From Fidelibacterota bacterium (GTDB lineage: Bacteria; Fidelibacterota; UBA8477; JABMPR01), in contig JAERTG010000032.1 in assembly GCA_016845065.1 (NCBI GenBank), forward strand, positions 62,001 through 126,000: DNA of 64,000 bases, in the 5' to 3' direction. This document shows positions 1-64,000 of this stretch, piece after piece (the stretch's first letter is position 1; every line of letters begins with the position of its first letter). The notes beneath the pieces were generated by a model that searched no databases, was not told the origin of the DNA, and saw only the letters and a list, made by a program, of their open reading frames with translations. Both the position numbers and the translations under genes were made by a program.

Positions 1-96
1 ACTCAAGCACACCCTGAATTCAAATCACGAGTGGCTAAAACACATCCCCTGTTTAAGAACTTTGTGAAAGCATCGCTTCAATTTAAAAAACAATAA
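1..96 (+). CDS. 3' end of a truncated CDS (…TQAHPEFKSRVAKTHPLFKNFVKASLQFKKQ*), unknown product
   Basis: Open frame 1 from the window edge to TAA at 94-96; too short to assign. Confidence 0.4.
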   Translation, partial: TQAHPEFKSRVAKTHPLFKNFVKASLQFKKQ

Positions 97-257
97 ATCC
101 ACCATGGTTTTTAGTTTTGTCGCCTGAACAATAAAAAGAAGTAGATTTTCTCAAAAAATATTTATTTTACAGTCTGATTAGCTAACCCCACCTCAGTCAA
201 TTTCATATACGCGTGCCTTTGGGCACCAATATTCACTCATCAATTTGGGAGTACGTA

Positions 258-941
258 ATGCAAGAAAAGACTATAGCCAGTTCAGGACATAGACAAAGAT
301 TAAGGGATCGATTTTTTCAAAACGGGATTGAATCCTTCCATGATTATGAGGTTCTGGAGCTCTTACTCACTCTGGCGACACCCAGGAAAGACATGAAGCC
401 CGAGGCAAAAGAGCTCATTCGACGGTTTGGCAGTCTGGCAGGTGTCCTGGAAGCACCTACTTCAGTTCTACTCGATGTAAAGGGAATGGGACAGGCCAAT
501 GTATTTGCACTTAAGCTTCCTCATGCAGTTGGCAGGAGGTATCTGTTTGAACAAACAGAGGGTAAAGATTATCTAAGATCCAGCAAAACCGTGAAGGACT
601 ACCTAACACATAATTTACGGGAGAGAAATCGTGAAGTTTTCATGGTCATATTCCTGGACGGGCAAAATCAGATTATAAAAATGGAAGAACTATTTACTGG
701 ATCACTTACGACATCGGCAATTTATCCACGAGAAGTTATCCAAAAGGTCCTGAGCTATGATGCGGCCAGTGTTATTCTGGTTCACAACCATCCTTCCGGT
801 TCACTGACACCCTCTGGCAGCGATCGTGCAGTAACCAAAAAATTGCAGGTTGCATTGGCTTCTATTGATGTGGAAATACTTGATCATCTCATCGTGGGTG
901 GAAATGACTTTTTCTCGTTCGCAGATCACCATCTGCTCTGA
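258..941 (+). CDS. radC: RadC/JAMM-domain DNA repair protein (start probably ATG 258, MQEKTIASSGH)
   Basis: HxRLRDRF N-terminus, HhH 'LLDVKGMGQANVFALK', JAMM motif HNHPSGSLTPSGSDRAV. Confidence 0.9.
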   Translation: MQEKTIASSGHRQRLRDRFFQNGIESFHDYEVLELLLTLATPRKDMKPEAKELIRRFGSLAGVLEAPTSVLLDVKGMGQANVFALKLPHAVGRRYLFEQTEGKDYLRSSKTVKDYLTHNLRERNREVFMVIFLDGQNQIIKMEELFTGSLTTSAIYPREVIQKVLSYDAASVILVHNHPSGSLTPSGSDRAVTKKLQVALASIDVEILDHLIVGGNDFFSFADHHLL

Positions 942-1067
942 ATTCAGTCTCAGTATGAAGGAAGTGAATGAGGGTAAAGTTGATTATGCTAGAAGTACAA
1001 TTAAAACCTACATGTTGTATCTTGTTATTTTATCTACACCTAGCATATGCAAAGGAAGCATTTTGCA

Positions 1068-1096
1068 TTGACAAACATTAATAGGTGAGATATATT
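1068..1096 (+). promoter_or_regulatory. Sigma70-type promoter TTGACA-N17-TATATT
   Basis: TTGACA 1068-1073, 17-nt spacer, TATATT 1091-1096, just upstream of the RadC-like lipoprotein gene. Confidence 0.55.
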
Positions 1097-1132
1097 ATCA
1101 CCATTAGGTTTTACAATCATCGTGGAGATTAT

Positions 1133-1681
1133 TTGAGATATACACATCTTATATTAATTATAGCTTGCTTCGCATCATGCAGTTTGAGCCCTGGGACAGA
1201 TAGTGATTCCCAGCATTCCTCAAGACGAGCTCACAGTGGCAAATACTTCACCGAAGAGAAGCATGTTGCAGGCAGCCGCAACCTGTTTGTCCAACCTGAA
1301 GGCAAGCATTGCCTGAACTCCAGTAAAGCGGTTTCAGCCTATTTGAGTACGCATCACCGTGAGCGGAATCGAGATGCAGTATTTGTCATTCTCCTTAACG
1401 GAAAAAACGAAGTCCTAAGTATGGATGAATTGGAATCAGATTTTATTGCTAAGCCATCCCATTATTTGTCAGAAGTGAAACAAAAGTCAAAAGAAATGGA
1501 AGCCACTTCAGCAATTCTGGTACAATGCCTCCCCACACGATCATCAACTCCATATCAAAAAGATCGTGAGATATCAAGAATTATCAAGCTAGCTCTTGAA
1601 ACTGTCGATGTGGGTCTGCTGGATCACCTCATTGTAGGCCGAAACGAATGTTTTTCATTTGCAGACAATCAACTTCTATAA
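1133..1681 (+). CDS. RadC-like JAB-domain paralogue with lipoprotein signal peptide and degenerate metal-binding site
   Basis: TTG 1133 with GTGGAG upstream gives MRYTHLILIIACFASC; the rest aligns to the adjacent RadC (RERNR, LLDHLIVGxNxxFSFADxxLL) but HNHPSG reads QCLPTR. Confidence 0.65.
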   Translation: MRYTHLILIIACFASCSLSPGTDSDSQHSSRRAHSGKYFTEEKHVAGSRNLFVQPEGKHCLNSSKAVSAYLSTHHRERNRDAVFVILLNGKNEVLSMDELESDFIAKPSHYLSEVKQKSKEMEATSAILVQCLPTRSSTPYQKDREISRIIKLALETVDVGLLDHLIVGRNECFSFADNQLL

Positions 1682-1694
1682 TTACGGAAAAAAT

Positions 1695-2642
1695 ATGCGA
1701 TTTCTACTAGCCCCTGTGCTTTTACTTAGCATCGTCTCATGTAGCATTCTATTACCCATTAAAGTTAACCAGGCCGAGGATATCAATATCGATTCCACCC
1801 CTGAGCGATTGGATCGCGGTGAGTATCTTGTTGAACATGTCACTGGTTGCACAGATTGCCATAGCCAACGGGATTGGTCAATTTTTATGGCTCCTGCCAG
1901 ACCAGGAACTCATGGTGCTGGTGGTGAAGTATTCAATGAAGAGATGGGAGCGCCCGGAACTATCTATGCCCCAAACATTACACCTGCGGCTCTGGGTTCC
2001 TGGACAGATGGAGAAATCGTTCGCGCTATTACCAGCGGGTTGTCCAAGAACGGGGTTCCACTTTTCCCCATCATGCCTTACCCGAATTATGCCAGATTGA
2101 GTCAGGAAGATATTTACAGCATCGTGGCATATATTCGAACTCTGGAGCCTATCGAGAATGAGGTTCCTGAACGCAAATTGAATTTCCCTCTCAATTTGAT
2201 TGTTCGAACCATCCCGAAGCAGGCTGAGTTTGGTCCACTTCCCTATAAAACTGATGCCATCGCATACGGCAAATACATGACGACTGCTGCAGGCTGTACT
2301 GACTGTCATACCCCGATGGAAAAGGGGCAACCAATAGAAGGGATGGAGTTTGCAGGTGGATTTACAATGGGCATGCTATCTGGAGGCACGGTGAATTCTG
2401 CGAATATCACACCCCATGAAACAGGGATAAAAAGCTGGACACGTGAAGGATTTATACAACGCTTCAAAGCTTTAGATAATCCAGCTGCTCGTCAAGTTCC
2501 CCTGGCAGCGAACCAGGTGAACACCCCTATGCCCTGGACATATTACGCCTCGATGCAAGCTGAGGATTTAGGTGCGATCTACGATTACTTGATGAGTATT
2601 CCCGCAATAGATAATACGGTTGTAAAGTACCCTGACTTATAA
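1695..2642 (+). CDS. Dihaem cytochrome c lipoprotein
   Basis: MRFLLAPVLLLSIVSC lipobox; two CxxCH motifs (CTDCHSQ, CTDCHTP). Confidence 0.85.
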   Translation: MRFLLAPVLLLSIVSCSILLPIKVNQAEDINIDSTPERLDRGEYLVEHVTGCTDCHSQRDWSIFMAPARPGTHGAGGEVFNEEMGAPGTIYAPNITPAALGSWTDGEIVRAITSGLSKNGVPLFPIMPYPNYARLSQEDIYSIVAYIRTLEPIENEVPERKLNFPLNLIVRTIPKQAEFGPLPYKTDAIAYGKYMTTAAGCTDCHTPMEKGQPIEGMEFAGGFTMGMLSGGTVNSANITPHETGIKSWTREGFIQRFKALDNPAARQVPLAANQVNTPMPWTYYASMQAEDLGAIYDYLMSIPAIDNTVVKYPDL

Positions 2643-2651
2643 AAGGTAAGT

Positions 2652-3248
2652 TTAGCTTTCTTGCTCTTCTTTTAAAATGATATCTGATTCTAACTCAGGA
2701 TGATCGCCCCTGATATCAGCATAAAACTCTCGGATAATATCCATATCCTTTTTGAAATCGCCAGATGGGATAAATGACGGTCCCGTCCCAGCTATTTTAT
2801 TGGCAAAATCTACATAGCCCAACAAAAGCGGCACCTGTGCCTTATACCCCATATGATAAAAACCAGACTTCCAGTGATCCCGCTTGGAGCGAGTTCCCGA
2901 GGGAGCCAGAGCAATAATAAGATTCTCGTTCGCAGCAAAATGATCTGCAATTTGATCAACCACACCATGCGCACTCCTACGATCTATTGGAATACCACCC
3001 AACCATCTCATGAATCCGCCAAAGGGTTTTTTAAATAAGGTGTGCTTGCCCAGCCAGGAAATTTTTATTCGCATGATGAACATAACGCCTAGAAGATGAA
3101 TAAAATCCCAGTTACTGGTATGGGGTTCACAAATCAGGATAAACTTACCCTGAGGTGATAGCTCCCCCTTAAACTCCCAGCCTGATAATCGAAACCAGGC
3201 TTTGCCAAGCATCAATTTAAACAGACCAGATCGCTTATTTTTTTTCAT
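2652..3248 (-). CDS. Lysophospholipid acyltransferase-like protein
   Basis: CEPHTSNWDF (variant HxxxxD), GGIPIDR, ALAPSGTRSK motifs. Confidence 0.75.
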   Translation of the reverse strand: MKKNKRSGLFKLMLGKAWFRLSGWEFKGELSPQGKFILICEPHTSNWDFIHLLGVMFIMRIKISWLGKHTLFKKPFGGFMRWLGGIPIDRRSAHGVVDQIADHFAANENLIIALAPSGTRSKRDHWKSGFYHMGYKAQVPLLLGYVDFANKIAGTGPSFIPSGDFKKDMDIIREFYADIRGDHPELESDIILKEEQES

Positions 3249-3251
3249 GAA

Positions 3252-4523
3252 CTATCTCACAAATTCGTTGTTTCGCATTGATCGTCCGGCCAGGAATCCA
3301 GTTGACCAGCTTGAGGTCAAATTATAGCCCCCGGTTTCGCCATTTACATCAATAACTTCACCAGCGAAATAAAGTTTTGAAGCTAGTTTTGATTCCATGG
3401 TTGTAGGATCTATTTCTTTTAGTGATACACCCCCAGAAGTCACAATAGCACGATCATACGAATCGTGACCAATTACCTGCATGGGAAATTCCTTTAAGAG
3501 CATTCGCAGACGTTTGCGCTGATCCCCACTCACTTGATGCAACTTTGTGCTCGGATCAATTTCAGTTAAGTCTACAAAAAGATCGATCATTTTGAGAGGT
3601 ATAAGCGTTTTTAACAAGCTCCTAAAATTCTGCTTACTATTATTTGCAATCTCTCGAAGCAGACGCTGGTCCAACTTTTTGTGATCCAGAGCAGGCTTGA
3701 GATCAATTTTTATTTGAACTTCCTTCCTAGAATCCAGCATGGTAACCAGTGTTTCACTCAATGTTAAAATGATGGGACCTGTGATACCCTTTCGTGTGAA
3801 CATCATTTCTCCAAACATTTCAGTGATTTTTTTACCCTCATCCCAGATTGAAAGTGAGACGTTTCTCAAACTGACACCCATCACTCGTTTGGCAGTATCA
3901 CCGGCAGTGAGGACGGGCACAAGAGACGGAGCAGTGTCGATGATGGTGTGGTCAAAACTCTTTGCCATCCTATATCCATCTCCTGTTGAGCCAGTCGCGG
4001 GATATCCCAGTCCCCCTGAACATACACACACCTGATCCGCCATAACTTGAGACTTATGATCTCCCTGCGTTAATTGCAAAACATATTGACCACCTGCATT
4101 TAACTGAAGGCCGGTCACTTGTGTTTTCATTGCAATGGGAATTTTTAACCCATTCAGTTTTTTTTCAAACGCTACAACAATGTCTGTAGCTCGATCACTC
4201 TTACAAAAATATCGCCCTCCACGCTCCAACTTGGTGGGAACCCCAAGATCATTGATGTACTTGAGCAAATCATGGTTAAAAAATTGCGAGAAAGCATATT
4301 TAAGAAACCGACCCTTTTTGCCAAATCGATTCAGGAAGCTCTGCATACTCTCTTCATTGGTGATATTGCAGCGACCCTTGCCGGAAATGCGCAACTTGAG
4401 ACCAGTTTTGTGCATTTTTTCGAGGATGATTATACTGTGATCTGGGTTGTATGCCTCAACTCCTGCTATGAGTCCAGCCGGTCCCGCACCTATTATTACC
4501 GTATTGTAGTGCGGCTCTATCAA
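3252..4523 (-). CDS. HI0933/YhiN (BaiN)-family flavoprotein oxidoreductase
   Basis: GAGPAGLIAG FAD motif, KLRISGKGRCNITN, GEVIDVNGETGGYNL. Confidence 0.9.
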   Translation of the reverse strand: MIEPHYNTVIIGAGPAGLIAGVEAYNPDHSIIILEKMHKTGLKLRISGKGRCNITNEESMQSFLNRFGKKGRFLKYAFSQFFNHDLLKYINDLGVPTKLERGGRYFCKSDRATDIVVAFEKKLNGLKIPIAMKTQVTGLQLNAGGQYVLQLTQGDHKSQVMADQVCVCSGGLGYPATGSTGDGYRMAKSFDHTIIDTAPSLVPVLTAGDTAKRVMGVSLRNVSLSIWDEGKKITEMFGEMMFTRKGITGPIILTLSETLVTMLDSRKEVQIKIDLKPALDHKKLDQRLLREIANNSKQNFRSLLKTLIPLKMIDLFVDLTEIDPSTKLHQVSGDQRKRLRMLLKEFPMQVIGHDSYDRAIVTSGGVSLKEIDPTTMESKLASKLYFAGEVIDVNGETGGYNLTSSWSTGFLAGRSMRNNEFVR

Positions 4524-4524
4524 A

Positions 4525-5082
4525 TCACTGCTTCTGCTGTGCTAGCCAGGATGATGATAATATTCCATATACAGCTAAATCGACATACTCATCCCATTTG
4601 AGGGCATGTTGTTTGAGGATACCCTCTTGTTCCATGCCAATCTTCTCCATGACTCGACCAGACGTTGGGTTTCTAGTCATATGGCTGGCATGGATTTTAT
4701 TCAACTGCATCATCTCGAAACCGTATTTGAGTAGAGCCTCTGATGCCTCTGTGGCATAACCATGGCCCCAATATGGTTTACCAACCCAGTACCCTAGTTC
4801 CGCTCTGTTGAAACGATGTGTAACAATAAGGCCAGCCGCCCCCATTAGTAATTCTGATTTTTGATCAATCATGGCAAATACAACACCCCCGCCAGCTTCG
4901 AAATCTTCTTGATGAGTAGCTATCCAGGTTTCCGCCATACCGTCCAGATAAGGATGTGGAATATTTAGTGTCATTTCGGCGACTTCATATACACCAGCCA
5001 GCTCCTGAATAGCAGGAGCATCAGAATCCTGGAAGCCTCTGAGTATGAGTCGCTCTGTTTTTAATTCAGGATACTTTTTCAT
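4525..5082 (-). CDS. GNAT acetyltransferase, RimJ/RimL type
   Basis: LKTERLILRGFQDSDAPA; GYWVGKPYWGHGYATEA; N-P-x-S-x-R-V-M-EKIGM. Confidence 0.88.
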   Translation of the reverse strand: MKKYPELKTERLILRGFQDSDAPAIQELAGVYEVAEMTLNIPHPYLDGMAETWIATHQEDFEAGGGVVFAMIDQKSELLMGAAGLIVTHRFNRAELGYWVGKPYWGHGYATEASEALLKYGFEMMQLNKIHASHMTRNPTSGRVMEKIGMEQEGILKQHALKWDEYVDLAVYGILSSSWLAQQKQ

Positions 5083-5130
5083 GGAGTATTCAATCCTGTA
5101 CTGGCATTAGCTTAGGATGAGCAGGTGAGC

Positions 5131-6498
5131 CTACAATAAGTCTTGAATCTCAGTTTTAAACTCATTTACCAACGAGGCTGCCACTGTCTGGGATGATCCC
5201 TCTGCAAAGATACGGACGATCGGTTCCGTATTTGAAGCACGAAAATGTACCCAGCGATCCTTCCAGCTAATTTTCACTCCATCCTCAAGGTTTGGGACCA
5301 GGCTTGCATACTTATCAGCTAGAGATTGGAGAATATCTGCTGGCTGGTACCCCTGAACATTGATTTTGTCTTTAACCATCTCATAACGTGGTAGATCATC
5401 GGCAATTGCACGAATTGATTGCCTTGTTTCCGCCATAAGAGAAAGGATGAGACCAGAAGCGACGAGTGAGTCACGACCGAGATGAGATTCTGCTAATATT
5501 ACACCTCCATTACCCTCACCACCGATAAGAGTGTCGATTTGCTGCATTTTTCGGGCAACATGAATCTCCCCAACCGGGGTTCTTAAAACCCTGCGACCGT
5601 ATCGCTCAGCCAGGTCGTCCAGTGCTTTGGTTGAACTTAAATTGGTGACCAGTGGACGACGATCATCTTCAGCTGCATGACGAAGGGCATGATACGCTGC
5701 CAGCACCAAAGTGTATTCTTCAACAAGGGGATTTCCATTGCCATCGATGACAGCCAGCCTATCTGCATCGGGATCTGTAGCGATTCCAATATCCGCTCCC
5801 TCTTTGCTAACCGTCTTTCTTAGTTCCATTAAATTCTCCGGTAGAGGCTCAGGGGTATGGACAAAATTGCCATCATTATCACAATTGATGGGAAATACTT
5901 CACAGCCAATTCGCTCCAGAAAGGCAGGAAGCGCTTCTGAGCCAGCACCATTAATGGCATCGATAACAACCTTGGGGCGCAATTCTTGAATTGCGTCTAC
6001 ATTAACCAGGTCCAAAGCCATGACATTCTCAATATGCCGCTCATTTCGATCATCTAGCTTAGTAACAGAACCTGTGAGTTCAGAATGCAGGGAGTCAGCT
6101 GCCTTTACCTTCTCCAGTTCAATTTGAAGCTGCTTGTGCTCATCAGAGTCAAGAAACAATCCTTCATCACCAACAAATTTCAAGGCATTCCATTCGATGG
6201 GATTATGGCTGGCAGTGACAATGATTCCACCCCGGGCATCAAGATCTTTTACCATGAGTTGAGCCGTTGGAGTTGGACAAATCCCGCAATCAATTATTTC
6301 ACACCCCAACTGGTTCAAAACTTTTTCTACGACTCCCTTGAACATTTCCCCAGAGGGACGGCTGTCTTGAGCAATCACAATTCGACCTTTATCCATCAAT
6401 TGAGCAAAGGCTCTTGTGTAAACTTCAACAACCCGTTCATCGAAACCATCATTAATGATTCCGCGGACTCCCGAGATTCCTGATATTAAAATTGGCAT
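5131..6498 (-). CDS. glmM: Phosphoglucosamine mutase / phosphomannomutase family
   Basis: SGVRGI, VTASHNP catalytic Ser, DPDADRLA metal loop, FRASNTEPIVRI. Confidence 0.88.
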   Translation of the reverse strand: MPILISGISGVRGIINDGFDERVVEVYTRAFAQLMDKGRIVIAQDSRPSGEMFKGVVEKVLNQLGCEIIDCGICPTPTAQLMVKDLDARGGIIVTASHNPIEWNALKFVGDEGLFLDSDEHKQLQIELEKVKAADSLHSELTGSVTKLDDRNERHIENVMALDLVNVDAIQELRPKVVIDAINGAGSEALPAFLERIGCEVFPINCDNDGNFVHTPEPLPENLMELRKTVSKEGADIGIATDPDADRLAVIDGNGNPLVEEYTLVLAAYHALRHAAEDDRRPLVTNLSSTKALDDLAERYGRRVLRTPVGEIHVARKMQQIDTLIGGEGNGGVILAESHLGRDSLVASGLILSLMAETRQSIRAIADDLPRYEMVKDKINVQGYQPADILQSLADKYASLVPNLEDGVKISWKDRWVHFRASNTEPIVRIFAEGSSQTVAASLVNEFKTEIQDLL

Positions 6499-6525
6499 TT
6501 TTCCTCCCTGGAGGATACCACTGAC

Positions 6526-7023
6526 CTATATCAGCTTGTATCCATATAAATGTTCTATGGTCGTTTTTCCGATGGTGAATGGTTTACTCTCTTCAAAAAT
6601 AAATCCTTGACGGTTGTACCATTCAATGGCAGGCAGGTTTTCAACCATGACGCCCAGCCACACCCGATCAGTGTCATAATTTTTCTTTGCTGTATTGATT
6701 CCGTATTCCATCATACGCTTTCCTAGATTCAATTTTTGATAGGATGGTAAAACATAGAGTGATGTAATAAAAAACTGTTTGTCCTGTAGATTCCAATATG
6801 TTTTACTATAACCTACAATGATTTCGTCAACCAGGGCAACACACCCATCAACAATCTTGGAGTCATACAAGTTCTGGAGTTTTTGAATGCCGTAATAGGA
6901 ATCATGAAACTCTCTTCTATCATCTTCTGGTACAAATGCTCCATAAGCATCAGCCCAGGTATCCCAGGCAACCTTCTGGATAGATGGTAAGTCAACTCGA
7001 AGCCAGGGGCGTATGTCCTTCAT
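6526..7023 (-). CDS. GNAT acetyltransferase
   Basis: VLPSYQKLNLGKRMMEYG, WYNRQGFIFEE. Confidence 0.8.
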   Translation of the reverse strand: MKDIRPWLRVDLPSIQKVAWDTWADAYGAFVPEDDRREFHDSYYGIQKLQNLYDSKIVDGCVALVDEIIVGYSKTYWNLQDKQFFITSLYVLPSYQKLNLGKRMMEYGINTAKKNYDTDRVWLGVMVENLPAIEWYNRQGFIFEESKPFTIGKTTIEHLYGYKLI

Positions 7024-7406
7024 GATCGAAAAGTAGCCTTAAAGAGCGCATAGGCCAACCATGACCACCCAGCGATAAATGCAACACCACCTATCGGGGT
7101 AATTGCTCCAAAATATTTTTTCCCACTGATTGCCAGGAGATACAGACTTCCTGAGAACAATAAAATACCTATGATAATCATGTAACCAGAGATGTTCAGT
7201 TCTTTGGGGGTCATATAATGAGAAAGACCTGGTAGAATAAGGAGTAGTAAGGAATGAATTGCCTGATAGAAAACAGCTTTTTCCCAGATACCCTGACCGT
7301 AGTTATCCAGAATAGTTTTAAGAGCATGGGCGCCAAAAGCACCCAGACCAACTGTAAGCATTCCAAAAATCGCTCCCATAAGGGCAAAAAAGGTTGCCGG
7401 CATCAT
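7020..7406 (-). CDS. DUF423/YgdD-like membrane protein
   Basis: GLGAFGAHALKTIL … KAVFYQAIHSLLLL … ITPIGGVAFIAGW; ~128 aa, hydrophobic. Confidence 0.8.
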   Translation of the reverse strand: MMPATFFALMGAIFGMLTVGLGAFGAHALKTILDNYGQGIWEKAVFYQAIHSLLLLILPGLSHYMTPKELNISGYMIIIGILLFSGSLYLLAISGKKYFGAITPIGGVAFIAGWSWLAYALFKATFRS

Positions 7407-8455
7407 GATTCTATATCTCGAGCTCGTTTCTTACCACGAATAAAATATTGGAAGAAAATGGAGCCACCATACATCCTTCGCAGTGTTGCTGCCACCGCCT
7501 GGGGTTTTCGTTTTTTCCCGGCTTCCTGATGTTTTTTTATTAGGAGAAATGGATGGAAAATATTCCAGCCTATGGCCATCATAATTGCTGCCATTCGTTT
7601 CCAGTCACGAATTAGTGCTGAAAAGATAAAGGCTACACCTTCGAGGGCTATGCGTGCAGGCAAAAGGGCTGCAAGATAGGCAAAAGGATAATTTTTGACT
7701 ATCATCATGAGATTGTTGCGATGATTCAAATATTTTTTCTGATAGCGATCAGGGGGAAGTGTCCAACCAGAATGATGAAAAATTCTGGATTTGGGGGCAT
7801 TCACAACCCGCCACCCGGCATTATGAAATCTCCAGCATAGGTCGATCTCTTCCATGTGGGCAAAAAAATCTTCATCAAATAGTCCGACATCCCGTAGTGC
7901 CGCTCCACGAATTAATAAGGCTGTTCCGCTGGCCCAAAAAATATCTCTTGGTGTATCGTAATAGCCATCATCCTTTTCGGTGAATGTGAAAATGCGACCC
8001 AGGGCGTAGGGGAATGCAAGAATATCCAACAGCCCGCCTACACCCCCAGCATAGTCAAACACTTCAGGATTTTGGGCAGACATAATTTTAGGCTGTACAG
8101 CAGCAATATTTGATTCAGACTCCATCTGTTCAACTAGCGGACCCACCCAATCTGAATCATGTGTCGTATCATTATTGAGAATGAGGTAATATTCTGAATC
8201 AATGTCACGTAATCCAACATTACAACCACCGGCAAATCCCAAATTTTCAGAATTCTCAATGACTTTAACATCAGGGAAATCTCGATGGATAAAAGCAACA
8301 CTATCATCTGAGGAGGCATTATCTACAACCACAATGTCAAGATGATCATAAGTAGTAGCTTCCAAGGACCGTAAACATGGTTCGAGAATTTCGATCCCGT
8401 TCCAATGGGGGATAATTACGGTAACTTTAGGATGCTTTGATTGCTGCATTGTCAT
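7403..8455 (-). CDS. Family 2 glycosyltransferase
   Basis: VTVIIPHWNGIEILEPCLRSL, VVDNASSD, LILNNDT. Confidence 0.9.
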   Translation of the reverse strand: MTMQQSKHPKVTVIIPHWNGIEILEPCLRSLEATTYDHLDIVVVDNASSDDSVAFIHRDFPDVKVIENSENLGFAGGCNVGLRDIDSEYYLILNNDTTHDSDWVGPLVEQMESESNIAAVQPKIMSAQNPEVFDYAGGVGGLLDILAFPYALGRIFTFTEKDDGYYDTPRDIFWASGTALLIRGAALRDVGLFDEDFFAHMEEIDLCWRFHNAGWRVVNAPKSRIFHHSGWTLPPDRYQKKYLNHRNNLMMIVKNYPFAYLAALLPARIALEGVAFIFSALIRDWKRMAAIMMAIGWNIFHPFLLIKKHQEAGKKRKPQAVAATLRRMYGGSIFFQYFIRGKKRARDIES

Positions 8456-8673
8456 AGCTTTGAAGATACACTGAAGGGAAGTCGATTCAAATCATTGTGG
8501 GTTCATAATGATAAATTGGTGATGGTTTTTCATTACAATAGGGTCGTTTTAATTTGGCACTATTCTGATCGTTCTTGCTAAGACAAGTATTTGATATTGA
8601 TGAAATATTTTGTAAATATGACGCTCGAAAAGAGAAGATGTGATTTGATCAAAAAGGGAAGCGAGAGACACCA

Positions 8674-9081
8674 ATGGATAAGATAAGCGTTCGTGATTTT
8701 ATGACCAAAGAGCTGGTTGTCTTTACTCCTGCAACTGACATTTACACTGCCATAGATGAATTAGTGAAATCGGAGATCTCAGGTGCACCTATTGTAGATG
8801 GTGATGGTCGACTCGTTGGCATTATTTCTCAAAAGGATTGTCTACGCACATTGGCAAATGGCGCTTTTCATGATGCACCAGCTGGTCCCGTCAGCGAATA
8901 CATGACAGAAGCTGTAATGAGTATTGGTCCTGATATGGATATTTTTACAGTGGCAGATCTCTTCTTGAACAATGTGTATCGTCGTATTCCTGTTGTGGAA
9001 GATGATGTGGTTATTGGCCAGATTAGCCGACGCGACATTTTACGTGCAATCCAGCACATGATTGGTAGCACCAAAGCTTAA
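8674..9081 (+). CDS. Tandem CBS-domain protein
   Basis: Two CBS repeats: VRDFMTKELVVFTPATDI…GAPIVDGDGRLVGIISQKD; EYMTEAVMSIGPD…IPVVEDDVVIGQISRRDIL. Confidence 0.9.
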   Translation: MDKISVRDFMTKELVVFTPATDIYTAIDELVKSEISGAPIVDGDGRLVGIISQKDCLRTLANGAFHDAPAGPVSEYMTEAVMSIGPDMDIFTVADLFLNNVYRRIPVVEDDVVIGQISRRDILRAIQHMIGSTKA

Positions 9082-9224
9082 ATCCCTTGCCGGTTATTTG
9101 AAACGGTACCTTACAGCATTATAAATGGTAAAAACTCCTCTTGTCAGGGGCAGGTGTTCAGATATCTTGGCGCCATGATAAACGATACTAAAATTGTAAT
9201 ATTAACCAACACAGGAGAGACCCA

Positions 9225-10367
9225 GTGAAGATCGGTATACCCGTCGAGACAACTTCTGGAGAGACCCGCGTTGCGATGGTCCCCGGAATGGTTACTGCAT
9301 TTACTCGCTTGGAGCATGAAGTCATCGTACAAAAGAATGCTGGAGCAAATTCTTTCATCTCTGATGAAGAATTTGAAAAAGCAGGAGCAAGTATAGTTGA
9401 TGATGCAACATCGCTTTTTGCAGGAGCAGATGTGATCTTTAAAGTTCAGCCCCCCAGTGCTGATGAAGTTAACATGATGAAAGATGGAGCCATCTACATG
9501 GGCTATCTCGCTCCGCTGAGCAATCATGAAACCCTTAATGCTATGAATGCAAAAAATGTTACCAGCTTTGCTACCGAATTCATACCCCGAATTTCCAGGG
9601 CACAAAGCATGGATACGCTCAGTTCTATGGCCACCCTCGCTGGATACAAAGCGGTGCTTATCTCGGCCAATCATTTGGGAAAGATCTTCCCATTACTTAT
9701 GACAGCCGCAGGGTCCATCCCACCTGCCACCACTTTTGTGTTGGGAGCCGGTGTGGCAGGTCTTCAAGCCATCGCCACAGCGAAGCGTCTCGGTTCTAAA
9801 GTTGAAGCCTTTGATCCGCGACCAGCTGTAGAGGAGCAAGTGAAGAGCCTCGGTGCAACTTTTGTCCATATGGAAGTGCCTGAGGAAAATGTTGAAACAT
9901 CAGGTGGCTATGCGAAACAGCAATCTGATGCATTTCTCATTGCAGAACAGGAAGCCATCGGTGCACGCTTGCCTAAAGTGGATGTGATTATCACAACAGC
10001 CCAGATTTTTGGTAAGGCAGCACCTATCCTCATAACTGAAGAGATGGTTAAAATGATGCGACCAGGTTCAGTTATAGTTGATCTGGCCATAGAAGGTGGT
10101 GGTAACTGTGAGCTTTCCGAATCTGGTAAGACGGTGATAAAACATGGCGTCACCATTGTAGGTACTTTGAATCTTCCTGCAACATTACCGACCAACGGAA
10201 GCGGAATGTTTTCTAAAAACCTCCTCAACCTTTTCAAAAACATCTTTCAGAATGAAGATAACTCGCTTGATTTTGAAGAGGAAGTAACAGCCGGCGCCTG
10301 TATCACGCATGCTGGTGAAATTCAAAATGATCTCGTTAAAAAATCCATCACAGGAGGGAATGCATAA
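9225..10367 (+). CDS. pntAA: NAD(P) transhydrogenase subunit alpha, part 1
   Basis: GIPVETTSGETRVAMVP; GAGVAGLQAIATAKRLGSKVEAFDPRPAVEEQVKSLGA. Confidence 0.93.
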   Translation: MKIGIPVETTSGETRVAMVPGMVTAFTRLEHEVIVQKNAGANSFISDEEFEKAGASIVDDATSLFAGADVIFKVQPPSADEVNMMKDGAIYMGYLAPLSNHETLNAMNAKNVTSFATEFIPRISRAQSMDTLSSMATLAGYKAVLISANHLGKIFPLLMTAAGSIPPATTFVLGAGVAGLQAIATAKRLGSKVEAFDPRPAVEEQVKSLGATFVHMEVPEENVETSGGYAKQQSDAFLIAEQEAIGARLPKVDVIITTAQIFGKAAPILITEEMVKMMRPGSVIVDLAIEGGGNCELSESGKTVIKHGVTIVGTLNLPATLPTNGSGMFSKNLLNLFKNIFQNEDNSLDFEEEVTAGACITHAGEIQNDLVKKSITGGNA

Positions 10368-10666
10368 TGGAAAGTCTAATTGTATCCATCTATGTTTTCA
10401 CTCTCGCCGTCTTCATTGGCTTTGAGTTGATTACAAAAGTTCCACCACTATTACATACTCCTCTTATGTCTGGTTCAAATGCCATTTCAGGTATTACGGT
10501 AGTGGGTGCCCTTCTGGCAGCCAACGCAAATAACTGGAAAGTCAGTACCATCCTTGGCGTATTGGCCATTGGGTTTGCCATGATTAATGTGATTGGTGGA
10601 TTTATGGTAACAGACCGCATGCTGGGCATGTTTAAAAAAGATAAAAAGACTGAGAAAGGAGCATAA
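10367..10666 (+). CDS. pntAB: NAD(P) transhydrogenase subunit alpha, part 2
   Basis: KVPPLLHTPLMSGSNAISGI; between pntAA and pntB. Confidence 0.93.
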   Translation: MESLIVSIYVFTLAVFIGFELITKVPPLLHTPLMSGSNAISGITVVGALLAANANNWKVSTILGVLAIGFAMINVIGGFMVTDRMLGMFKKDKKTEKGA

Positions 10667-12057
10667 TGATGATCTATTTAGAACAGTTCACTTATCTCCT
10701 GGCTTCAGCTTTATTTATTATTGGTTTGAAGTATCTCGGTTCAGCGAAAACTGCCAGGCGAGGAAATCAATACGCCATGATGGCTATGGCCATAGCTATT
10801 GTGATCACTCTCGTGGTCTCAGGTATTGCAGGTCCTGTTCAGATCATAGTTGGTATGGTTGTAGGTGGACTCATTGGTGGAGTTGTCGCCAAAAAAATCG
10901 AAATGACCTCTATGCCTCAGATGGTAGCCCTTTTCAATGGGTTTGGTGGTATCGCATCAACCTTGGTGGCCTACTCAGAGTACCTTGAACCTACTACGGT
11001 TCCCGTATCGTTAGATGTGAATATTACTCTCATATTGAGTCTATTCATCGGAACAGTAACACTTACAGGTTCATTGATCGCTTTCGCGAAACTACAAGGT
11101 CTCATGCCAGGTCGACCCATCGTTCTACCCATGCATCAGATACTCAATTTCATACTGATGATTGGTGTGGTAATCTTTGGTGTCTTGTATGTCATGACTC
11201 CTGATGTACCGATGTGGCCACTGCTCATCATTGCTGCGGCTGCACTCTTTGGAATCACTTTTGTTATCCCAATTGGCGGTGCAGACATGCCTGTCGTTAT
11301 TGCACTCTTGAATTCGTATTCAGGTCTGGCTGCCTCAGCGACTGGTTTTGTTTTGTCAAACAATGTTCTCATCATTGCCGGTGCTCTGGTTGGTGCTTCA
11401 GGTTTGATTCTGACCCAGTTAATGTGTGAAGCCATGAATCGCAGTCTATTCAATGTGTTGTTTGGCGCTGTGGGTACTGATGACAGTACAGGTGATGCCG
11501 GTACGGGTAGTGGAGAGCAAAAGACAGTAACTCGCTATACGGCTGAAGACGCTGCCATGATTATGGATACCGTTCAATCAGTTATTATCGTACCTGGATA
11601 TGGTCTTGCTGTAGCTCAGGCTCAGCACGTACTCCACGAGATGGCTGAAATGCTCACTGCCCGTGGGATTGATGTCAAGTATGCTATCCATCCTGTGGCT
11701 GGTAGAATGCCTGGTCATATGAATGTCTTGCTGGCAGAAGCAAACGTTCCCTATGATGTGCTCTATGAAATGGATGACATCAATGATGAATTTCAGAACA
11801 CGGATGTGGCATTGATTATCGGCGCAAACGATGTTGTAAATCCTGCCGCCCGGACCAAAAAAGATAGTCCGCTTTACGGTATGCCTATTTTGAATGTTGA
11901 TTATGCCCGAACTGTCATGTTTGTCAAGCGATCCATGGGAGCCGGGTTTGCCGGTGAAGCTAACCCCCTGTTTTTTGATGATAAAACAATGATGGTTTTT
12001 GGAGATGCCAAGGCTGTAGTAACGGGGCTTGTGAAGTCTTTAAAAGAAGATGAATAA
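10666..12057 (+). CDS. pntB: NAD(P) transhydrogenase subunit beta
   Basis: VPGYGLAVAQAQHVLHEMAEML, AIHPVAGRMPGHMNVLLAEANVPYD, GANDVVNPAA. Confidence 0.95.
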   Translation: MMIYLEQFTYLLASALFIIGLKYLGSAKTARRGNQYAMMAMAIAIVITLVVSGIAGPVQIIVGMVVGGLIGGVVAKKIEMTSMPQMVALFNGFGGIASTLVAYSEYLEPTTVPVSLDVNITLILSLFIGTVTLTGSLIAFAKLQGLMPGRPIVLPMHQILNFILMIGVVIFGVLYVMTPDVPMWPLLIIAAAALFGITFVIPIGGADMPVVIALLNSYSGLAASATGFVLSNNVLIIAGALVGASGLILTQLMCEAMNRSLFNVLFGAVGTDDSTGDAGTGSGEQKTVTRYTAEDAAMIMDTVQSVIIVPGYGLAVAQAQHVLHEMAEMLTARGIDVKYAIHPVAGRMPGHMNVLLAEANVPYDVLYEMDDINDEFQNTDVALIIGANDVVNPAARTKKDSPLYGMPILNVDYARTVMFVKRSMGAGFAGEANPLFFDDKTMMVFGDAKAVVTGLVKSLKEDE

Positions 12058-12074
12058 ACTTACTCACAGATAGT

Positions 12075-12108
12075 AAAAGGGCCTCGGTATATCCGGGGCC
12101 TTTTTTTT
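12075..12108. terminator. Rho-independent terminator after pntB
   Basis: aaaagGGCCTCGGTATATCCGGGGCCtttttttt. Confidence 0.85.
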
Positions 12109-12562
12109 AGGTGAGTGGAAGTCGTAGAACTTCTTGCCACTGATCAGGGCCACCATCGGTTTTAACCAGAACCAATTCTTTGATGTTTACTCGAATTGGA
12201 GTCCCAACCACAAAACCTTCCATTAATAACTTTTTATCTCTCATCCTGAGATGGCTATATAGCAAACTCAAGTGAGGGACAAATGTGTTATTCGTCCTTA
12301 CCTCAAAGTGTTCGATTGCACCTCGGTGTAATAGATCAAGAACTGAACTTGGATGAGTATGCACGACAACACTTCTGAAGTACTTATCGTACATTCCTAG
12401 ATGACTTAGACTGAGCTGAAAGGATTGCACTTTTTGAGTAAAATTAATCAATTTATGCTTTAGACTATCCACATTTTGGGTCAATTGGCCAAGCAAAGTG
12501 ATGTGTGGAGCAAATGCAGGGGTTTCCCCTTTCTCAGATAGCCTGACGATTAAGTTTTGCAA
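12107..12562 (-). CDS. 2H phosphoesterase / 2'-5' RNA ligase-like protein; true N-terminus probably upstream of 12562
   Basis: APHITLLGQL and VPHLSLLYSHL HxS/T motifs; in-frame upstream peptide IKTEQTRGHSIWLIPDNPEFEY looks like the family N-terminus. Confidence 0.7.
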   Translation of the reverse strand: MQNLIVRLSEKGETPAFAPHITLLGQLTQNVDSLKHKLINFTQKVQSFQLSLSHLGMYDKYFRSVVVHTHPSSVLDLLHRGAIEHFEVRTNNTFVPHLSLLYSHLRMRDKKLLMEGFVVGTPIRVNIKELVLVKTDGGPDQWQEVLRLPLT

Positions 12563-12699
12563 GTATTCAAATTCGGGATTGTCTGGGATGAGCCAGATTG
12601 AGTGTCCCCTCGTTTGTTCAGTTTTGATGCCTCACTCCAACGTTTGTTCGTGCGATAAGTCTAAAATATGTGCTTCCACAATTTGACCAAACTCTATCC

Positions 12700-15600
12700 C
12701 TATCGGATCAAATATACTTTTTTCAGACTACTCCATACCTTACCTGATCTGTCATCAAACAATAATTTCATAATATAGAGTCCCGTTACAGCCTTACCGC
12801 CGTAATTCGCCTCTCCATCCCAAAACACCTGTCCACGATGACTGACTGGTTTGATCTGGACGGGTTCGGCGATTTTCCGACCAGCCATATCGAATACCAT
12901 TATTGACATCAGACCATGTTCAAATGGCAGTTCATATTGTATAGCAATCTGATCACCATCGCCATCACCATCAGGTGTAAAGGGGTTAGGGTTTAAGTCA
13001 ATCGATAATTCTGTGGGCAAGACATCCAGATAGATACTATTCTCTGCTCCTGGAGTTGAACCCCAATCACTAATGCACACACTCCAGTTTTCAGGAAGTT
13101 GGCCTGATACCTCTGGTCGAATTCGTTCCATTGAGCGTCCTGACACAAGTTCACTATCTGAGCTATATGACATCTCATCCATAGGGATTCCCTGTGGATC
13201 AAACAACGCTATCAGATCTTCAGAATTGTTTAGTGTTGGGAATTGCTGGACATCGTGATAAGCCCCATTTTGTAGTACTGGAACCAGGGAATGGTCACCT
13301 CCTATGACCAGGTACCCATGACTTTCCAGTAAAATACTTGTGTCGGACAGACTTATTCCTGAACCAGAATTGTCGGATATCTGCCACTCCATAATGTCTA
13401 CAATTTCTGTGCTTCTATTGTACAATTCGATCCACTCACTCTCATCACTTACGGGAAGCGGCATGATTTCATTTATTACGAGGGGTGAAGTGTCTTCTGA
13501 AACATATAACTTATGTATTTGTCTGTTATCGCCGGTGTATTCGTCTCCTGCAATTTCTAGCATAACTTCCAGAGATATCCAGCCGGAAGTTTCTGAAACT
13601 GGTTCAATATTCCAAACTATTGTGTCTCCGGCCTCAAGAGGTGGTAATGTTTCATTCCAACTCTCGATAAGCGTTCCATTATGGTGTAAAGTTGTATTGA
13701 GTAACGCGTTCTGAGCCTGAACTTCCCCACTATTTGTGATCAAAACTTCAGTGACAAATTCTGTATCCCGCCATAGAACCGAATCCAGTATTACTACCTC
13801 CTGGACAGCTAGGTTAAATGATGGCAAAAGTGTTGAATTTTGTCTACCTGGAGTGATTCCCAAGGGATCCTGGCATAACGACCAGCTGGATTCGTATTCG
13901 GGCACTTTCCATAGTGCCAATCGTTCCAAACTTTTTCCAGGCACATCATTTGAAGGTGCCTGATAAGCATGTTCAATCATCCGATGTCCCAGGGGATCTA
14001 GAATCAAAATCGAATCAGAGCTATTGTTCAAACTGGGCCAGGAAGTGAGTTCACAAATTTGAGCCTGAGGAGGTGTCCAATCTACTAAATTGGTAGCATC
14101 ACCAGTCCACAAAAACAGGCTGTCCGGCTGAATGATTAGAGTTGATGGAACATATCCCTGAGCTCCACTTCGATCTCTAAAACTCCAACCCTTCAGATCC
14201 AGTTCCATTGAGCTGATATTGACAAATTCTAGAAATTCGACCTGGTCTTCATGTGGAAGGTAGTGGATCTCATTGATCGCTATTTGACCTGGTGGATAGC
14301 CTAATACTACCTGAACTGATGTATCAGCAACAACCTCTCCTCCATGAATTAGACGAATGGGAATATCATTGTATCCTGGCCAGAGGTGCGCACTGGTATA
14401 GATGAGTGAATCTGATCCGAAACTGAAGAGTTCACCAGCCCAAAAGATATCTGCATCTGAATCGACTTCCAGTTCATGTAGTGTATTAATTCCCATATTT
14501 TGAAACTCAACCATCACTATCGCCTGGATTGGACCTATTGATGAAGATATCTCTATGCTTACTTCTGTTATTCGAATATCGAAAGGGAGGAGATGTCTGG
14601 TATTCATGCTTGAGGGGGTCCCCCCATCAACCTGGGTACTTGGAGCCCAATTGATTTCATCTAGGGGATAAATGTTTGGGTGACGTCGTTCCAGAGAAGA
14701 AGCAGATTCACCCCAGCTTCCCCGATAGAAAATAGAAGCTACAAGATGATCGCTGGCATCATAAACACGAACAGAATCGGAAGAGCCATTTAAAGTTGGC
14801 CACGATTCAGGTTGATGAGCCTCGAAGGAGTCCAGACCAAAATATTGAACCATTTCATGGGATTGACAGAGGGTTAAATAATCAAACGACTCCAGCATAA
14901 GAAGACTATCAGTGAGTTTGTGCCTCGTCTGATTTCCATCTGACATCGTCCATCCCTGTAATGAAATGGCCTCACTACTCCGATTCTGAATCTCTACCCA
15001 TTCCCCTTGTTGATCTGGCGATGGGCTATACATCACCTCAGTAATACTGATAACATCTTTGGGATATGATCCAATTATCTCAAACCTGATGGAATCATCC
15101 TCTCGCACCTCATCGCTTTCAACATAGATTCCTGCTTCAAGTTGATGCAACCCTGGAACGAGGGGAAATAGAGTAATGGGTAATTCATACTCGTCCTGCG
15201 TATTCAGTGGATGAGTGTAATGATTAATCATATCCCATTCACCCACATCTTTCTCCCCATTCTGATTGTCATCATGATAAACTGAAACTTCAAATTCAGA
15301 TATCAGATTTTCACCCAGGTTTTTGATTTGAAGTAAAACTTCAACAGGTTCAGCATCAATAACCGTTATGGCTTCGACTCCCATTAAACTCAGATTTATC
15401 AGAGGTGGTGTAACTGAGTTGCGAATGCCCGGAGTTCCATTGATATCAAGTGATGGGAGCCATGAGCTGAGCGAATCATTTGAACTCACAGATACTCGCT
15501 CCCAGGAATGTCCGTTTTCAGTGGATATCACCCATGACATTTCACTTGTACTGGATGAATCTGGACTGCGAATAACAACGGATTCAGCAGTATTGGAAAG

Positions 15601-15945
15601 CCCACCACTCCCAAAACTTGCATCAGTGGATATTGTGTAGATAGGAAGAGAATCATTTACGATACCCAGGTATGGTCCGAGGGAGAAATTATATCCAGGA
15701 TCCATGATAAGAGCATAGCGAGAAGGTTGTATATCAATTGGACCTGATAAATGGGAGATGGTATCTACACCATTTCCATCACTGAGAACCCAACCATTGA
15801 TTTGCATCACATGATCAGAAGCATTAAATATCTCTATAAATTCATTTTCATATTCTGATCCCTGAGGATTTGACATCACTTCAGAGATACGTATGTCATT
15901 GGCCTGTAAGCATATAGCCAACAACACAAGGCATGTCTTGTGCAT
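12700..15945 (-). CDS. Secreted multi-lamin-tail-domain (LTD) protein with FlgD-like C-terminal sorting domain
   Basis: Four LTD-like repeats (IRISEVMSNP…FIEIFNAS; ISITEVMYSP…WVEIQNRS; IAINEIHYLP…FLEFVNIS; LVINEIMPLP…WIELYNRS) and C-terminal NPNPFTPDGDGDGD…GLYIMKLLF. Confidence 0.8.
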   Translation of the reverse strand: MHKTCLVLLAICLQANDIRISEVMSNPQGSEYENEFIEIFNASDHVMQINGWVLSDGNGVDTISHLSGPIDIQPSRYALIMDPGYNFSLGPYLGIVNDSLPIYTISTDASFGSGGLSNTAESVVIRSPDSSSTSEMSWVISTENGHSWERVSVSSNDSLSSWLPSLDINGTPGIRNSVTPPLINLSLMGVEAITVIDAEPVEVLLQIKNLGENLISEFEVSVYHDDNQNGEKDVGEWDMINHYTHPLNTQDEYELPITLFPLVPGLHQLEAGIYVESDEVREDDSIRFEIIGSYPKDVISITEVMYSPSPDQQGEWVEIQNRSSEAISLQGWTMSDGNQTRHKLTDSLLMLESFDYLTLCQSHEMVQYFGLDSFEAHQPESWPTLNGSSDSVRVYDASDHLVASIFYRGSWGESASSLERRHPNIYPLDEINWAPSTQVDGGTPSSMNTRHLLPFDIRITEVSIEISSSIGPIQAIVMVEFQNMGINTLHELEVDSDADIFWAGELFSFGSDSLIYTSAHLWPGYNDIPIRLIHGGEVVADTSVQVVLGYPPGQIAINEIHYLPHEDQVEFLEFVNISSMELDLKGWSFRDRSGAQGYVPSTLIIQPDSLFLWTGDATNLVDWTPPQAQICELTSWPSLNNSSDSILILDPLGHRMIEHAYQAPSNDVPGKSLERLALWKVPEYESSWSLCQDPLGITPGRQNSTLLPSFNLAVQEVVILDSVLWRDTEFVTEVLITNSGEVQAQNALLNTTLHHNGTLIESWNETLPPLEAGDTIVWNIEPVSETSGWISLEVMLEIAGDEYTGDNRQIHKLYVSEDTSPLVINEIMPLPVSDESEWIELYNRSTEIVDIMEWQISDNSGSGISLSDTSILLESHGYLVIGGDHSLVPVLQNGAYHDVQQFPTLNNSEDLIALFDPQGIPMDEMSYSSDSELVSGRSMERIRPEVSGQLPENWSVCISDWGSTPGAENSIYLDVLPTELSIDLNPNPFTPDGDGDGDQIAIQYELPFEHGLMSIMVFDMAGRKIAEPVQIKPVSHRGQVFWDGEANYGGKAVTGLYIMKLLFDDRSGKVWSSLKKVYLIR

Positions 15946-16095
15946 AATAATCCCATCTGTTTGATTTGAGGTTTACTCGATGAATGGAACTTAGTATGGA
16001 ACAAAACCCATTGCCAACTTTTTCATGATATGAAGCAGAATTAACTTATATTCAAATCGCTTCGCCAAAGTGAGTTTGAATAATTAGGAGGTAAC

Positions 16096-16674
16096 ATGAG
16101 GATAGTGAAACTAAGTTTTTTAATTGTACTGACCGCTTTGGTCATGTTCAACTGCTCGGGTGGGAAAGAAGTAATCGACATGCCCAAAAATGCAAACAAC
16201 CCCAAGGGACCAGCTGACTTACCAGAATGGTTTACCAATCCACCTGAAGAAGATGACATGTACATCTATGCAGTTGGAGTTGGTGAATCACGACAGATGC
16301 CTTTGGCCATTGAAAAAGCTAAACAGGCTGGAAAGGTAGAGTTGTCAGAACGCATCTCCGCCAGCGTTAAAAGCCAGGTTAAGAGCTTTACCCAGGAAGC
16401 GGGTATGTCAGAAAACACCCAGATCGTAGAGTTTTATCAATCAACCTCAAAGACGGTCACAGACAACACCCTTAATGGAGTAACAGTATTACAGCGTCAC
16501 CCATATGAAAAGCCAGGTGGTTCATGGATCGCCTATGTGCAGATCGGTCTTAAAAAGGATGCTATTAGTACTGCTGTGGTAAATGTGATTAAGAATGAAG
16601 AAGCGCTCTATGCTGAATTCAAAGCCTCTCAGGCTTTCAAGGAACTTGAAGCAGCCATGGGAGACACCAAATAG
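16096..16674 (+). CDS. LPP20-like lipoprotein
   Basis: LIVLTALVMFNCSGG lipobox; PEWFTNPPEEDDMYIYAVGVGESRQMPLAIEKAKQAG. Confidence 0.75.
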   Translation: MRIVKLSFLIVLTALVMFNCSGGKEVIDMPKNANNPKGPADLPEWFTNPPEEDDMYIYAVGVGESRQMPLAIEKAKQAGKVELSERISASVKSQVKSFTQEAGMSENTQIVEFYQSTSKTVTDNTLNGVTVLQRHPYEKPGGSWIAYVQIGLKKDAISTAVVNVIKNEEALYAEFKASQAFKELEAAMGDTK

Positions 16675-16695
16675 TTGCTGAACTATTCTATTTGT

Positions 16696-16728
16696 AAAAA
16701 AAGGCTCTCAATTGAGAGCCTTTTTTTT
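16696..16728. terminator. Bidirectional terminator (18-bp perfect palindrome flanked by A and T tracts)
   Basis: aaaaaaGGCTCTCAATTGAGAGCCtttttttt between convergent genes. Confidence 0.92.
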
Positions 16729-16751
16729 ATAGAGTAAAGTTTAGCTGAGTC

Positions 16752-17477
16752 TCAGTTTCCAATAAAACTCACTCGTTGGAAGAATTCCTTCTTGAAGGCA
16801 TCTCCAATGGGAATCTCTTTGCCCTCAATTTGAATGAACTGCTTTTGTATGACCTCGATTTTTTTGATTGACACCACATATGATCTATGCACCTGAATAA
16901 ATGCTTCAGAAGGTATGAGTTCTAGTAATTGGCTAAAGGTCATTCGTGAAAGTAACTCCTTACCGTTTATCTTGAAGACAATGTAATGTCCATCCTTCTT
17001 GATATAGCTAATTCTGTTCGTATCAACCTGATGTATCTGTGCTCCGCTTTTGATAAATATTTGCGCATGGTCTTGTGTCATCGATGCTTGACCGGCCTCT
17101 AGTCCTGCAGGATATTTCTTGTCCCTGGCTCTGTTGGCAGCAGCTAGAAACTTGTCAAAGGGAATAGGCTTTAGCAGGTAATCCACAGCCTGGACTTCAT
17201 AGCTCTCAACAGCATGCTCGGGATATGCAGTACAGAATACGATATCTGCGCCAATTTTTTGGATCAGGCGGGCGAGTTGCATGCCATCCAAGTCAGGCAT
17301 ATTGATATCCATCAATACCAGATCTGTACTTTCGTTAGACAAGTAATTCAGCGCTTCAAGGGGATCAGTAAAAGTCGCTGAAAGTTCTAGCCAACTGACT
17401 TTCTTAACGAATGAACTGAGAACTTCGATGGCACCTTGCTCATCATCAACGATGACACAAGTCAGCTTGTTTATCAC
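16752..17477 (-). CDS. LytTR-family response regulator
   Basis: CVIVDDEQGAIEVL, LVLMDINMPDLDGM, C-terminal LytTR (RISYIKKDGHYIVFK … EAFIQVHRSYVVSIKKI). Confidence 0.92.
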   Translation of the reverse strand: MINKLTCVIVDDEQGAIEVLSSFVKKVSWLELSATFTDPLEALNYLSNESTDLVLMDINMPDLDGMQLARLIQKIGADIVFCTAYPEHAVESYEVQAVDYLLKPIPFDKFLAAANRARDKKYPAGLEAGQASMTQDHAQIFIKSGAQIHQVDTNRISYIKKDGHYIVFKINGKELLSRMTFSQLLELIPSEAFIQVHRSYVVSIKKIEVIQKQFIQIEGKEIPIGDAFKKEFFQRVSFIGN

Positions 17478-18544
17478 AATTTTATCCTCATAAATACTTG
17501 ATATTCTTCTTCAGTAAGACTGATTTCTAAAGTGTGTTTTTCTGGGTATAGATGTTCGAGACGACGCTTGACATTCTCTAAACCAATTCCTTTATGATCG
17601 GGGGAAGCAATACGATCAGGAAAGTGTGAATTCCTAATCGAGAATTCCATTGAATTTGTTCCAGCAAGCAAATTAATCTTTATAAATCCCCTCCCATGGT
17701 TATCGATCCCATGCTTGAAGGCATTCTCCACAAATGGTAGTAAAATCAGTGGAGCAATCCTAAACCTGTCAATTTCTCCTTCAATTTCAACATCTACTTT
17801 TGGTGGATCATCATGCTTGTACTTGAGCAACATGAGATCCATAAAATTTTTGAGATGCTCCATTTCCTGATGCAACCCAATTCGATCAACTGCACTTTCA
17901 TAGAGCATGTATCGCATGAGCCCAGAGAGTCTCAACAGTGCATCGCTGCCCTCCTGATCATCATTCCGTTGGGTTATTGCGTAGATGTTATTCAGGGAAT
18001 TGAATAGAAAATGAGGGTTTAGTTGGGATCTTAGATACTTGACTTCTGCTTCTAGGTTTTCCAGCTCTAACTTTTCCTGTCGTCTTATTTGTGAGCTTCG
18101 CTCGCTTGCTAGACCGTAGAAAATACCCGCTACTAATATGGTTATGTTCCCTGAAAGGATAGTGAGATTCAGTGTCTCTCTTCGACCGTACATTAACATT
18201 TTGTCTGAGACTTCCCCTGGCTCGATGGGCAAATTAAATGCGCGTAGCGTTAAGGCATCCCAACCATACTCAATTAAGGAGCTCATCATTAGTGCTGTAC
18301 CGAAGTATAGACCTATTTTGAGAATGGAAGCTCTGTCTAGGTGCTTAGGAATCAGGAAACGCGAAGCAAAAATTATCAAAGCAGCTGAAACTAGTATATC
18401 CATAAAACGTACCGCATAGATACTACCATCCAGATTATTAAACTGTCCAAAAAACACAGGTAATTTTGCTGTCTGGATTGGTACAATATATATACCCCCA
18501 AACAGAATGATTAATGCAAGTGGCTCTATAATTTTCCGTTTCAT
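17474..18544 (-). CDS. LytS/YpdA-type sensor histidine kinase
   Basis: YLRSQLNPHFLFNSLNNI; PLILLPFVENAFKHGI; HKGIGLENVKRRLEHLYP. Confidence 0.92.
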   Translation of the reverse strand: MKRKIIEPLALIILFGGIYIVPIQTAKLPVFFGQFNNLDGSIYAVRFMDILVSAALIIFASRFLIPKHLDRASILKIGLYFGTALMMSSLIEYGWDALTLRAFNLPIEPGEVSDKMLMYGRRETLNLTILSGNITILVAGIFYGLASERSSQIRRQEKLELENLEAEVKYLRSQLNPHFLFNSLNNIYAITQRNDDQEGSDALLRLSGLMRYMLYESAVDRIGLHQEMEHLKNFMDLMLLKYKHDDPPKVDVEIEGEIDRFRIAPLILLPFVENAFKHGIDNHGRGFIKINLLAGTNSMEFSIRNSHFPDRIASPDHKGIGLENVKRRLEHLYPEKHTLEISLTEEEYQVFMRIKL

Positions 18545-18608
18545 CGTGGAAGCAATATATCCTTTTTTGTCTCTTCTTCGACATTAAAGGCTCCTAAGAG
18601 CTTTCGTC

Positions 18609-18641
18609 ATGTCATGAACCTGGTTACTGATGTCACAAACC
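18609..18641. promoter_or_regulatory. Candidate LytTR operator (direct repeat phased by 21 bp)
   Basis: ATGTCATGAACC (18609-18620) and ATGTCACAAACC (18630-18641), between the kinase start and the divergent gene. Confidence 0.55.
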
Positions 18642-18756
18642 CGGCATTACTTCACTTCTAGCGTTTACACCCAGAATATGATTTTTCATGCCAAAACTGA
18701 ATTCTAAGTATCTCGGAGTATAGCTTTGTGTCAATTAAAGAAGGAGAACCTGAAAT

Positions 18757-19152
18757 ATGTACTCAAACACCAATAGATTTTTTCTGCTTTTCCTCATACT
18801 TGGAATGTCATTGGTATTGGCAGAACCCAAAAAAATTGATCACCATACTGATGCTACAGATAATGTTACTCTGTATGATGAATTAATTCGCGTGTGCACA
18901 AATGAGTCTCACATTATTCAGGAAATATATCCTGGATCACTTTTTATTCTAAAAGCCCAAATCCAGAGTAGGAGGCTAGTTCATAGCCTACAGAAAAAAT
19001 CAGGATATATAAAATTGTCCAAAGTATATATCGTTTTCAAAAATGTGCTCACTGCCATTAGTCATGAGTATGAAACTAACAATGGGAATCCAGTCTATAT
19101 GACAGATTCGAAGCCAAAATCAGCCCACTCATGCCAAAACTTAATTGTTTAG
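18757..19152 (+). CDS. Secreted hypothetical protein (131 aa)
   Basis: Signal peptide NRFFLLFLILGMSLVLAEP; GAAGGAG RBS upstream of ATG. Confidence 0.55.
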   Translation: MYSNTNRFFLLFLILGMSLVLAEPKKIDHHTDATDNVTLYDELIRVCTNESHIIQEIYPGSLFILKAQIQSRRLVHSLQKKSGYIKLSKVYIVFKNVLTAISHEYETNNGNPVYMTDSKPKSAHSCQNLIV

Positions 19153-19202
19153 TTTTTACATATTAGATTTGAAACAGATATAAAAAAAGGAGCAACATTA
19201 TT

Positions 19203-20063
19203 ATGAATTCAAAAAGACAACTTGTTATTCTATTCGTTTCTATAATTGCCACCTCATTTGCACTCGGACAACAAAAACATATCATCATCGAGAAAAAGAT
19301 GCATGATGGAGACTCTCTTTCAGTGCATAACAACGTAGATTATGATGTACAGATTAAAATAATTGCAGACTCACTCCACGATCATTTCAATTGGTCTCAA
19401 TCAGGCGATATCGAGATATTCAGTGATTCAACCTATAAAAATGTTTTTGTCCACAAATTACCCATGCATGCGCAAAAAGCCGCTCGTATTGTGATAAAAA
19501 AATCAGGATTTTTCCGAAAGAGTAAAATAATCATTGATTTTGATCCAATGACAAAAGCCATCATAAAAATCATTGATGATGGTGAAGAAGTTCCTGCTAA
19601 AAAGTTCCATAAATACCAAGACTATCTAGAGGATGCCTCAGACTTTGCAGAGCTGGAAGCCCTTCACCCCCGCATTGAAGAACTGGAGTTGAAGCTCGAA
19701 GGTCTGGAACTACCAAACCCTGAAATGCTGGCCGATCTCGAGAGCCTAATTGTAAACCTTGAAGGATTGGAGTCAAAAAAAGCTCATTTGGAAAGACAAA
19801 AATTTACACTCATGAAACATGTATTTGAATTAGAAAATCTTGAAGGTGTTTTTCAGGAAATTCTCGAAGACTCGGGAATAACACCCCCCCAAAAAATTGA
19901 AACGATTTCTATTCAAAAAGGGAAGTTCTTCATTAATGATGAGGAAATAAAAGGAGAAGTCGGCGAAAAATGTTTACAGGCTTACATGGAGCATTCCGAT
20001 CTTTCACCTGAGGATATGGAGAAAAAGGGAGAGGAGATAAGCATAGATATTCGTTTTGACTAA
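19203..20063 (+). CDS. Secreted coiled-coil hypothetical protein (286 aa)
   Basis: Signal peptide QLVILFVSIIATSFALGQQ; Leu/Glu-rich heptad-like region; RBS AAAGGAG. Confidence 0.65.
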   Translation: MNSKRQLVILFVSIIATSFALGQQKHIIIEKKMHDGDSLSVHNNVDYDVQIKIIADSLHDHFNWSQSGDIEIFSDSTYKNVFVHKLPMHAQKAARIVIKKSGFFRKSKIIIDFDPMTKAIIKIIDDGEEVPAKKFHKYQDYLEDASDFAELEALHPRIEELELKLEGLELPNPEMLADLESLIVNLEGLESKKAHLERQKFTLMKHVFELENLEGVFQEILEDSGITPPQKIETISIQKGKFFINDEEIKGEVGEKCLQAYMEHSDLSPEDMEKKGEEISIDIRFD

Positions 20064-20116
20064 ATCGGGGATTAACTACTTCCACTAACGCACGATCATT
20101 TCGGGGTCTGGCGTTT

Positions 20117-20147
20117 GAAAACCGTCCTTGAGGGGCGGTTTTCTTTT
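20117..20147. terminator. Rho-independent terminator between convergent genes
   Basis: gaaaaccgtccTTGAggggcggttttcttt. Confidence 0.8.
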
Positions 20148-20169
20148 ATGGTCTCATTTCCTTTTCATT

Positions 20170-20373
20170 TCAAAACTTATACTGACCTGTCACTTTGGCC
20201 ATGATCAGCTGAGAGCTTGCATCATCTGCTGCAGCAATTTTTGACAGAAAACGAAGTGCTTCCTTACCTTTTAGTGTAATAGCAAGCCTCTTTGATCTGA
20301 ATATTCTGACCTTACCATCCTTGCTGGATTGATAGGAGAAGGGGTTTATATCTAGTGATTTGTTACCTGCCAT
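20170..20373 (-). CDS. Small conserved-looking hypothetical protein (67 aa)
   Basis: GKVRIFRSKRLAITLKGKEALRFLSKI…LIMAKVTGQYKF; starts 15 nt after the upstream gene's stop. Confidence 0.55.
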   Translation of the reverse strand: MAGNKSLDINPFSYQSSKDGKVRIFRSKRLAITLKGKEALRFLSKIAAADDASSQLIMAKVTGQYKF

Positions 20374-20387
20374 CCTGGATCAATCGT

Positions 20388-21008
20388 CTATGAATCCATG
20401 CTCATCATCAAAAATCCAGTAAATGCTGCATTATTGGGTGCTAGTCGACCATCAACCTTGGATTTCATCTCGTTGATGAAGGATCGATACTCATGGTAAA
20501 ATTCCCAAATGGGTCGTGGTTTATAAACCAGCGTATCCAATTCAAACTGCTGAATCACACCCTTCGCTGTTGTGGGTTTCACAAAGACTTCTTTAAAAGG
20601 TTTATGATAGACCGGAAGCACTGAAATAAGGGACCATTTTGCCATCTTTCCACTGATAAGGACATCCAGCATCATATTGAAACCCTGCTCTTGATTGCCA
20701 TGGAGCATTTCTTTAAGTCCGTTTGCTAGAATTGTCTCATGCTGTGCATGGAGACTATTAACAAAGTCTCTAAATTTTGGCTTCTCAAATAAACTGACCA
20801 TTGACGAACGACTCACCAATTTGCTCATAGTTTGTACGATGTCTTTTGCATTTCCGAATTGATCTTCTGAAAACTCCTCTTGTACCGTGGTAATCATCTT
20901 TTCCATTTTATGTTTTTTGCCGATGGCAACCATATCGTGGTGTTCAAAACCGCCTGGATACATGTTAAAAAATTTTGCTTCTGCCTCTTTTAGTTTCTCC
21001 AGATTCAT
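20388..21008 (-). CDS. Hypothetical protein (206 aa)
   Basis: Long ORF with GGATGAGAAATG start context; no family recognised. Confidence 0.65.
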   Translation of the reverse strand: MNLEKLKEAEAKFFNMYPGGFEHHDMVAIGKKHKMEKMITTVQEEFSEDQFGNAKDIVQTMSKLVSRSSMVSLFEKPKFRDFVNSLHAQHETILANGLKEMLHGNQEQGFNMMLDVLISGKMAKWSLISVLPVYHKPFKEVFVKPTTAKGVIQQFELDTLVYKPRPIWEFYHEYRSFINEMKSKVDGRLAPNNAAFTGFLMMSMDS

Positions 21009-21148
21009 TTCTCATCCTTTGATCATCGTTTGCATTTTCAAGGTACTCATTTATTCGATTCTGGAAGATAATCCATAAGGAACAAATATTATCACAATTC
21101 GTAGGCTACTTGTGTATATTTATAAGTCAAAGGTAACAAGGAGTGTTA

Positions 21149-22090
21149 ATGAGATTTAAGTGGTTTCCAATAGAGCTGTCCAAATCTATTTCCATCCTTA
21201 GCTTCACCATATTATTCTTTAGCTGCAATCAAGCGCAGGAGCCCATGAAATACAATAAGCTGACACCGGAAGAACAACGAGTGATTCTCAATAAAGGCAC
21301 AGAAAGACCTTTTAGCGGAAAATATGAACATCATGATGAAACCGGGACATATACATGTAAACAGTGTGATGCCCCTCTCTATCGTTCAGGGGATAAATTT
21401 GATGCGCAGTGTGGCTGGCCCAGTTTTGATGATGAAATTCCTGGAGCTGTAAAGCGTGAAACAGATGCGGACGGGCGACGGACAGAGATACTATGCGCCA
21501 ATTGTGGGGGCCATCTCGGTCATGTTTTTTTAGGTGAAGGATTCACTCCCAAGAACACGCGACATTGTGTCAACTCAGTCTCTCTGAATTTTGAACCAGT
21601 GGAGATAAACATGGAAAAAGCAATATTCGCATCTGGTTGTTTCTGGGGTGTAGAGTACCAACTACAAAAAGTGGATGGTGTCCTTTCAACCAGTGTTGGT
21701 TATACCGGTGGCTTTTTACCAAATCCTACTTATAAACAGGTTTGCACGGGAACCACAGGTCATGCAGAGGCTGTTGAAGTTGTTTTTGATCCAACAAAAG
21801 TAAGCTATGAAACACTAGCCAGACTATTCTTTGAGACCCACGATCCGACACAGGTTGATGGCCAGGGACCAGATATTGGCACCCAGTATCGATCAGAAAT
21901 CTTCTATCTCTCGGATGATCAGAAAAAGACAGCGGAAAAACTGATAAAACTACTTGAGGACAAGGGCTTGGATGTTGCTACCGCTCTGACGCCTGCTGTA
22001 GAGTTTTACCATGGCGAGGATTACCACCAGGACTATTACATAAAGTCGGGTGGCACACCCTACTGCCATGCCTACACCAAAAGGTTTTGA
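21149..22090 (+). CDS. msrBA: Bifunctional MsrB-MsrA fusion with N-terminal lipoprotein/signal peptide
   Basis: MsrB CxxC pairs (CKQC, CANC) and RHCVNSVSL; MsrA GCFWGVEYQL; N-terminus ILSFTILFFSCNQ. Confidence 0.93.
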   Translation: MRFKWFPIELSKSISILSFTILFFSCNQAQEPMKYNKLTPEEQRVILNKGTERPFSGKYEHHDETGTYTCKQCDAPLYRSGDKFDAQCGWPSFDDEIPGAVKRETDADGRRTEILCANCGGHLGHVFLGEGFTPKNTRHCVNSVSLNFEPVEINMEKAIFASGCFWGVEYQLQKVDGVLSTSVGYTGGFLPNPTYKQVCTGTTGHAEAVEVVFDPTKVSYETLARLFFETHDPTQVDGQGPDIGTQYRSEIFYLSDDQKKTAEKLIKLLEDKGLDVATALTPAVEFYHGEDYHQDYYIKSGGTPYCHAYTKRF

Positions 22091-22105
22091 TGTCCTGATA
22101 GGAAT

Positions 22106-23698
22106 TTACGATTTATTAATTTCAACATCACGGTATAGAATCTGAAGCCTGACCAACTCTTGTTTGGTCTTCTTAACAATATCAGTGTAAGCGGGGTCTG
22201 AGTAAACATTGTTCATCTCAGATGGGTCTTTTTTCAGATCAAAAAGCTCCCAGAAACCCTCCTCCTCGTAGTAATGAATCAACTTGTAGCGTTCTGTGCG
22301 AACTCCATAGTGACGTCTCACATCATGCCACCCATGAGGATGTTCATAATAGTGATAATAGATAGATTCACGCCAGTCATCAGGATCATCACCCCTGACA
22401 ATATCTCTTAGTGAATGACCCTGCATCTCAGTCGGAATTGGAACACCGGCGAAGTCAAGGAAAGTGGATGGGAAATCTAGATTCATGACCATGTCATCAG
22501 CTACCTGCCCCGGCTGAATCTCTTTGGGATATCGCATAACCAGTGGCATGCTCAATGATTCTTCATACATAAATCGTTTGTCATACCAACCATGTTCACC
22601 GAGGTAAAAGCCCTGATCGGACGTGTATACAACCAGCGTGTTTTCGGTCAAATCATTTTGATCTAGATAATCAAGAACACGACCAACATTCTCATCAACT
22701 GACAGGATACATCGTAAGTAATCTTTGAGGTAGTGTTGATATTTCCAGTTCAGCAATTCATCGCCTGTAAGTTTAAGACGCTTAAATTCCTCATTTACCT
22801 TATCATAATGGGCATCCCAACCTGCTTTCTGCTCATCGGTCATGCGATTGTACGTATTCATCCATGTCTCGGAAACTTTTTCTGCAAAAGATCTCTTGCC
22901 ACCTGACCCTGTCTCCTCCTCAATGGATTCGGGATGAAGCTTCATATCAAAAGTGAGATACATATCGTCTATGCGCATATCAGCTTCACCTGCTGCTATT
23001 CGCCCGATGTATTCATCATGGAAATTTGCCGGCAGCGGTATTTCCTGATCTATGTAGGTATTAAGATGTTTTAGGTTAGGCATCCAGTTGCGATGGGGTG
23101 CTTTATGATGGATCATCATACAAAACGGTTTTGATTTATCCAGCTTGTCCAAGGTCCCAAGAGCCTGGTCAGTGATAATATCTGTAGTATAGCCGATGTG
23201 TCTTTTCTTTTCTCCATTCTCGGTAAAATCGGGATTGTAATATTGTCCCTGTCCTTTAAGAATATTCCAATAATCAAACCCTGTTGGCTCTGTCTTTAGA
23301 TGCCATTTCCCTACAATTGACGTATGGTAACCAGATTGTTGAAGCAACTTTGGAAATGTGAGCTGACTACCATCAAAGGTACAGCTATGATCCAGCATTC
23401 CGTTGAGGTGCGAATATTTACCAGTCAGCAAGGTGGCTCGACTGGGTCCGCATATGGAATTGGTGACAAAGCTGTTTTGAAAGCGAATTCCTTCCGCTGC
23501 TATTCGATCTATGTTTGGTGTATTGATCAGGGTGTCATTATAGCAACTGATAGCCCTTTCTGCATGATCATCACTCATGATGAAAATGATATTAGGACGA
23601 TCCTTTTTTGCACAGGAATTCAAAAATATGTTTGGGGCCATCAAAGCGGTAGTGCCCACACCCATGGATTTGAGAAACTCTCGACGTGTTGTTTTCAT
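22106..23698 (-). CDS. Sulfatase with Tat-type signal
   Basis: TTRREFLKSMG twin-Arg; ICGPSRATLLTGKYSH (C-x-P-x-R formylglycine site); metal-site IMSDDHA. Confidence 0.92.
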   Translation of the reverse strand: MKTTRREFLKSMGVGTTALMAPNIFLNSCAKKDRPNIIFIMSDDHAERAISCYNDTLINTPNIDRIAAEGIRFQNSFVTNSICGPSRATLLTGKYSHLNGMLDHSCTFDGSQLTFPKLLQQSGYHTSIVGKWHLKTEPTGFDYWNILKGQGQYYNPDFTENGEKKRHIGYTTDIITDQALGTLDKLDKSKPFCMMIHHKAPHRNWMPNLKHLNTYIDQEIPLPANFHDEYIGRIAAGEADMRIDDMYLTFDMKLHPESIEEETGSGGKRSFAEKVSETWMNTYNRMTDEQKAGWDAHYDKVNEEFKRLKLTGDELLNWKYQHYLKDYLRCILSVDENVGRVLDYLDQNDLTENTLVVYTSDQGFYLGEHGWYDKRFMYEESLSMPLVMRYPKEIQPGQVADDMVMNLDFPSTFLDFAGVPIPTEMQGHSLRDIVRGDDPDDWRESIYYHYYEHPHGWHDVRRHYGVRTERYKLIHYYEEEGFWELFDLKKDPSEMNNVYSDPAYTDIVKKTKQELVRLQILYRDVEINKS

Positions 23699-23768
23699 AG
23701 ACTCCCCTTAGTATGCTGGGTGAACTAGTATATATTCCATTCTTAACTATCGCAAATTGAGGTCATGC

Positions 23769-24983
23769 TTATTCAAGCTTTCCTGCAATGTATCCTGTAG
23801 TCCATGCTGCCTGGAAATTAAATCCACCGGTGATTCCATCTATGTCCATGATTTCACCTGCGAAATATAAATTCTCACACACTTTACTTTCCATTGATTT
23901 CCCGTCTATATCATCCAGGCTTATGCCGCCACAGGTGACAAACTCATCTTTAAAACCTGTTTTTCCAGAAACAGAGTATGAGTCATTGGTGAGAACCGCA
24001 GCCAATTTGTTCAGTCCCTTACTTCCAAGCTCACCCCACTTTTTTGTCTCAGAAAATCCCCCCTTGGCAAGGAGATATCGCCACAGTCTCTCTGGCAAGC
24101 CAAATGGTCTGATATTGGGTAAACGTTTACGAGCATGTTCAGCTGTCACCCCGATTAATTGATTCAAAACGGATTCATGATTGGTCTGATCCAGCCAATT
24201 TACTCTAACATTAAAACTATATTCCGTATCATGAAAGAACCTTGCCCCAAAGGCTGACAGTTTCAGAATCGCGGGTCCACTAAAGCCCCAGTGGGTAATG
24301 AGTAGAGGACCTCTCTCTTTTAAGCTGGTTCCTGGGATACTGACCAAAACGGGATCGATAGCAACGCCTGTTAAGTCGACAATGGATTCATCGGGCATAT
24401 TAAAGGTAAATAGGGATGGCACTGGCTCGACAATTTTATGACCAAGCTGTTCCAACCATTTCAACCCCCTGGATGTCGGTGATCCACCGCTTGCTACGAT
24501 GACCTTATCAAAGCTTCTAGGAGCTAAATCTAGCCGGGAAAAATTTAATTCGAGCCGTCTATCTTTGGGAGTGATTGACTCAATCGCGGACCAAAATTCA
24601 CAAACAATGCCCCTTGATTCTGCTTGACCCAGAAGACAGTCAACGATGCTTTCTGAATCCTGAGATACGGGAAAAACACGCGTATCTTCCTGGGTGAAGA
24701 GTGGAACATCTTTTGACTCAAACCAGGTCATAGTATCTGTTGTGTTAAATACTTTCAAGGCACGTTTCATGAAAGCTCGGCCCCGTGGATATCCCTTAGC
24801 AACAGTGCTAATAGACTTGTTTCCGTTAGTGACGTTGCATCTGCCTCCTCCAGAAATTCTTACTTTTGCCAGGGGATGACGTGTTTTTTCAAAAATAGTA
24901 ACATCAGCATCGGGATGATTTTCTTTAACAGACAGTGCTGAAAAGTAACCTGCTGCTCCTCCCCCGATAATGGCAACTTCCAA
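23769..24983 (-). CDS. HI0933/YhiN (BaiN)-family flavoprotein, second paralogue
   Basis: GGGAAGYFSAL; KVRISGGGRCNVTNG; GEIMDIDGITGGFNFQ. Confidence 0.9.
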   Translation of the reverse strand: MEVAIIGGGAAGYFSALSVKENHPDADVTIFEKTRHPLAKVRISGGGRCNVTNGNKSISTVAKGYPRGRAFMKRALKVFNTTDTMTWFESKDVPLFTQEDTRVFPVSQDSESIVDCLLGQAESRGIVCEFWSAIESITPKDRRLELNFSRLDLAPRSFDKVIVASGGSPTSRGLKWLEQLGHKIVEPVPSLFTFNMPDESIVDLTGVAIDPVLVSIPGTSLKERGPLLITHWGFSGPAILKLSAFGARFFHDTEYSFNVRVNWLDQTNHESVLNQLIGVTAEHARKRLPNIRPFGLPERLWRYLLAKGGFSETKKWGELGSKGLNKLAAVLTNDSYSVSGKTGFKDEFVTCGGISLDDIDGKSMESKVCENLYFAGEIMDIDGITGGFNFQAAWTTGYIAGKLE

Positions 24984-25000
24984 AACAATATCCCCTAGAA

Positions 25001-25711
25001 TTATTTGTTTAGAAGGTGTTGGAAATAGCTGGGAATCTTAGCCTCAAAGGAAATTCGTTGTTTTGTACCGGGGTGTTTGATATTAATTGATCCTGCGTGA
25101 AGAGTTAATCTTTTGATACCTCTAGCACTATCCCCATAGACTTTGTCTCCGACGACTGGACAATCAATATCGGCAAATTGAACACGTATTTGATTCTTGC
25201 GGCCTGTAATGAGGTCGATTTCAACCAGACTATATCTTTGGGATTCCTGGAGTACTTTGTATCCGGTTTTAGCCAGCTTTCCAACTTTTTTATCCTCTGT
25301 GGAATACATTTTATGAACAACATTTTCTGCCAGATATGAAGAAAGTACTCCTTGTTTTTCATCAAGATTACCATGAATAACCGCATAGTATTTTTTGCTG
25401 AAGTTTTTCCATTCATCCTGGAGATATCGTTTATTCTTCTCACTCTTTGCAAATACCAGGACTCCTGATGTATCTCTATCCAGTCTGTGAACGATATAGA
25501 TTCGTTTCCGGGATTTTGGATTCCCCTTTCGGACATAATTATTCAAGGCAAAATATGCTGTTCGGTCACGGGTCTTTGAATTACCCATAGTGAGTAAGCC
25601 ACTCATTTTGTCAACCACCAGGAGATCATCGTCTTCAAATAAAATGGTGAGTCCTCGGGGTTGGTGTCGCCTGGATGGTTTCTTGGTTTTCTTTGTTTTA
25701 AAAGGATCCAT
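25001..25711 (-). CDS. RluA-family pseudouridine synthase
   Basis: YIVHRLDRDTSGVLVFAKS; LITGRKNQIRVQF. Confidence 0.93.
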   Translation of the reverse strand: MDPFKTKKTKKPSRRHQPRGLTILFEDDDLLVVDKMSGLLTMGNSKTRDRTAYFALNNYVRKGNPKSRKRIYIVHRLDRDTSGVLVFAKSEKNKRYLQDEWKNFSKKYYAVIHGNLDEKQGVLSSYLAENVVHKMYSTEDKKVGKLAKTGYKVLQESQRYSLVEIDLITGRKNQIRVQFADIDCPVVGDKVYGDSARGIKRLTLHAGSINIKHPGTKQRISFEAKIPSYFQHLLNK

Positions 25712-25739
25712 GACTATTTAAAATTACCTTAATTATGTC

Positions 25740-26306
25740 TTAATTGTTTGTGGCTTTTTGGAAATAATCTCGCTTGAAATACACATAGGCCACAAAACCC
25801 CACCATGCGAGCAGCGTAGCAACAACTGTCAGTATGGATGCCTGGGCCACAAGATCTTCTCCCCCGGCTCCCATTAATTCACCATAATCACTTAAGAGAC
25901 TTGAGCTCGCCTGGCCATACATAATGAAGAGAAGTCTGTCCACAGAGTAGATCAAAGTGCCGGAAAACATCATCTGGAAACCCCAGGGTTTTGCTGTCCA
26001 TAGACCCAAACCCATACCACCGTATATACCGATGTATAGGAGATGGTATATCACGGCAACAATTCCGCTGTGTTCAGCACCAAACAATACAACTGGAGAT
26101 ATGATTGAAACGACTTCTCCCAGAGCGGAAAGGAAGAAAAAGAATCCTGCAAACCGCATTGTAAAACGGGGCCCCTTGGGACCCATTGCATCGTTGCTAG
26201 CAGTTGAAGATGGTGGAATCCAAAGATCATTTTCCTTCATAGCTGAACAGTAGCGACAAAAAATAGCATCTTCCTGTATTTCTTCTGCGCAATAGGGACA
26301 TTTCAT
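25740..26306 (-). CDS. Zinc-ribbon membrane protein
   Basis: MKCPYCAEEIQEDAIFCRYC followed by TM segments. Confidence 0.7.
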   Translation of the reverse strand: MKCPYCAEEIQEDAIFCRYCSAMKENDLWIPPSSTASNDAMGPKGPRFTMRFAGFFFFLSALGEVVSIISPVVLFGAEHSGIVAVIYHLLYIGIYGGMGLGLWTAKPWGFQMMFSGTLIYSVDRLLFIMYGQASSSLLSDYGELMGAGGEDLVAQASILTVVATLLAWWGFVAYVYFKRDYFQKATNN

Positions 26307-26399
26307 TCAGCTCACCTCATAATTTGGTCAGAGTATAATATTAAACTCCCCTTATTCCTCTATGAAGCTTGACATTTGAAAGGAAATAATTCGTTCTAC

Positions 26400-26858
26400 T
26401 TAACGACCTTTGAGCTGAACGATTTTGTGGGTATAGAGAAACTCATCAAACTGATAATCCAATTTCAATTCAAAATAAAATTCTGTTGAGTAACCAGGAT
26501 TGAGAGGTTCACGTACCACAAAATTCTGAGATAGGAGCAAATTCTCAGGATTCAAAACCTCTTTACCTGTGTACTCGGTTACAGTGTTTTCGCTCATGAG
26601 GTTTGAATTTCCTGAGCGCTCTGAATCATCACGGTATATTTCTAAATTGAATATAGATGAGGTGATATCGTGTTCGCCATTATTCTGAATTTTACCTCTG
26701 ATATAATTTCGCTGCATATTGACTTCAAAATCACTTATCTGAATTTGATTGAACTTGTGTGCAGGGAGAGAATTATCATCCATGATGGAGCAATTCACCA
26801 AAAGAACAACTGGGAGGATCATAATTATTGTTTTTAGTCTGCCCAAAACCGACCTCAT
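26400..26858 (-). CDS. Hypothetical lipoprotein
   Basis: MILPVVLLVNCSIMDD lipobox; overlaps pirin gene stop. Confidence 0.6.
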   Translation of the reverse strand: MRSVLGRLKTIIMILPVVLLVNCSIMDDNSLPAHKFNQIQISDFEVNMQRNYIRGKIQNNGEHDITSSIFNLEIYRDDSERSGNSNLMSENTVTEYTGKEVLNPENLLLSQNFVVREPLNPGYSTEFYFELKLDYQFDEFLYTHKIVQLKGR

Positions 26859-27865
26859 GAATCCTTGATTTCCTCTGTTCCATCAGAGTATCTGGCAAAT
26901 CTTCCTTGATCTACAGTGTTTATGGGATCACTTCTATCCCAGGGCCAGCCCCCAAACTCCGTAGCTCTAAAATCATCAAATGCTTTCTGAATTTCAGCCT
27001 GGGTGTTCATTACAAAGGGTCCATACCGAACAACGGGTTCACCAATAGGTTTACCCTGGAGGATAAGCAGTCTGGATTTTGTCGGACCATTTTTAATTGG
27101 AAATTCACCAGATGAAGCAATTTCGACAGCGTGATATTCCGGAATGTTTTTACCTGCGACCTCTATCGATTCACCCTCATAAAAATAAAGGTCCCGATTT
27201 ACACCAACACCACTTGCAGGAAGTTCAAATTCTGCACCGGCATCCAATGTGACGATCCAGATACCCACCTGATTGATTGATTGGGCAGCCCAGGAATCAG
27301 GTGCGGGATCTGGAGCTGAAGTCCCAGCAATATCACCGGCAATAATGCGTGATTCAACTTTCCTCCCCGCCTGGTCCTTTGATTGAAGAATTGGGATGGA
27401 TTCAGACCATAGCATTTTATAGGAAGGTGCCGCCATTTTTGATTTGGCTGGAAGGTTAAGCCAGATTTGAAACAGTTCCATTGGGTTAGGCTGGTCTTTT
27501 TTTACCAGCGGAAACATCTCTGAGTGCTGTAAACCACTCCCAGCAGTCATCCACTGTACGTCCCCATGTCCGTAGCGGCCAGTTGCCCCAGCTGAATCAT
27601 GATGATCCACAAGCCCTTCAAGGACAACGGTGACAGTTTCAAAGCCACGATGTGGATGGGCTGGAAAACCAGGTATCTGACGACCATGATACATATTCCA
27701 TCCATCTTTTTGATCAAAATCCTGGCCTATATTGCGACCTGACAAGGAAGCTGCCGGTCCCATTTTCCCATCACCTTCAGGGTAGGCATCATGGTGATGG
27801 ACACAAAACAGAAAGGGATCTCTGGTTTCCCACACGAAGCCCAGCGGTTTTATATTTTTTAACAT
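26855..27865 (-). CDS. Pirin-family protein
   Basis: HPHRGFETVTVVLEG; GDVQWMTAGSGLQHSEM. Confidence 0.93.
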   Translation of the reverse strand: MLKNIKPLGFVWETRDPFLFCVHHHDAYPEGDGKMGPAASLSGRNIGQDFDQKDGWNMYHGRQIPGFPAHPHRGFETVTVVLEGLVDHHDSAGATGRYGHGDVQWMTAGSGLQHSEMFPLVKKDQPNPMELFQIWLNLPAKSKMAAPSYKMLWSESIPILQSKDQAGRKVESRIIAGDIAGTSAPDPAPDSWAAQSINQVGIWIVTLDAGAEFELPASGVGVNRDLYFYEGESIEVAGKNIPEYHAVEIASSGEFPIKNGPTKSRLLILQGKPIGEPVVRYGPFVMNTQAEIQKAFDDFRATEFGGWPWDRSDPINTVDQGRFARYSDGTEEIKDS

Positions 27866-27986
27866 TGTAATTTTTCCTCATATCCCCCGAGATACAAGCA
27901 TATCAATATTTCAACGACTTCTGTTGAATTATGTTCGAAAACTATTCTGCATTTTGCCAGAGACAACCAGGATTTAGGTGAGTTGG

Positions 27987-28352
27987 TTAGTCCTTACTTC
28001 TTGGCTCAGCCCATACGGCAAATTCGTTTCCATTGGGGTCGGAAAAGTGAAATCGTCTTCCTCCAGGAAAAGAAAATATTGGTTTGATGATTTTCCCTTG
28101 AGCTGCTTCAATTTTTTCTCGTGTTTCTTCGAGTGCATCACTAAAGAAGACAATAAGGACACTTCCAGACCTCGTCTCAGCAATTAGATCTGATTTAAAA
28201 AAACCAACATCAATCCCAGCATTAGAGCAGGCGACATAATCAGGACCATAGTCTACAAATGACCATCCAAAGAAGTCTGCAAAGAATACTTTGGTTTGCT
28301 CCACATTTTTTGCGGGGAATTCCAAATAATTAATCTTTTCATGGATGCTCAC
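27987..28352 (-). CDS. VOC-family (glyoxalase-like) protein; GTG start 28352 preferred
   Basis: INYLEFPAKNVEQTKVFFADFFGW; FHFSDPNGNEFAVWAEP. Confidence 0.85.
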   Translation of the reverse strand: MSIHEKINYLEFPAKNVEQTKVFFADFFGWSFVDYGPDYVACSNAGIDVGFFKSDLIAETRSGSVLIVFFSDALEETREKIEAAQGKIIKPIFSFPGGRRFHFSDPNGNEFAVWAEPRSKD

Positions 28353-29964
28353 TTGAATCACCTCCAAAAGAAACACCACTTAGTTCTGCCATATCTCTCT
28401 TCCAGGTGGTGAGGTCGTCATGGCTAAACTGATTTAAGTGAGTATGTCCACAAGCCCTGGCCATGACTTGCATTAGTTCAGTTGATGCTCTGAAGAAATT
28501 ATTCAGCTGCTGGGCTCCCTTTTCAATTTTAATGCGAGCCCTTAACTCGGGTTTCTGTGTTGCAATACCTACAGGACAGTTATTGGTATGACAAGCTCGC
28601 ATCCCCAGGCATCCAATCGCCTGGAGGGCAGAATTTGAAACTGCAATGGCATCAGCTCCAAGAGCCAATGCTTTGATAAAATCGGCAGGGATACGCAGTC
28701 CACCTGTGATGACCAATGATATGTCTTGTCGTCCCTGCTGATCCAGATATCGTCGAGCACGAGCCAGTGCCGGTATGGTTGGTACTGAAATGTTGTCTCT
28801 GAATATGAGAGGTGCGGCACCCGTCCCTCCGCCCCTTCCATCCAGAATGATGTAATCTACACCAATTTCCAGGGCAGCCTGAATGTCTTTTTCGATGTGC
28901 TGGGCAGAAAGTTTTACACCGATAGGAATCCCGCCAGTTGCCCCCCTGACCTCCTCAGCAAAGCGTTTATAATCATCCAGGTTTTCCCAATCCGGAAAAC
29001 GAGGTGGTGAAATAGCTGCCTCACCTTCAGTCAGACCACGTACTTCTGCAATCTTACCCTTGACTTTATTGCCAGGAAGATGCCCTCCTGTTCCTGTCTT
29101 TGCACCCTGGCCACATTTAAAATGGAATGCCTGACATTTTTGAACCTTGTCCATTGAATAACCAAACCGTGCTGATGCCAATTCATATAAATATCGACTA
29201 TTTGCTGACTGCTCTTCTGGTAACATACCGCCTTCACCGGAGCAGATACCAGTACCGGCTAGCTCTGCCCCTTTCGCCAATGACACTTTGGCTTCTTCGG
29301 AGAGAGCTCCAAAACTCATGTCAGAGACAAAAAGAGGACGCTCCAGCACGAGGGGTTTCTCTGCATTTGGGCCAATCACTGCTTGTGTTCCAACCTCTGC
29401 CTCATCCAGGAGTGGTACCCGATGCAACTGAGCTGTGAGTATCTGGATATCTTCCCAATTTGGCAGATCCTGTCGAGGAACGCCCATGGCATCTGTCCGG
29501 CCATGGTGACCGGTTACTTCAAGACCTTTTTCAGCTAAATGTTGTATGTATTGAGCATGTGGTTCCTCAACGGCACCGTGTATATCCTGATAAAGACCCT
29601 GATAGGTATCCCTGTTGTAAGGCTGAGGATTTTGATTCTCCCAGGCTTTGATTTCCTGTTCATCAACCCAAACCTGATCATCTTCTATCCAACTGGAGAA
29701 TTTTTGGAGCTTCTCTTCATTATTATACGCACTGACACCAGATTTGTAGTTATAGTCCCAATTGTGTAAACCGCAGATAAGATCACTCCCTTGAATATGC
29801 CCATCTGACAACAGGGCTCCCCTGTGGTGACAACGACCAAAAAGGACTGAAACCTCATCCTCACCCGAAAATCGCGTAACAACAAGATCCACATTGCCAA
29901 CCAGTGCATAGGCAGGTTCGAGTGGTTTTAATTTTGAGAAATGAGCAATTGAAATTTTATGCAT
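28339..29964 (-). CDS. Rieske [2Fe-2S] domain fused to FMN-binding glutamate-synthase-like domain
   Basis: Rieske C-x-H…C-x2-H (CHHRGALLSDGHIQGSDLICGLH); GltB-like FVSDMSFGALSEEAK, GTGICSGEGGM, CGQGAKTGTGGHLPG, LDGRGGGTGAAP. Confidence 0.88.
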   Translation of the reverse strand: MHKISIAHFSKLKPLEPAYALVGNVDLVVTRFSGEDEVSVLFGRCHHRGALLSDGHIQGSDLICGLHNWDYNYKSGVSAYNNEEKLQKFSSWIEDDQVWVDEQEIKAWENQNPQPYNRDTYQGLYQDIHGAVEEPHAQYIQHLAEKGLEVTGHHGRTDAMGVPRQDLPNWEDIQILTAQLHRVPLLDEAEVGTQAVIGPNAEKPLVLERPLFVSDMSFGALSEEAKVSLAKGAELAGTGICSGEGGMLPEEQSANSRYLYELASARFGYSMDKVQKCQAFHFKCGQGAKTGTGGHLPGNKVKGKIAEVRGLTEGEAAISPPRFPDWENLDDYKRFAEEVRGATGGIPIGVKLSAQHIEKDIQAALEIGVDYIILDGRGGGTGAAPLIFRDNISVPTIPALARARRYLDQQGRQDISLVITGGLRIPADFIKALALGADAIAVSNSALQAIGCLGMRACHTNNCPVGIATQKPELRARIKIEKGAQQLNNFFRASTELMQVMARACGHTHLNQFSHDDLTTWKRDMAELSGVSFGGDSSEHP

Positions 29965-30160
29965 GTGTCATCCTATTCGTTTTCACTTCTATTTTAGCAT
30001 GGGACAAGTTCGTCCAAATATTACTGGATCAAACCAGGCCTGAAACATAAACCACAACCGGGGCAAGAACAGTCAGTAACACTCTCGATCGTAGACTCCT
30101 TTGTGAAACGTCCAAGTTATGTGGTCATCTGAACTAGAAAATACACTATGTTGCCGCAAA

Positions 30161-30709
30161 TCATGTTGAAACTGCCCCAAATGAAAATTTTTTGATAGTT
30201 TCAAAATCAAGGTGGTCACCTTCATCATTTCCATAGTAGGCAACCTGAATGATCCCTTCACGATCAACCAGAAAATCAGCAGGCATAATAGTCAGACCTC
30301 CGGTGAATAAGTTGGGCAGATATCCTTTTATAAAAATGCTCTTTAAGAGAGTAGGTAGGCGCATGATCATACCGGTAAAGAAACCTTTGACAGATTCCTC
30401 AATCCCAAATTTTTTGTAATATCTACCATGGGGATCTGCTAATACTGGAAATGTGGCGAGGTGTTTTTCAGTATGTCGGGTTAACTCCTCCAAATCAGCT
30501 TTAAATATGGCAACCGGAGTGAAATCCTTGTCAAGTTCATTAAAGCGTTTTACCAGATTGTTGACCCTCAAATTACAGAACGGACAAGAGGTAAATCGAT
30601 AGAATGTGAGCATATAAGGCTTGCCGGACAAGGATTCCAGGTCAAATTTTATTCCTGTTATATCCATCAACTTGATATTCCTTACCTTTTGCCCGACTTT
30701 GAGCCTCAT
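30161..30709 (-). CDS. Peroxiredoxin-like (AhpC/TSA-type) protein
   Basis: FYRFTSCPFCNLRVN CxxC; PVLADPHGRYYKKFGIE; DREGIIQVAYYG. Confidence 0.82.
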   Translation of the reverse strand: MRLKVGQKVRNIKLMDITGIKFDLESLSGKPYMLTFYRFTSCPFCNLRVNNLVKRFNELDKDFTPVAIFKADLEELTRHTEKHLATFPVLADPHGRYYKKFGIEESVKGFFTGMIMRLPTLLKSIFIKGYLPNLFTGGLTIMPADFLVDREGIIQVAYYGNDEGDHLDFETIKKFSFGAVST

Positions 30710-31245
30710 CGTTCCTCGATTTCTTCAATTCGATTTGCTTCTTTCCAATCAATTTGTTTCAAATTCATCTTTAGAAGTGTCCACTCCTCATTATTGGGAT
30801 GTGGAATCTTCTTATAAGTTTTAAAGCCAAACTGCTCGTAACATCGAATTGCAGATTTATTGAAGGCAAATACTCCCAGACGTAGTTCCTCTAATTCCAA
30901 TTCATCGAAGGCGAATTGCATGGCTCGCGCTATCATCATTTTCCCCCAACCCTGTCCTCTATATTGTTTTGGACCAATGAGCACTCGCCCAAGTACTGCG
31001 CTTTTCTTGCCATAGTTGACCTCCATGAGTTCGATGTGACCGATCGTGGATCCATCCAGAAGGGCTTTAAACATAAAGTGTTGGGGAAATTCCGTCTGGG
31101 TCAGTTCAAATGAGGTAGTAAGTTGCTTTTCATCTAGGGGGAATACGTATTTGGGGCCTGACCATTGAAGCAAAAAATCAGCACCTGGTATCCAGCCAAT
31201 TAGCCTGGGGATATCTTCCAATTCAAATTTCTCCAGAGTAATCAT
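30706..31245 (-). CDS. GNAT acetyltransferase
   Basis: VLIGPKQYRGQGWGKMMIARAM; CYEQFGFKTYKK. Confidence 0.87.
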   Translation of the reverse strand: MITLEKFELEDIPRLIGWIPGADFLLQWSGPKYVFPLDEKQLTTSFELTQTEFPQHFMFKALLDGSTIGHIELMEVNYGKKSAVLGRVLIGPKQYRGQGWGKMMIARAMQFAFDELELEELRLGVFAFNKSAIRCYEQFGFKTYKKIPHPNNEEWTLLKMNLKQIDWKEANRIEEIEER

Positions 31246-31402
31246 TAAATATTGCTCCGTTCAGTGGTTATATGAAAAAATCTGATCACTAAATGCTCCC
31301 ACGTATTCAAACCGTGTCAAATCATTCCATCAGGATAAACATTAATAATTTTTTTTAATCTATGTGTCTTGAAGCTTACAGAAAGTAGAATTTGAAGAAG
31401 CT

Positions 31403-32572
31403 TTAGAAGCCCATGAGACCACAGCAACGGCTGCACTGGGGTAGGACGCCGCCCTCTTTATTTAGTAGGCGGCGAAACTCTCTGAATCTATCGTTATTCC
31501 AGAGTTCCAGGAGAGGAGTTTCCTGAATATTACCGACTTTGACATCAATATAATCACGACAGGTCACAACATCTCCGTTGGGCATGATATCAATCATCAT
31601 ATAGGGGGCAACACAAGGTCCAAACCCAAGAAAATCTTCAGGCTGTGCATAATAGGGAATAATTTTCTCAGTATCCATAAACGGAACTGGAAACCAACCA
31701 AAAGGATATTTCTTTTTTGATATTTTTTCAATGGTTTGCTTTACGTGTTCAGCCTTGATCGTGGTGTTTTGACCGATGTATGATTTCCAGGTTTCTGCGT
31801 CAACACCCATCTCTCTTTTGAGAATATCTGCATGTTGCTCACCGATTTCCTGGGTTGTGAACCAGGAGAGATACAGGATAAGTCCATCAGGACCAAGGTC
31901 AGCAACGGTATCAAACATACTCTCGAGGTGATCCTGATTGGTATCCGAGACTGTTGCAGAAATTAAGAAATACGGGTCAGGTTTTTTCCCACGCGCCTCC
32001 AGCAGCAATTTGATACCTCTGGAGGTTTTCTTATATGTTCCAGGAACTCCTCTGGCCTGATCATGTATTTCCTCAGGTCCATCCAGCGAACAGGTAAGCA
32101 TATCCCATTTTTGCTCGACAATTTGCCTGGCATTTCTTTCCAAAGCTGCTCCATTGGTGATGACGTATACATAGCAGCCTTTTTCTTTAATGTAAGCCGT
32201 CAGTTTAAATAGGTCCTTGTAGAGCAGAGCTTCACCGCCAGTGATATAAAATATGGGTTTATAGTGTGCTGTCTCGTCCACTATTTTCTTGTAGTCAGTA
32301 AATGTCAGTTCTGACAGCAGATGGTCTCCTCCCCCTTCGTTCATGTAACCGTTGTCTCCAAATTGACCGCATATTGCACATCGTTGGTTGCATCGATTTG
32401 TGATACGAAGACTGATTTGATAAGGTGGGCGCTTCGCGACACCATGTCCTGCCTTCAGATCACCTTTCACATGGAGATGCTTGCGCCAGGCAGCGCGGGT
32501 GACAACCGGCAAATATTTTAGTCGGGGAGCCAGGGCTTTGGCAAACATTCCAACAGGGAGTCGGCTTAACAT
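31403..32572 (-). CDS. Radical SAM/SPASM protein
   Basis: CNQRCAIC; ITGGEALLY; C-terminal Cys-rich CRDYIDVKVG…CSRCCG. Confidence 0.88.
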   Translation of the reverse strand: MLSRLPVGMFAKALAPRLKYLPVVTRAAWRKHLHVKGDLKAGHGVAKRPPYQISLRITNRCNQRCAICGQFGDNGYMNEGGGDHLLSELTFTDYKKIVDETAHYKPIFYITGGEALLYKDLFKLTAYIKEKGCYVYVITNGAALERNARQIVEQKWDMLTCSLDGPEEIHDQARGVPGTYKKTSRGIKLLLEARGKKPDPYFLISATVSDTNQDHLESMFDTVADLGPDGLILYLSWFTTQEIGEQHADILKREMGVDAETWKSYIGQNTTIKAEHVKQTIEKISKKKYPFGWFPVPFMDTEKIIPYYAQPEDFLGFGPCVAPYMMIDIMPNGDVVTCRDYIDVKVGNIQETPLLELWNNDRFREFRRLLNKEGGVLPQCSRCCGLMGF

Positions 32573-32714
32573 ATAATAGTTCCTAATCTATATTATTTCC
32601 CAGGCGACTGAGGAGCCTCCTATATTAGCATTTATCTCAAAAAATCAGATAGTGAGTTTCATCTATTTTTTTGTTTAAGTGAAAAACTGTATGCAACCAG
32701 GTGTATTAATTGCC

Positions 32715-32734
32715 AAGAATTCTTTCTCATTCTT
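32715..32734. promoter_or_regulatory. Inverted repeat upstream of ade (AAGAAT-N8-ATTCTT), possible operator
   Basis: AAGAAT 32715-32720 / ATTCTT 32729-32734; AT-rich, weak. Confidence 0.25.
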
Positions 32735-32812
32735 CTTGAATAATACTAGATTATAGACCGGCTCAAAAAACCGACTAGAATAGATCATATCCATGTATTT
32801 GAGAAATAGACC

Positions 32813-34474
32813 ATGACATATAATTCCTTTTCCCTCTCCGGAAACATTGTTGATGTACTAAACCAACGCATTTTCCCTGGAACTATTGATATTGAAAACG
32901 GCAGAATTGTGTCAGTCGTTGAACAAGCTGTTTTGGAAACACAATTCATACTTCCAGGACTCATTGATGCACATATTCATATTGAAAGTTCCATGCTGGT
33001 CCCAACCGAATTTGCCAGAGCGGCAGTTGTCCATGGAACGGTAGCCACGGTTTCTGATCCACATGAAATTGCGAATGTCCTTGGAATGCGTGGCGTTGAA
33101 TTCATGTTGTCCAACGCAGAGAAATCACCATTCAAGTTCCATTTTAGTGCCCCGTCCTGTGTACCTGCAACTCCATTCGAAACTGCTGGTGCAGAGCTTT
33201 CGGCATCTGAAATCGAAGTGTTATTACAACGTTCTGATATTGTGAGTCTTTCCGAGATGATGAATGTACCCGGAGTGTTGAATGATGCCGCGGATGTGAA
33301 GGAAAAGTTAAGACTTGCCAGTGTAGCAGGGAAGGTTGTTGATGGTCATGCACCTGGTTTAAGGGGAGATGCAGTTAAGAAATATGTTGGTGCAGGAATC
33401 ACCACTGATCACGAATGCTTCAGCCTAGCAGAAGCTCATGAAAAATTATCGCTGGGGATGCAAGTACAGATTCGTGAAGGGTCCGCTGCCCGCAATCTTG
33501 ATGATCTGATTCCACTCCTCAATGAGCATTATGAGAACTGTATGCTTTGCAGCGACGATAAACATCCCGATGATCTGGCAGAAGGTCATATAAATGAGAT
33601 GGTGAAACGAGCTATCGCTGCAGGTGTGGATCCACTCAAGGTTTTATGGAGCGCAACTGTTACACCTGTGAAAACTTATGATCTGGAAGTGGGTCTGTTA
33701 CAGGAAAACGACCCTGCTGATTTTGTAATCGTTGATAGCATGACAGAGTTCAACATCCTCAGCACATATATCGGTGGAAACCTCCTTGCAGAGAATGGCA
33801 AAACAATGCTGGAGTCAGTCCCCGTCGTACCAATCAATCAATTTGAAGCAGAATTACAAGACGCTGATAACTTTAAAATTAAAGCAAAACAGCCAGAAGT
33901 ACCTGTAATTGAGGTGATAGATGGGCAGCTGGTAACCAGAAAATATTCCTGGAAACCAGATCTTAGTGTTGAGGGATATATTGAGACAAATTTGGATCAA
34001 GATATTTTAAAAATCGCAGTATTAAATCGATATTCACTTTCAAAGCCAGCCGTTGCTCTAATTAGAAACTTTGGTTTAAAGGACGGTGCTATTGCTTCCT
34101 CTGTAGCTCATGATTCACACAATATTGTTGCTGTCGGTACCTCAGATGAAAGTCTGGCAAGAGCCATCAACCTGATCATCGAAAACAAGGGGGGTGTTTC
34201 AGCCGTCACTGGCAGAAATGATCATGTTTTACCTCTTTCAGTTGCAGGGATTATGAGCGATGACGATGCCTTTAAGGTGGGCAATAGCTATGGCGATATG
34301 GATGATATTGCCAAAGCCATGGGGTCAAACCTAAGTGCCCCATACATGACGCTTTCATTTATGGCACTCCTGGTGATTCCAGATATCAAGCTGAGTGACA
34401 AAGGGCTTTTTGACGGGGAAACTTTCCAATTTCTCGATGTCTTCGAGTTCCTAGGTGATAATAAGCCCATATGA
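32813..34474 (+). CDS. ade: Adenine deaminase
   Basis: LPGLIDAHIHIESSMLVPTEFARAAVVHGTVATVSDPHEIANVLG; GHAPGLRG; CSDDKHPDDL. Confidence 0.95.
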   Translation: MTYNSFSLSGNIVDVLNQRIFPGTIDIENGRIVSVVEQAVLETQFILPGLIDAHIHIESSMLVPTEFARAAVVHGTVATVSDPHEIANVLGMRGVEFMLSNAEKSPFKFHFSAPSCVPATPFETAGAELSASEIEVLLQRSDIVSLSEMMNVPGVLNDAADVKEKLRLASVAGKVVDGHAPGLRGDAVKKYVGAGITTDHECFSLAEAHEKLSLGMQVQIREGSAARNLDDLIPLLNEHYENCMLCSDDKHPDDLAEGHINEMVKRAIAAGVDPLKVLWSATVTPVKTYDLEVGLLQENDPADFVIVDSMTEFNILSTYIGGNLLAENGKTMLESVPVVPINQFEAELQDADNFKIKAKQPEVPVIEVIDGQLVTRKYSWKPDLSVEGYIETNLDQDILKIAVLNRYSLSKPAVALIRNFGLKDGAIASSVAHDSHNIVAVGTSDESLARAINLIIENKGGVSAVTGRNDHVLPLSVAGIMSDDDAFKVGNSYGDMDDIAKAMGSNLSAPYMTLSFMALLVIPDIKLSDKGLFDGETFQFLDVFEFLGDNKPI

Positions 34475-36735
34475 GCCAATCTACACAGATAATAGGCCAA
34501 CGGCTCAAACGCCTTGACGCCCGAGGGAAAACCACGGGTGAAACAAAATTTATCACCGACATAAAGGTCGAAAATATGCTACATGCCGCTCCTGTTTACT
34601 CTAAGGTGGCGTATGGCAAACTACTGGGAATTAATACTGATGTGGTTGAGAATGATCCTGATTTCGTCGCCTTTTTCTCAGCCAAGGACATTCCCGGTGA
34701 AAATCAGGTTGGTGTTATCCTTGAAGATCAACCTCTTATTGCTGAAAATATTGTTCGATATGTTGGAGATAGCGTTGGAATCCTTGTAGCCAATACTGCT
34801 GAGGCAGCTCAACGCCTCTCAAAACTCGTCAGTGTAAAAATCGAAGCTTTTACTCCGATTTTTTCCATAGATGAGAGTCGCGATGCTAAAGAAAACCTTA
34901 TCCATGACACCAACTTGGCTTGTCAGCATCAAGTAAAGCGCGGAGATCCAGAAAAAGCATTTGCTGAAGCGGTCCATGTGATTGAAGCGAGGTTTGAGAC
35001 ACCTTTTCAAGAGCACTACTATCTTGAACCTCAGGGCTGCATTGCCTTTGTCACACCAGCAGGGGGAATTGAAATTCTTGGTTCAATTCAGTGTCCCTTT
35101 TATGTTCAAAAAGCCGTTGCAAAAGCTCTGGACATCCCCTTCTCAAAAATTAGAGTGGAACAGGCCCCTACTGGCGGTGCATTTGGCGGTAAGGAGGATA
35201 TTCCCTCAGAAACCTGCACACGGGCAGCTCTGGCAGCTTTGATTCTCAATCGACCAATTAAAATGGTCTACAATCGTATTACGGATATCCAACTTACCAG
35301 CAAACGTCACCCTTTTCAAATGCATTACAAGGTAGGTGTTTCCAAAACCGGAAAGTTATTGGCGGCGAAAATCAAACTTGAGGAAAATGCCGGAGCGTAC
35401 GCAACTCTATCCTCGGTCGTTTCTTATCGGTCAGCTATGCAGGCTCTGGGACCATATGTCATTGATAATATCTCCGTAGAGTCGAATTCATATTATACAA
35501 ATTTACCTCCAACAGGTGCTTTTCGAGGCTTTGGATCACCCCAAGCAGCCTTTGGGCATGAACGGATGATGGATGTTATTGCAACAGAACTTGATATGGA
35601 CCCCATTGAACTCCGTCTAATTAATATTGTGAAACTCGATACACATACGCTTACTGGTCACCATTTAAAAAGCAGTGTCGGAGCTGAGGAAACTCTAAAA
35701 ACGGCAGCGGATGCCTGTGATTGGAACCATCGCGAAATGAGTCAAGATGAGCGTTGGAAAACCGGGTATGGGGTTTCTCTGATTCATTATGGCAATTGTC
35801 TCGGTGCCGCAGGTTGGTTTATGGATGGTAGTGGTGTCAAGATCAAACTTCATAGGGATGGCTCCATATCAGTTGCCTTTGGGCTCATAGAAATGGGTCA
35901 GGGCGCGCTTACCGTGGTCCAGCAAATGACAGCAGAAGCTCTGGGAGTTGAACCGGGAAGAATAACCGTATTACCTACAGATACAGATCAGGTTCCTGAT
36001 AGTGGTCCTTCAGTCGCCAGTCGGAATGTCGTCATGACTGGCAATGCTATACGTAACGCAGCTGCGAAATTATTACCGGTGCTCAAAGAAGCCGCCGCTG
36101 AACTCATGCAATGTGATCTGAATGAGATAGTCTTAGAACAGGGAAAAATAAGCAATATCAGGAATAGTGAAATGCTGAGTTTTTCAGAGCTAAGTAATTA
36201 TCTCTATCTGTCAAACCGTCCCATGGATGTGTTGGGTTGGTGGCATGTTCCAGAACTTGATTATGATGCAGAAAATGGAACAGGTGAAGCTTACTTTACC
36301 TATTCATATGCCACTCAAATCGCCCGAGTAAAAATAGATACTTACACCGGTAGAGTAATGGTTGATAAAATTTGGGCTTCACATGATGTGGGGAAAGCCA
36401 TTAACCCGGCTGGATTAGAAGCTCAAATTGAGGGGGGTACCGCACAAGGAATTGGCTGGGCGCTTACGGAAAATTTTAAGGTGGTCGAAGGTGAAGTCGT
36501 CACCGACAATCTCACAACTTACCTTTTACCAACTGCGCTAGATGTGGGTGAAATCGAATCGATTCTGGTAGAAGATCCTGAACCTGAGGGTCCTTGGGGT
36601 GCGAAAGGCATCGGGGAACCGGCCATCATCCCAACAGCTGCAGCGATTGCCAATGCCGTAAGTAACGCTTTGGGGCAATCAGTTGCTCAGATTCCCATAA
36701 TACCGGAACACATTTTAGAAATGGTAGGTGATTGA
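34471..36735 (+). CDS. Xanthine dehydrogenase-type molybdopterin-binding subunit (set 1)
   Basis: GGAFGGKEDIPSE; GAFRGFGSPQAAFG; C-terminal WGAKGIGEPAIIPTAAAI. Confidence 0.92.
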   Translation: MSQSTQIIGQRLKRLDARGKTTGETKFITDIKVENMLHAAPVYSKVAYGKLLGINTDVVENDPDFVAFFSAKDIPGENQVGVILEDQPLIAENIVRYVGDSVGILVANTAEAAQRLSKLVSVKIEAFTPIFSIDESRDAKENLIHDTNLACQHQVKRGDPEKAFAEAVHVIEARFETPFQEHYYLEPQGCIAFVTPAGGIEILGSIQCPFYVQKAVAKALDIPFSKIRVEQAPTGGAFGGKEDIPSETCTRAALAALILNRPIKMVYNRITDIQLTSKRHPFQMHYKVGVSKTGKLLAAKIKLEENAGAYATLSSVVSYRSAMQALGPYVIDNISVESNSYYTNLPPTGAFRGFGSPQAAFGHERMMDVIATELDMDPIELRLINIVKLDTHTLTGHHLKSSVGAEETLKTAADACDWNHREMSQDERWKTGYGVSLIHYGNCLGAAGWFMDGSGVKIKLHRDGSISVAFGLIEMGQGALTVVQQMTAEALGVEPGRITVLPTDTDQVPDSGPSVASRNVVMTGNAIRNAAAKLLPVLKEAAAELMQCDLNEIVLEQGKISNIRNSEMLSFSELSNYLYLSNRPMDVLGWWHVPELDYDAENGTGEAYFTYSYATQIARVKIDTYTGRVMVDKIWASHDVGKAINPAGLEAQIEGGTAQGIGWALTENFKVVEGEVVTDNLTTYLLPTALDVGEIESILVEDPEPEGPWGAKGIGEPAIIPTAAAIANAVSNALGQSVAQIPIIPEHILEMVGD

Positions 36736-36736
36736 G

Positions 36737-38047
36737 ATGGATCAACTTTTATTGCACAATTTGAACATCATAGATCCCTTTGGTGAAAGAGAGTTTCTGG
36801 AGCATGCTTCCATACTCATTGAAGACGAAGTAATCAAGTTTGTTGGTCGTGGCTATTCCCATGTCGACTTCGAAGGGCATATTCTTGACATGAAGGGTAA
36901 AATCGTTTTACCTGGAATCATCAATGCTCACACCCACTTATACTCAACACTGGCTATGGGTATGCATCCACCCCGGAAATCACCAAAAAATTTCGTTGAA
37001 CATCTCCAGGAAGTTTGGTGGAAACTCGATCGCGCACTGGACAAGGAATCTGTATTGGCATCTTTTGAGGCCGGGTTAATGGATTGTATACAAAATGGTA
37101 CTACAACTATTATCGATCATCATGCCAGTCCAAACCTCGTCGATGGTTCATTAGATTTGCTGGTAAATACAGCTGGATCATTTGGAGTAAATATTAGTGT
37201 CTGTTTCGAAAGTTCTGACAGAAACGGTGAGGCCAATTTCATGGATGAACTGTCGGAAAATATCCGTACCATTAAAAAATATGCCTCAAATCCATACGTT
37301 TCCCCGCGTATGGGTTTACATGCATCTTTCACACTTTCCGATGAATCATTAGAAAAAGTAAGCAAAGCTCTACAGGGACTACCTGAATGCGGTATTCATA
37401 TTCATGTTGCTGAAGATCTTGCAGATGAGAAGGATGCCCAGGGTAGAGGATATCGCTCAGTTATACAGCGGTTGGAAAAGTTTAATCTGCTTTCAAATCA
37501 GTCGCTGATAATTCACGGTATTTTTATGACTCGGGAGGATCGACATCTCCTGCTTAAACATGGCTGCAAACTTGTCCACAACCCAACCTCAAATGCCAAT
37601 AATCAGGTTGGTGTCCTGGAGACAGAGATTATCGAATCCATGGGACCAGGACTAGGGACTGATGGCATGCAAAACAATATGCTCAAGGAGGCCAAGGAAG
37701 GAACATTGGTCAGAGCTGCAACAGACAGCCCCTCAGTTAATTATCTTGAGCTCCTCTTTCAGAATAATCCAGATATTGCAGTAAAGATTTTTGGCAAATT
37801 AATCGGACACATCGAAGAAGAGGCACAGGCTGATCTGGTTTTTTATGATTATGATCCACGAACAGAGTTGAATACTGACAACTTTAGCTCTCATCTACTT
37901 TTTGGATTTGGAAAACCTTCAGATGTCATGACACGTGGGATATTTCGCCTCCGTAACCACCAATTGGTAGATATGGATGAAGCCCGAATTCGTGAGAACA
38001 GTCGCAAGCAAAGCAAACGACTTTGGTCCGCAATGAAAGCACTCTAA
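36737..38047 (+). CDS. ssnA: SsnA-like amidohydrolase
   Basis: LPGIINAHTHLYSTLAMG; EVWWKLDRALDKESVLA; TTTIIDHHASP; matches recalled E. coli SsnA motifs. Confidence 0.88.
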   Translation: MDQLLLHNLNIIDPFGEREFLEHASILIEDEVIKFVGRGYSHVDFEGHILDMKGKIVLPGIINAHTHLYSTLAMGMHPPRKSPKNFVEHLQEVWWKLDRALDKESVLASFEAGLMDCIQNGTTTIIDHHASPNLVDGSLDLLVNTAGSFGVNISVCFESSDRNGEANFMDELSENIRTIKKYASNPYVSPRMGLHASFTLSDESLEKVSKALQGLPECGIHIHVAEDLADEKDAQGRGYRSVIQRLEKFNLLSNQSLIIHGIFMTREDRHLLLKHGCKLVHNPTSNANNQVGVLETEIIESMGPGLGTDGMQNNMLKEAKEGTLVRAATDSPSVNYLELLFQNNPDIAVKIFGKLIGHIEEEAQADLVFYDYDPRTELNTDNFSSHLLFGFGKPSDVMTRGIFRLRNHQLVDMDEARIRENSRKQSKRLWSAMKAL

Positions 38048-38063
38048 GGCAAAATAGAACCAT

Positions 38064-39293
38064 TTGATAAAAGGATACAGAATGAATATTGATTTTCAGC
38101 AGATACTCACACGGGCAGAGCAATATCGACCCGAAATTTCCAGGTTTTTACGGGATATGATTGCAATTCCTAGCGAGAGTTGTCAGGAAGAACTTGTGGT
38201 TCAACGGATAAAAGTAGAAATGGAAAAGGTCGGTTTTGATAAAATCGAAATTGATGAGATGGGAAATATCTATGGAACCATGGGTCATGGCACCCACGTT
38301 ATCGCCATGGATGCTCATATCGATACTGTGGGTGTTGGAAATCTTGAGAATTGGAGTGTAGATCCTTATGAAGGTTTCGAAGATGATGAAATCATCATGG
38401 GCCGTGGTGCTTCTGATCAAGAAGGTGGTATGGCCAGTATGGTTTATGCTGGGAAGATCATTAAAGACCTCGGTCTAGAAGGTGACTACACACTTGTGAT
38501 AACCGGAACAGTCCAGGAAGAAGATTGTGACGGATTATGCTGGCAGTACATCATGGATAACAAAAAGATTCAACCTGAATTTGTGGTAAGCACCGAACCA
38601 ACCTCATGCAGAGTTTATAGAGGTCAACGGGGGCGTATGGAAATCAAGGTTACAACCTCAGGAATCAGTGCTCATGGCTCTGCCCCGGAGCGGGGAGACA
38701 ATGCTATCTACAAGATGGCACCCATTCTTCTGGAACTTCAAGAATTAAATACTCGTCTGGCCGACCATGACTTTCTTGGAAAAGGTTCACTAACAGTATC
38801 AGAGGTGTTTTTTACATCACCCTCTCGTTGCGCAGTGGCCGATGGGTGTTCAATCTCTGTGGATCGCCGTCTCACCGTGGGAGAGACAGCCGAATCAGCC
38901 ATGGATGAAATCAGGAACCTCCCCTCAGTAAAGGCTGGAAAAGCTACTGTGGAGATGTACGATTATGAACGACCAAGTTATACAGGTTTTAGCTACCGAA
39001 CCGAAGCTTACTTCCCAACATGGTTAATAGAGGAAGATCATGTTGCAACCAGCTCGCTGGTTGAAGCCTACAAAGGGTTGTTCCTAGAGAATCCTGTAGT
39101 TGATAAGTGGACCTTCTCTACAAATGGTGTGGCAATTATGGGGAAATATGGTGTGCCTTGTATTGGTTTCGGCCCCGGAGCGGAGGAGGAAGCCCATGCT
39201 CCCAACGAAAAAACCTGGAAAGATCATCTGGTAAAGGCTGCAGCCATGTATGCTACAATACCACTAACGTATATAAAAGTGTTGGACGAGTAA
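38064..39293 (+). CDS. ygeY: YgeY-family M20 hydrolase (ATG 38082 also possible)
   Basis: [55 protein letters not shown]; near-verbatim to recalled YgeY. Confidence 0.95.
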
Positions 39294-39433
39294 CAATTGT
39301 CACCAAACAATTCAGAGGGTTTTGTCCGTACCCCTGGGGAGCACTTCGACGAGCTCTGTGTCCCACTTCAGGGAGTCAACCCATAATCGACCTGCAGATT
39401 CTCAAAGTTTAGAAACACTTTTTTAGGAGAAAC

Positions 39434-40591
39434 ATGAAAGCACATATAAATAGAATCAAAGAATTGGACCTGAGCAACTACGGGAACGATTTTCTGCTTA
39501 CCTGGAAAAAGAATAAGAAAGAGCTGGAAGCCACCCTCCTCTTAGCTGAATTACTGAGGAAACGTCATCGGGAGGGTAAACCGAATCTGGTTTTCGACTC
39601 TGGATTGGCAGTTTCAATCTTCAGAGACAATTCAACACGTACGAGGTTTAGCTTTGCTTCAGCTGCCAATGCCCTGGGACTGGCAGTCTCAGATATGGAT
39701 GAAGAAAAATCTCAGGTTTCCCACGGTGAAACCGTACGTGAAACAGCCAATATGATTTCTTTCATGACTCGTGTTATTGGCATCCGAGACGATATGTATC
39801 TCGGTGAAGGGCACAGCTATATGAGAGAAGTGTCAGCTGCCGTTCAGGCTGGATATGAGGAAGGGGTTTTACACAACAGACCAGGACTAATCAACCTGCA
39901 GTGCGACATTGATCATCCTACCCAGAGTATGTCCGACCTGGCCATGTTAAAAAATTATTTTGGATCCCTGGACAACCTCAAGGGTAAAAAGATTGCCATG
40001 TCCTGGGCATATTCTCCCAGTTATGGTAAACCCCTCTCTGTTCCTCAGGGGATCATTGGACTTCTCACACGCTACGGAATGGATGTCACTCTGGCACATC
40101 CAGAAGGCTATAATCTCATCCCCGAAGTCGTAAAATTAGCAGATAAACAGGCCCAGGTCTCAGGTGGATCCTTCAAAACAACCAATAGTATGGATGAGGC
40201 TTTTTCAGGCGCTCATATTGTTTATCCAAAATCCTGGGCACCTTTCCAGGTTATGGAGGAGAGAACATCATTGTTAAAACAAGGTGATCAGTCCGGCTTA
40301 AAAGATCTTGAGCAAAGCTGTCTGGCTAATAACGCTAAATTCACAGACTGGGAATGTACCGAAGATAAAATGAACCTTACAAATGATGGTAAGGCTCTGT
40401 ATATGCACTGCCTTCCAGCTGATATCACAGGGGTAAGCTGTAAACAGGGTGAAGTAAGTGCATCTGTATTTGATCGCTACAGAAAAGACACTTACATGGA
40501 AGCCAGTTATAAACCCTTTATCATTGCTGCAATGATGTTCTTAACTGGCTTAAAAAACCCACAAACTGCGCTTGATAAATTAAATACTTAA
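39434..40591 (+). CDS. ygeW: YgeW-type knotted carbamoyltransferase
   Basis: SIFRDNSTRTRFSFASA; HGETVRETANMISF; LQCDIDHPTQSM; MHCLPADITGVSC. Confidence 0.95.
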   Translation: MKAHINRIKELDLSNYGNDFLLTWKKNKKELEATLLLAELLRKRHREGKPNLVFDSGLAVSIFRDNSTRTRFSFASAANALGLAVSDMDEEKSQVSHGETVRETANMISFMTRVIGIRDDMYLGEGHSYMREVSAAVQAGYEEGVLHNRPGLINLQCDIDHPTQSMSDLAMLKNYFGSLDNLKGKKIAMSWAYSPSYGKPLSVPQGIIGLLTRYGMDVTLAHPEGYNLIPEVVKLADKQAQVSGGSFKTTNSMDEAFSGAHIVYPKSWAPFQVMEERTSLLKQGDQSGLKDLEQSCLANNAKFTDWECTEDKMNLTNDGKALYMHCLPADITGVSCKQGEVSASVFDRYRKDTYMEASYKPFIIAAMMFLTGLKNPQTALDKLNT

Positions 40592-40632
40592 TAGATAAAA
40601 TATGCTCGTTAGCAATTCAGAAAGATGACCAC

Positions 40633-42096
40633 ATGAACACCGATCAAATTCTTAAAAATACGATTCAACGCTGCAAAGAGAAGAATATCATTTTGCCAAC
40701 ATATAAGCAAATGGCAAACCCTGACTTGATTCCCGAAGGCATCAAAGCTGAGCTTTCCAAGATTGGATTATGGGATCTAAATCCGCGAAATTTATTTCGA
40801 CTCAGCTGGCAAAATGAACCTGTTCCTACAGGTGGTGGGTTCGGTGATGTCAATTACATCGAATTACCACCCGAATTAACCGGAGTTAAGGCTAGAATTG
40901 TTGTACTCATTGGAAAATTCTTCCCCACAGGCGCTCATAAAGTTGGTGCAACCTTCGGTCCGTTGGTCGAAAAACTTATTTCAGGACAATTTGATCCAAC
41001 CCGTCAAAAGGCACTCTGGCCTTCGACAGGAAATTATTGCCGCGGTGGTGCATATGATGGCTACCTCCTGGGTTGCCCATCCATTGCAGTCCTTCCTGAG
41101 GAGATGTCAAGAGAACGATACGAATGGCTGGAAAAAGTTGGCGCTGAGATCATCCGTACTGAAGGCGGTGAAGCAAACGTAAAAGAAATTTATGATAAGG
41201 TAAAAGAGCTTGAAGCCGAGCGTGGTGATGAGATTGTCACCCTGAATCAGTTTGGCGAGATTGGGAATCCGCTCTGGCATTATGCAGTGACCGGACGAGC
41301 CATGGAAAAGGTTTTTAATGGATTAAACTCAGGAGCTGACCGATTCAGTGCCTTATTCCTCACCCAGGGATCCGCTGGTACCTTGGGATCAGCCGACTAT
41401 TTAAGGACTATTTTTCCAGGCATCAAAGTTGGAGCTGGTGAAGCGCTTCAAGTGCCAACACTGCTCCAGAATGGTTATGGCGCACACCGCATTGAGGGAA
41501 TTGGTGACAAACATGTTCCATGGATCCACAATATGAAGAACATGGACATGGTGATCGGGATCGATGACAACATCTCCATGAATTTGATTCGACTCTTCAA
41601 TGAAGCTGACGGTCATGCATTGTTGAAAACCCATGGAATTGATCCGCGATTGGTAGCCAAATTGGACTATCTGGGAATCTCCAGTATCGCTAATATTGCT
41701 GGTGCCATCAAAATGGCGAAATACTACGAATACAATGAGCAAGATGTGATCTTTACCGTTGCCACGGATTCGATGGACATGTATCAGTCCAGACTAGGTG
41801 AACTCAATCAGGAGCATGGCAACTATTCAGAAATCAGGGCAAATATAGATTTTGAGCGCTTCCTATTAGGCTTAGACGATGAAGGGGTTCTCGAACTCAA
41901 TTATCGCGATAAGAAGCGCATGCACAATTTGAAATATTTTACCTGGGTAGAACAGCAGGGCAAAACAGTCGAAGAACTGGATGCCCAATGGTATGATGAC
42001 AGCTACTGGTCATCAAAATTTGCTCTGGCCGATGAGTGGGATGAGAAGATCGAGGCGTTTAATGCTGAGACGGGTCTTCTAAAGCAATATGTCTAG
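40633..42096 (+). CDS. Fold-type II PLP enzyme (TrpB/cysteine-synthase-like), in the slot occupied by ygeX in E. coli
   Basis: FFPTGAHKVGATFG (candidate PLP Lys); WPSTGNYCRGGAYDGYLLGCPSIAVLPEEMSRERYEWLEKVGAEII; lacks recalled YgeX sequence features. Confidence 0.8.
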   Translation: MNTDQILKNTIQRCKEKNIILPTYKQMANPDLIPEGIKAELSKIGLWDLNPRNLFRLSWQNEPVPTGGGFGDVNYIELPPELTGVKARIVVLIGKFFPTGAHKVGATFGPLVEKLISGQFDPTRQKALWPSTGNYCRGGAYDGYLLGCPSIAVLPEEMSRERYEWLEKVGAEIIRTEGGEANVKEIYDKVKELEAERGDEIVTLNQFGEIGNPLWHYAVTGRAMEKVFNGLNSGADRFSALFLTQGSAGTLGSADYLRTIFPGIKVGAGEALQVPTLLQNGYGAHRIEGIGDKHVPWIHNMKNMDMVIGIDDNISMNLIRLFNEADGHALLKTHGIDPRLVAKLDYLGISSIANIAGAIKMAKYYEYNEQDVIFTVATDSMDMYQSRLGELNQEHGNYSEIRANIDFERFLLGLDDEGVLELNYRDKKRMHNLKYFTWVEQQGKTVEELDAQWYDDSYWSSKFALADEWDEKIEAFNAETGLLKQYV

Positions 42097-42123
42097 GTTC
42101 TTAGACTCTCTAAGGGGTAGAAA

Positions 42124-43365
42124 TTGATTCCTGAAGCGATTCTCGGTTTACGTTGTTGCCAATGTGATTGGGAAGGACCATCTGTTCCATTTACGTATAC
42201 CTGTCCAGATTGTAGTGATAATCTCGACTTCATCTATGATTATGACAGGATTAATGCATTTTGTACTCCCCTTTCATTGAATAAAGATCACGATGCCTCG
42301 CTATGGCGTTATCTCCCCCTACTTCCTGTGATGAAAGCCCCAGAAAATCGATCATTACGTGTTGGCGGAACTCCCCTGGTAGATTTTCCTCGCATTGCCC
42401 AGAATAATGGGATCTCACGATTGCAGATAAAGGATGATACCCGCAATCCGTCTGGTTCTCTAAAGGATAGGGCAAGTGAGTTGGCTATTCAACATGCGAA
42501 AGAACTGGGTCATGATAAGATTATCGCGGCATCAACGGGCAACGCAGGCTCATCGCTGGCTGCGCTAACTGCATATCACAACATCCAAAGTATTATTCTG
42601 GCTCCTGCAACTGCTCCGCCAGCAAAACTGACGCAAATACTACAATATGGTGCTCAATTGGTCCCTGTGAATGCGAATTATGACTCTGCTTTTGATCTGG
42701 CGATTGAATTGAGCAAGAGGCATAATGTTTACTGCCGTAACACAGGGGTAAACCCAATTCTGGCTGAAGGTAAGAAAACAGTTGCCCTGGAGATCGCTGA
42801 GCAAAATCACTGGAAAGTTCCTGATCATATATTTATTCCCGTAGGAGATGGCTGCATTATCTCTAGTGTATATAAGGGCTTCTTTGACTTGTTGTCACTT
42901 AATTGGATAGATACGATGCCAGCTTTACACGCCGTTCAGGCTGAAGGCTCTGCAGCCATAGTCAATAGTCTTTCAAATGAGCATGACATACAGGCAGTAT
43001 CAGCGAACACCCTAGCGGATAGCATCAGTGTGGATCAACCTCGTGATGGTACAAAAGCGCGACGGGCTGTCATTGAAAGTGATGGCCAAGGTTTTCTGGT
43101 AAGCGATTCAAACATTCTGACTGCACAAAAACTACTTTCCGAAGCAACGGGCATATTTGCTGAACCTGCAGCCGCAGCTGCTTATGCGGGATTTTTGCAG
43201 GCCTCTGCAACCGGGTTGTTTAAAGGGGATGATCATGTCGTTTTGCTGGTCACCGGATCTGGATTAAAGGACACAGCAAACGCCCAGAAATTACTCCGCT
43301 CTATAGAACCAGTAGCGGCGACACTAGCTGATCTTGAAACTTTTCTAGACAGTTTTCAGGACTGA
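42124..43365 (+). CDS. Threonine-synthase-like PLP enzyme with N-terminal zinc ribbon
   Basis: LRCCQCDWEG…YTCPDC; DTRNPSGSLKDRASELAI; AASTGNAGSSLAA. Confidence 0.85.
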   Translation: MIPEAILGLRCCQCDWEGPSVPFTYTCPDCSDNLDFIYDYDRINAFCTPLSLNKDHDASLWRYLPLLPVMKAPENRSLRVGGTPLVDFPRIAQNNGISRLQIKDDTRNPSGSLKDRASELAIQHAKELGHDKIIAASTGNAGSSLAALTAYHNIQSIILAPATAPPAKLTQILQYGAQLVPVNANYDSAFDLAIELSKRHNVYCRNTGVNPILAEGKKTVALEIAEQNHWKVPDHIFIPVGDGCIISSVYKGFFDLLSLNWIDTMPALHAVQAEGSAAIVNSLSNEHDIQAVSANTLADSISVDQPRDGTKARRAVIESDGQGFLVSDSNILTAQKLLSEATGIFAEPAAAAAYAGFLQASATGLFKGDDHVVLLVTGSGLKDTANAQKLLRSIEPVAATLADLETFLDSFQD

Positions 43366-43367
43366 CC

Positions 43368-43868
43368 ATGTTACATCACCCCAACCCTCATCAATTTCAG
43401 CTGGAACTCACTATCAATGGCAAGCTGGTTAAGCGGGAGATTCCAACTCATCTTCGGCTTTTGGATTTTCTTAGGGAGTATCTGGGTCTTATGGGGAGCA
43501 AAGAAGTTTGCGGAGAAGGTGAGTGTGGTGCATGCACAGTGATTCTCAACGGTCAAACGGTTAATTCATGTCTCATTCTTGCCGTGGAAGTTCACGGTGG
43601 ATTCATTATCACTATCGAGGGATTATCTGATACCCGTGAACTTACTGAAATGCAACAGGCATTTGAAGATCACCATGCCGTCCAATGTGGTTATTGTATA
43701 CCGGGAATGGTTCTCACAGGTGAAAAACTTCTGGAACGCAATCCCCATCCCACCAGGGCTGAGATCAAGTATGAATTGGCTGGCAATATCTGTCGTTGTA
43801 CGGGATATCATAAAATAGTGGATGCCATTGAAGGGGTTAAAGACCCAGATCAAGGTGGTTTAGAGTGA
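43368..43868 (+). CDS. Xanthine dehydrogenase-type [2Fe-2S] subunit (set 1)
   Basis: CGEGECGACTVILNG; QCGYCIPGMVL; GNICRCTGYHKI. Confidence 0.93.
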   Translation: MLHHPNPHQFQLELTINGKLVKREIPTHLRLLDFLREYLGLMGSKEVCGEGECGACTVILNGQTVNSCLILAVEVHGGFIITIEGLSDTRELTEMQQAFEDHHAVQCGYCIPGMVLTGEKLLERNPHPTRAEIKYELAGNICRCTGYHKIVDAIEGVKDPDQGGLE

Positions 43869-44698
43869 AATTCTATCAACCCACCTCAATTCGAGAATAT
43901 TTCGAGCTTAGTTCCAGCCTGACGGATAAGACAGCAATGCTGTTAGCTGGAGGTACAGATCTGATGCCTCGTTTTGAAAGAGGAGAAATCCTGCCTGATC
44001 ATCTCATTGATCTAAAAAAGTTGTCTGACCTTTATCAGGTCATTGTCAGGGATGAATTCATCCAGATTGGAGCATTGACCAGTATACAGACTCTGGCTGA
44101 AAATCAATTACTTAGGAATGAATTCACAGCCATCCAAATGGCAGCACATGATTTTGCCGGTGCTCAAATCCGTCATCGCGGAACCATTGGTGGTAATATC
44201 GTTAATGCATCCCCAGCAGGTGATTTATTACCTGGGCTCTATGCCTTTGGAGCTACACTCACTCTCATCGGTCAAGCGAGTGAGCGACAGGTAGCCATCC
44301 AGGATTTCATACTGGGCCCGGGTAAAACTGCTTTGAAACCCCATGAGATTTTAGTGGCTATTAGACTGGATCGGAATCATTTCGAATCTAGTTTTCAAAA
44401 GGTCGGTCTCCGTCAATCCATGGCCATTTCGGTTGTGAATCTGGCCTTTGTATACTTAAAAAAGGGTGAAGTCTATCAACATCTGAAAATCGCTTGTGGA
44501 GCAGTGGCACCCACAGTGGTCGCTCTGGATAAATTGACCAGTACTATTATGGATAAAACCAGTAAGCCTGAGGACTGGTCCCAGTTAATTGAGGCAGACA
44601 TATCACCGATAGATGATATCAGAGCGACAGCAAGATATCGAAAACTGGTTATTCCAAATCTGGTTAAGGCTTTCCTGAATGGAAAATTATATGAGTAA
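43865..44698 (+). CDS. Xanthine dehydrogenase-type FAD-binding subunit (set 1)
   Basis: LLAGGTDLMPRFERGE; GAQIRHRGTIGGNIVNASPAGDLLP. Confidence 0.92.
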   Translation: MKFYQPTSIREYFELSSSLTDKTAMLLAGGTDLMPRFERGEILPDHLIDLKKLSDLYQVIVRDEFIQIGALTSIQTLAENQLLRNEFTAIQMAAHDFAGAQIRHRGTIGGNIVNASPAGDLLPGLYAFGATLTLIGQASERQVAIQDFILGPGKTALKPHEILVAIRLDRNHFESSFQKVGLRQSMAISVVNLAFVYLKKGEVYQHLKIACGAVAPTVVALDKLTSTIMDKTSKPEDWSQLIEADISPIDDIRATARYRKLVIPNLVKAFLNGKLYE

Positions 44699-44969
44699 TG
44701 AGTCCAATCTGAGAAAATGGGTAGAAGTCCGAAAAAAAGGGAAATGGAGCTATATATTTAATTATGGCGTGCTTAGATTCGGAATATCAACATGGGCCAT
44801 GATGATGGTATACTTCTGGGTGTTTCACCCCTTTGAAGAACGTCTGATATTCACCATTGTGTCCTTCCTTACCTTCCCTCTGGCAGGTTTGGCTTGGGGC
44901 AGGTGGATGTGGTATTACATGGAAAAGATAACCTCACGTTTGTCAACGCCCGATGGGGATGAGCAATAA
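44691..44969 (+). CDS. Small two-TM membrane protein, unknown function, overlapping the FAD subunit stop
   Basis: ATG 44691 overlaps the stop at 44698; two hydrophobic segments (FGISTWAMMMVYFWVF; LIFTIVSFLTFPLAGLAWGRW); 3-nt gap to ygfK. Confidence 0.7.
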   Translation: MSNESNLRKWVEVRKKGKWSYIFNYGVLRFGISTWAMMMVYFWVFHPFEERLIFTIVSFLTFPLAGLAWGRWMWYYMEKITSRLSTPDGDEQ

Positions 44970-44972
44970 ATT

Positions 44973-47900
44973 ATGAACGATAGACTCTATCCTGTCTCCA
45001 TTCAGCATCTAATCTCCTGGATGCTATCCGAGATTAAAAGTGACCAGCTGTTTGGGATTCAAAAAGATCAATTTTTCACTCCTGATAGTGCAGATCCATT
45101 TCGCATGCACCGGTACGGACAAATGCTGGAAACGCCAATTGGGGTAGCGGCTGGTCCCCATACTCAGCTCTCCCAAAACATCGTGGCAGCCTGGTTGTGT
45201 GGAGCTCGATATATGGAGCTCAAGACGGTTCAGACACTCGATGAGCTGGAGGTTAGCAAGCCCTGTATTGATATGCAGGACGAGGGTTATAATTGTGAAT
45301 GGTCACAGGAACTAAAATTGAAGCAGTCGCTGGATGAGTATCTCAATGCCTGGATCGCAATTCATGTACTTAAAGATCACTTCGGATGGCATTCAAGTCA
45401 GGGTGTCGGTGTAATTTTTAATATGAGCGTAGGCTATGATCTTGATGGGATCATGAAAGCCAATGTCCAACATTTCATGGACCGCATGGAAAACAGCCAG
45501 GATTTGCTTGATGATAAACTGAATCTTGTCGAGACCATTTACCCCTCTATCCACAGGTTGAATATTCCTCCTCGAATGACAGATAACATCACACTTTCCA
45601 CTATGCATGGGTGTCCCCCAGATGAGATCGAACGCATTGCCACCTATCTCATCAAAGAACGAAAATATCATACAGCAGTAAAACTGAATCCCACCTTGTT
45701 GGGACCAGACCAACTACGTCGGATATTGAATCATGATTTAGGCTATGAGGCTTCCATTGTCCCAGATGAGGCATTTGACCACGATCTGAAATATCCTGAT
45801 GCCTTAAAGCTCATTTCCAACCTTCAAGCTCACGCAGATGAAACTGGTGTAGATTTTGGATTAAAACTGACCAATACTCTAGAGGTTCAAAACCACAGAC
45901 CTGTTTTTCCTGAGAATGAAACCATGATGTATCTTAGTGGTCGAGCACTCCACCCTATAAGTATTAACCTTGCAGCCAAACTGCAAAATGACTTCAGTGG
46001 AAAACTAGATATTTCTTTTTCTGCAGGTGCAGATGCTTTCAATGTGGCTGATATTCTGGCATGTAATCTACGTCCAGTAACTACCTGCACGGATGTGTTA
46101 AAACCTGGCGGTTATGCGCGACTGGGTCAATATCTGGACAATCTAAGGCAAGCCATGTTGGAGGTCGAAGCCCGCAACCTGGATCAGTTTATCACGGGAA
46201 ATGGTGAAACCGTTCAGGATGTGGATGAAGCCGGGTTGAACAAGCTGTCTCATTATGCAGAAAGCGTCATTCACAACCGACATTATCATAAACACAGTCA
46301 CCATTTTGACTCAATAAAAACCAATCGCAAACTCGGGGCTTTTGATTGCATTTCAGCTCCATGTATAGATGCCTGCGCCGCCGATCAAAATATCCCGGAA
46401 TATCTATATCACACATCACAGGGTGATTTTTCCCAGGCGTTTGAAGCCATTCAGGATACCAATCCCCTCCCAGGTGTTACCGGTAATGTATGTGACCATT
46501 TGTGTCAATTAAAGTGCACTCGGAATAATTATGACACGCCTTTGTTGATACGTGAGATAAAACGTTTTGTGACTGAGCAAGAGATAAAAAATGCTGATCG
46601 CGCTGCAATCCCCCTTGGTGAGCATAGAGTAGCAGTCATCGGTGCTGGCCCTGCTGGTTTATCCTGCGCTTACTTTTTAGCTAAACAAGGTATCATGGTT
46701 GATGTTTATGAGAGTAAGTCATTTGTGGGAGGCATGGTTTCTGGTGCTATCCCAGAATTCAGGCTCAGTGATGAAACCATTGATCTCGATATTGATGTGT
46801 TAAAAAAATTAGGTGTCAATTTTCACTTTGACAGTCCAGTGGGTCCTGAACTTTACCAGCAAATCCAAGTGACAAGTGATGATATCTTTATAGGGGTTGG
46901 TGCTCAGCGCGCATTGAAACTAGGCATCGATGGAGAAACACTTGAAGGTGTCTTGAATCCATTGGATTTTCTTGCAGATGTGAGGTTGGGAGCTCGTCCT
47001 GACCTGGGAGAAAACATTGCCATCATTGGGGGTGGAAACACGGCCATGGATGCAGCCCGCACGTCGCTTCGGTTGGCAGATGAGTCAGCAACAGTTAGTG
47101 TAATTTATCGAAGAACCATGTCAGAGATGCCAGCCGATATTGATGAAATCGAAGCTGCGCTGACAGAAGGCATCACCTTCCATGAACTGGTAGCACCATT
47201 GAGTTTTGAAGGAGACAGCCAGGTTAAGCAGATTCATTGTCAGAAGATGGAATTGGGTGATCCTGATGACAGCGGTCGCCGCCGACCAGTACCTCTACAT
47301 GGTGAATTTCTGAAACTCCCTGTGGACACCGTGATTCCAGCAATTGGTCAAGCAATTAATGTGGATTTTATTGGTAAGGATGATCTTCAAGTAGACTATG
47401 AAACGTGTATTACGACTGTTCCCCATGTCTATGCCGGTGGCGATGCCGTGCGGGGAGCGTCCAGTGTCATTAATGCCATTGGAGATGGTCAGAAAGCCGC
47501 CCGACATATTCTTCGCAGTATCGAAGCATTTCCTGAACACCCTGAAAATGCTCCACGAATCATAACTATAGATGAATTAAAGCGAAAAGCAGCTGTGAGA
47601 GAATATGGGATTACTCCACCCCTGGCTGATCCCGACCCGTCTAAAGAATTTCCAGAAGTTCATCGGACCCTCACCGAAGAAGAAGCCATAGCAGAAGCCA
47701 GTCGCTGCCTCTTGTGTGACGATTATTGCAGTGTCTGTGTAGGGGTTTGCCCCAACCTGGCAAACCTCACATACATGGTTCAACCTGTTGCATATGATGT
47801 ACATCTGGCAACACGGGATGGTGACGAAGTTTCATTAAGAACCACTGGAAAACTTGATCTCACCCAGGAGCCTCAGATATTAAACATTGGGGACTTCTGC

Positions 47901-48248
47901 AATGAGTGCGGTAACTGCACCACCTTTTGTCCTACAGCAGGTGATCCGTATTTGGACAAACCGCGATTACATTTATCTAAGAGTAGTTACAATGAATCTG
48001 AATCTGGATATTTGATTAGTGAGAATAGTATTCGATTCAAAGATAACAAGGTTGAAATGCATGTTTCGTTAGTCGATGATGAGTACCGATTTCAATCTAC
48101 ACAGGGACAAATCAATATTGATTCTAAAGTAAAATCCATCAATTCGGTTGAGTTTTTTACTGGATACAAAGACATTAGAACTCAACCCGCCCTTGAGATG
48201 ATTGTACTATTTGAGAACTTGACTAACCACCCTATGTTAAAGAAGTAG
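44973..48248 (+). CDS. ygfK: YgfK-like oxidoreductase (DHOD-like + GltD-like + 4Fe-4S domains)
   Basis: GVAAGPHTQLSQNIVAAWLCGARYMELKTVQTLDELEVSKPCID; GPAGLSCAYFLAKQG; CNECGNCTTFCPTAGDPY. Confidence 0.93.
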   Translation: MNDRLYPVSIQHLISWMLSEIKSDQLFGIQKDQFFTPDSADPFRMHRYGQMLETPIGVAAGPHTQLSQNIVAAWLCGARYMELKTVQTLDELEVSKPCIDMQDEGYNCEWSQELKLKQSLDEYLNAWIAIHVLKDHFGWHSSQGVGVIFNMSVGYDLDGIMKANVQHFMDRMENSQDLLDDKLNLVETIYPSIHRLNIPPRMTDNITLSTMHGCPPDEIERIATYLIKERKYHTAVKLNPTLLGPDQLRRILNHDLGYEASIVPDEAFDHDLKYPDALKLISNLQAHADETGVDFGLKLTNTLEVQNHRPVFPENETMMYLSGRALHPISINLAAKLQNDFSGKLDISFSAGADAFNVADILACNLRPVTTCTDVLKPGGYARLGQYLDNLRQAMLEVEARNLDQFITGNGETVQDVDEAGLNKLSHYAESVIHNRHYHKHSHHFDSIKTNRKLGAFDCISAPCIDACAADQNIPEYLYHTSQGDFSQAFEAIQDTNPLPGVTGNVCDHLCQLKCTRNNYDTPLLIREIKRFVTEQEIKNADRAAIPLGEHRVAVIGAGPAGLSCAYFLAKQGIMVDVYESKSFVGGMVSGAIPEFRLSDETIDLDIDVLKKLGVNFHFDSPVGPELYQQIQVTSDDIFIGVGAQRALKLGIDGETLEGVLNPLDFLADVRLGARPDLGENIAIIGGGNTAMDAARTSLRLADESATVSVIYRRTMSEMPADIDEIEAALTEGITFHELVAPLSFEGDSQVKQIHCQKMELGDPDDSGRRRPVPLHGEFLKLPVDTVIPAIGQAINVDFIGKDDLQVDYETCITTVPHVYAGGDAVRGASSVINAIGDGQKAARHILRSIEAFPEHPENAPRIITIDELKRKAAVREYGITPPLADPDPSKEFPEVHRTLTEEEAIAEASRCLLCDDYCSVCVGVCPNLANLTYMVQPVAYDVHLATRDGDEVSLRTTGKLDLTQEPQILNIGDFCNECGNCTTFCPTAGDPYLDKPRLHLSKSSYNESESGYLISENSIRFKDNKVEMHVSLVDDEYRFQSTQGQINIDSKVKSINSVEFFTGYKDIRTQPALEMIVLFENLTNHPMLKK

Positions 48249-48256
48249 TATTCAAT

Positions 48257-49651
48257 ATGTCAACTTTACTCATTAAAAACCCGCTCTGTGTTGCAACCAT
48301 GAATGATTCACGCGATGAATTTTCCAATGGGCATATCCTTATTGAAAATGGAGCAATTGCTTCAATTGGACCAGAGAACCTGCATGTTCAGGCAGATAGA
48401 ATAATTGATGCTACAGATATGGTGATTACTCCAGGGTTCATAAATACCCATCACCACCTCTATCAAACCCTCACTCGAAACATTCCCCTAATGCAGGACC
48501 AACCACTTTTCTCGTGGTTGACCAATCATTATGAAGTATGGCGAGAACTCACGACGGAGGCAGTTGAGGTGAGCACCCAAATCGGATTGCTGGAATTAAT
48601 GAAAAGTGGCGTAACGACCAGCTCTGATCATTTATATCTATTCCCTTCCAAAGCCAGTCCAAAACTCATCGATATTGAAATAGAGGCGGCAAAAGGGCTT
48701 GGTGTTCGGTTTCAACCAACACGAGGTTCCATGTCGCTTGGAAAATCCAGGGGCGGTCTGCCACCTGACGATGTGGTCCAAACCGAGGAAGTGATTCAGA
48801 AAGATACTGAACGATTACTGGCTAAATATCATCAGGACTCTGATGGTGCCATGGTCCGGATTTCTCTCGCTCCCTGTTCACCCTTTTCTGTTACAACCGA
48901 ACTTATGAAGCAAACGGCTGCTTTTGCTCAAAGTAATGGTCTTCAAATCCATACACATCTTGCAGAGACTCTCGATGAGGAGACTTTTTGTCTGAAGAGT
49001 TTTGGATTGCGACCAGTAGGTCTCATGGAGGAATTGAATTGGCTTACCTCAAACTCCTGGTACGCTCATTCTGTGCATTTGAATGATGAGGAGATCAAGC
49101 TAATGGGGGAAAAGCAGGTAGGAATATCACATTGCCCCACCTCAAATATGCGCCTGGGTTCAGGAATTGCCAGAATCCATGAACTTCTGGAGGCTGGAGT
49201 CAATGTAAGCCTGGGTGTTGATGGCAGCGCTTCAAATGATTCTGGTGACATGCTGCTTGAAATGCGTAATGCCATGCTCATATCAAGGTTGAGAGAACAA
49301 CAATTCTGGCTTACTGCTCGCGATGTTCTGAGCATGGCTACTCGAGGTGGGGCAGCTGTCCTTGGTCGAAGTGATATTGGAGAATTGAAAGAAGGTAAAC
49401 GAGCTGATCTAGCGCTGTTTAACATGGCTGGTACAGGGCAAGCGGGCAGCCAGTCAGACCCAATTGCAGCCTTGATTTTCACTACGAGGCAGCGTCCCGT
49501 GGATGTTCTGGTCATTGATGGTAAAATTGTCCTCGATCAAGGTGAATCGAAAGTTGATGAGCCAAAACTCGCAATAAAGCATAATAAACTTGCTGCTGAA
49601 ATGCTCCATCAAGCTGAACAGCGCACAAAAATAGACTTTTCTAGTCCCTAA
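48257..49651 (+). CDS. 8-oxoguanine deaminase / hydroxyatrazine-hydrolase-type amidohydrolase
   Basis: GFINTHHHLYQTLTRNIPLMQDQPLFSWLTNHYEVWRELT; VDGSASNDSGDMLLEMR. Confidence 0.85.
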   Translation: MSTLLIKNPLCVATMNDSRDEFSNGHILIENGAIASIGPENLHVQADRIIDATDMVITPGFINTHHHLYQTLTRNIPLMQDQPLFSWLTNHYEVWRELTTEAVEVSTQIGLLELMKSGVTTSSDHLYLFPSKASPKLIDIEIEAAKGLGVRFQPTRGSMSLGKSRGGLPPDDVVQTEEVIQKDTERLLAKYHQDSDGAMVRISLAPCSPFSVTTELMKQTAAFAQSNGLQIHTHLAETLDEETFCLKSFGLRPVGLMEELNWLTSNSWYAHSVHLNDEEIKLMGEKQVGISHCPTSNMRLGSGIARIHELLEAGVNVSLGVDGSASNDSGDMLLEMRNAMLISRLREQQFWLTARDVLSMATRGGAAVLGRSDIGELKEGKRADLALFNMAGTGQAGSQSDPIAALIFTTRQRPVDVLVIDGKIVLDQGESKVDEPKLAIKHNKLAAEMLHQAEQRTKIDFSSP

Positions 49652-49666
49652 CAAGCAGGTCAAATC

Positions 49667-50398
49667 ATGTGGTCTTCCATAGAACAAATTATCAAACCTG
49701 ATAGCCTGGATGAAGCCCAGGTGCTGATCCAGCAAAGCGATGCCGAACTCTTTGCAGGTGGAAGTTATCTTGTCGCTCAAAAAGAGGGTGAAATAAAAAC
49801 CCTGATTGATATAAATCATTTATTAGATAATAATGTCGAAACCCTTGGCAATGATCTTTCAATCGATTCGGGTTGCACACTACAACATTTACTTAGCCTG
49901 TGTGGTGGCAAACTGAGCCAGGTTATTCAGGCATCCTGCCCATCAAAAAATATTCGTAACCAGCGTACTATCGGCGGTGAAATCGCCAAGGGTAGACCAG
50001 ATTCTGATCTGCTGATTTTTTTGTTTGCTGCTAGAGCAAAATTGCAGCTAAGTCATACAGTCAAGCCCATAGATTTATCCGACTGGGATGGAAATGGTAT
50101 CATCACCAGGATAATTGTTCCCACTCACAAGGTGAAACTGGAACGTGTTGCCGTCCTCGATTCAGCACCTGCCTACATCATCGTTGGATCCAATGAGTCA
50201 GACGATCAAATCACAATCAGTGTCGGTGGTAAAATTACCAAAATTGTTTTCTATCAGGCCAATCCTGAGCCAGAAGAACTTGAAGTACGTAATTTCCTGG
50301 ATGAAGTGGAAGCTGCTTTCACAGATGATCATCTAGGAACAGCCTCATATAAGCGTCATGTTGTTGGTGCGCTCTTACAAGAGATGGTGGGAGTATGA
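49667..50398 (+). CDS. YgfM-like FAD-binding subunit of molybdenum hydroxylase (set 2)
   Basis: ELFAGGSYLVAQKEGEIKTLIDI; NIRNQRTIGGEIAKGRPDSDLL. Confidence 0.82.
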   Translation: MWSSIEQIIKPDSLDEAQVLIQQSDAELFAGGSYLVAQKEGEIKTLIDINHLLDNNVETLGNDLSIDSGCTLQHLLSLCGGKLSQVIQASCPSKNIRNQRTIGGEIAKGRPDSDLLIFLFAARAKLQLSHTVKPIDLSDWDGNGIITRIIVPTHKVKLERVAVLDSAPAYIIVGSNESDDQITISVGGKITKIVFYQANPEPEELEVRNFLDEVEAAFTDDHLGTASYKRHVVGALLQEMVGV

Positions 50399-50877
50399 TG
50401 AAAGTACAATTCGAACTAAATGGTCGCTTGGTTCAGACTGAAAGTGCGCCTGGCAGCACGCTCATGGAGGTCCTTCGCTCCAGAGAACTTTATAGCATCA
50501 AACATGGCTGTGATCACGGGGAATGTGGTGCATGCACTGTCCTGATTGATAGTAAAAGCGTGAATGCCTGTCTGATTCTGATGCATACTGTGGATGGTCG
50601 AAAAATTGAGACTCTGGAGAATTTCTCAGATCATAAATCAATGCATCCTATTCAAAAGGAATTCCTCCATGAAGGAGCTGCCCAATGTGGATATTGCACA
50701 CCTGGTATGATCCTGTCGGTGGAGGCATTGAAAAGAGAGAGAGTTGAACTGGATGATTTCGCTTTAAGAGACGCTCTGAATGGGAATCTTTGTCGATGTA
50801 CGGGTTATGTAAAACCCGTTCAGGCTGGTTTAAATGCCCTCAAGATTCCCCAGGATAAGGGTGGGGGTGGCTCATGA
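50395..50877 (+). CDS. [2Fe-2S] subunit of molybdenum hydroxylase (set 2)
   Basis: CDHGECGACTVLIDS; QCGYCTPGMIL; GNLCRCTGY. Confidence 0.93.
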   Translation: MMKVQFELNGRLVQTESAPGSTLMEVLRSRELYSIKHGCDHGECGACTVLIDSKSVNACLILMHTVDGRKIETLENFSDHKSMHPIQKEFLHEGAAQCGYCTPGMILSVEALKRERVELDDFALRDALNGNLCRCTGYVKPVQAGLNALKIPQDKGGGGS

Positions 50878-53168
50878 AAGTGATTGGAAAAGATCATCAA
50901 CGCGTTGATGGTCAGGCTCTGGTTAGAGGTAATCCAGTTTTTGCTGATGATATCAAATTAAATAATCTTCTTCATGTTAAAGTTTTACATAGTCCCGTTG
51001 CCCATGCAAAAATAGTCAGTATCAATGTTTCTGAAGCTTCTGCACTTGAGGGTGTTGAAGCCATTTTCACACACAAGGATTTCAAACCTCACTACTACAC
51101 AACTGCTGGTCAGGGCTATCCAGAACCCGGTCCTCGCGATATGCGTATTCTAGATTCGAAGGTACGATTTGTTGGGGATCGAGTCGCCTTTGTAGCAGCG
51201 GAGACCCTTGAAATTGCGGAGCAGGCTCTTGAGCTCATAAAAGTAGACTATGAGGAATTGCCCTGCCTGTTTGATATGGAAGCGGCCATGGCCTCAGATG
51301 TAACAATTCATTCTCACCCTGATAAGACGGGTCTCCATGATGCGGCACATAATGTTGCTGCTCATCTGGATGCTGAGATTGGAGATGTGGATAAAACTTT
51401 GGAGTCATCAGAGTTCGTATTCGAAGGCACCTACAGCACCCCATTTGTGCAAATGGCATCCATAGAGCCACATATTTCCCTCACCTGGCTAGATGACAAT
51501 AATCGGTTGGTGATTAGAACCTCAACCCAGGTTCCATTTCATGTGCGTCGCATTGTGGCTGAGGTCCTGGACATTCCAGTCGGTAGAATTCGTGTGATAA
51601 AACCACGGCTAGGCGGTGGATTCGGTGGAAAACAGGAAATTCTTAATGAAGAGCTGGTGGCTGCTGTAACCTTAAAAACCGGTAGACCTGCACGTATTGA
51701 ATACACCAGAGCTGAGGAATTATTTGCAGCAAGATTGAGGCACCCAGAACTGGTTAGCTTCCGACTCGGTTTTGATAATAACCAAATTTTAACTGCTATT
51801 GATCTAAACATTCTGGAAAACTGCGGAGCTTATGGTCCCCACGCCCTGACGGTAATGTCGGTTACTGCTCAAAAAGCCTTGAGTATGTACAAAGCGCCCT
51901 GTATTCGAGTGAATGGAGATGGCGTATATACCAATCTTCCAATCGGTGGAGCCTATCGCGGGTATGGTGCGCCTCAGGCTTTCTTCCCCCTTGAAAGCCT
52001 CATGGATGAAGCAGCTGAAGCCATGGGTATTGATCCAGTTGAATTGCGACTCAAGAATGTCTTCAAAGTTGGGGACGATATTCCCATAGCTAAAATTCTG
52101 GGTGAGGGTCGTGAAGGTTTTCCCATGGTACTCTACAGCACTGAAATAGAAGCGTGTTTGCAGGAAGGTCGCAAACTTAGCAATTGGGATTTACTTCGAT
52201 CAAAATCTAAAACTGGTCGATATCGACACGGTATTGGTGTGGCTGTGGCAGGCCAGGGATCTGGGATTCCAGGGATTGATATGGGTGCTGCCTTTATCAA
52301 GATGAATGAAGATGCCAGTTTCAACCTTCAAGTTGGAGCAACCGATTTGGGAACAGGTTCTGATACTGCTCTGGCCCAAATAGCGGCTGAAGTCCTGGGT
52401 GTAGCTGTGGATAAAATAATAGTCTATTCTTCTGATACAGATATGACACCCTTTGATACTGGCGCATATGCTTCCAGTACAACCTATATTTCTGGATCTG
52501 CAGTAAAAAAAGCAGCAGAGAATTGTAAAATGATGATTCTGGATCAAGGAAGATTACTCTTGGATGCGCCTGAGGCAGAGATTGATGGCACACAGGTTGT
52601 GGATTCTAATGGAAATAGAATATCCTTCCAGGATATCTGTACAAAAAGTTTTTACACTGAGGAGCAAAAACAAATCATGGGTACAGCTTCCCACATGAGC
52701 TATGATTCTCCTCCCCCTTTTAATGCAACCTTTGCTGAAGTGGAAGTAGATACCTTCACTGGAACCGTACGGGTTATTAAAATTGTATCAGTAACGGATG
52801 CGGGTCAGATTATCAATCCCAAAATGGCGGAGGGACAAATTGAAGGCGGAATCCCCCAGGCACTCGGTATGGCTCTCTCAGAGTTCATGCCCTTTGATGA
52901 GAAGGGTCGTTTCCTCAATCTGGACTTTAACAGCTATCATATTTACACTGCCAAGGATATGCCTGAGATGGTTGTCCGGTTTGCAGACTCACATGAACCC
53001 ACAGGTCCATATGGGGCGAAGGCCGTTGCAGAAATTCCAATCAACGCTCCTGCACCGGCAGTTACAAATGCTGTTTACAATGCCGTTGGTGTTCGGATAA
53101 AACACCTGCCAATCCAGCCAGAAGTGATTTTAGGGTCAATACACCGAAATGAGGTAATTGACCCATAA
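50874..53168 (+). CDS. Molybdopterin-binding subunit of XDH-type hydroxylase (set 2; XdhD-like Mo domain)
   Basis: LGGGFGGKQEI; GGAYRGYGAPQAFFP; C-terminal GPYGAKAVAEIPINAPAPAV. Confidence 0.9.
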   Translation: MKVIGKDHQRVDGQALVRGNPVFADDIKLNNLLHVKVLHSPVAHAKIVSINVSEASALEGVEAIFTHKDFKPHYYTTAGQGYPEPGPRDMRILDSKVRFVGDRVAFVAAETLEIAEQALELIKVDYEELPCLFDMEAAMASDVTIHSHPDKTGLHDAAHNVAAHLDAEIGDVDKTLESSEFVFEGTYSTPFVQMASIEPHISLTWLDDNNRLVIRTSTQVPFHVRRIVAEVLDIPVGRIRVIKPRLGGGFGGKQEILNEELVAAVTLKTGRPARIEYTRAEELFAARLRHPELVSFRLGFDNNQILTAIDLNILENCGAYGPHALTVMSVTAQKALSMYKAPCIRVNGDGVYTNLPIGGAYRGYGAPQAFFPLESLMDEAAEAMGIDPVELRLKNVFKVGDDIPIAKILGEGREGFPMVLYSTEIEACLQEGRKLSNWDLLRSKSKTGRYRHGIGVAVAGQGSGIPGIDMGAAFIKMNEDASFNLQVGATDLGTGSDTALAQIAAEVLGVAVDKIIVYSSDTDMTPFDTGAYASSTTYISGSAVKKAAENCKMMILDQGRLLLDAPEAEIDGTQVVDSNGNRISFQDICTKSFYTEEQKQIMGTASHMSYDSPPPFNATFAEVEVDTFTGTVRVIKIVSVTDAGQIINPKMAEGQIEGGIPQALGMALSEFMPFDEKGRFLNLDFNSYHIYTAKDMPEMVVRFADSHEPTGPYGAKAVAEIPINAPAPAVTNAVYNAVGVRIKHLPIQPEVILGSIHRNEVIDP

Positions 53169-53296
53169 TACGACCTAAATACACTAGTAATAGAGTCTAA
53201 TAGTGGTATAGTCGGCCCTAATTACGAATTATTGTGGTGTAATTTATTTTTGTGAATCCAGGATAAGCTGTTAAAGGTAGCAAGGAGAATAAAGTA

Positions 53297-53866
53297 ATGA
53301 ATGAAAAAAATCGCTGCGAATGGGTACCCTTGAATAAACCGACTTATGTAAAGTATCATGATGAGGAATGGGGTGTTCCCATTCACGATGATCAGAAAAT
53401 GTTTGAATTTCTGATCCTGGAATCGTTTCAAGCTGGTTTAAGCTGGGAAATTATTCTCAATAAGCGCGAAAATTTTCGTAAAGCCTTTGCCTACTTTGAC
53501 TTCAATAAGGTAGCTACCTATGACGAGAACAAAGTTCAGTCGCTCCTCCTGGATAAAGGTATTGTAAGGAACCAGCTCAAGATCAGAGCTTCGATTAACA
53601 ATGCCCAGCGGTACCTGGAAGTCATTGAGGAGTTTGGGAGTTTCTGTAATTATTTCTGGGGGTTCACTGGTGGCAAACCTCATATAAACCAGTTTAAAGT
53701 TATGGGAGAAATTCCTGCTAAAACTGAGTTGTCAGACACTATTGCCAAGGATCTAAAGAAACGCGGTTTCAAATTTATGGGGACCACAGTGGTTTATGCC
53801 CACATGCAGGCTGTAGGAATGGTGAATGATCACATCGAAGGTTGTTTCAGGTATGCAGAGGTGTAA
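53297..53866 (+). CDS. tag: DNA-3-methyladenine glycosylase I
   Basis: RCEWVPLNKPTYVKYHDEEWGVPIHDDQKMFEFLILESFQAGLSWEIIL. Confidence 0.95.
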   Translation: MNEKNRCEWVPLNKPTYVKYHDEEWGVPIHDDQKMFEFLILESFQAGLSWEIILNKRENFRKAFAYFDFNKVATYDENKVQSLLLDKGIVRNQLKIRASINNAQRYLEVIEEFGSFCNYFWGFTGGKPHINQFKVMGEIPAKTELSDTIAKDLKKRGFKFMGTTVVYAHMQAVGMVNDHIEGCFRYAEV

Positions 53867-53989
53867 AGAATCTCACTCCTGCCAATCAGGGATAATTAGA
53901 GAGGACAAGGTAAACAGACTGGTACCGACAGGATTTCAAGGTGCAGCAAATAAGTAAGGTTCCGACTAGTTCAACCTCTTAACAACAGC

Positions 53990-55081
53990 TTACACGTCCA
54001 AGCCCAATGATAACTGGCCATGTGGTTCACTGAAATGTGAACCACCCACACCTAATAGTCGAAGTGGTTCACCAGGCATCCAGTTTTTTACGAGTAATTT
54101 CCGAGCAATCCTATAAATCTCTAAACCTTCATCCAGCGGCTCTAAGACAGTATGTTGTCTGGTAAAGGTTGAAAAATCGGCGTAGCGTAATTTCAGGGTA
54201 ATGGTCGCGGCCATAAATTTTTTCTTTTTGAGTTGTTCCCCAACTTTGAAACTCAATTTCTCTACAATCTCCAACAGCTCAGATTGCTCTTCAATGTTTT
54301 TAGAGAACGTTCGTTCCGTGCTGATGGATTTGGTTTCATGATCTTCATGGACGGGTCGATCATCAATACCCTTTGACCAGCGACTCATGGCCCCACCCAG
54401 TTTTCCGAATCTCTGCTTCAGGACATCTTCTTTGATAACTGACATGTCTGCAATGGTATAGATCCCAAATTTTGAGAGACGTTCATTTGCTTTTGGACCG
54501 ATGCCTGGGATTTTCATTACTGGAAGGGGTCCTAAAAAATCGATTTCCATGCCTGGAGACACCACAGTAAGCCCATTGGGTTTCTGAAAATCAGAGGCTA
54601 TTTTAGCAATCATCTTATTGGTGGCAACCCCGACAGATGCAGAAAGGCCAATGTCTCTTGATATTCTCATCTGGATTTTTCGGGCAATGTCGGTCACTTC
54701 AATCCATTGATCGACTTCATCGCTCAGGTCCAGATACGCCTCATCAATACTGACCTGTTGGATGATAGGTGATTCTGCTCTCAGAATACCCATAATGACT
54801 TTGGAATACATGCGATATAGACCATGCTGTGATGAAATTACAACGAGATCTTTACACCTGCGACTTGCCTCAATCATTGGCATCGCAGAATGAATTCCAT
54901 ATTTCCGGGCAGGGTATGATGCTGCTGCTACAACCCCCCTGTTCTCGCTTCGTCCACCAACCACTACGGGCTTGCCCTCAAGTGAGGGATCTCTTAGAAC
55001 TTCAACTGAGCAAAAGAAGGCATCTAGATCCAGATGTATAATGGCACGGGGTTTATTGGTATAGGGTTGGGGGTTCAGCAT
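53990..55081 (-). CDS. dinB: DNA polymerase IV
   Basis: IHLDLDAFFCSVE; QVSIDEAYLDLS; KIPGIGPKANERL. Confidence 0.94.
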   Translation of the reverse strand: MLNPQPYTNKPRAIIHLDLDAFFCSVEVLRDPSLEGKPVVVGGRSENRGVVAAASYPARKYGIHSAMPMIEASRRCKDLVVISSQHGLYRMYSKVIMGILRAESPIIQQVSIDEAYLDLSDEVDQWIEVTDIARKIQMRISRDIGLSASVGVATNKMIAKIASDFQKPNGLTVVSPGMEIDFLGPLPVMKIPGIGPKANERLSKFGIYTIADMSVIKEDVLKQRFGKLGGAMSRWSKGIDDRPVHEDHETKSISTERTFSKNIEEQSELLEIVEKLSFKVGEQLKKKKFMAATITLKLRYADFSTFTRQHTVLEPLDEGLEIYRIARKLLVKNWMPGEPLRLLGVGGSHFSEPHGQLSLGLDV

Positions 55082-55124
55082 CCTTCAATTTAGGATGATA
55101 CATTGTACCTATATATGGTAATAT

Positions 55125-56477
55125 CTATTTGAAATTAACGTTCAACCCAATGCCTGGTATGAGCTCAACCTTATCATCCGATCCAACAGTTGGTATCACC
55201 GTTGGCAATAACGACATTTTGGTGGATCCATTCTGCGCCAGGCTACCATCTGGTTTGACATCCAAAATTTTACGAGTAAACCAGGTACCAACACCATACC
55301 CGGCAAGCGCCATGGACAGCATTGGTTCCTTATCCCTTACATCCAGGAGAATTGCAGAACCAAAACCGAAAGCCGTACCTGAGGCGGATCCCAAGAGCAT
55401 GAGTGTAGATTGCCCAAAAGTAAAGTCATCCTTCTGGATATAGTGATCATAAGCGAACACACTACCTATAGCTCCCAGACCAGCCACCATGAAAAATGTA
55501 TCCTCGTCCCCATCATCAAATAGAATGGATTGGATCATCATGGTATTGATGTAACCAAAACCCCAGCCTTGCATCAAGATGAGCGCATCTCCAAAAGTAT
55601 ATTGCTTGTTTTTGGTAATCTTGTATCCGTAATAGGCACCAAGCGGATAAGCAATTAGTTCTGTAATGGTCTTGCGCTTCTCCCAACGATCTATTTCCTC
55701 CTGGCAGGGACTACTGTCGCTATATGGCCAGGTATCACAATCAACTGTATACCGAGGATAATCAAACATGGCATTGTATATCAATCGGGAAGTCACACCA
55801 GCTACACCTGTCCACATGGTCCAGGCCCAGGCTTGTCCATTGGTGGGTTCATACATGTCGAACAGATACTCACCTCCATAATGTCCTATGGGAACAGAGG
55901 CCATGAGCATCCACATCCACAGTGTTTCCGGATCCTGACCATATCTATCTTCACCATCTGGATATGCTTCCAGATCCAATAGCGTATTTAATCCCAAGCC
56001 ATAACGAAAGGCCAGAAGTGAACCATACCGCATCATCTGGGTTCGGGCATGGGTCATTTCCATATCCCTGGTATATTTATGAGTTAAATAAAACGCACCA
56101 CCTGCTGAAACCATTACCCCTCCTACAAACCAACGGCCATCTTCAGCATGGAGGACATAAGGAATACCCCATCCATACAGGCCTGAACCAATCACTATAT
56201 TTTGCAGCACGAGTGGCCAGCGGCCTGACTGATCCAGGGGTTTGCCTAAAAGGGGTGTCCAGCTTTGTTCCCAAACTCTGCTACTGTCGGAGGAGAGAAG
56301 TAGTGATTCAACCATAATATCAAGAAGCACGCGTTCGTCTACAGTAATTTTCCCGTCGGAATTAGCAGCCTCCCAAGCCTTTTTGTATGAGGATTGGATA
56401 TTCAGAGAATCCAGCTTCTGAGCAAGTATCTCACCTGATAATAAAAGTAGTACTAATAGGATAAGCATTGATTTCAT
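55125..56477 (-). CDS. Hypothetical exported/membrane protein (start ATG 56477 behind GGAGGT)
   Basis: MKSMLILLVLLLLSGEILAQ signal peptide; several Gly-rich hydrophobic segments. Confidence 0.65.
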   Translation of the reverse strand: MKSMLILLVLLLLSGEILAQKLDSLNIQSSYKKAWEAANSDGKITVDERVLLDIMVESLLLSSDSSRVWEQSWTPLLGKPLDQSGRWPLVLQNIVIGSGLYGWGIPYVLHAEDGRWFVGGVMVSAGGAFYLTHKYTRDMEMTHARTQMMRYGSLLAFRYGLGLNTLLDLEAYPDGEDRYGQDPETLWMWMLMASVPIGHYGGEYLFDMYEPTNGQAWAWTMWTGVAGVTSRLIYNAMFDYPRYTVDCDTWPYSDSSPCQEEIDRWEKRKTITELIAYPLGAYYGYKITKNKQYTFGDALILMQGWGFGYINTMMIQSILFDDGDEDTFFMVAGLGAIGSVFAYDHYIQKDDFTFGQSTLMLLGSASGTAFGFGSAILLDVRDKEPMLSMALAGYGVGTWFTRKILDVKPDGSLAQNGSTKMSLLPTVIPTVGSDDKVELIPGIGLNVNFK

Positions 56478-56595
56478 AAACACCTCCGGGAGCTGCCAAA
56501 AGATAGTGATGATAACTAGTTCGGGAAGCACAATCGACAGTTGCTTAGGCAAGCCAGCCTATTTTGGAATAATATCGATTCATCGAATAAATGCT

Positions 56596-56624
56596 TTGCA
56601 ATTGAGACTTATTCGCATTAGTAT
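56596..56624 (+). promoter_or_regulatory. Promoter TTGCAA-N17-TAGTAT containing a Fur-box-like palindrome (56603-56619)
   Basis: TGAGACTTATTCGCATT matches TGAGAATTATTCTCATT at 15 of 17 positions, inside the -35/-10 spacer. Confidence 0.5.
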
Positions 56625-56666
56625 GTTTGCTTGTTGATAGCAAACAATAAATAAGGATTCAATTGC

Positions 56667-57755
56667 GTGAAACTTAAAACACTTTTTCTAACGGCTACGA
56701 TTGTCCTGGTCAATCAATCATTTGCAGCAGAAAATTTTGCCTTCGAAGATGATTTTTTTGAACCTAAAACAACTATCGGTGGTTATGGTGAATTGCACTA
56801 TAACAATGTGACCAAGGGAGATAATCCAACGACACGAACTTTAGATTTTCATCGCTTTGTGATGTTCTACTCACATTCCTGGACAGAGCATTGGTCATTT
56901 AAAGCTGAACTAGAACTTGAGCACAATTTTGTGAAGAGTGGCCAAGGCGAGCTTGAGTTGGAGCAAGCATTTATTAACTACCACCATTCAGCTCCTTTTG
57001 GATTTCAAGTTGGGGTCGTCCTGCCTTCGATAGGATTACTCAATGAAAATCATGAGCCACCACTGTTCTTGAGTGTTGAGCGACCAGATTATGCAAAATA
57101 TATAATACCCACTACCTGGTTTGGAAATGGTCTATCAATCTACGGACGCGTCAGCTCCTTTGACTACAAACTCACAATAATGGAAGGACTGGATGCTAAT
57201 AAGATATCTTCGGCTAGTGGTATACGCAGCGGCCGATTAAAGGGCTATAAATCTTCTGCAGATGAATTGCTGTATACCGCGCGCCTAAACTATCTTGGTC
57301 TACCTGGAGTCAGGACAGGTTTGTCAGTTACCTCGACGAAAGCGATGGGCGATGGTGTCCAGATAGATATTCCTCTCAACATAATTGAGGTCCACACCCA
57401 GATTGACAAGTTTAATGTTATTGCTGTTTTTGAATACGGGACGATCACATACGGAGAAGGCAATCTAGAAGCCTCAAGGGGGCATTATGCTGACCTAGGC
57501 TATAACCTTGCTCCACTGTTAAATTTGAAAGGTGACCTGATTCCATGGGGGCGTATATCAAGTTACAACACAGCCGCTGCAACCAAAATTGGCGGTGACG
57601 AAATTAGTGAGTATGACTATTCGAAATGTGTGGCTGGTCTGACAATCAAACCAATCGACCAAGTGAGTTTCAAGCTAGACTACAGCATTAAAACTAATGC
57701 GCTTTCTGAAGAGGAAACTACTGCCATTAATATTGGCGCAGGCTACCAGTTCTAA
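56667..57755 (+). CDS. Outer-membrane porin-like protein (GTG start)
   Basis: Signal peptide TLFLTATIVLVNQSFA; GGYGELHYNN; alternating amphipathic strands; terminal aromatic …GAGYQF. Confidence 0.72.
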   Translation: MKLKTLFLTATIVLVNQSFAAENFAFEDDFFEPKTTIGGYGELHYNNVTKGDNPTTRTLDFHRFVMFYSHSWTEHWSFKAELELEHNFVKSGQGELELEQAFINYHHSAPFGFQVGVVLPSIGLLNENHEPPLFLSVERPDYAKYIIPTTWFGNGLSIYGRVSSFDYKLTIMEGLDANKISSASGIRSGRLKGYKSSADELLYTARLNYLGLPGVRTGLSVTSTKAMGDGVQIDIPLNIIEVHTQIDKFNVIAVFEYGTITYGEGNLEASRGHYADLGYNLAPLLNLKGDLIPWGRISSYNTAAATKIGGDEISEYDYSKCVAGLTIKPIDQVSFKLDYSIKTNALSEEETTAINIGAGYQF

Positions 57756-57819
57756 TGTGCAACTTTGCTGGTGGATATAGGATTGTTGATTGCTTGAGTA
57801 CTATTCCAGGATAGGCAAT

Positions 57820-58380
57820 ATGAGATTGGTAGTAGCTATTGTGCTACTCCTTTCTCCATGGCTTTACTCTGACTCAATTCAGAAAACGAGTGAACTCATG
57901 CTGTCACAATATTTTGGCAATGAGGTTAAAACTGTATTTTCTTATTTCGTAATTCCACCAGAGTTAAAGAATCGAGTTGAGCATAATGCAAAGCAACGGT
58001 TTTTTAAAGATAAAATATACTATTGGAAAATCTCAAATAGTGATAGTACGATTGGCTTTGCTCTACTTGACAATGTAATGGGCAAAGCCATGCCTATCAC
58101 CCTGCTAGTAGTATTCGATGCAAATGGTCATACGATAAATACTGATATCATTAAATATCGTGAATCTATTGGTGGCGAGGTATCTAATCCCAGGTGGTTA
58201 AAGCAATTTAATGGGCTAAGTCAGAGAGAGATTATGGATCCCAATATCCGAATTGATGGAATAAGCGGGGCTACGATTTCAGTTAATGCTGTATCAAAGG
58301 GCATTAAGAAGCTTTGCTTACTCTTTCCAGATGTCAAAAAATATTCGATTTCAAAGGAAAGTGAGAACCCTCATGAATAG
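57820..58380 (+). CDS. FMN-binding-domain (RnfG/NosR-type) exported protein
   Basis: Signal peptide MRLVVAIVLLLSPWLYS; flavinylation-like motif DGISGATIS. Confidence 0.78.
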   Translation: MRLVVAIVLLLSPWLYSDSIQKTSELMLSQYFGNEVKTVFSYFVIPPELKNRVEHNAKQRFFKDKIYYWKISNSDSTIGFALLDNVMGKAMPITLLVVFDANGHTINTDIIKYRESIGGEVSNPRWLKQFNGLSQREIMDPNIRIDGISGATISVNAVSKGIKKLCLLFPDVKKYSISKESENPHE

Positions 58381-58882
58381 CCTCCCAAAACTATTTGAGC
58401 TGTCTACCCCCATTAAAAAGGTGCTACTCGCTTTTCTTCTTTTACAACTTTCAGGTGTGCTGTTTGGACTTGGTACCTTATTTGTTACAACTGAGTTATC
58501 TGTAACTGGGACAACGACACATTATCGTGGAGATCCTCCTCCCAAGGATGACTTTGAAATTCAAGATAATTTTGAAAAACCACTTTCAGAATTGCTTCTC
58601 ACTACCCACAACCACCTCCTTGGTTTCTCATTCATATTTGCTTTGCTCGTACCCATCTTTTACTTATCAAGTATCATTTCTGGTCCACTTAAAAACTTTT
58701 TAATGATTGAGCCATTTGTCTCTGTACTGATCACATTCGTATCTATATGGGGACTAAGATTTATTAGTTCACAATTTGTTTTTCTCACAATGCTATTCGG
58801 ATTGCTCACATATGCTACTTACTTTGTGTTGGTGGGAATGATTGGATTTGAGCTGGTTTTCAAAACAGAGGATGATAACTAG
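58373..58882 (+). CDS. Multi-TM membrane protein, unknown
   Basis: ATG 58373 overlaps the previous stop; ~4 TM helices; TTHNHLLGFSF motif. Confidence 0.65.
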   Translation: MNSLPKLFELSTPIKKVLLAFLLLQLSGVLFGLGTLFVTTELSVTGTTTHYRGDPPPKDDFEIQDNFEKPLSELLLTTHNHLLGFSFIFALLVPIFYLSSIISGPLKNFLMIEPFVSVLITFVSIWGLRFISSQFVFLTMLFGLLTYATYFVLVGMIGFELVFKTEDDN

Positions 58883-58900
58883 GTTCAATCATTCAGGTAA

Positions 58901-59368
58901 TCATTTTTTCTTCCAGTACTCACGTAACAGTTCGAATACCCAAGGTGGCTGCTTTGAATCCTGTGGCATAAACTCCCGATAAATGGGTTTGATATCCAGA
59001 ACCGGCGAACCGTCCACAGCATCCAGCCCCTGAACTCTTAGGGTACCGCCATCGACATTTAAAATCTTAGCTGTACTCAAACCAATCGGATTGGGATGAT
59101 ATGAAGAACGCTGGGCTAGCAATCCCATTTTGGGCCAATCTTGATTGTTTCGGGGATGACGGCAATCTGGAATTTTTTGATCAGCCTGATTGCGGTGAAA
59201 AATGAAAACGATCTCCACATGAGAAAAGCTTTCAAGGCCTTTAAACAATTCACTGGAGAGGTCATCCCTGAGACGGATTTCTGATACGACTTCTCCCCAA
59301 TCATCATCCCTTAGATCATCACGATTGTTTGTGACATAGGCAATGGGGGTAAATTCGTATTTTTCCAT
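58901..59368 (-). CDS. trmO: TsaA/TrmO-like tRNA methyltransferase
   Basis: YEFTPIAYVTNN; YHPNPIGLSTAKIL; LDAVDGSPVLDIKPI. Confidence 0.9.
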   Translation of the reverse strand: MEKYEFTPIAYVTNNRDDLRDDDWGEVVSEIRLRDDLSSELFKGLESFSHVEIVFIFHRNQADQKIPDCRHPRNNQDWPKMGLLAQRSSYHPNPIGLSTAKILNVDGGTLRVQGLDAVDGSPVLDIKPIYREFMPQDSKQPPWVFELLREYWKKK

Positions 59369-59377
59369 ATCTCCTAA

Positions 59378-61366
59378 CTATCTCACAAGAAGTAGCTTTG
59401 TAATGGCTGTTCGAGTTTCTGTCTCGAGACGACACATGTAGACACCTGTTGCTACAAGCTTGCCATCCATATCCTCACCATTCCAGGTAACCTGATATCG
59501 TCCACCGGGTTGCGATACATTTAATAATTGAACCACGTCGCGCCCCTGGATATCTACAATGCTCATGCGCACATATGATGGCCCATCCAAAGTGTATGGG
59601 ATGGTAGTTGATGGGTTAAATGGATTGGGATAATTTTGTTCAAGGGAGAATATTTCAGGCGTTTCAGGTCCATCCTCCACCAGACCAACCACATAAGAGG
59701 TTGTTTTCAATATCCAATTATCCGGATCCATAACCAGATTTGTGACTATTTCTCCTGGTGGAATCTGAAAATTGAAGGTCATAAAGTCTTCATTGATCCT
59801 TAATACGGTATCTATTACAGAGCCTGTTGTTGTTATGCGAAAATCTACTGGCATATCAAAGGTAAGGCTCGACTGAATGACCTGAACCAGAAGATTATCA
59901 CCTGTTTGAGCCCGATAATTCTGATAGCGTGGATAACTAGGACCGTAGATCCATTGCTGGAAAAAATTATTCAAATCCAAACCTGTAACTTCCTCACACA
60001 CCATCTGAAACTGTTCTGTTGTTGCAGTACCATATTTTAGTTCGGGGTCATTTGCATAGGTTTGGAGTATTTCAAAAAAGGTTTCATCTCCAACCATATG
60101 GCGCAGCATGTGTAAAACCCAAGCCCCCTTGTTATAAGATAGCCACCAGTCAAATATGTTGTCATCCTCAGTATCTTCCACATAAATGGTACCGCTTTGT
60201 CGATCCAATCTTTTCGCGTCATCCATTTTCTGATGATAGGCAGCTATACCATATCTGTGCTCCCACCATAGTGCTTCTGCGTAGCGGGCGAAACCTTCAT
60301 TAAGCCATATATGATGATAGCTATGGCAAGTGATCATATCTCCATACCACATATGGCACAGCTCATGAGCAACCCTTCTTTCAGTTGGATCTCCCATTGA
60401 GGTCAGGGTCTGGTGCTCCATCCCATAACTTTCCCCCCACTCTGCATGGCCATATTTTTCATCCATAAAGGGATAAGGACCAAACTGATCCGCATAGAGC
60501 GTGATCATATCTGGAACTAGACGATAGTTGTCGGTCATATATGATGGCTCCGGATTATCAGGATGACTATAGGTGTAAAACATTATGGGGAGTGTATCAT
60601 TATTGGCATCTATATACTCATCACCCCATACATAAAATTCATAAATAGACAAGGATACGAGATAGGTTGCAATCGGGTGTCCAACATGCCAGTGCCAGGT
60701 CTTGGTTCCATCTCCATTATTGATTTCCGATATGAGACGACCATTGGATGCGACTGTCATATGATCTGCAATGGTCACAACCATATCCAGGGAGTCAGGT
60801 TTGTCTCTGGGAAAATCCACAGATGGCCACCAATCCCTTGCATCATAGGGTTGAGAGTTTGTCCAGATTGCACGCTGTCCAAATTCATAATCCCAGTTGA
60901 ATCCCTGGTTGTCCTGATTCTCAGCTGGTCCACATTCTGAGAAAATATCCAGAGTGATTTGCTGACCAAGCACAAGGCTGTCAGGTGCTGAAATGCTGAG
61001 CAGCTCATCGTTATGTGAATAGGAAACAGTATCGCCATCCATAATGACGGTATTCACTGTGATATCGCCCACCCCCAGGTTGCCAGTGGAGTAATCCAGT
61101 TCAATGGTGTCAAGGGTGGTGTCCAGCACTTCAAACCTGACAATAAATTCCTTTGACATGGATGACGTCGCGATATCCATGTCAAAGTTTAATCCATAAT
61201 GCAGGATGTCCAATTTCTGCTGTTCAGAGGTGGGTTGAATGTCTCGGAACAAGTGATTCGTTTGTGCATGGCCACATGGCTTGTCTTCATCGATAAATGC
61301 ATTTCCACTAAGAGAAATGACAATCCCCCCCAAGAATAGCAGTTGTCTTTTCCAGATAAATTTCAC
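59378..61366 (-). CDS. Secreted M1-family metallopeptidase with T9SS/FlgD-like C-terminus
   Basis: VAHELCHMWYGD (HExxH); GESYGMEHQTL; QNYPNPFNPSTTIPY…GVYMCRLE. Confidence 0.93.
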   Translation of the reverse strand: MKFIWKRQLLFLGGIVISLSGNAFIDEDKPCGHAQTNHLFRDIQPTSEQQKLDILHYGLNFDMDIATSSMSKEFIVRFEVLDTTLDTIELDYSTGNLGVGDITVNTVIMDGDTVSYSHNDELLSISAPDSLVLGQQITLDIFSECGPAENQDNQGFNWDYEFGQRAIWTNSQPYDARDWWPSVDFPRDKPDSLDMVVTIADHMTVASNGRLISEINNGDGTKTWHWHVGHPIATYLVSLSIYEFYVWGDEYIDANNDTLPIMFYTYSHPDNPEPSYMTDNYRLVPDMITLYADQFGPYPFMDEKYGHAEWGESYGMEHQTLTSMGDPTERRVAHELCHMWYGDMITCHSYHHIWLNEGFARYAEALWWEHRYGIAAYHQKMDDAKRLDRQSGTIYVEDTEDDNIFDWWLSYNKGAWVLHMLRHMVGDETFFEILQTYANDPELKYGTATTEQFQMVCEEVTGLDLNNFFQQWIYGPSYPRYQNYRAQTGDNLLVQVIQSSLTFDMPVDFRITTTGSVIDTVLRINEDFMTFNFQIPPGEIVTNLVMDPDNWILKTTSYVVGLVEDGPETPEIFSLEQNYPNPFNPSTTIPYTLDGPSYVRMSIVDIQGRDVVQLLNVSQPGGRYQVTWNGEDMDGKLVATGVYMCRLETETRTAITKLLLVR

Positions 61367-61368
61367 GT

Positions 61369-62079
61369 CTATATCTCCCCTTTTAAATAAGCCTGCCGTT
61401 TCACTTCAGGAAATTTTTCGATGGCATACCTCAGCATGGTTCTCGGCATGTTTTTATAATGTTTTTGCAGGAATGATTCTTCTGTGGGTTGACTTCGATT
61501 GCCCACCTCTCTCAGCATCCACCCAACAGCCTTATGGATGAGGTCTTCATCATCATGGAGAAGCATCTCAGAGAGTTTAAGGGTATCTTGAAAATCATAT
61601 TGTCGAATAAAATAGTAGGTGGCGATTATAGCGATTCTACGCTCCCAGAGATCATCAGACCTGGCTAGCACCTCAAGATGTGACCTATCTTTATCAAATA
61701 GATTGTGCCCAACTATTTGAAGGGCTGAGCTATCCACAAGATCCCAATTATTGATATAGGCGACATTGTCGAGATAATGCTTATATATCTGAAGTTTATC
61801 TGCTGAGGTCGCTCGGTTATATAGATTTACTAACAGGAATAAGGCTGTGAGACGAGTTTCGTGATACTTGGAATGAAGCAATTCAAGTGCATCCTGCAGT
61901 GTCGCTTGTTTATATTTTTTCGCCATGGCCCTTAGGCGGGGGACTCGAATACCTAGAAAGATATCGCCTTCGCCATATTCCCCCTTCCCTGTTTTGAAAA
62001 AACGCTGGGAATGGCTGGCCCTTTCCGAATCACCCATTTCCAGTAATTCTCTGAGTATTTGATCTGAAAGGTTAGACAT
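61369..62079 (-). CDS. AlkD-like DNA alkylation repair protein
   Basis: VRVPRLRAMAKKY-type region (IRVPRLRAMAKKYKQ); NNWDLVDSSALQIVG; KAVGWMLREVGNR. Confidence 0.92.
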   Translation of the reverse strand: MSNLSDQILRELLEMGDSERASHSQRFFKTGKGEYGEGDIFLGIRVPRLRAMAKKYKQATLQDALELLHSKYHETRLTALFLLVNLYNRATSADKLQIYKHYLDNVAYINNWDLVDSSALQIVGHNLFDKDRSHLEVLARSDDLWERRIAIIATYYFIRQYDFQDTLKLSEMLLHDDEDLIHKAVGWMLREVGNRSQPTEESFLQKHYKNMPRTMLRYAIEKFPEVKRQAYLKGEI

Positions 62080-62096
62080 TGATGATGATCCTACCC

Positions 62097-62762
62097 TTAT
62101 ATACTTGGCCAGTTTTGCTGCTTGGCAACCTTCGATAATCCTCTTGTAGGGTTCACAACAACAGGATTACTCACATGTCCCAAAAGCGGAATATCATTCT
62201 CTGAATTCCCATAGGCATATGATTGAGTGAAATCGATGCCGTGGTCTCTCGCCAAATCATTTGCCAGAGCTACTTTCGCCTCTCCAACACACACTTGTCC
62301 TTTTGGTTTTCCCGTAAGTATTCCATGCTCATCTACCTCGAGGTGAGTACACAGCAAATGGTCTATACTTAGAGCTTCCATCACCGGTTTGAGATAGTAA
62401 TCGATTGATCCTGTTACCAGTACTGTTTGATGCCCCTGTTCCTGATGCCACCGCAATTTCTTGGTTACTTCCACAGATAAATTAGGAGCGAGATGCTCAT
62501 CATAAAATGGTTGGGCCGAGTCTATAAATGGTTGAAACTCACGACCCTTGTAAAAGCTTAGAAATGCCCGTGCCATGTATTGTTCGTCAACAAGCCCAAG
62601 CTTTTTGAGGAGTACACCAAGCAGCAATTTCAATATAAATGTTTTTGAAAGGTATCCCTGTTCCTTGAGAACTTTGAATCCGATGGTAGCACTATCGACC
62701 GCTAACAGGGTTTCATCGAAATCAAAAAAGGCAGCGATAGGTGATGAGGATTCAGACTTCAT
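62097..62762 (-). CDS. HAD-IB family hydrolase
   Basis: AFFDFDETLLAVDS; VTGSIDYYLKPV; YGNSENDIPLL. Confidence 0.92.
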   Translation of the reverse strand: MKSESSSPIAAFFDFDETLLAVDSATIGFKVLKEQGYLSKTFILKLLLGVLLKKLGLVDEQYMARAFLSFYKGREFQPFIDSAQPFYDEHLAPNLSVEVTKKLRWHQEQGHQTVLVTGSIDYYLKPVMEALSIDHLLCTHLEVDEHGILTGKPKGQVCVGEAKVALANDLARDHGIDFTQSYAYGNSENDIPLLGHVSNPVVVNPTRGLSKVAKQQNWPSI

Positions 62763-62929
62763 AGTGTCTCTTCAGGTTTGGATAATTCCGCTTCAAACAC
62801 TCTACCCACATTAGTGAATGTGTACAATTTTACTTTGGTCACTTTTTTAACAGAATATTTGGTGATAAACAAGGACTTTAGATAGGCAAAATCCATCTTG
62901 ATTAGTTTGTAACATTTACTAACTAATGC

Positions 62930-62958
62930 TTGCGACACTTGTCTAGACATGTTATCAT
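62930..62958 (+). promoter_or_regulatory. Sigma70-type promoter TTGCGA-N17-TATCAT upstream of pta
   Basis: TTGCGA 62930-62935, TATCAT 62953-62958; ATG at 62990. Confidence 0.45.
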
Positions 62959-62989
62959 ATTATCACAAATTGAACATCGAGGTTTTTCT

Positions 62990-63985
62990 ATGAATATTGT
63001 TGATAAATTCATTGCCAGAGCACAGGATAATCCAGCTCGCATCGTTTATCCCGAAGCCACTGATCCGCGCATTCTTCAAGCCGTTGAACGGGTTAATAAA
63101 CAAGGTATTGCCACCCCTATACTGATCGGTAACCCAGAGCAGGTTCAGGAAATAGCCAGGAAACAAAATTGCTCAATTGACGGAATTGAAATCATCGACA
63201 GCAAGTCAGATGCTCGTCTCGAAGATTATGCTCAAGCTTATGCAAACCATCGTGACCTAAGAGAAGCCATTGCAAAAAAACTGGTTCGCAAACCACTCTC
63301 ATTTGGTGGGATGATGGTTAATCAGGGCGCTGCTGATGGCATGGTAGCAGGGGTTGCCACAGCGACTAGTATCGTCATTCAAACCGCAACGCTCACAGTT
63401 GGTTTTCAAGAAGGGCTTTCAACTCCCAGTAGTTTCTTTATCATGATTATTCCTGAGTTTCAAGGAGAGCAGGACAAAATTTTTCTTTTTGCAGACTCGG
63501 CCGTGAACATTCAACCCAATGCTCAGCAATTGGCGGAGATCGCTATTGCGTCTGGAACAAATGCCAGAGCACTCTTGGGCATTGATCCAAAAATCGCCTT
63601 TTTATCCTTTTCTACCAAAGGTTCCGCAGGTCATCCTGATGCCGACAAAGTTATCGAAGCTCTTGGCATTGCCCGTAAAATTGATCCTGAATTTGATATG
63701 GATGGTGAGCTTCAGCTTGATGCCTCCATCATTCCTGGTGTTGCCTCTAAAAAGGTCCGGGAAAGCCCAGTTGCAGGACAAGCCAACGTCTTGGTTTTCC
63801 CCGATCTTGATGCAGGAAACATTGGTTATAAATTGGTCCAGTATTTGGCAAACGCGAAGGCCATCGGTCCAATTCTCCAGGGCTTTGCTAAACCTGTGAA
63901 CGATATGAGCCGTGGTGCCAGTGTCGATGATCTCATTGCTGTCTCCGCCATTACATCAGTCCAGGCTAAGGGACAATCGAAATGA
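62990..63985 (+). CDS. pta: Phosphate acetyltransferase
   Basis: IVYPEATDPRILQAVERV; ADGMVAGVATATS; ADSAVNIQPNAQQLAEIAI; VLVFPDLDAGNIGYKLVQ. Confidence 0.94.
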   Translation: MNIVDKFIARAQDNPARIVYPEATDPRILQAVERVNKQGIATPILIGNPEQVQEIARKQNCSIDGIEIIDSKSDARLEDYAQAYANHRDLREAIAKKLVRKPLSFGGMMVNQGAADGMVAGVATATSIVIQTATLTVGFQEGLSTPSSFFIMIIPEFQGEQDKIFLFADSAVNIQPNAQQLAEIAIASGTNARALLGIDPKIAFLSFSTKGSAGHPDADKVIEALGIARKIDPEFDMDGELQLDASIIPGVASKKVRESPVAGQANVLVFPDLDAGNIGYKLVQYLANAKAIGPILQGFAKPVNDMSRGASVDDLIAVSAITSVQAKGQSK

Positions 63986-64000
63986 AGATCCTGGTTTTCA
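63982..64000 (+). CDS. 5' end of a truncated CDS (MKILVF…), plausibly acetate kinase from context
   Basis: ATG overlaps the pta stop (ATGA); only six codons visible. Confidence 0.4.

Follow-up and report, generated by a model that had tools for sequence, protein, structure and literature searches.

PLP487 and ThrCl, two PLP-dependent enzymes that may stand in for YgeX in reductive uric-acid gene clusters

In the reductive uric-acid pathway, uric acid is converted to 2,8-dioxopurine by XdhD, reduced by YgfK and ring-opened by SsnA and HyuA; at the end of the pathway the ureido groups are removed by YgeW and YgeY, and YgeX cleaves 2,3-diaminopropionate (DAP) to pyruvate (PMC12507026, PMC12990295). 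YgeX is unusual in that it acts on D- and L-DAP alike (PMC12507026, PMC4000059), and the configuration of DAP in the pathway has been raised as an unsettled question (PMC12990295). A published network marks YgeX by the domain PF00291 (PMC12507026). Published pathway variants concern YgfK/UacX and YgeW/UacY, not YgeX (PMC12507026, PMC12990295); likewise, our literature search on the uric-acid pathway found variants of YgfK and YgeW described and none of YgeX.

A uric-acid gene cluster and its missing YgeX

The window analysed here (the whole 64-kb stretch of DNA) comes from contig C32 (62001-126000) of a Neomarinimicrobiota genome, and MAGs of Candidatus Neomarinimicrobiota are its nearest named relatives. 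It carries homologues of xdhD, ygfK, ssnA, ygeW and ygeY together, the combination by which we recognise a reductive uric-acid cluster, with the SsnA-like and XdhD-like genes scoring below the cut-offs of their own models (Table 1). All genes between 32813 and 53168 are on the + strand, and most overlap their neighbours or lie a short distance from them; the context is shared by related loci, and the gene set matches the ygeW-xdhD region of E. coli. Judged by sequence, the adenine deaminase at the start of the run would be the entry point of adenine into the pathway. Further genes of the run, for a second xanthine-dehydrogenase set and an enzyme of the 8-oxoguanine-deaminase type, suggest that oxidised guanine feeds the pathway as well.

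Table 1. Genes of the uric-acid cluster in the window, with the evidence for each assignment
Feature	Position	Strand	Evidence
Adenine deaminase	32813..34474	+	TIGR01178 606 bits, over cut-off
Molybdenum hydroxylase large subunit (XdhA/XdhD-like)	34471..36735	+	pucD/XdhA models ~480 bits, below cut-offs
SsnA-like aminohydrolase	36728..38047	+	NF005540 408 bits (cut-off 444), TIGR03314 390 bits (cut-off 455.5)
YgeY M20-family hydrolase	38064..39293	+	TIGR03526 686 bits, over cut-off
YgeW knotted carbamoyltransferase	39434..40591	+	TIGR03316 640 bits, NF005538 659 bits, both over cut-off
PLP487, fold-type II PLP enzyme, 487 aa	40633..42096	+	Profile searches, alignments, AlphaFold model, Foldseek
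ThrCl, threonine-synthase-like PLP enzyme, 413 aa	42124..43365	+	TIGR00260 192.5 bits, alignments, motif counts, co-occurrence
Xdh-type [2Fe-2S] subunit	43368..43868	+	Sequence, neighbourhood clusters
Xdh-type FAD subunit (YgfM-like)	43865..44698	+	Sequence, neighbourhood clusters
YgfK, reductive dearomatisation enzyme	44973..48248	+	TIGR03315 932 bits, over cut-off 835
8-oxoguanine-deaminase-type aminohydrolase	48257..49651	+	NF006055 609 bits, over cut-off 532
Second molybdenum hydroxylase (FAD, FeS, Mo subunits; XdhA-like)	49667..53168	+	NF043082 715 bits for Mo subunit

HyuA is absent from the window, and a hydantoinase-family gene on another contig of the source genome (C82) is a candidate for it (324 bits; cut-off 393). 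Apart from YgeX, every pathway enzyme has a candidate in this genome: XdhD-like, YgfK, SsnA-like, YgeW and YgeY proteins in the window and the hydantoinase-family protein on C82. The run of genes on C82 (L284:3881-8353) comprises YqeC-like, MocA, YqeB-like, XdhC and the hydantoinase-family gene, and likely provides HyuA together with molybdenum hydroxylase maturation for the uric-acid pathway.

The exception is YgeX. A preliminary description of this locus had reported none elsewhere in the window, and the absence extends to the entire source genome (~93% complete): the best scores of the DpaL models are 21.5 bits for TIGR01747 (cut-off 274) and 42.4 bits for NF006058 (cut-off 276), and these weak matches are to the neighbouring ThrCl gene. 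The YgeX slot by ygeW is taken, as that description had noticed, by a 487-aa PLP protein, here PLP487. Its ORF is intact, with an ATG start and no internal stop, and it begins 41 bp downstream of ygeW and ends 27 bp upstream of ThrCl.

Sequence and fold of the two enzymes

Both motifs first quoted for PLP487 occur in it, TGAHKVGA spanning residues 99-106 and STGNYCRGGAYDG residues 131-143. K103 and S131-G139 are invariant in an alignment of 23 diverse relatives; among 98 homologous ORFs, PSTGNYCRGG occurs in all 98 and GA/SHKVG in 94. K103 aligns with the PLP lysine of CysK/CBS enzymes, and STGN with their substrate-carboxylate loop. Pfam places PLP487 in the PALP superfamily only (PF00291, 53.6 bits; gathering score 35), and against curated models it scores 95.7 bits for CysK, 39 for SbnA and 17 for DpaL. 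Its AlphaFold model (pLDDT 88.4, pTM 0.91) finds CysK, beta-cyanoalanine synthase and CBS as best Foldseek matches (E 5.5e-17), and the CysK/CBS catalytic fold is recovered with TM-scores of 0.74-0.85 against many CysK structures, normalised by those shorter targets. About 80 N-terminal and 100 C-terminal residues fall outside this core, and their conservation is strong (e.g., HNLKYFTWVEQQGK). As modelled, PLP487 is a CysK/CBS-like core with N- and C-terminal extensions of its own, far below every curated model. At least 576 PLP487-related stretches exist in public genomes, and the best 80 of these, from more than a dozen phyla, share 57-89% identity over their full length.

Other assignments were considered. 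PLP487 is not a cysteine synthase by score, as it does not reach the curated cut-off of 351 bits. The preliminary description had given it a TrpB-like PLP loop and a cysteine-synthase-like segment; the second likeness is borne out by the fold, and the first comes down to one short motif, with no TrpB family among the matches at E<=10. It is not a divergent YgeX, in line with the original impression of dissimilarity: the DpaL models give 17.1 and 11.5 bits against cut-offs of 276 and 274, and Thr132 is invariant in the 23 relatives. OrtB, the beta subunit of 2-amino-4-oxopentanoate thiolase, is alike in size and fold type and was set aside as improbable on the models (no such family among NCBIfam matches at E<=10) and on the purine-gene neighbours of PLP487. 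In YgeX, the DGNHG of the TDGNHG loop, which contains the catalytic Asp120, is present in all 21 sequences compared; in alignments, both PLP487 and ThrCl have Thr at the Asp120 position.

ThrCl passes the threonine synthase model (TIGR00260, cut-off 167.1) and is its sole match in the source genome. All five solved threonine synthases carry the Thr of STGNT/D and the Arg of N-x-x-R-(I/L)-EGQK, residues that, in the T. thermophilus structure, presumably hold the substrate phosphate; a literature search for this role of the Arg and Thr found no confirming paper. Neither residue occurs in any of 70 ThrCl sequences, which feature a conserved STGNA loop and an NPxxxEGKK segment lacking the Arg. True ThrCs of the same genome set retain both, in two cases beside ThrCl (G086 and G087). 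On these residues, ThrCl is probably not a threonine synthase despite its score. The lack of a second threonine-synthase match in the source genome would mean that threonine is made by ThrCl, that the genome has gaps, or that the organism is auxotrophic for threonine.

Distribution of the pair and of YgeX

Uric-acid clusters that carry the pair are found in Neomarinimicrobiota, Bacteroidota, Cloacimonadota, Spirochaetota, Chloroflexota and Synergistota, among others. Of 49 PLP487 genomes searched with a ThrCl profile, 46 give a match of 422 bits or more; the best score among 15 YgeX-only genomes and 10 controls is no higher than 299 bits, so that ThrCl is present in 0/15 YgeX-only genomes. Nine of ten further PLP487 genomes also encode ThrCl, for a total of 55/59. 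The four that lack it are G103, G114, G127 and G058, and in the three of these that were checked (G103, G114 and G127) YgeX lies in or near the cluster. A ThrCl gene is also present in 11 of 30 genomes in which PLP487 was not detected; five of the 11 belong to the CysK-bearing family f3 described below, and the other six may reflect assembly gaps.

Among 98 PLP487 loci, many of them on short contigs, the neighbours are ThrCl (56), carbamoyltransferase (42), YgfK (30), SsnA-type enzymes (~20), carbamate kinase (20), YgeY (16) and allantoinase/hydantoinase-type enzymes (13), and molybdenum hydroxylase genes are usually near. Because these neighbours recur despite the short contigs, PLP487 is a core member of uric-acid clusters. 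PLP487 genes at L053, L057, L058 and L059 have no purine neighbours. YgeY is over cut-off in 42 of the 60 PLP487 genomes tested, the source genome included, and 18 are without it.

Several clusters are built differently. Family f3 of the Neomarinimicrobiota (five genomes, L242-L246) features the run XdhD-YgfK-SsnA-CysK-YgeY-carbamoyltransferase-ThrCl, with a 324-aa carbamoyltransferase and a short, 654-aa form of YgfK. The CysK between SsnA and YgeY has 350 aa and scores 352.6 bits (in L243), just over the cysteine synthase cut-off. Since this CysK fills the place of PLP487, what the clusters have in common is an enzyme of the CysK family together with ThrCl. At L026 (6984-8918), L050 and L060, two different carbamoyltransferases (in L026 an ATCase-like protein of 317 aa and an OTC/YgeW-like protein of 324 aa) and a carbamate kinase stand beside PLP487 without YgeY; at loci of this type both ureido groups are possibly removed by phosphorolysis with a gain of ATP. 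In two Spirochaetota loci (L255:4793-5791 and L256:11942-12850), a gene that reads as dihydroorotate/dihydropyrimidine-dehydrogenase-like occupies the place of YgfK between SsnA and YgeY/ThrCl, and is perhaps UacX.

Across many phyla, 3 of 58 PLP487 genomes have YgeX over cut-off, and most PLP487-bearing clusters lack it. In G103 and G127 both enzymes sit inside the cluster, so PLP487 is not simply equivalent to YgeX. The YgeX proteins of PLP487 genomes (L194, L196 and L201) offered no stereochemical clue; they are unaltered at the Lys and at the equivalents of Asp120 and Asp189.

YgeW is encoded by 89 of 394 Spirochaetota genomes, and 62 of these were tested for PLP487 and YgeX along with 18 YgeW-negative Spirochaetota. 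Among the 62, YgeX alone is found in 15, both enzymes in 22, PLP487 alone in 22 and neither in three. PLP487 is thus present in 44/62 YgeW-positive and 3/18 YgeW-negative genomes (Fisher p 6e-5, kinship ignored), consistent with its proposed co-occurrence with ygeW/ygeY clusters; YgeX is present in 1/18 YgeW-negative genomes. Of five YgeX-only genomes examined, four (L162, L165, L166 and L167) have ygeX inside the cluster and the fifth, G477 (L163), has it outside. By contrast, in six of nine examined genomes with both enzymes (G470, G378, G458, G434, G331 and G431), YgeX is away from the purine genes, with PLP487-ThrCl standing beside ygfK-ssnA-ygeY and YgeX elsewhere. YgeX is inside the cluster in the other three (G474, G114 and G127); in G474 the ygeX cluster is complete and the PLP487-ThrCl pair lies apart from it. 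G412 and G334 encode ygeW/ygeY without YgeX and carry the pair at a different locus. The anti-correlation of PLP487 with ygeX that the preliminary description anticipated is therefore a property of clusters and not of genomes, more than a third of the YgeW-positive set (22/62) holding both.

Proposed role of the pair

We propose that PLP487 and ThrCl form a two-enzyme module that probably carries out the YgeX step, the conversion of 2,3-diaminopropionate to pyruvate. DAP breakdown by the pair is suggested by the gap in the pathway, the position of PLP487 in the YgeX slot, the pairing, and the complementarity with YgeX. From the presence, fold, conservation, pairing and complementarity observed, we infer substrate, reaction and division of labour. 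Counting against the module are the threonine-synthase score of ThrCl, the only such match of the source genome, the occurrence of ThrCl without PLP487 in 11/30 genomes, and the PLP487 loci that lack purine neighbours.

In such a module, HyuA, the carbamoyltransferase and YgeY (or a second carbamoyltransferase) would strip both ureido groups to leave DAP, which would form an external aldimine with PLP and lose first its alpha proton, then its beta-amino group; the aminoacrylate would decay to pyruvate and ammonia. The two enzymes would share the work on the enantiomers. In the split that we prefer, tentatively, ThrCl, whose distribution is the most exact complement of that of YgeX, would be the main DAP lyase and the CysK-like PLP487 would handle the other enantiomer or feed it to ThrCl. 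To judge from the exceptional PLP487 genomes in which YgeX is present and ThrCl is not, ThrCl would be the nearer equivalent of YgeX, with PLP487 acting beside it. More speculatively, the D/L-indifferent reaction of YgeX could be divided over two different fold-type II PLP enzymes, each acting on one enantiomer or the two working as racemase and lyase, in a widespread DAP module that would be new to enzymology; either arrangement would account for two enzymes taking the place of one. As PLP487 and ThrCl both have Thr at the Asp120 position, the D-isomer step would need another base.

Other readings assign the pair differently. CysK/CBS-fold enzymes such as Fn1055 and yeast CBS, both among the structural matches of PLP487, perform beta-replacements, some with water. 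The CysK-like enzyme could accordingly swap the beta-amino group of DAP for water to give L-serine, which ThrCl would dehydrate to pyruvate; ThrC-like enzymes are close to serine/threonine dehydratases, and CysK itself takes the place of PLP487 in f3. We regard this sequential route as unlikely, as a dedicated serine dehydratase would be redundant in the many bacteria that have others, and PLP487 with YgeX and no ThrCl (G103, G114 and G127) would be odd. Less likely again is the view of the preliminary description that PLP487 alone replaces YgeX; ThrCl would then be a threonine synthase in the operon by chance. The occupied slot and the threonine-synthase match agree with it; however, ThrCl accompanies PLP487 across phyla and no YgeX-only genome, and it lacks the Thr and Arg that true ThrCs keep even beside ThrCl. 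The probable replacement is by two genes where one had been named, the adjacent ThrCl having been missed.

Cleavage of albizziin (3-ureidoalanine) by one of the pair to pyruvate, ammonia and urea would bypass YgeY. O-ureido-L-serine synthase (3x44) is among the structural matches of PLP487, showing that a ureido group at C-beta can be accommodated by this fold, and the 18 PLP487 genomes without YgeY could be accounted for; the retention of YgeY in the other 42, however, and a second carbamoyltransferase in several of the YgeY-less genomes make this reading very improbable. Least probable of all is a role for PLP487 in sulfur or cysteine metabolism, e.g., supplying the molybdenum hydroxylases whose genes are usually near, in place of DAP breakdown. 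The CysK/CBS-type core would fit, but YgeX-type clusters (L162, L165 and L166) feature the same hydroxylases and no PLP487, and both the YgeX gap and the link with ThrCl would be left unexplained.

The original observation at this locus is correct, and the finding is broader than first stated. The reductive uric-acid pathway is relevant to gout and to urate balance in the gut, and ygeX is used among its markers; many anaerobes complete the cluster without YgeX, and surveys that rely on the ygeX marker undercount them. Since PLP487 and ThrCl both match PF00291, surveys equating this domain with YgeX (PMC12507026) would merge three different enzymes. Two uncharacterised PLP families gain a specific candidate substrate, and the finding touches the question of pathway stereochemistry raised in PMC12990295.

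In summary, PLP487 shares with CysK/CBS enzymes (TIGR01139, TIGR01137) the core fold and the aligned Lys, xSTGN loop, NQF and HxIEGIG, and differs in its terminal extensions, in TGAHKVG replacing NPxxSxKDR and in its purine-cluster context. With YgeX/DpaL (TIGR01747, NF006058; PDB 4d9g, 5ygr) it has in common the fold-type II PLP class, the place beside ygeW/ygeY and, presumably, the step; unlike YgeX it has Thr at the catalytic Asp120 site, extra N- and C-terminal regions, and a ThrCl partner that is kept or needed. ThrCl resembles threonine synthases (TIGR00260; PDB 6cgq, 2zsj, 2d1f, 1uim, 1e5x) in overall sequence, zinc-ribbon-like N-terminus and score, and is distinguished by STGNA for STGNT/D, EGKK for EGQK, no Arg in NPxxxEGKK, an extra Arg205, and pairing with PLP487 or CysK in uric-acid clusters. 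Relative to the pathway known from E. coli, C. difficile and C. sporogenes, the locus likewise clusters XdhD, YgfK, SsnA, YgeW and YgeY homologues, with a candidate hydantoinase elsewhere; the probable replacement of the terminal YgeX by PLP487 and ThrCl sets it apart.
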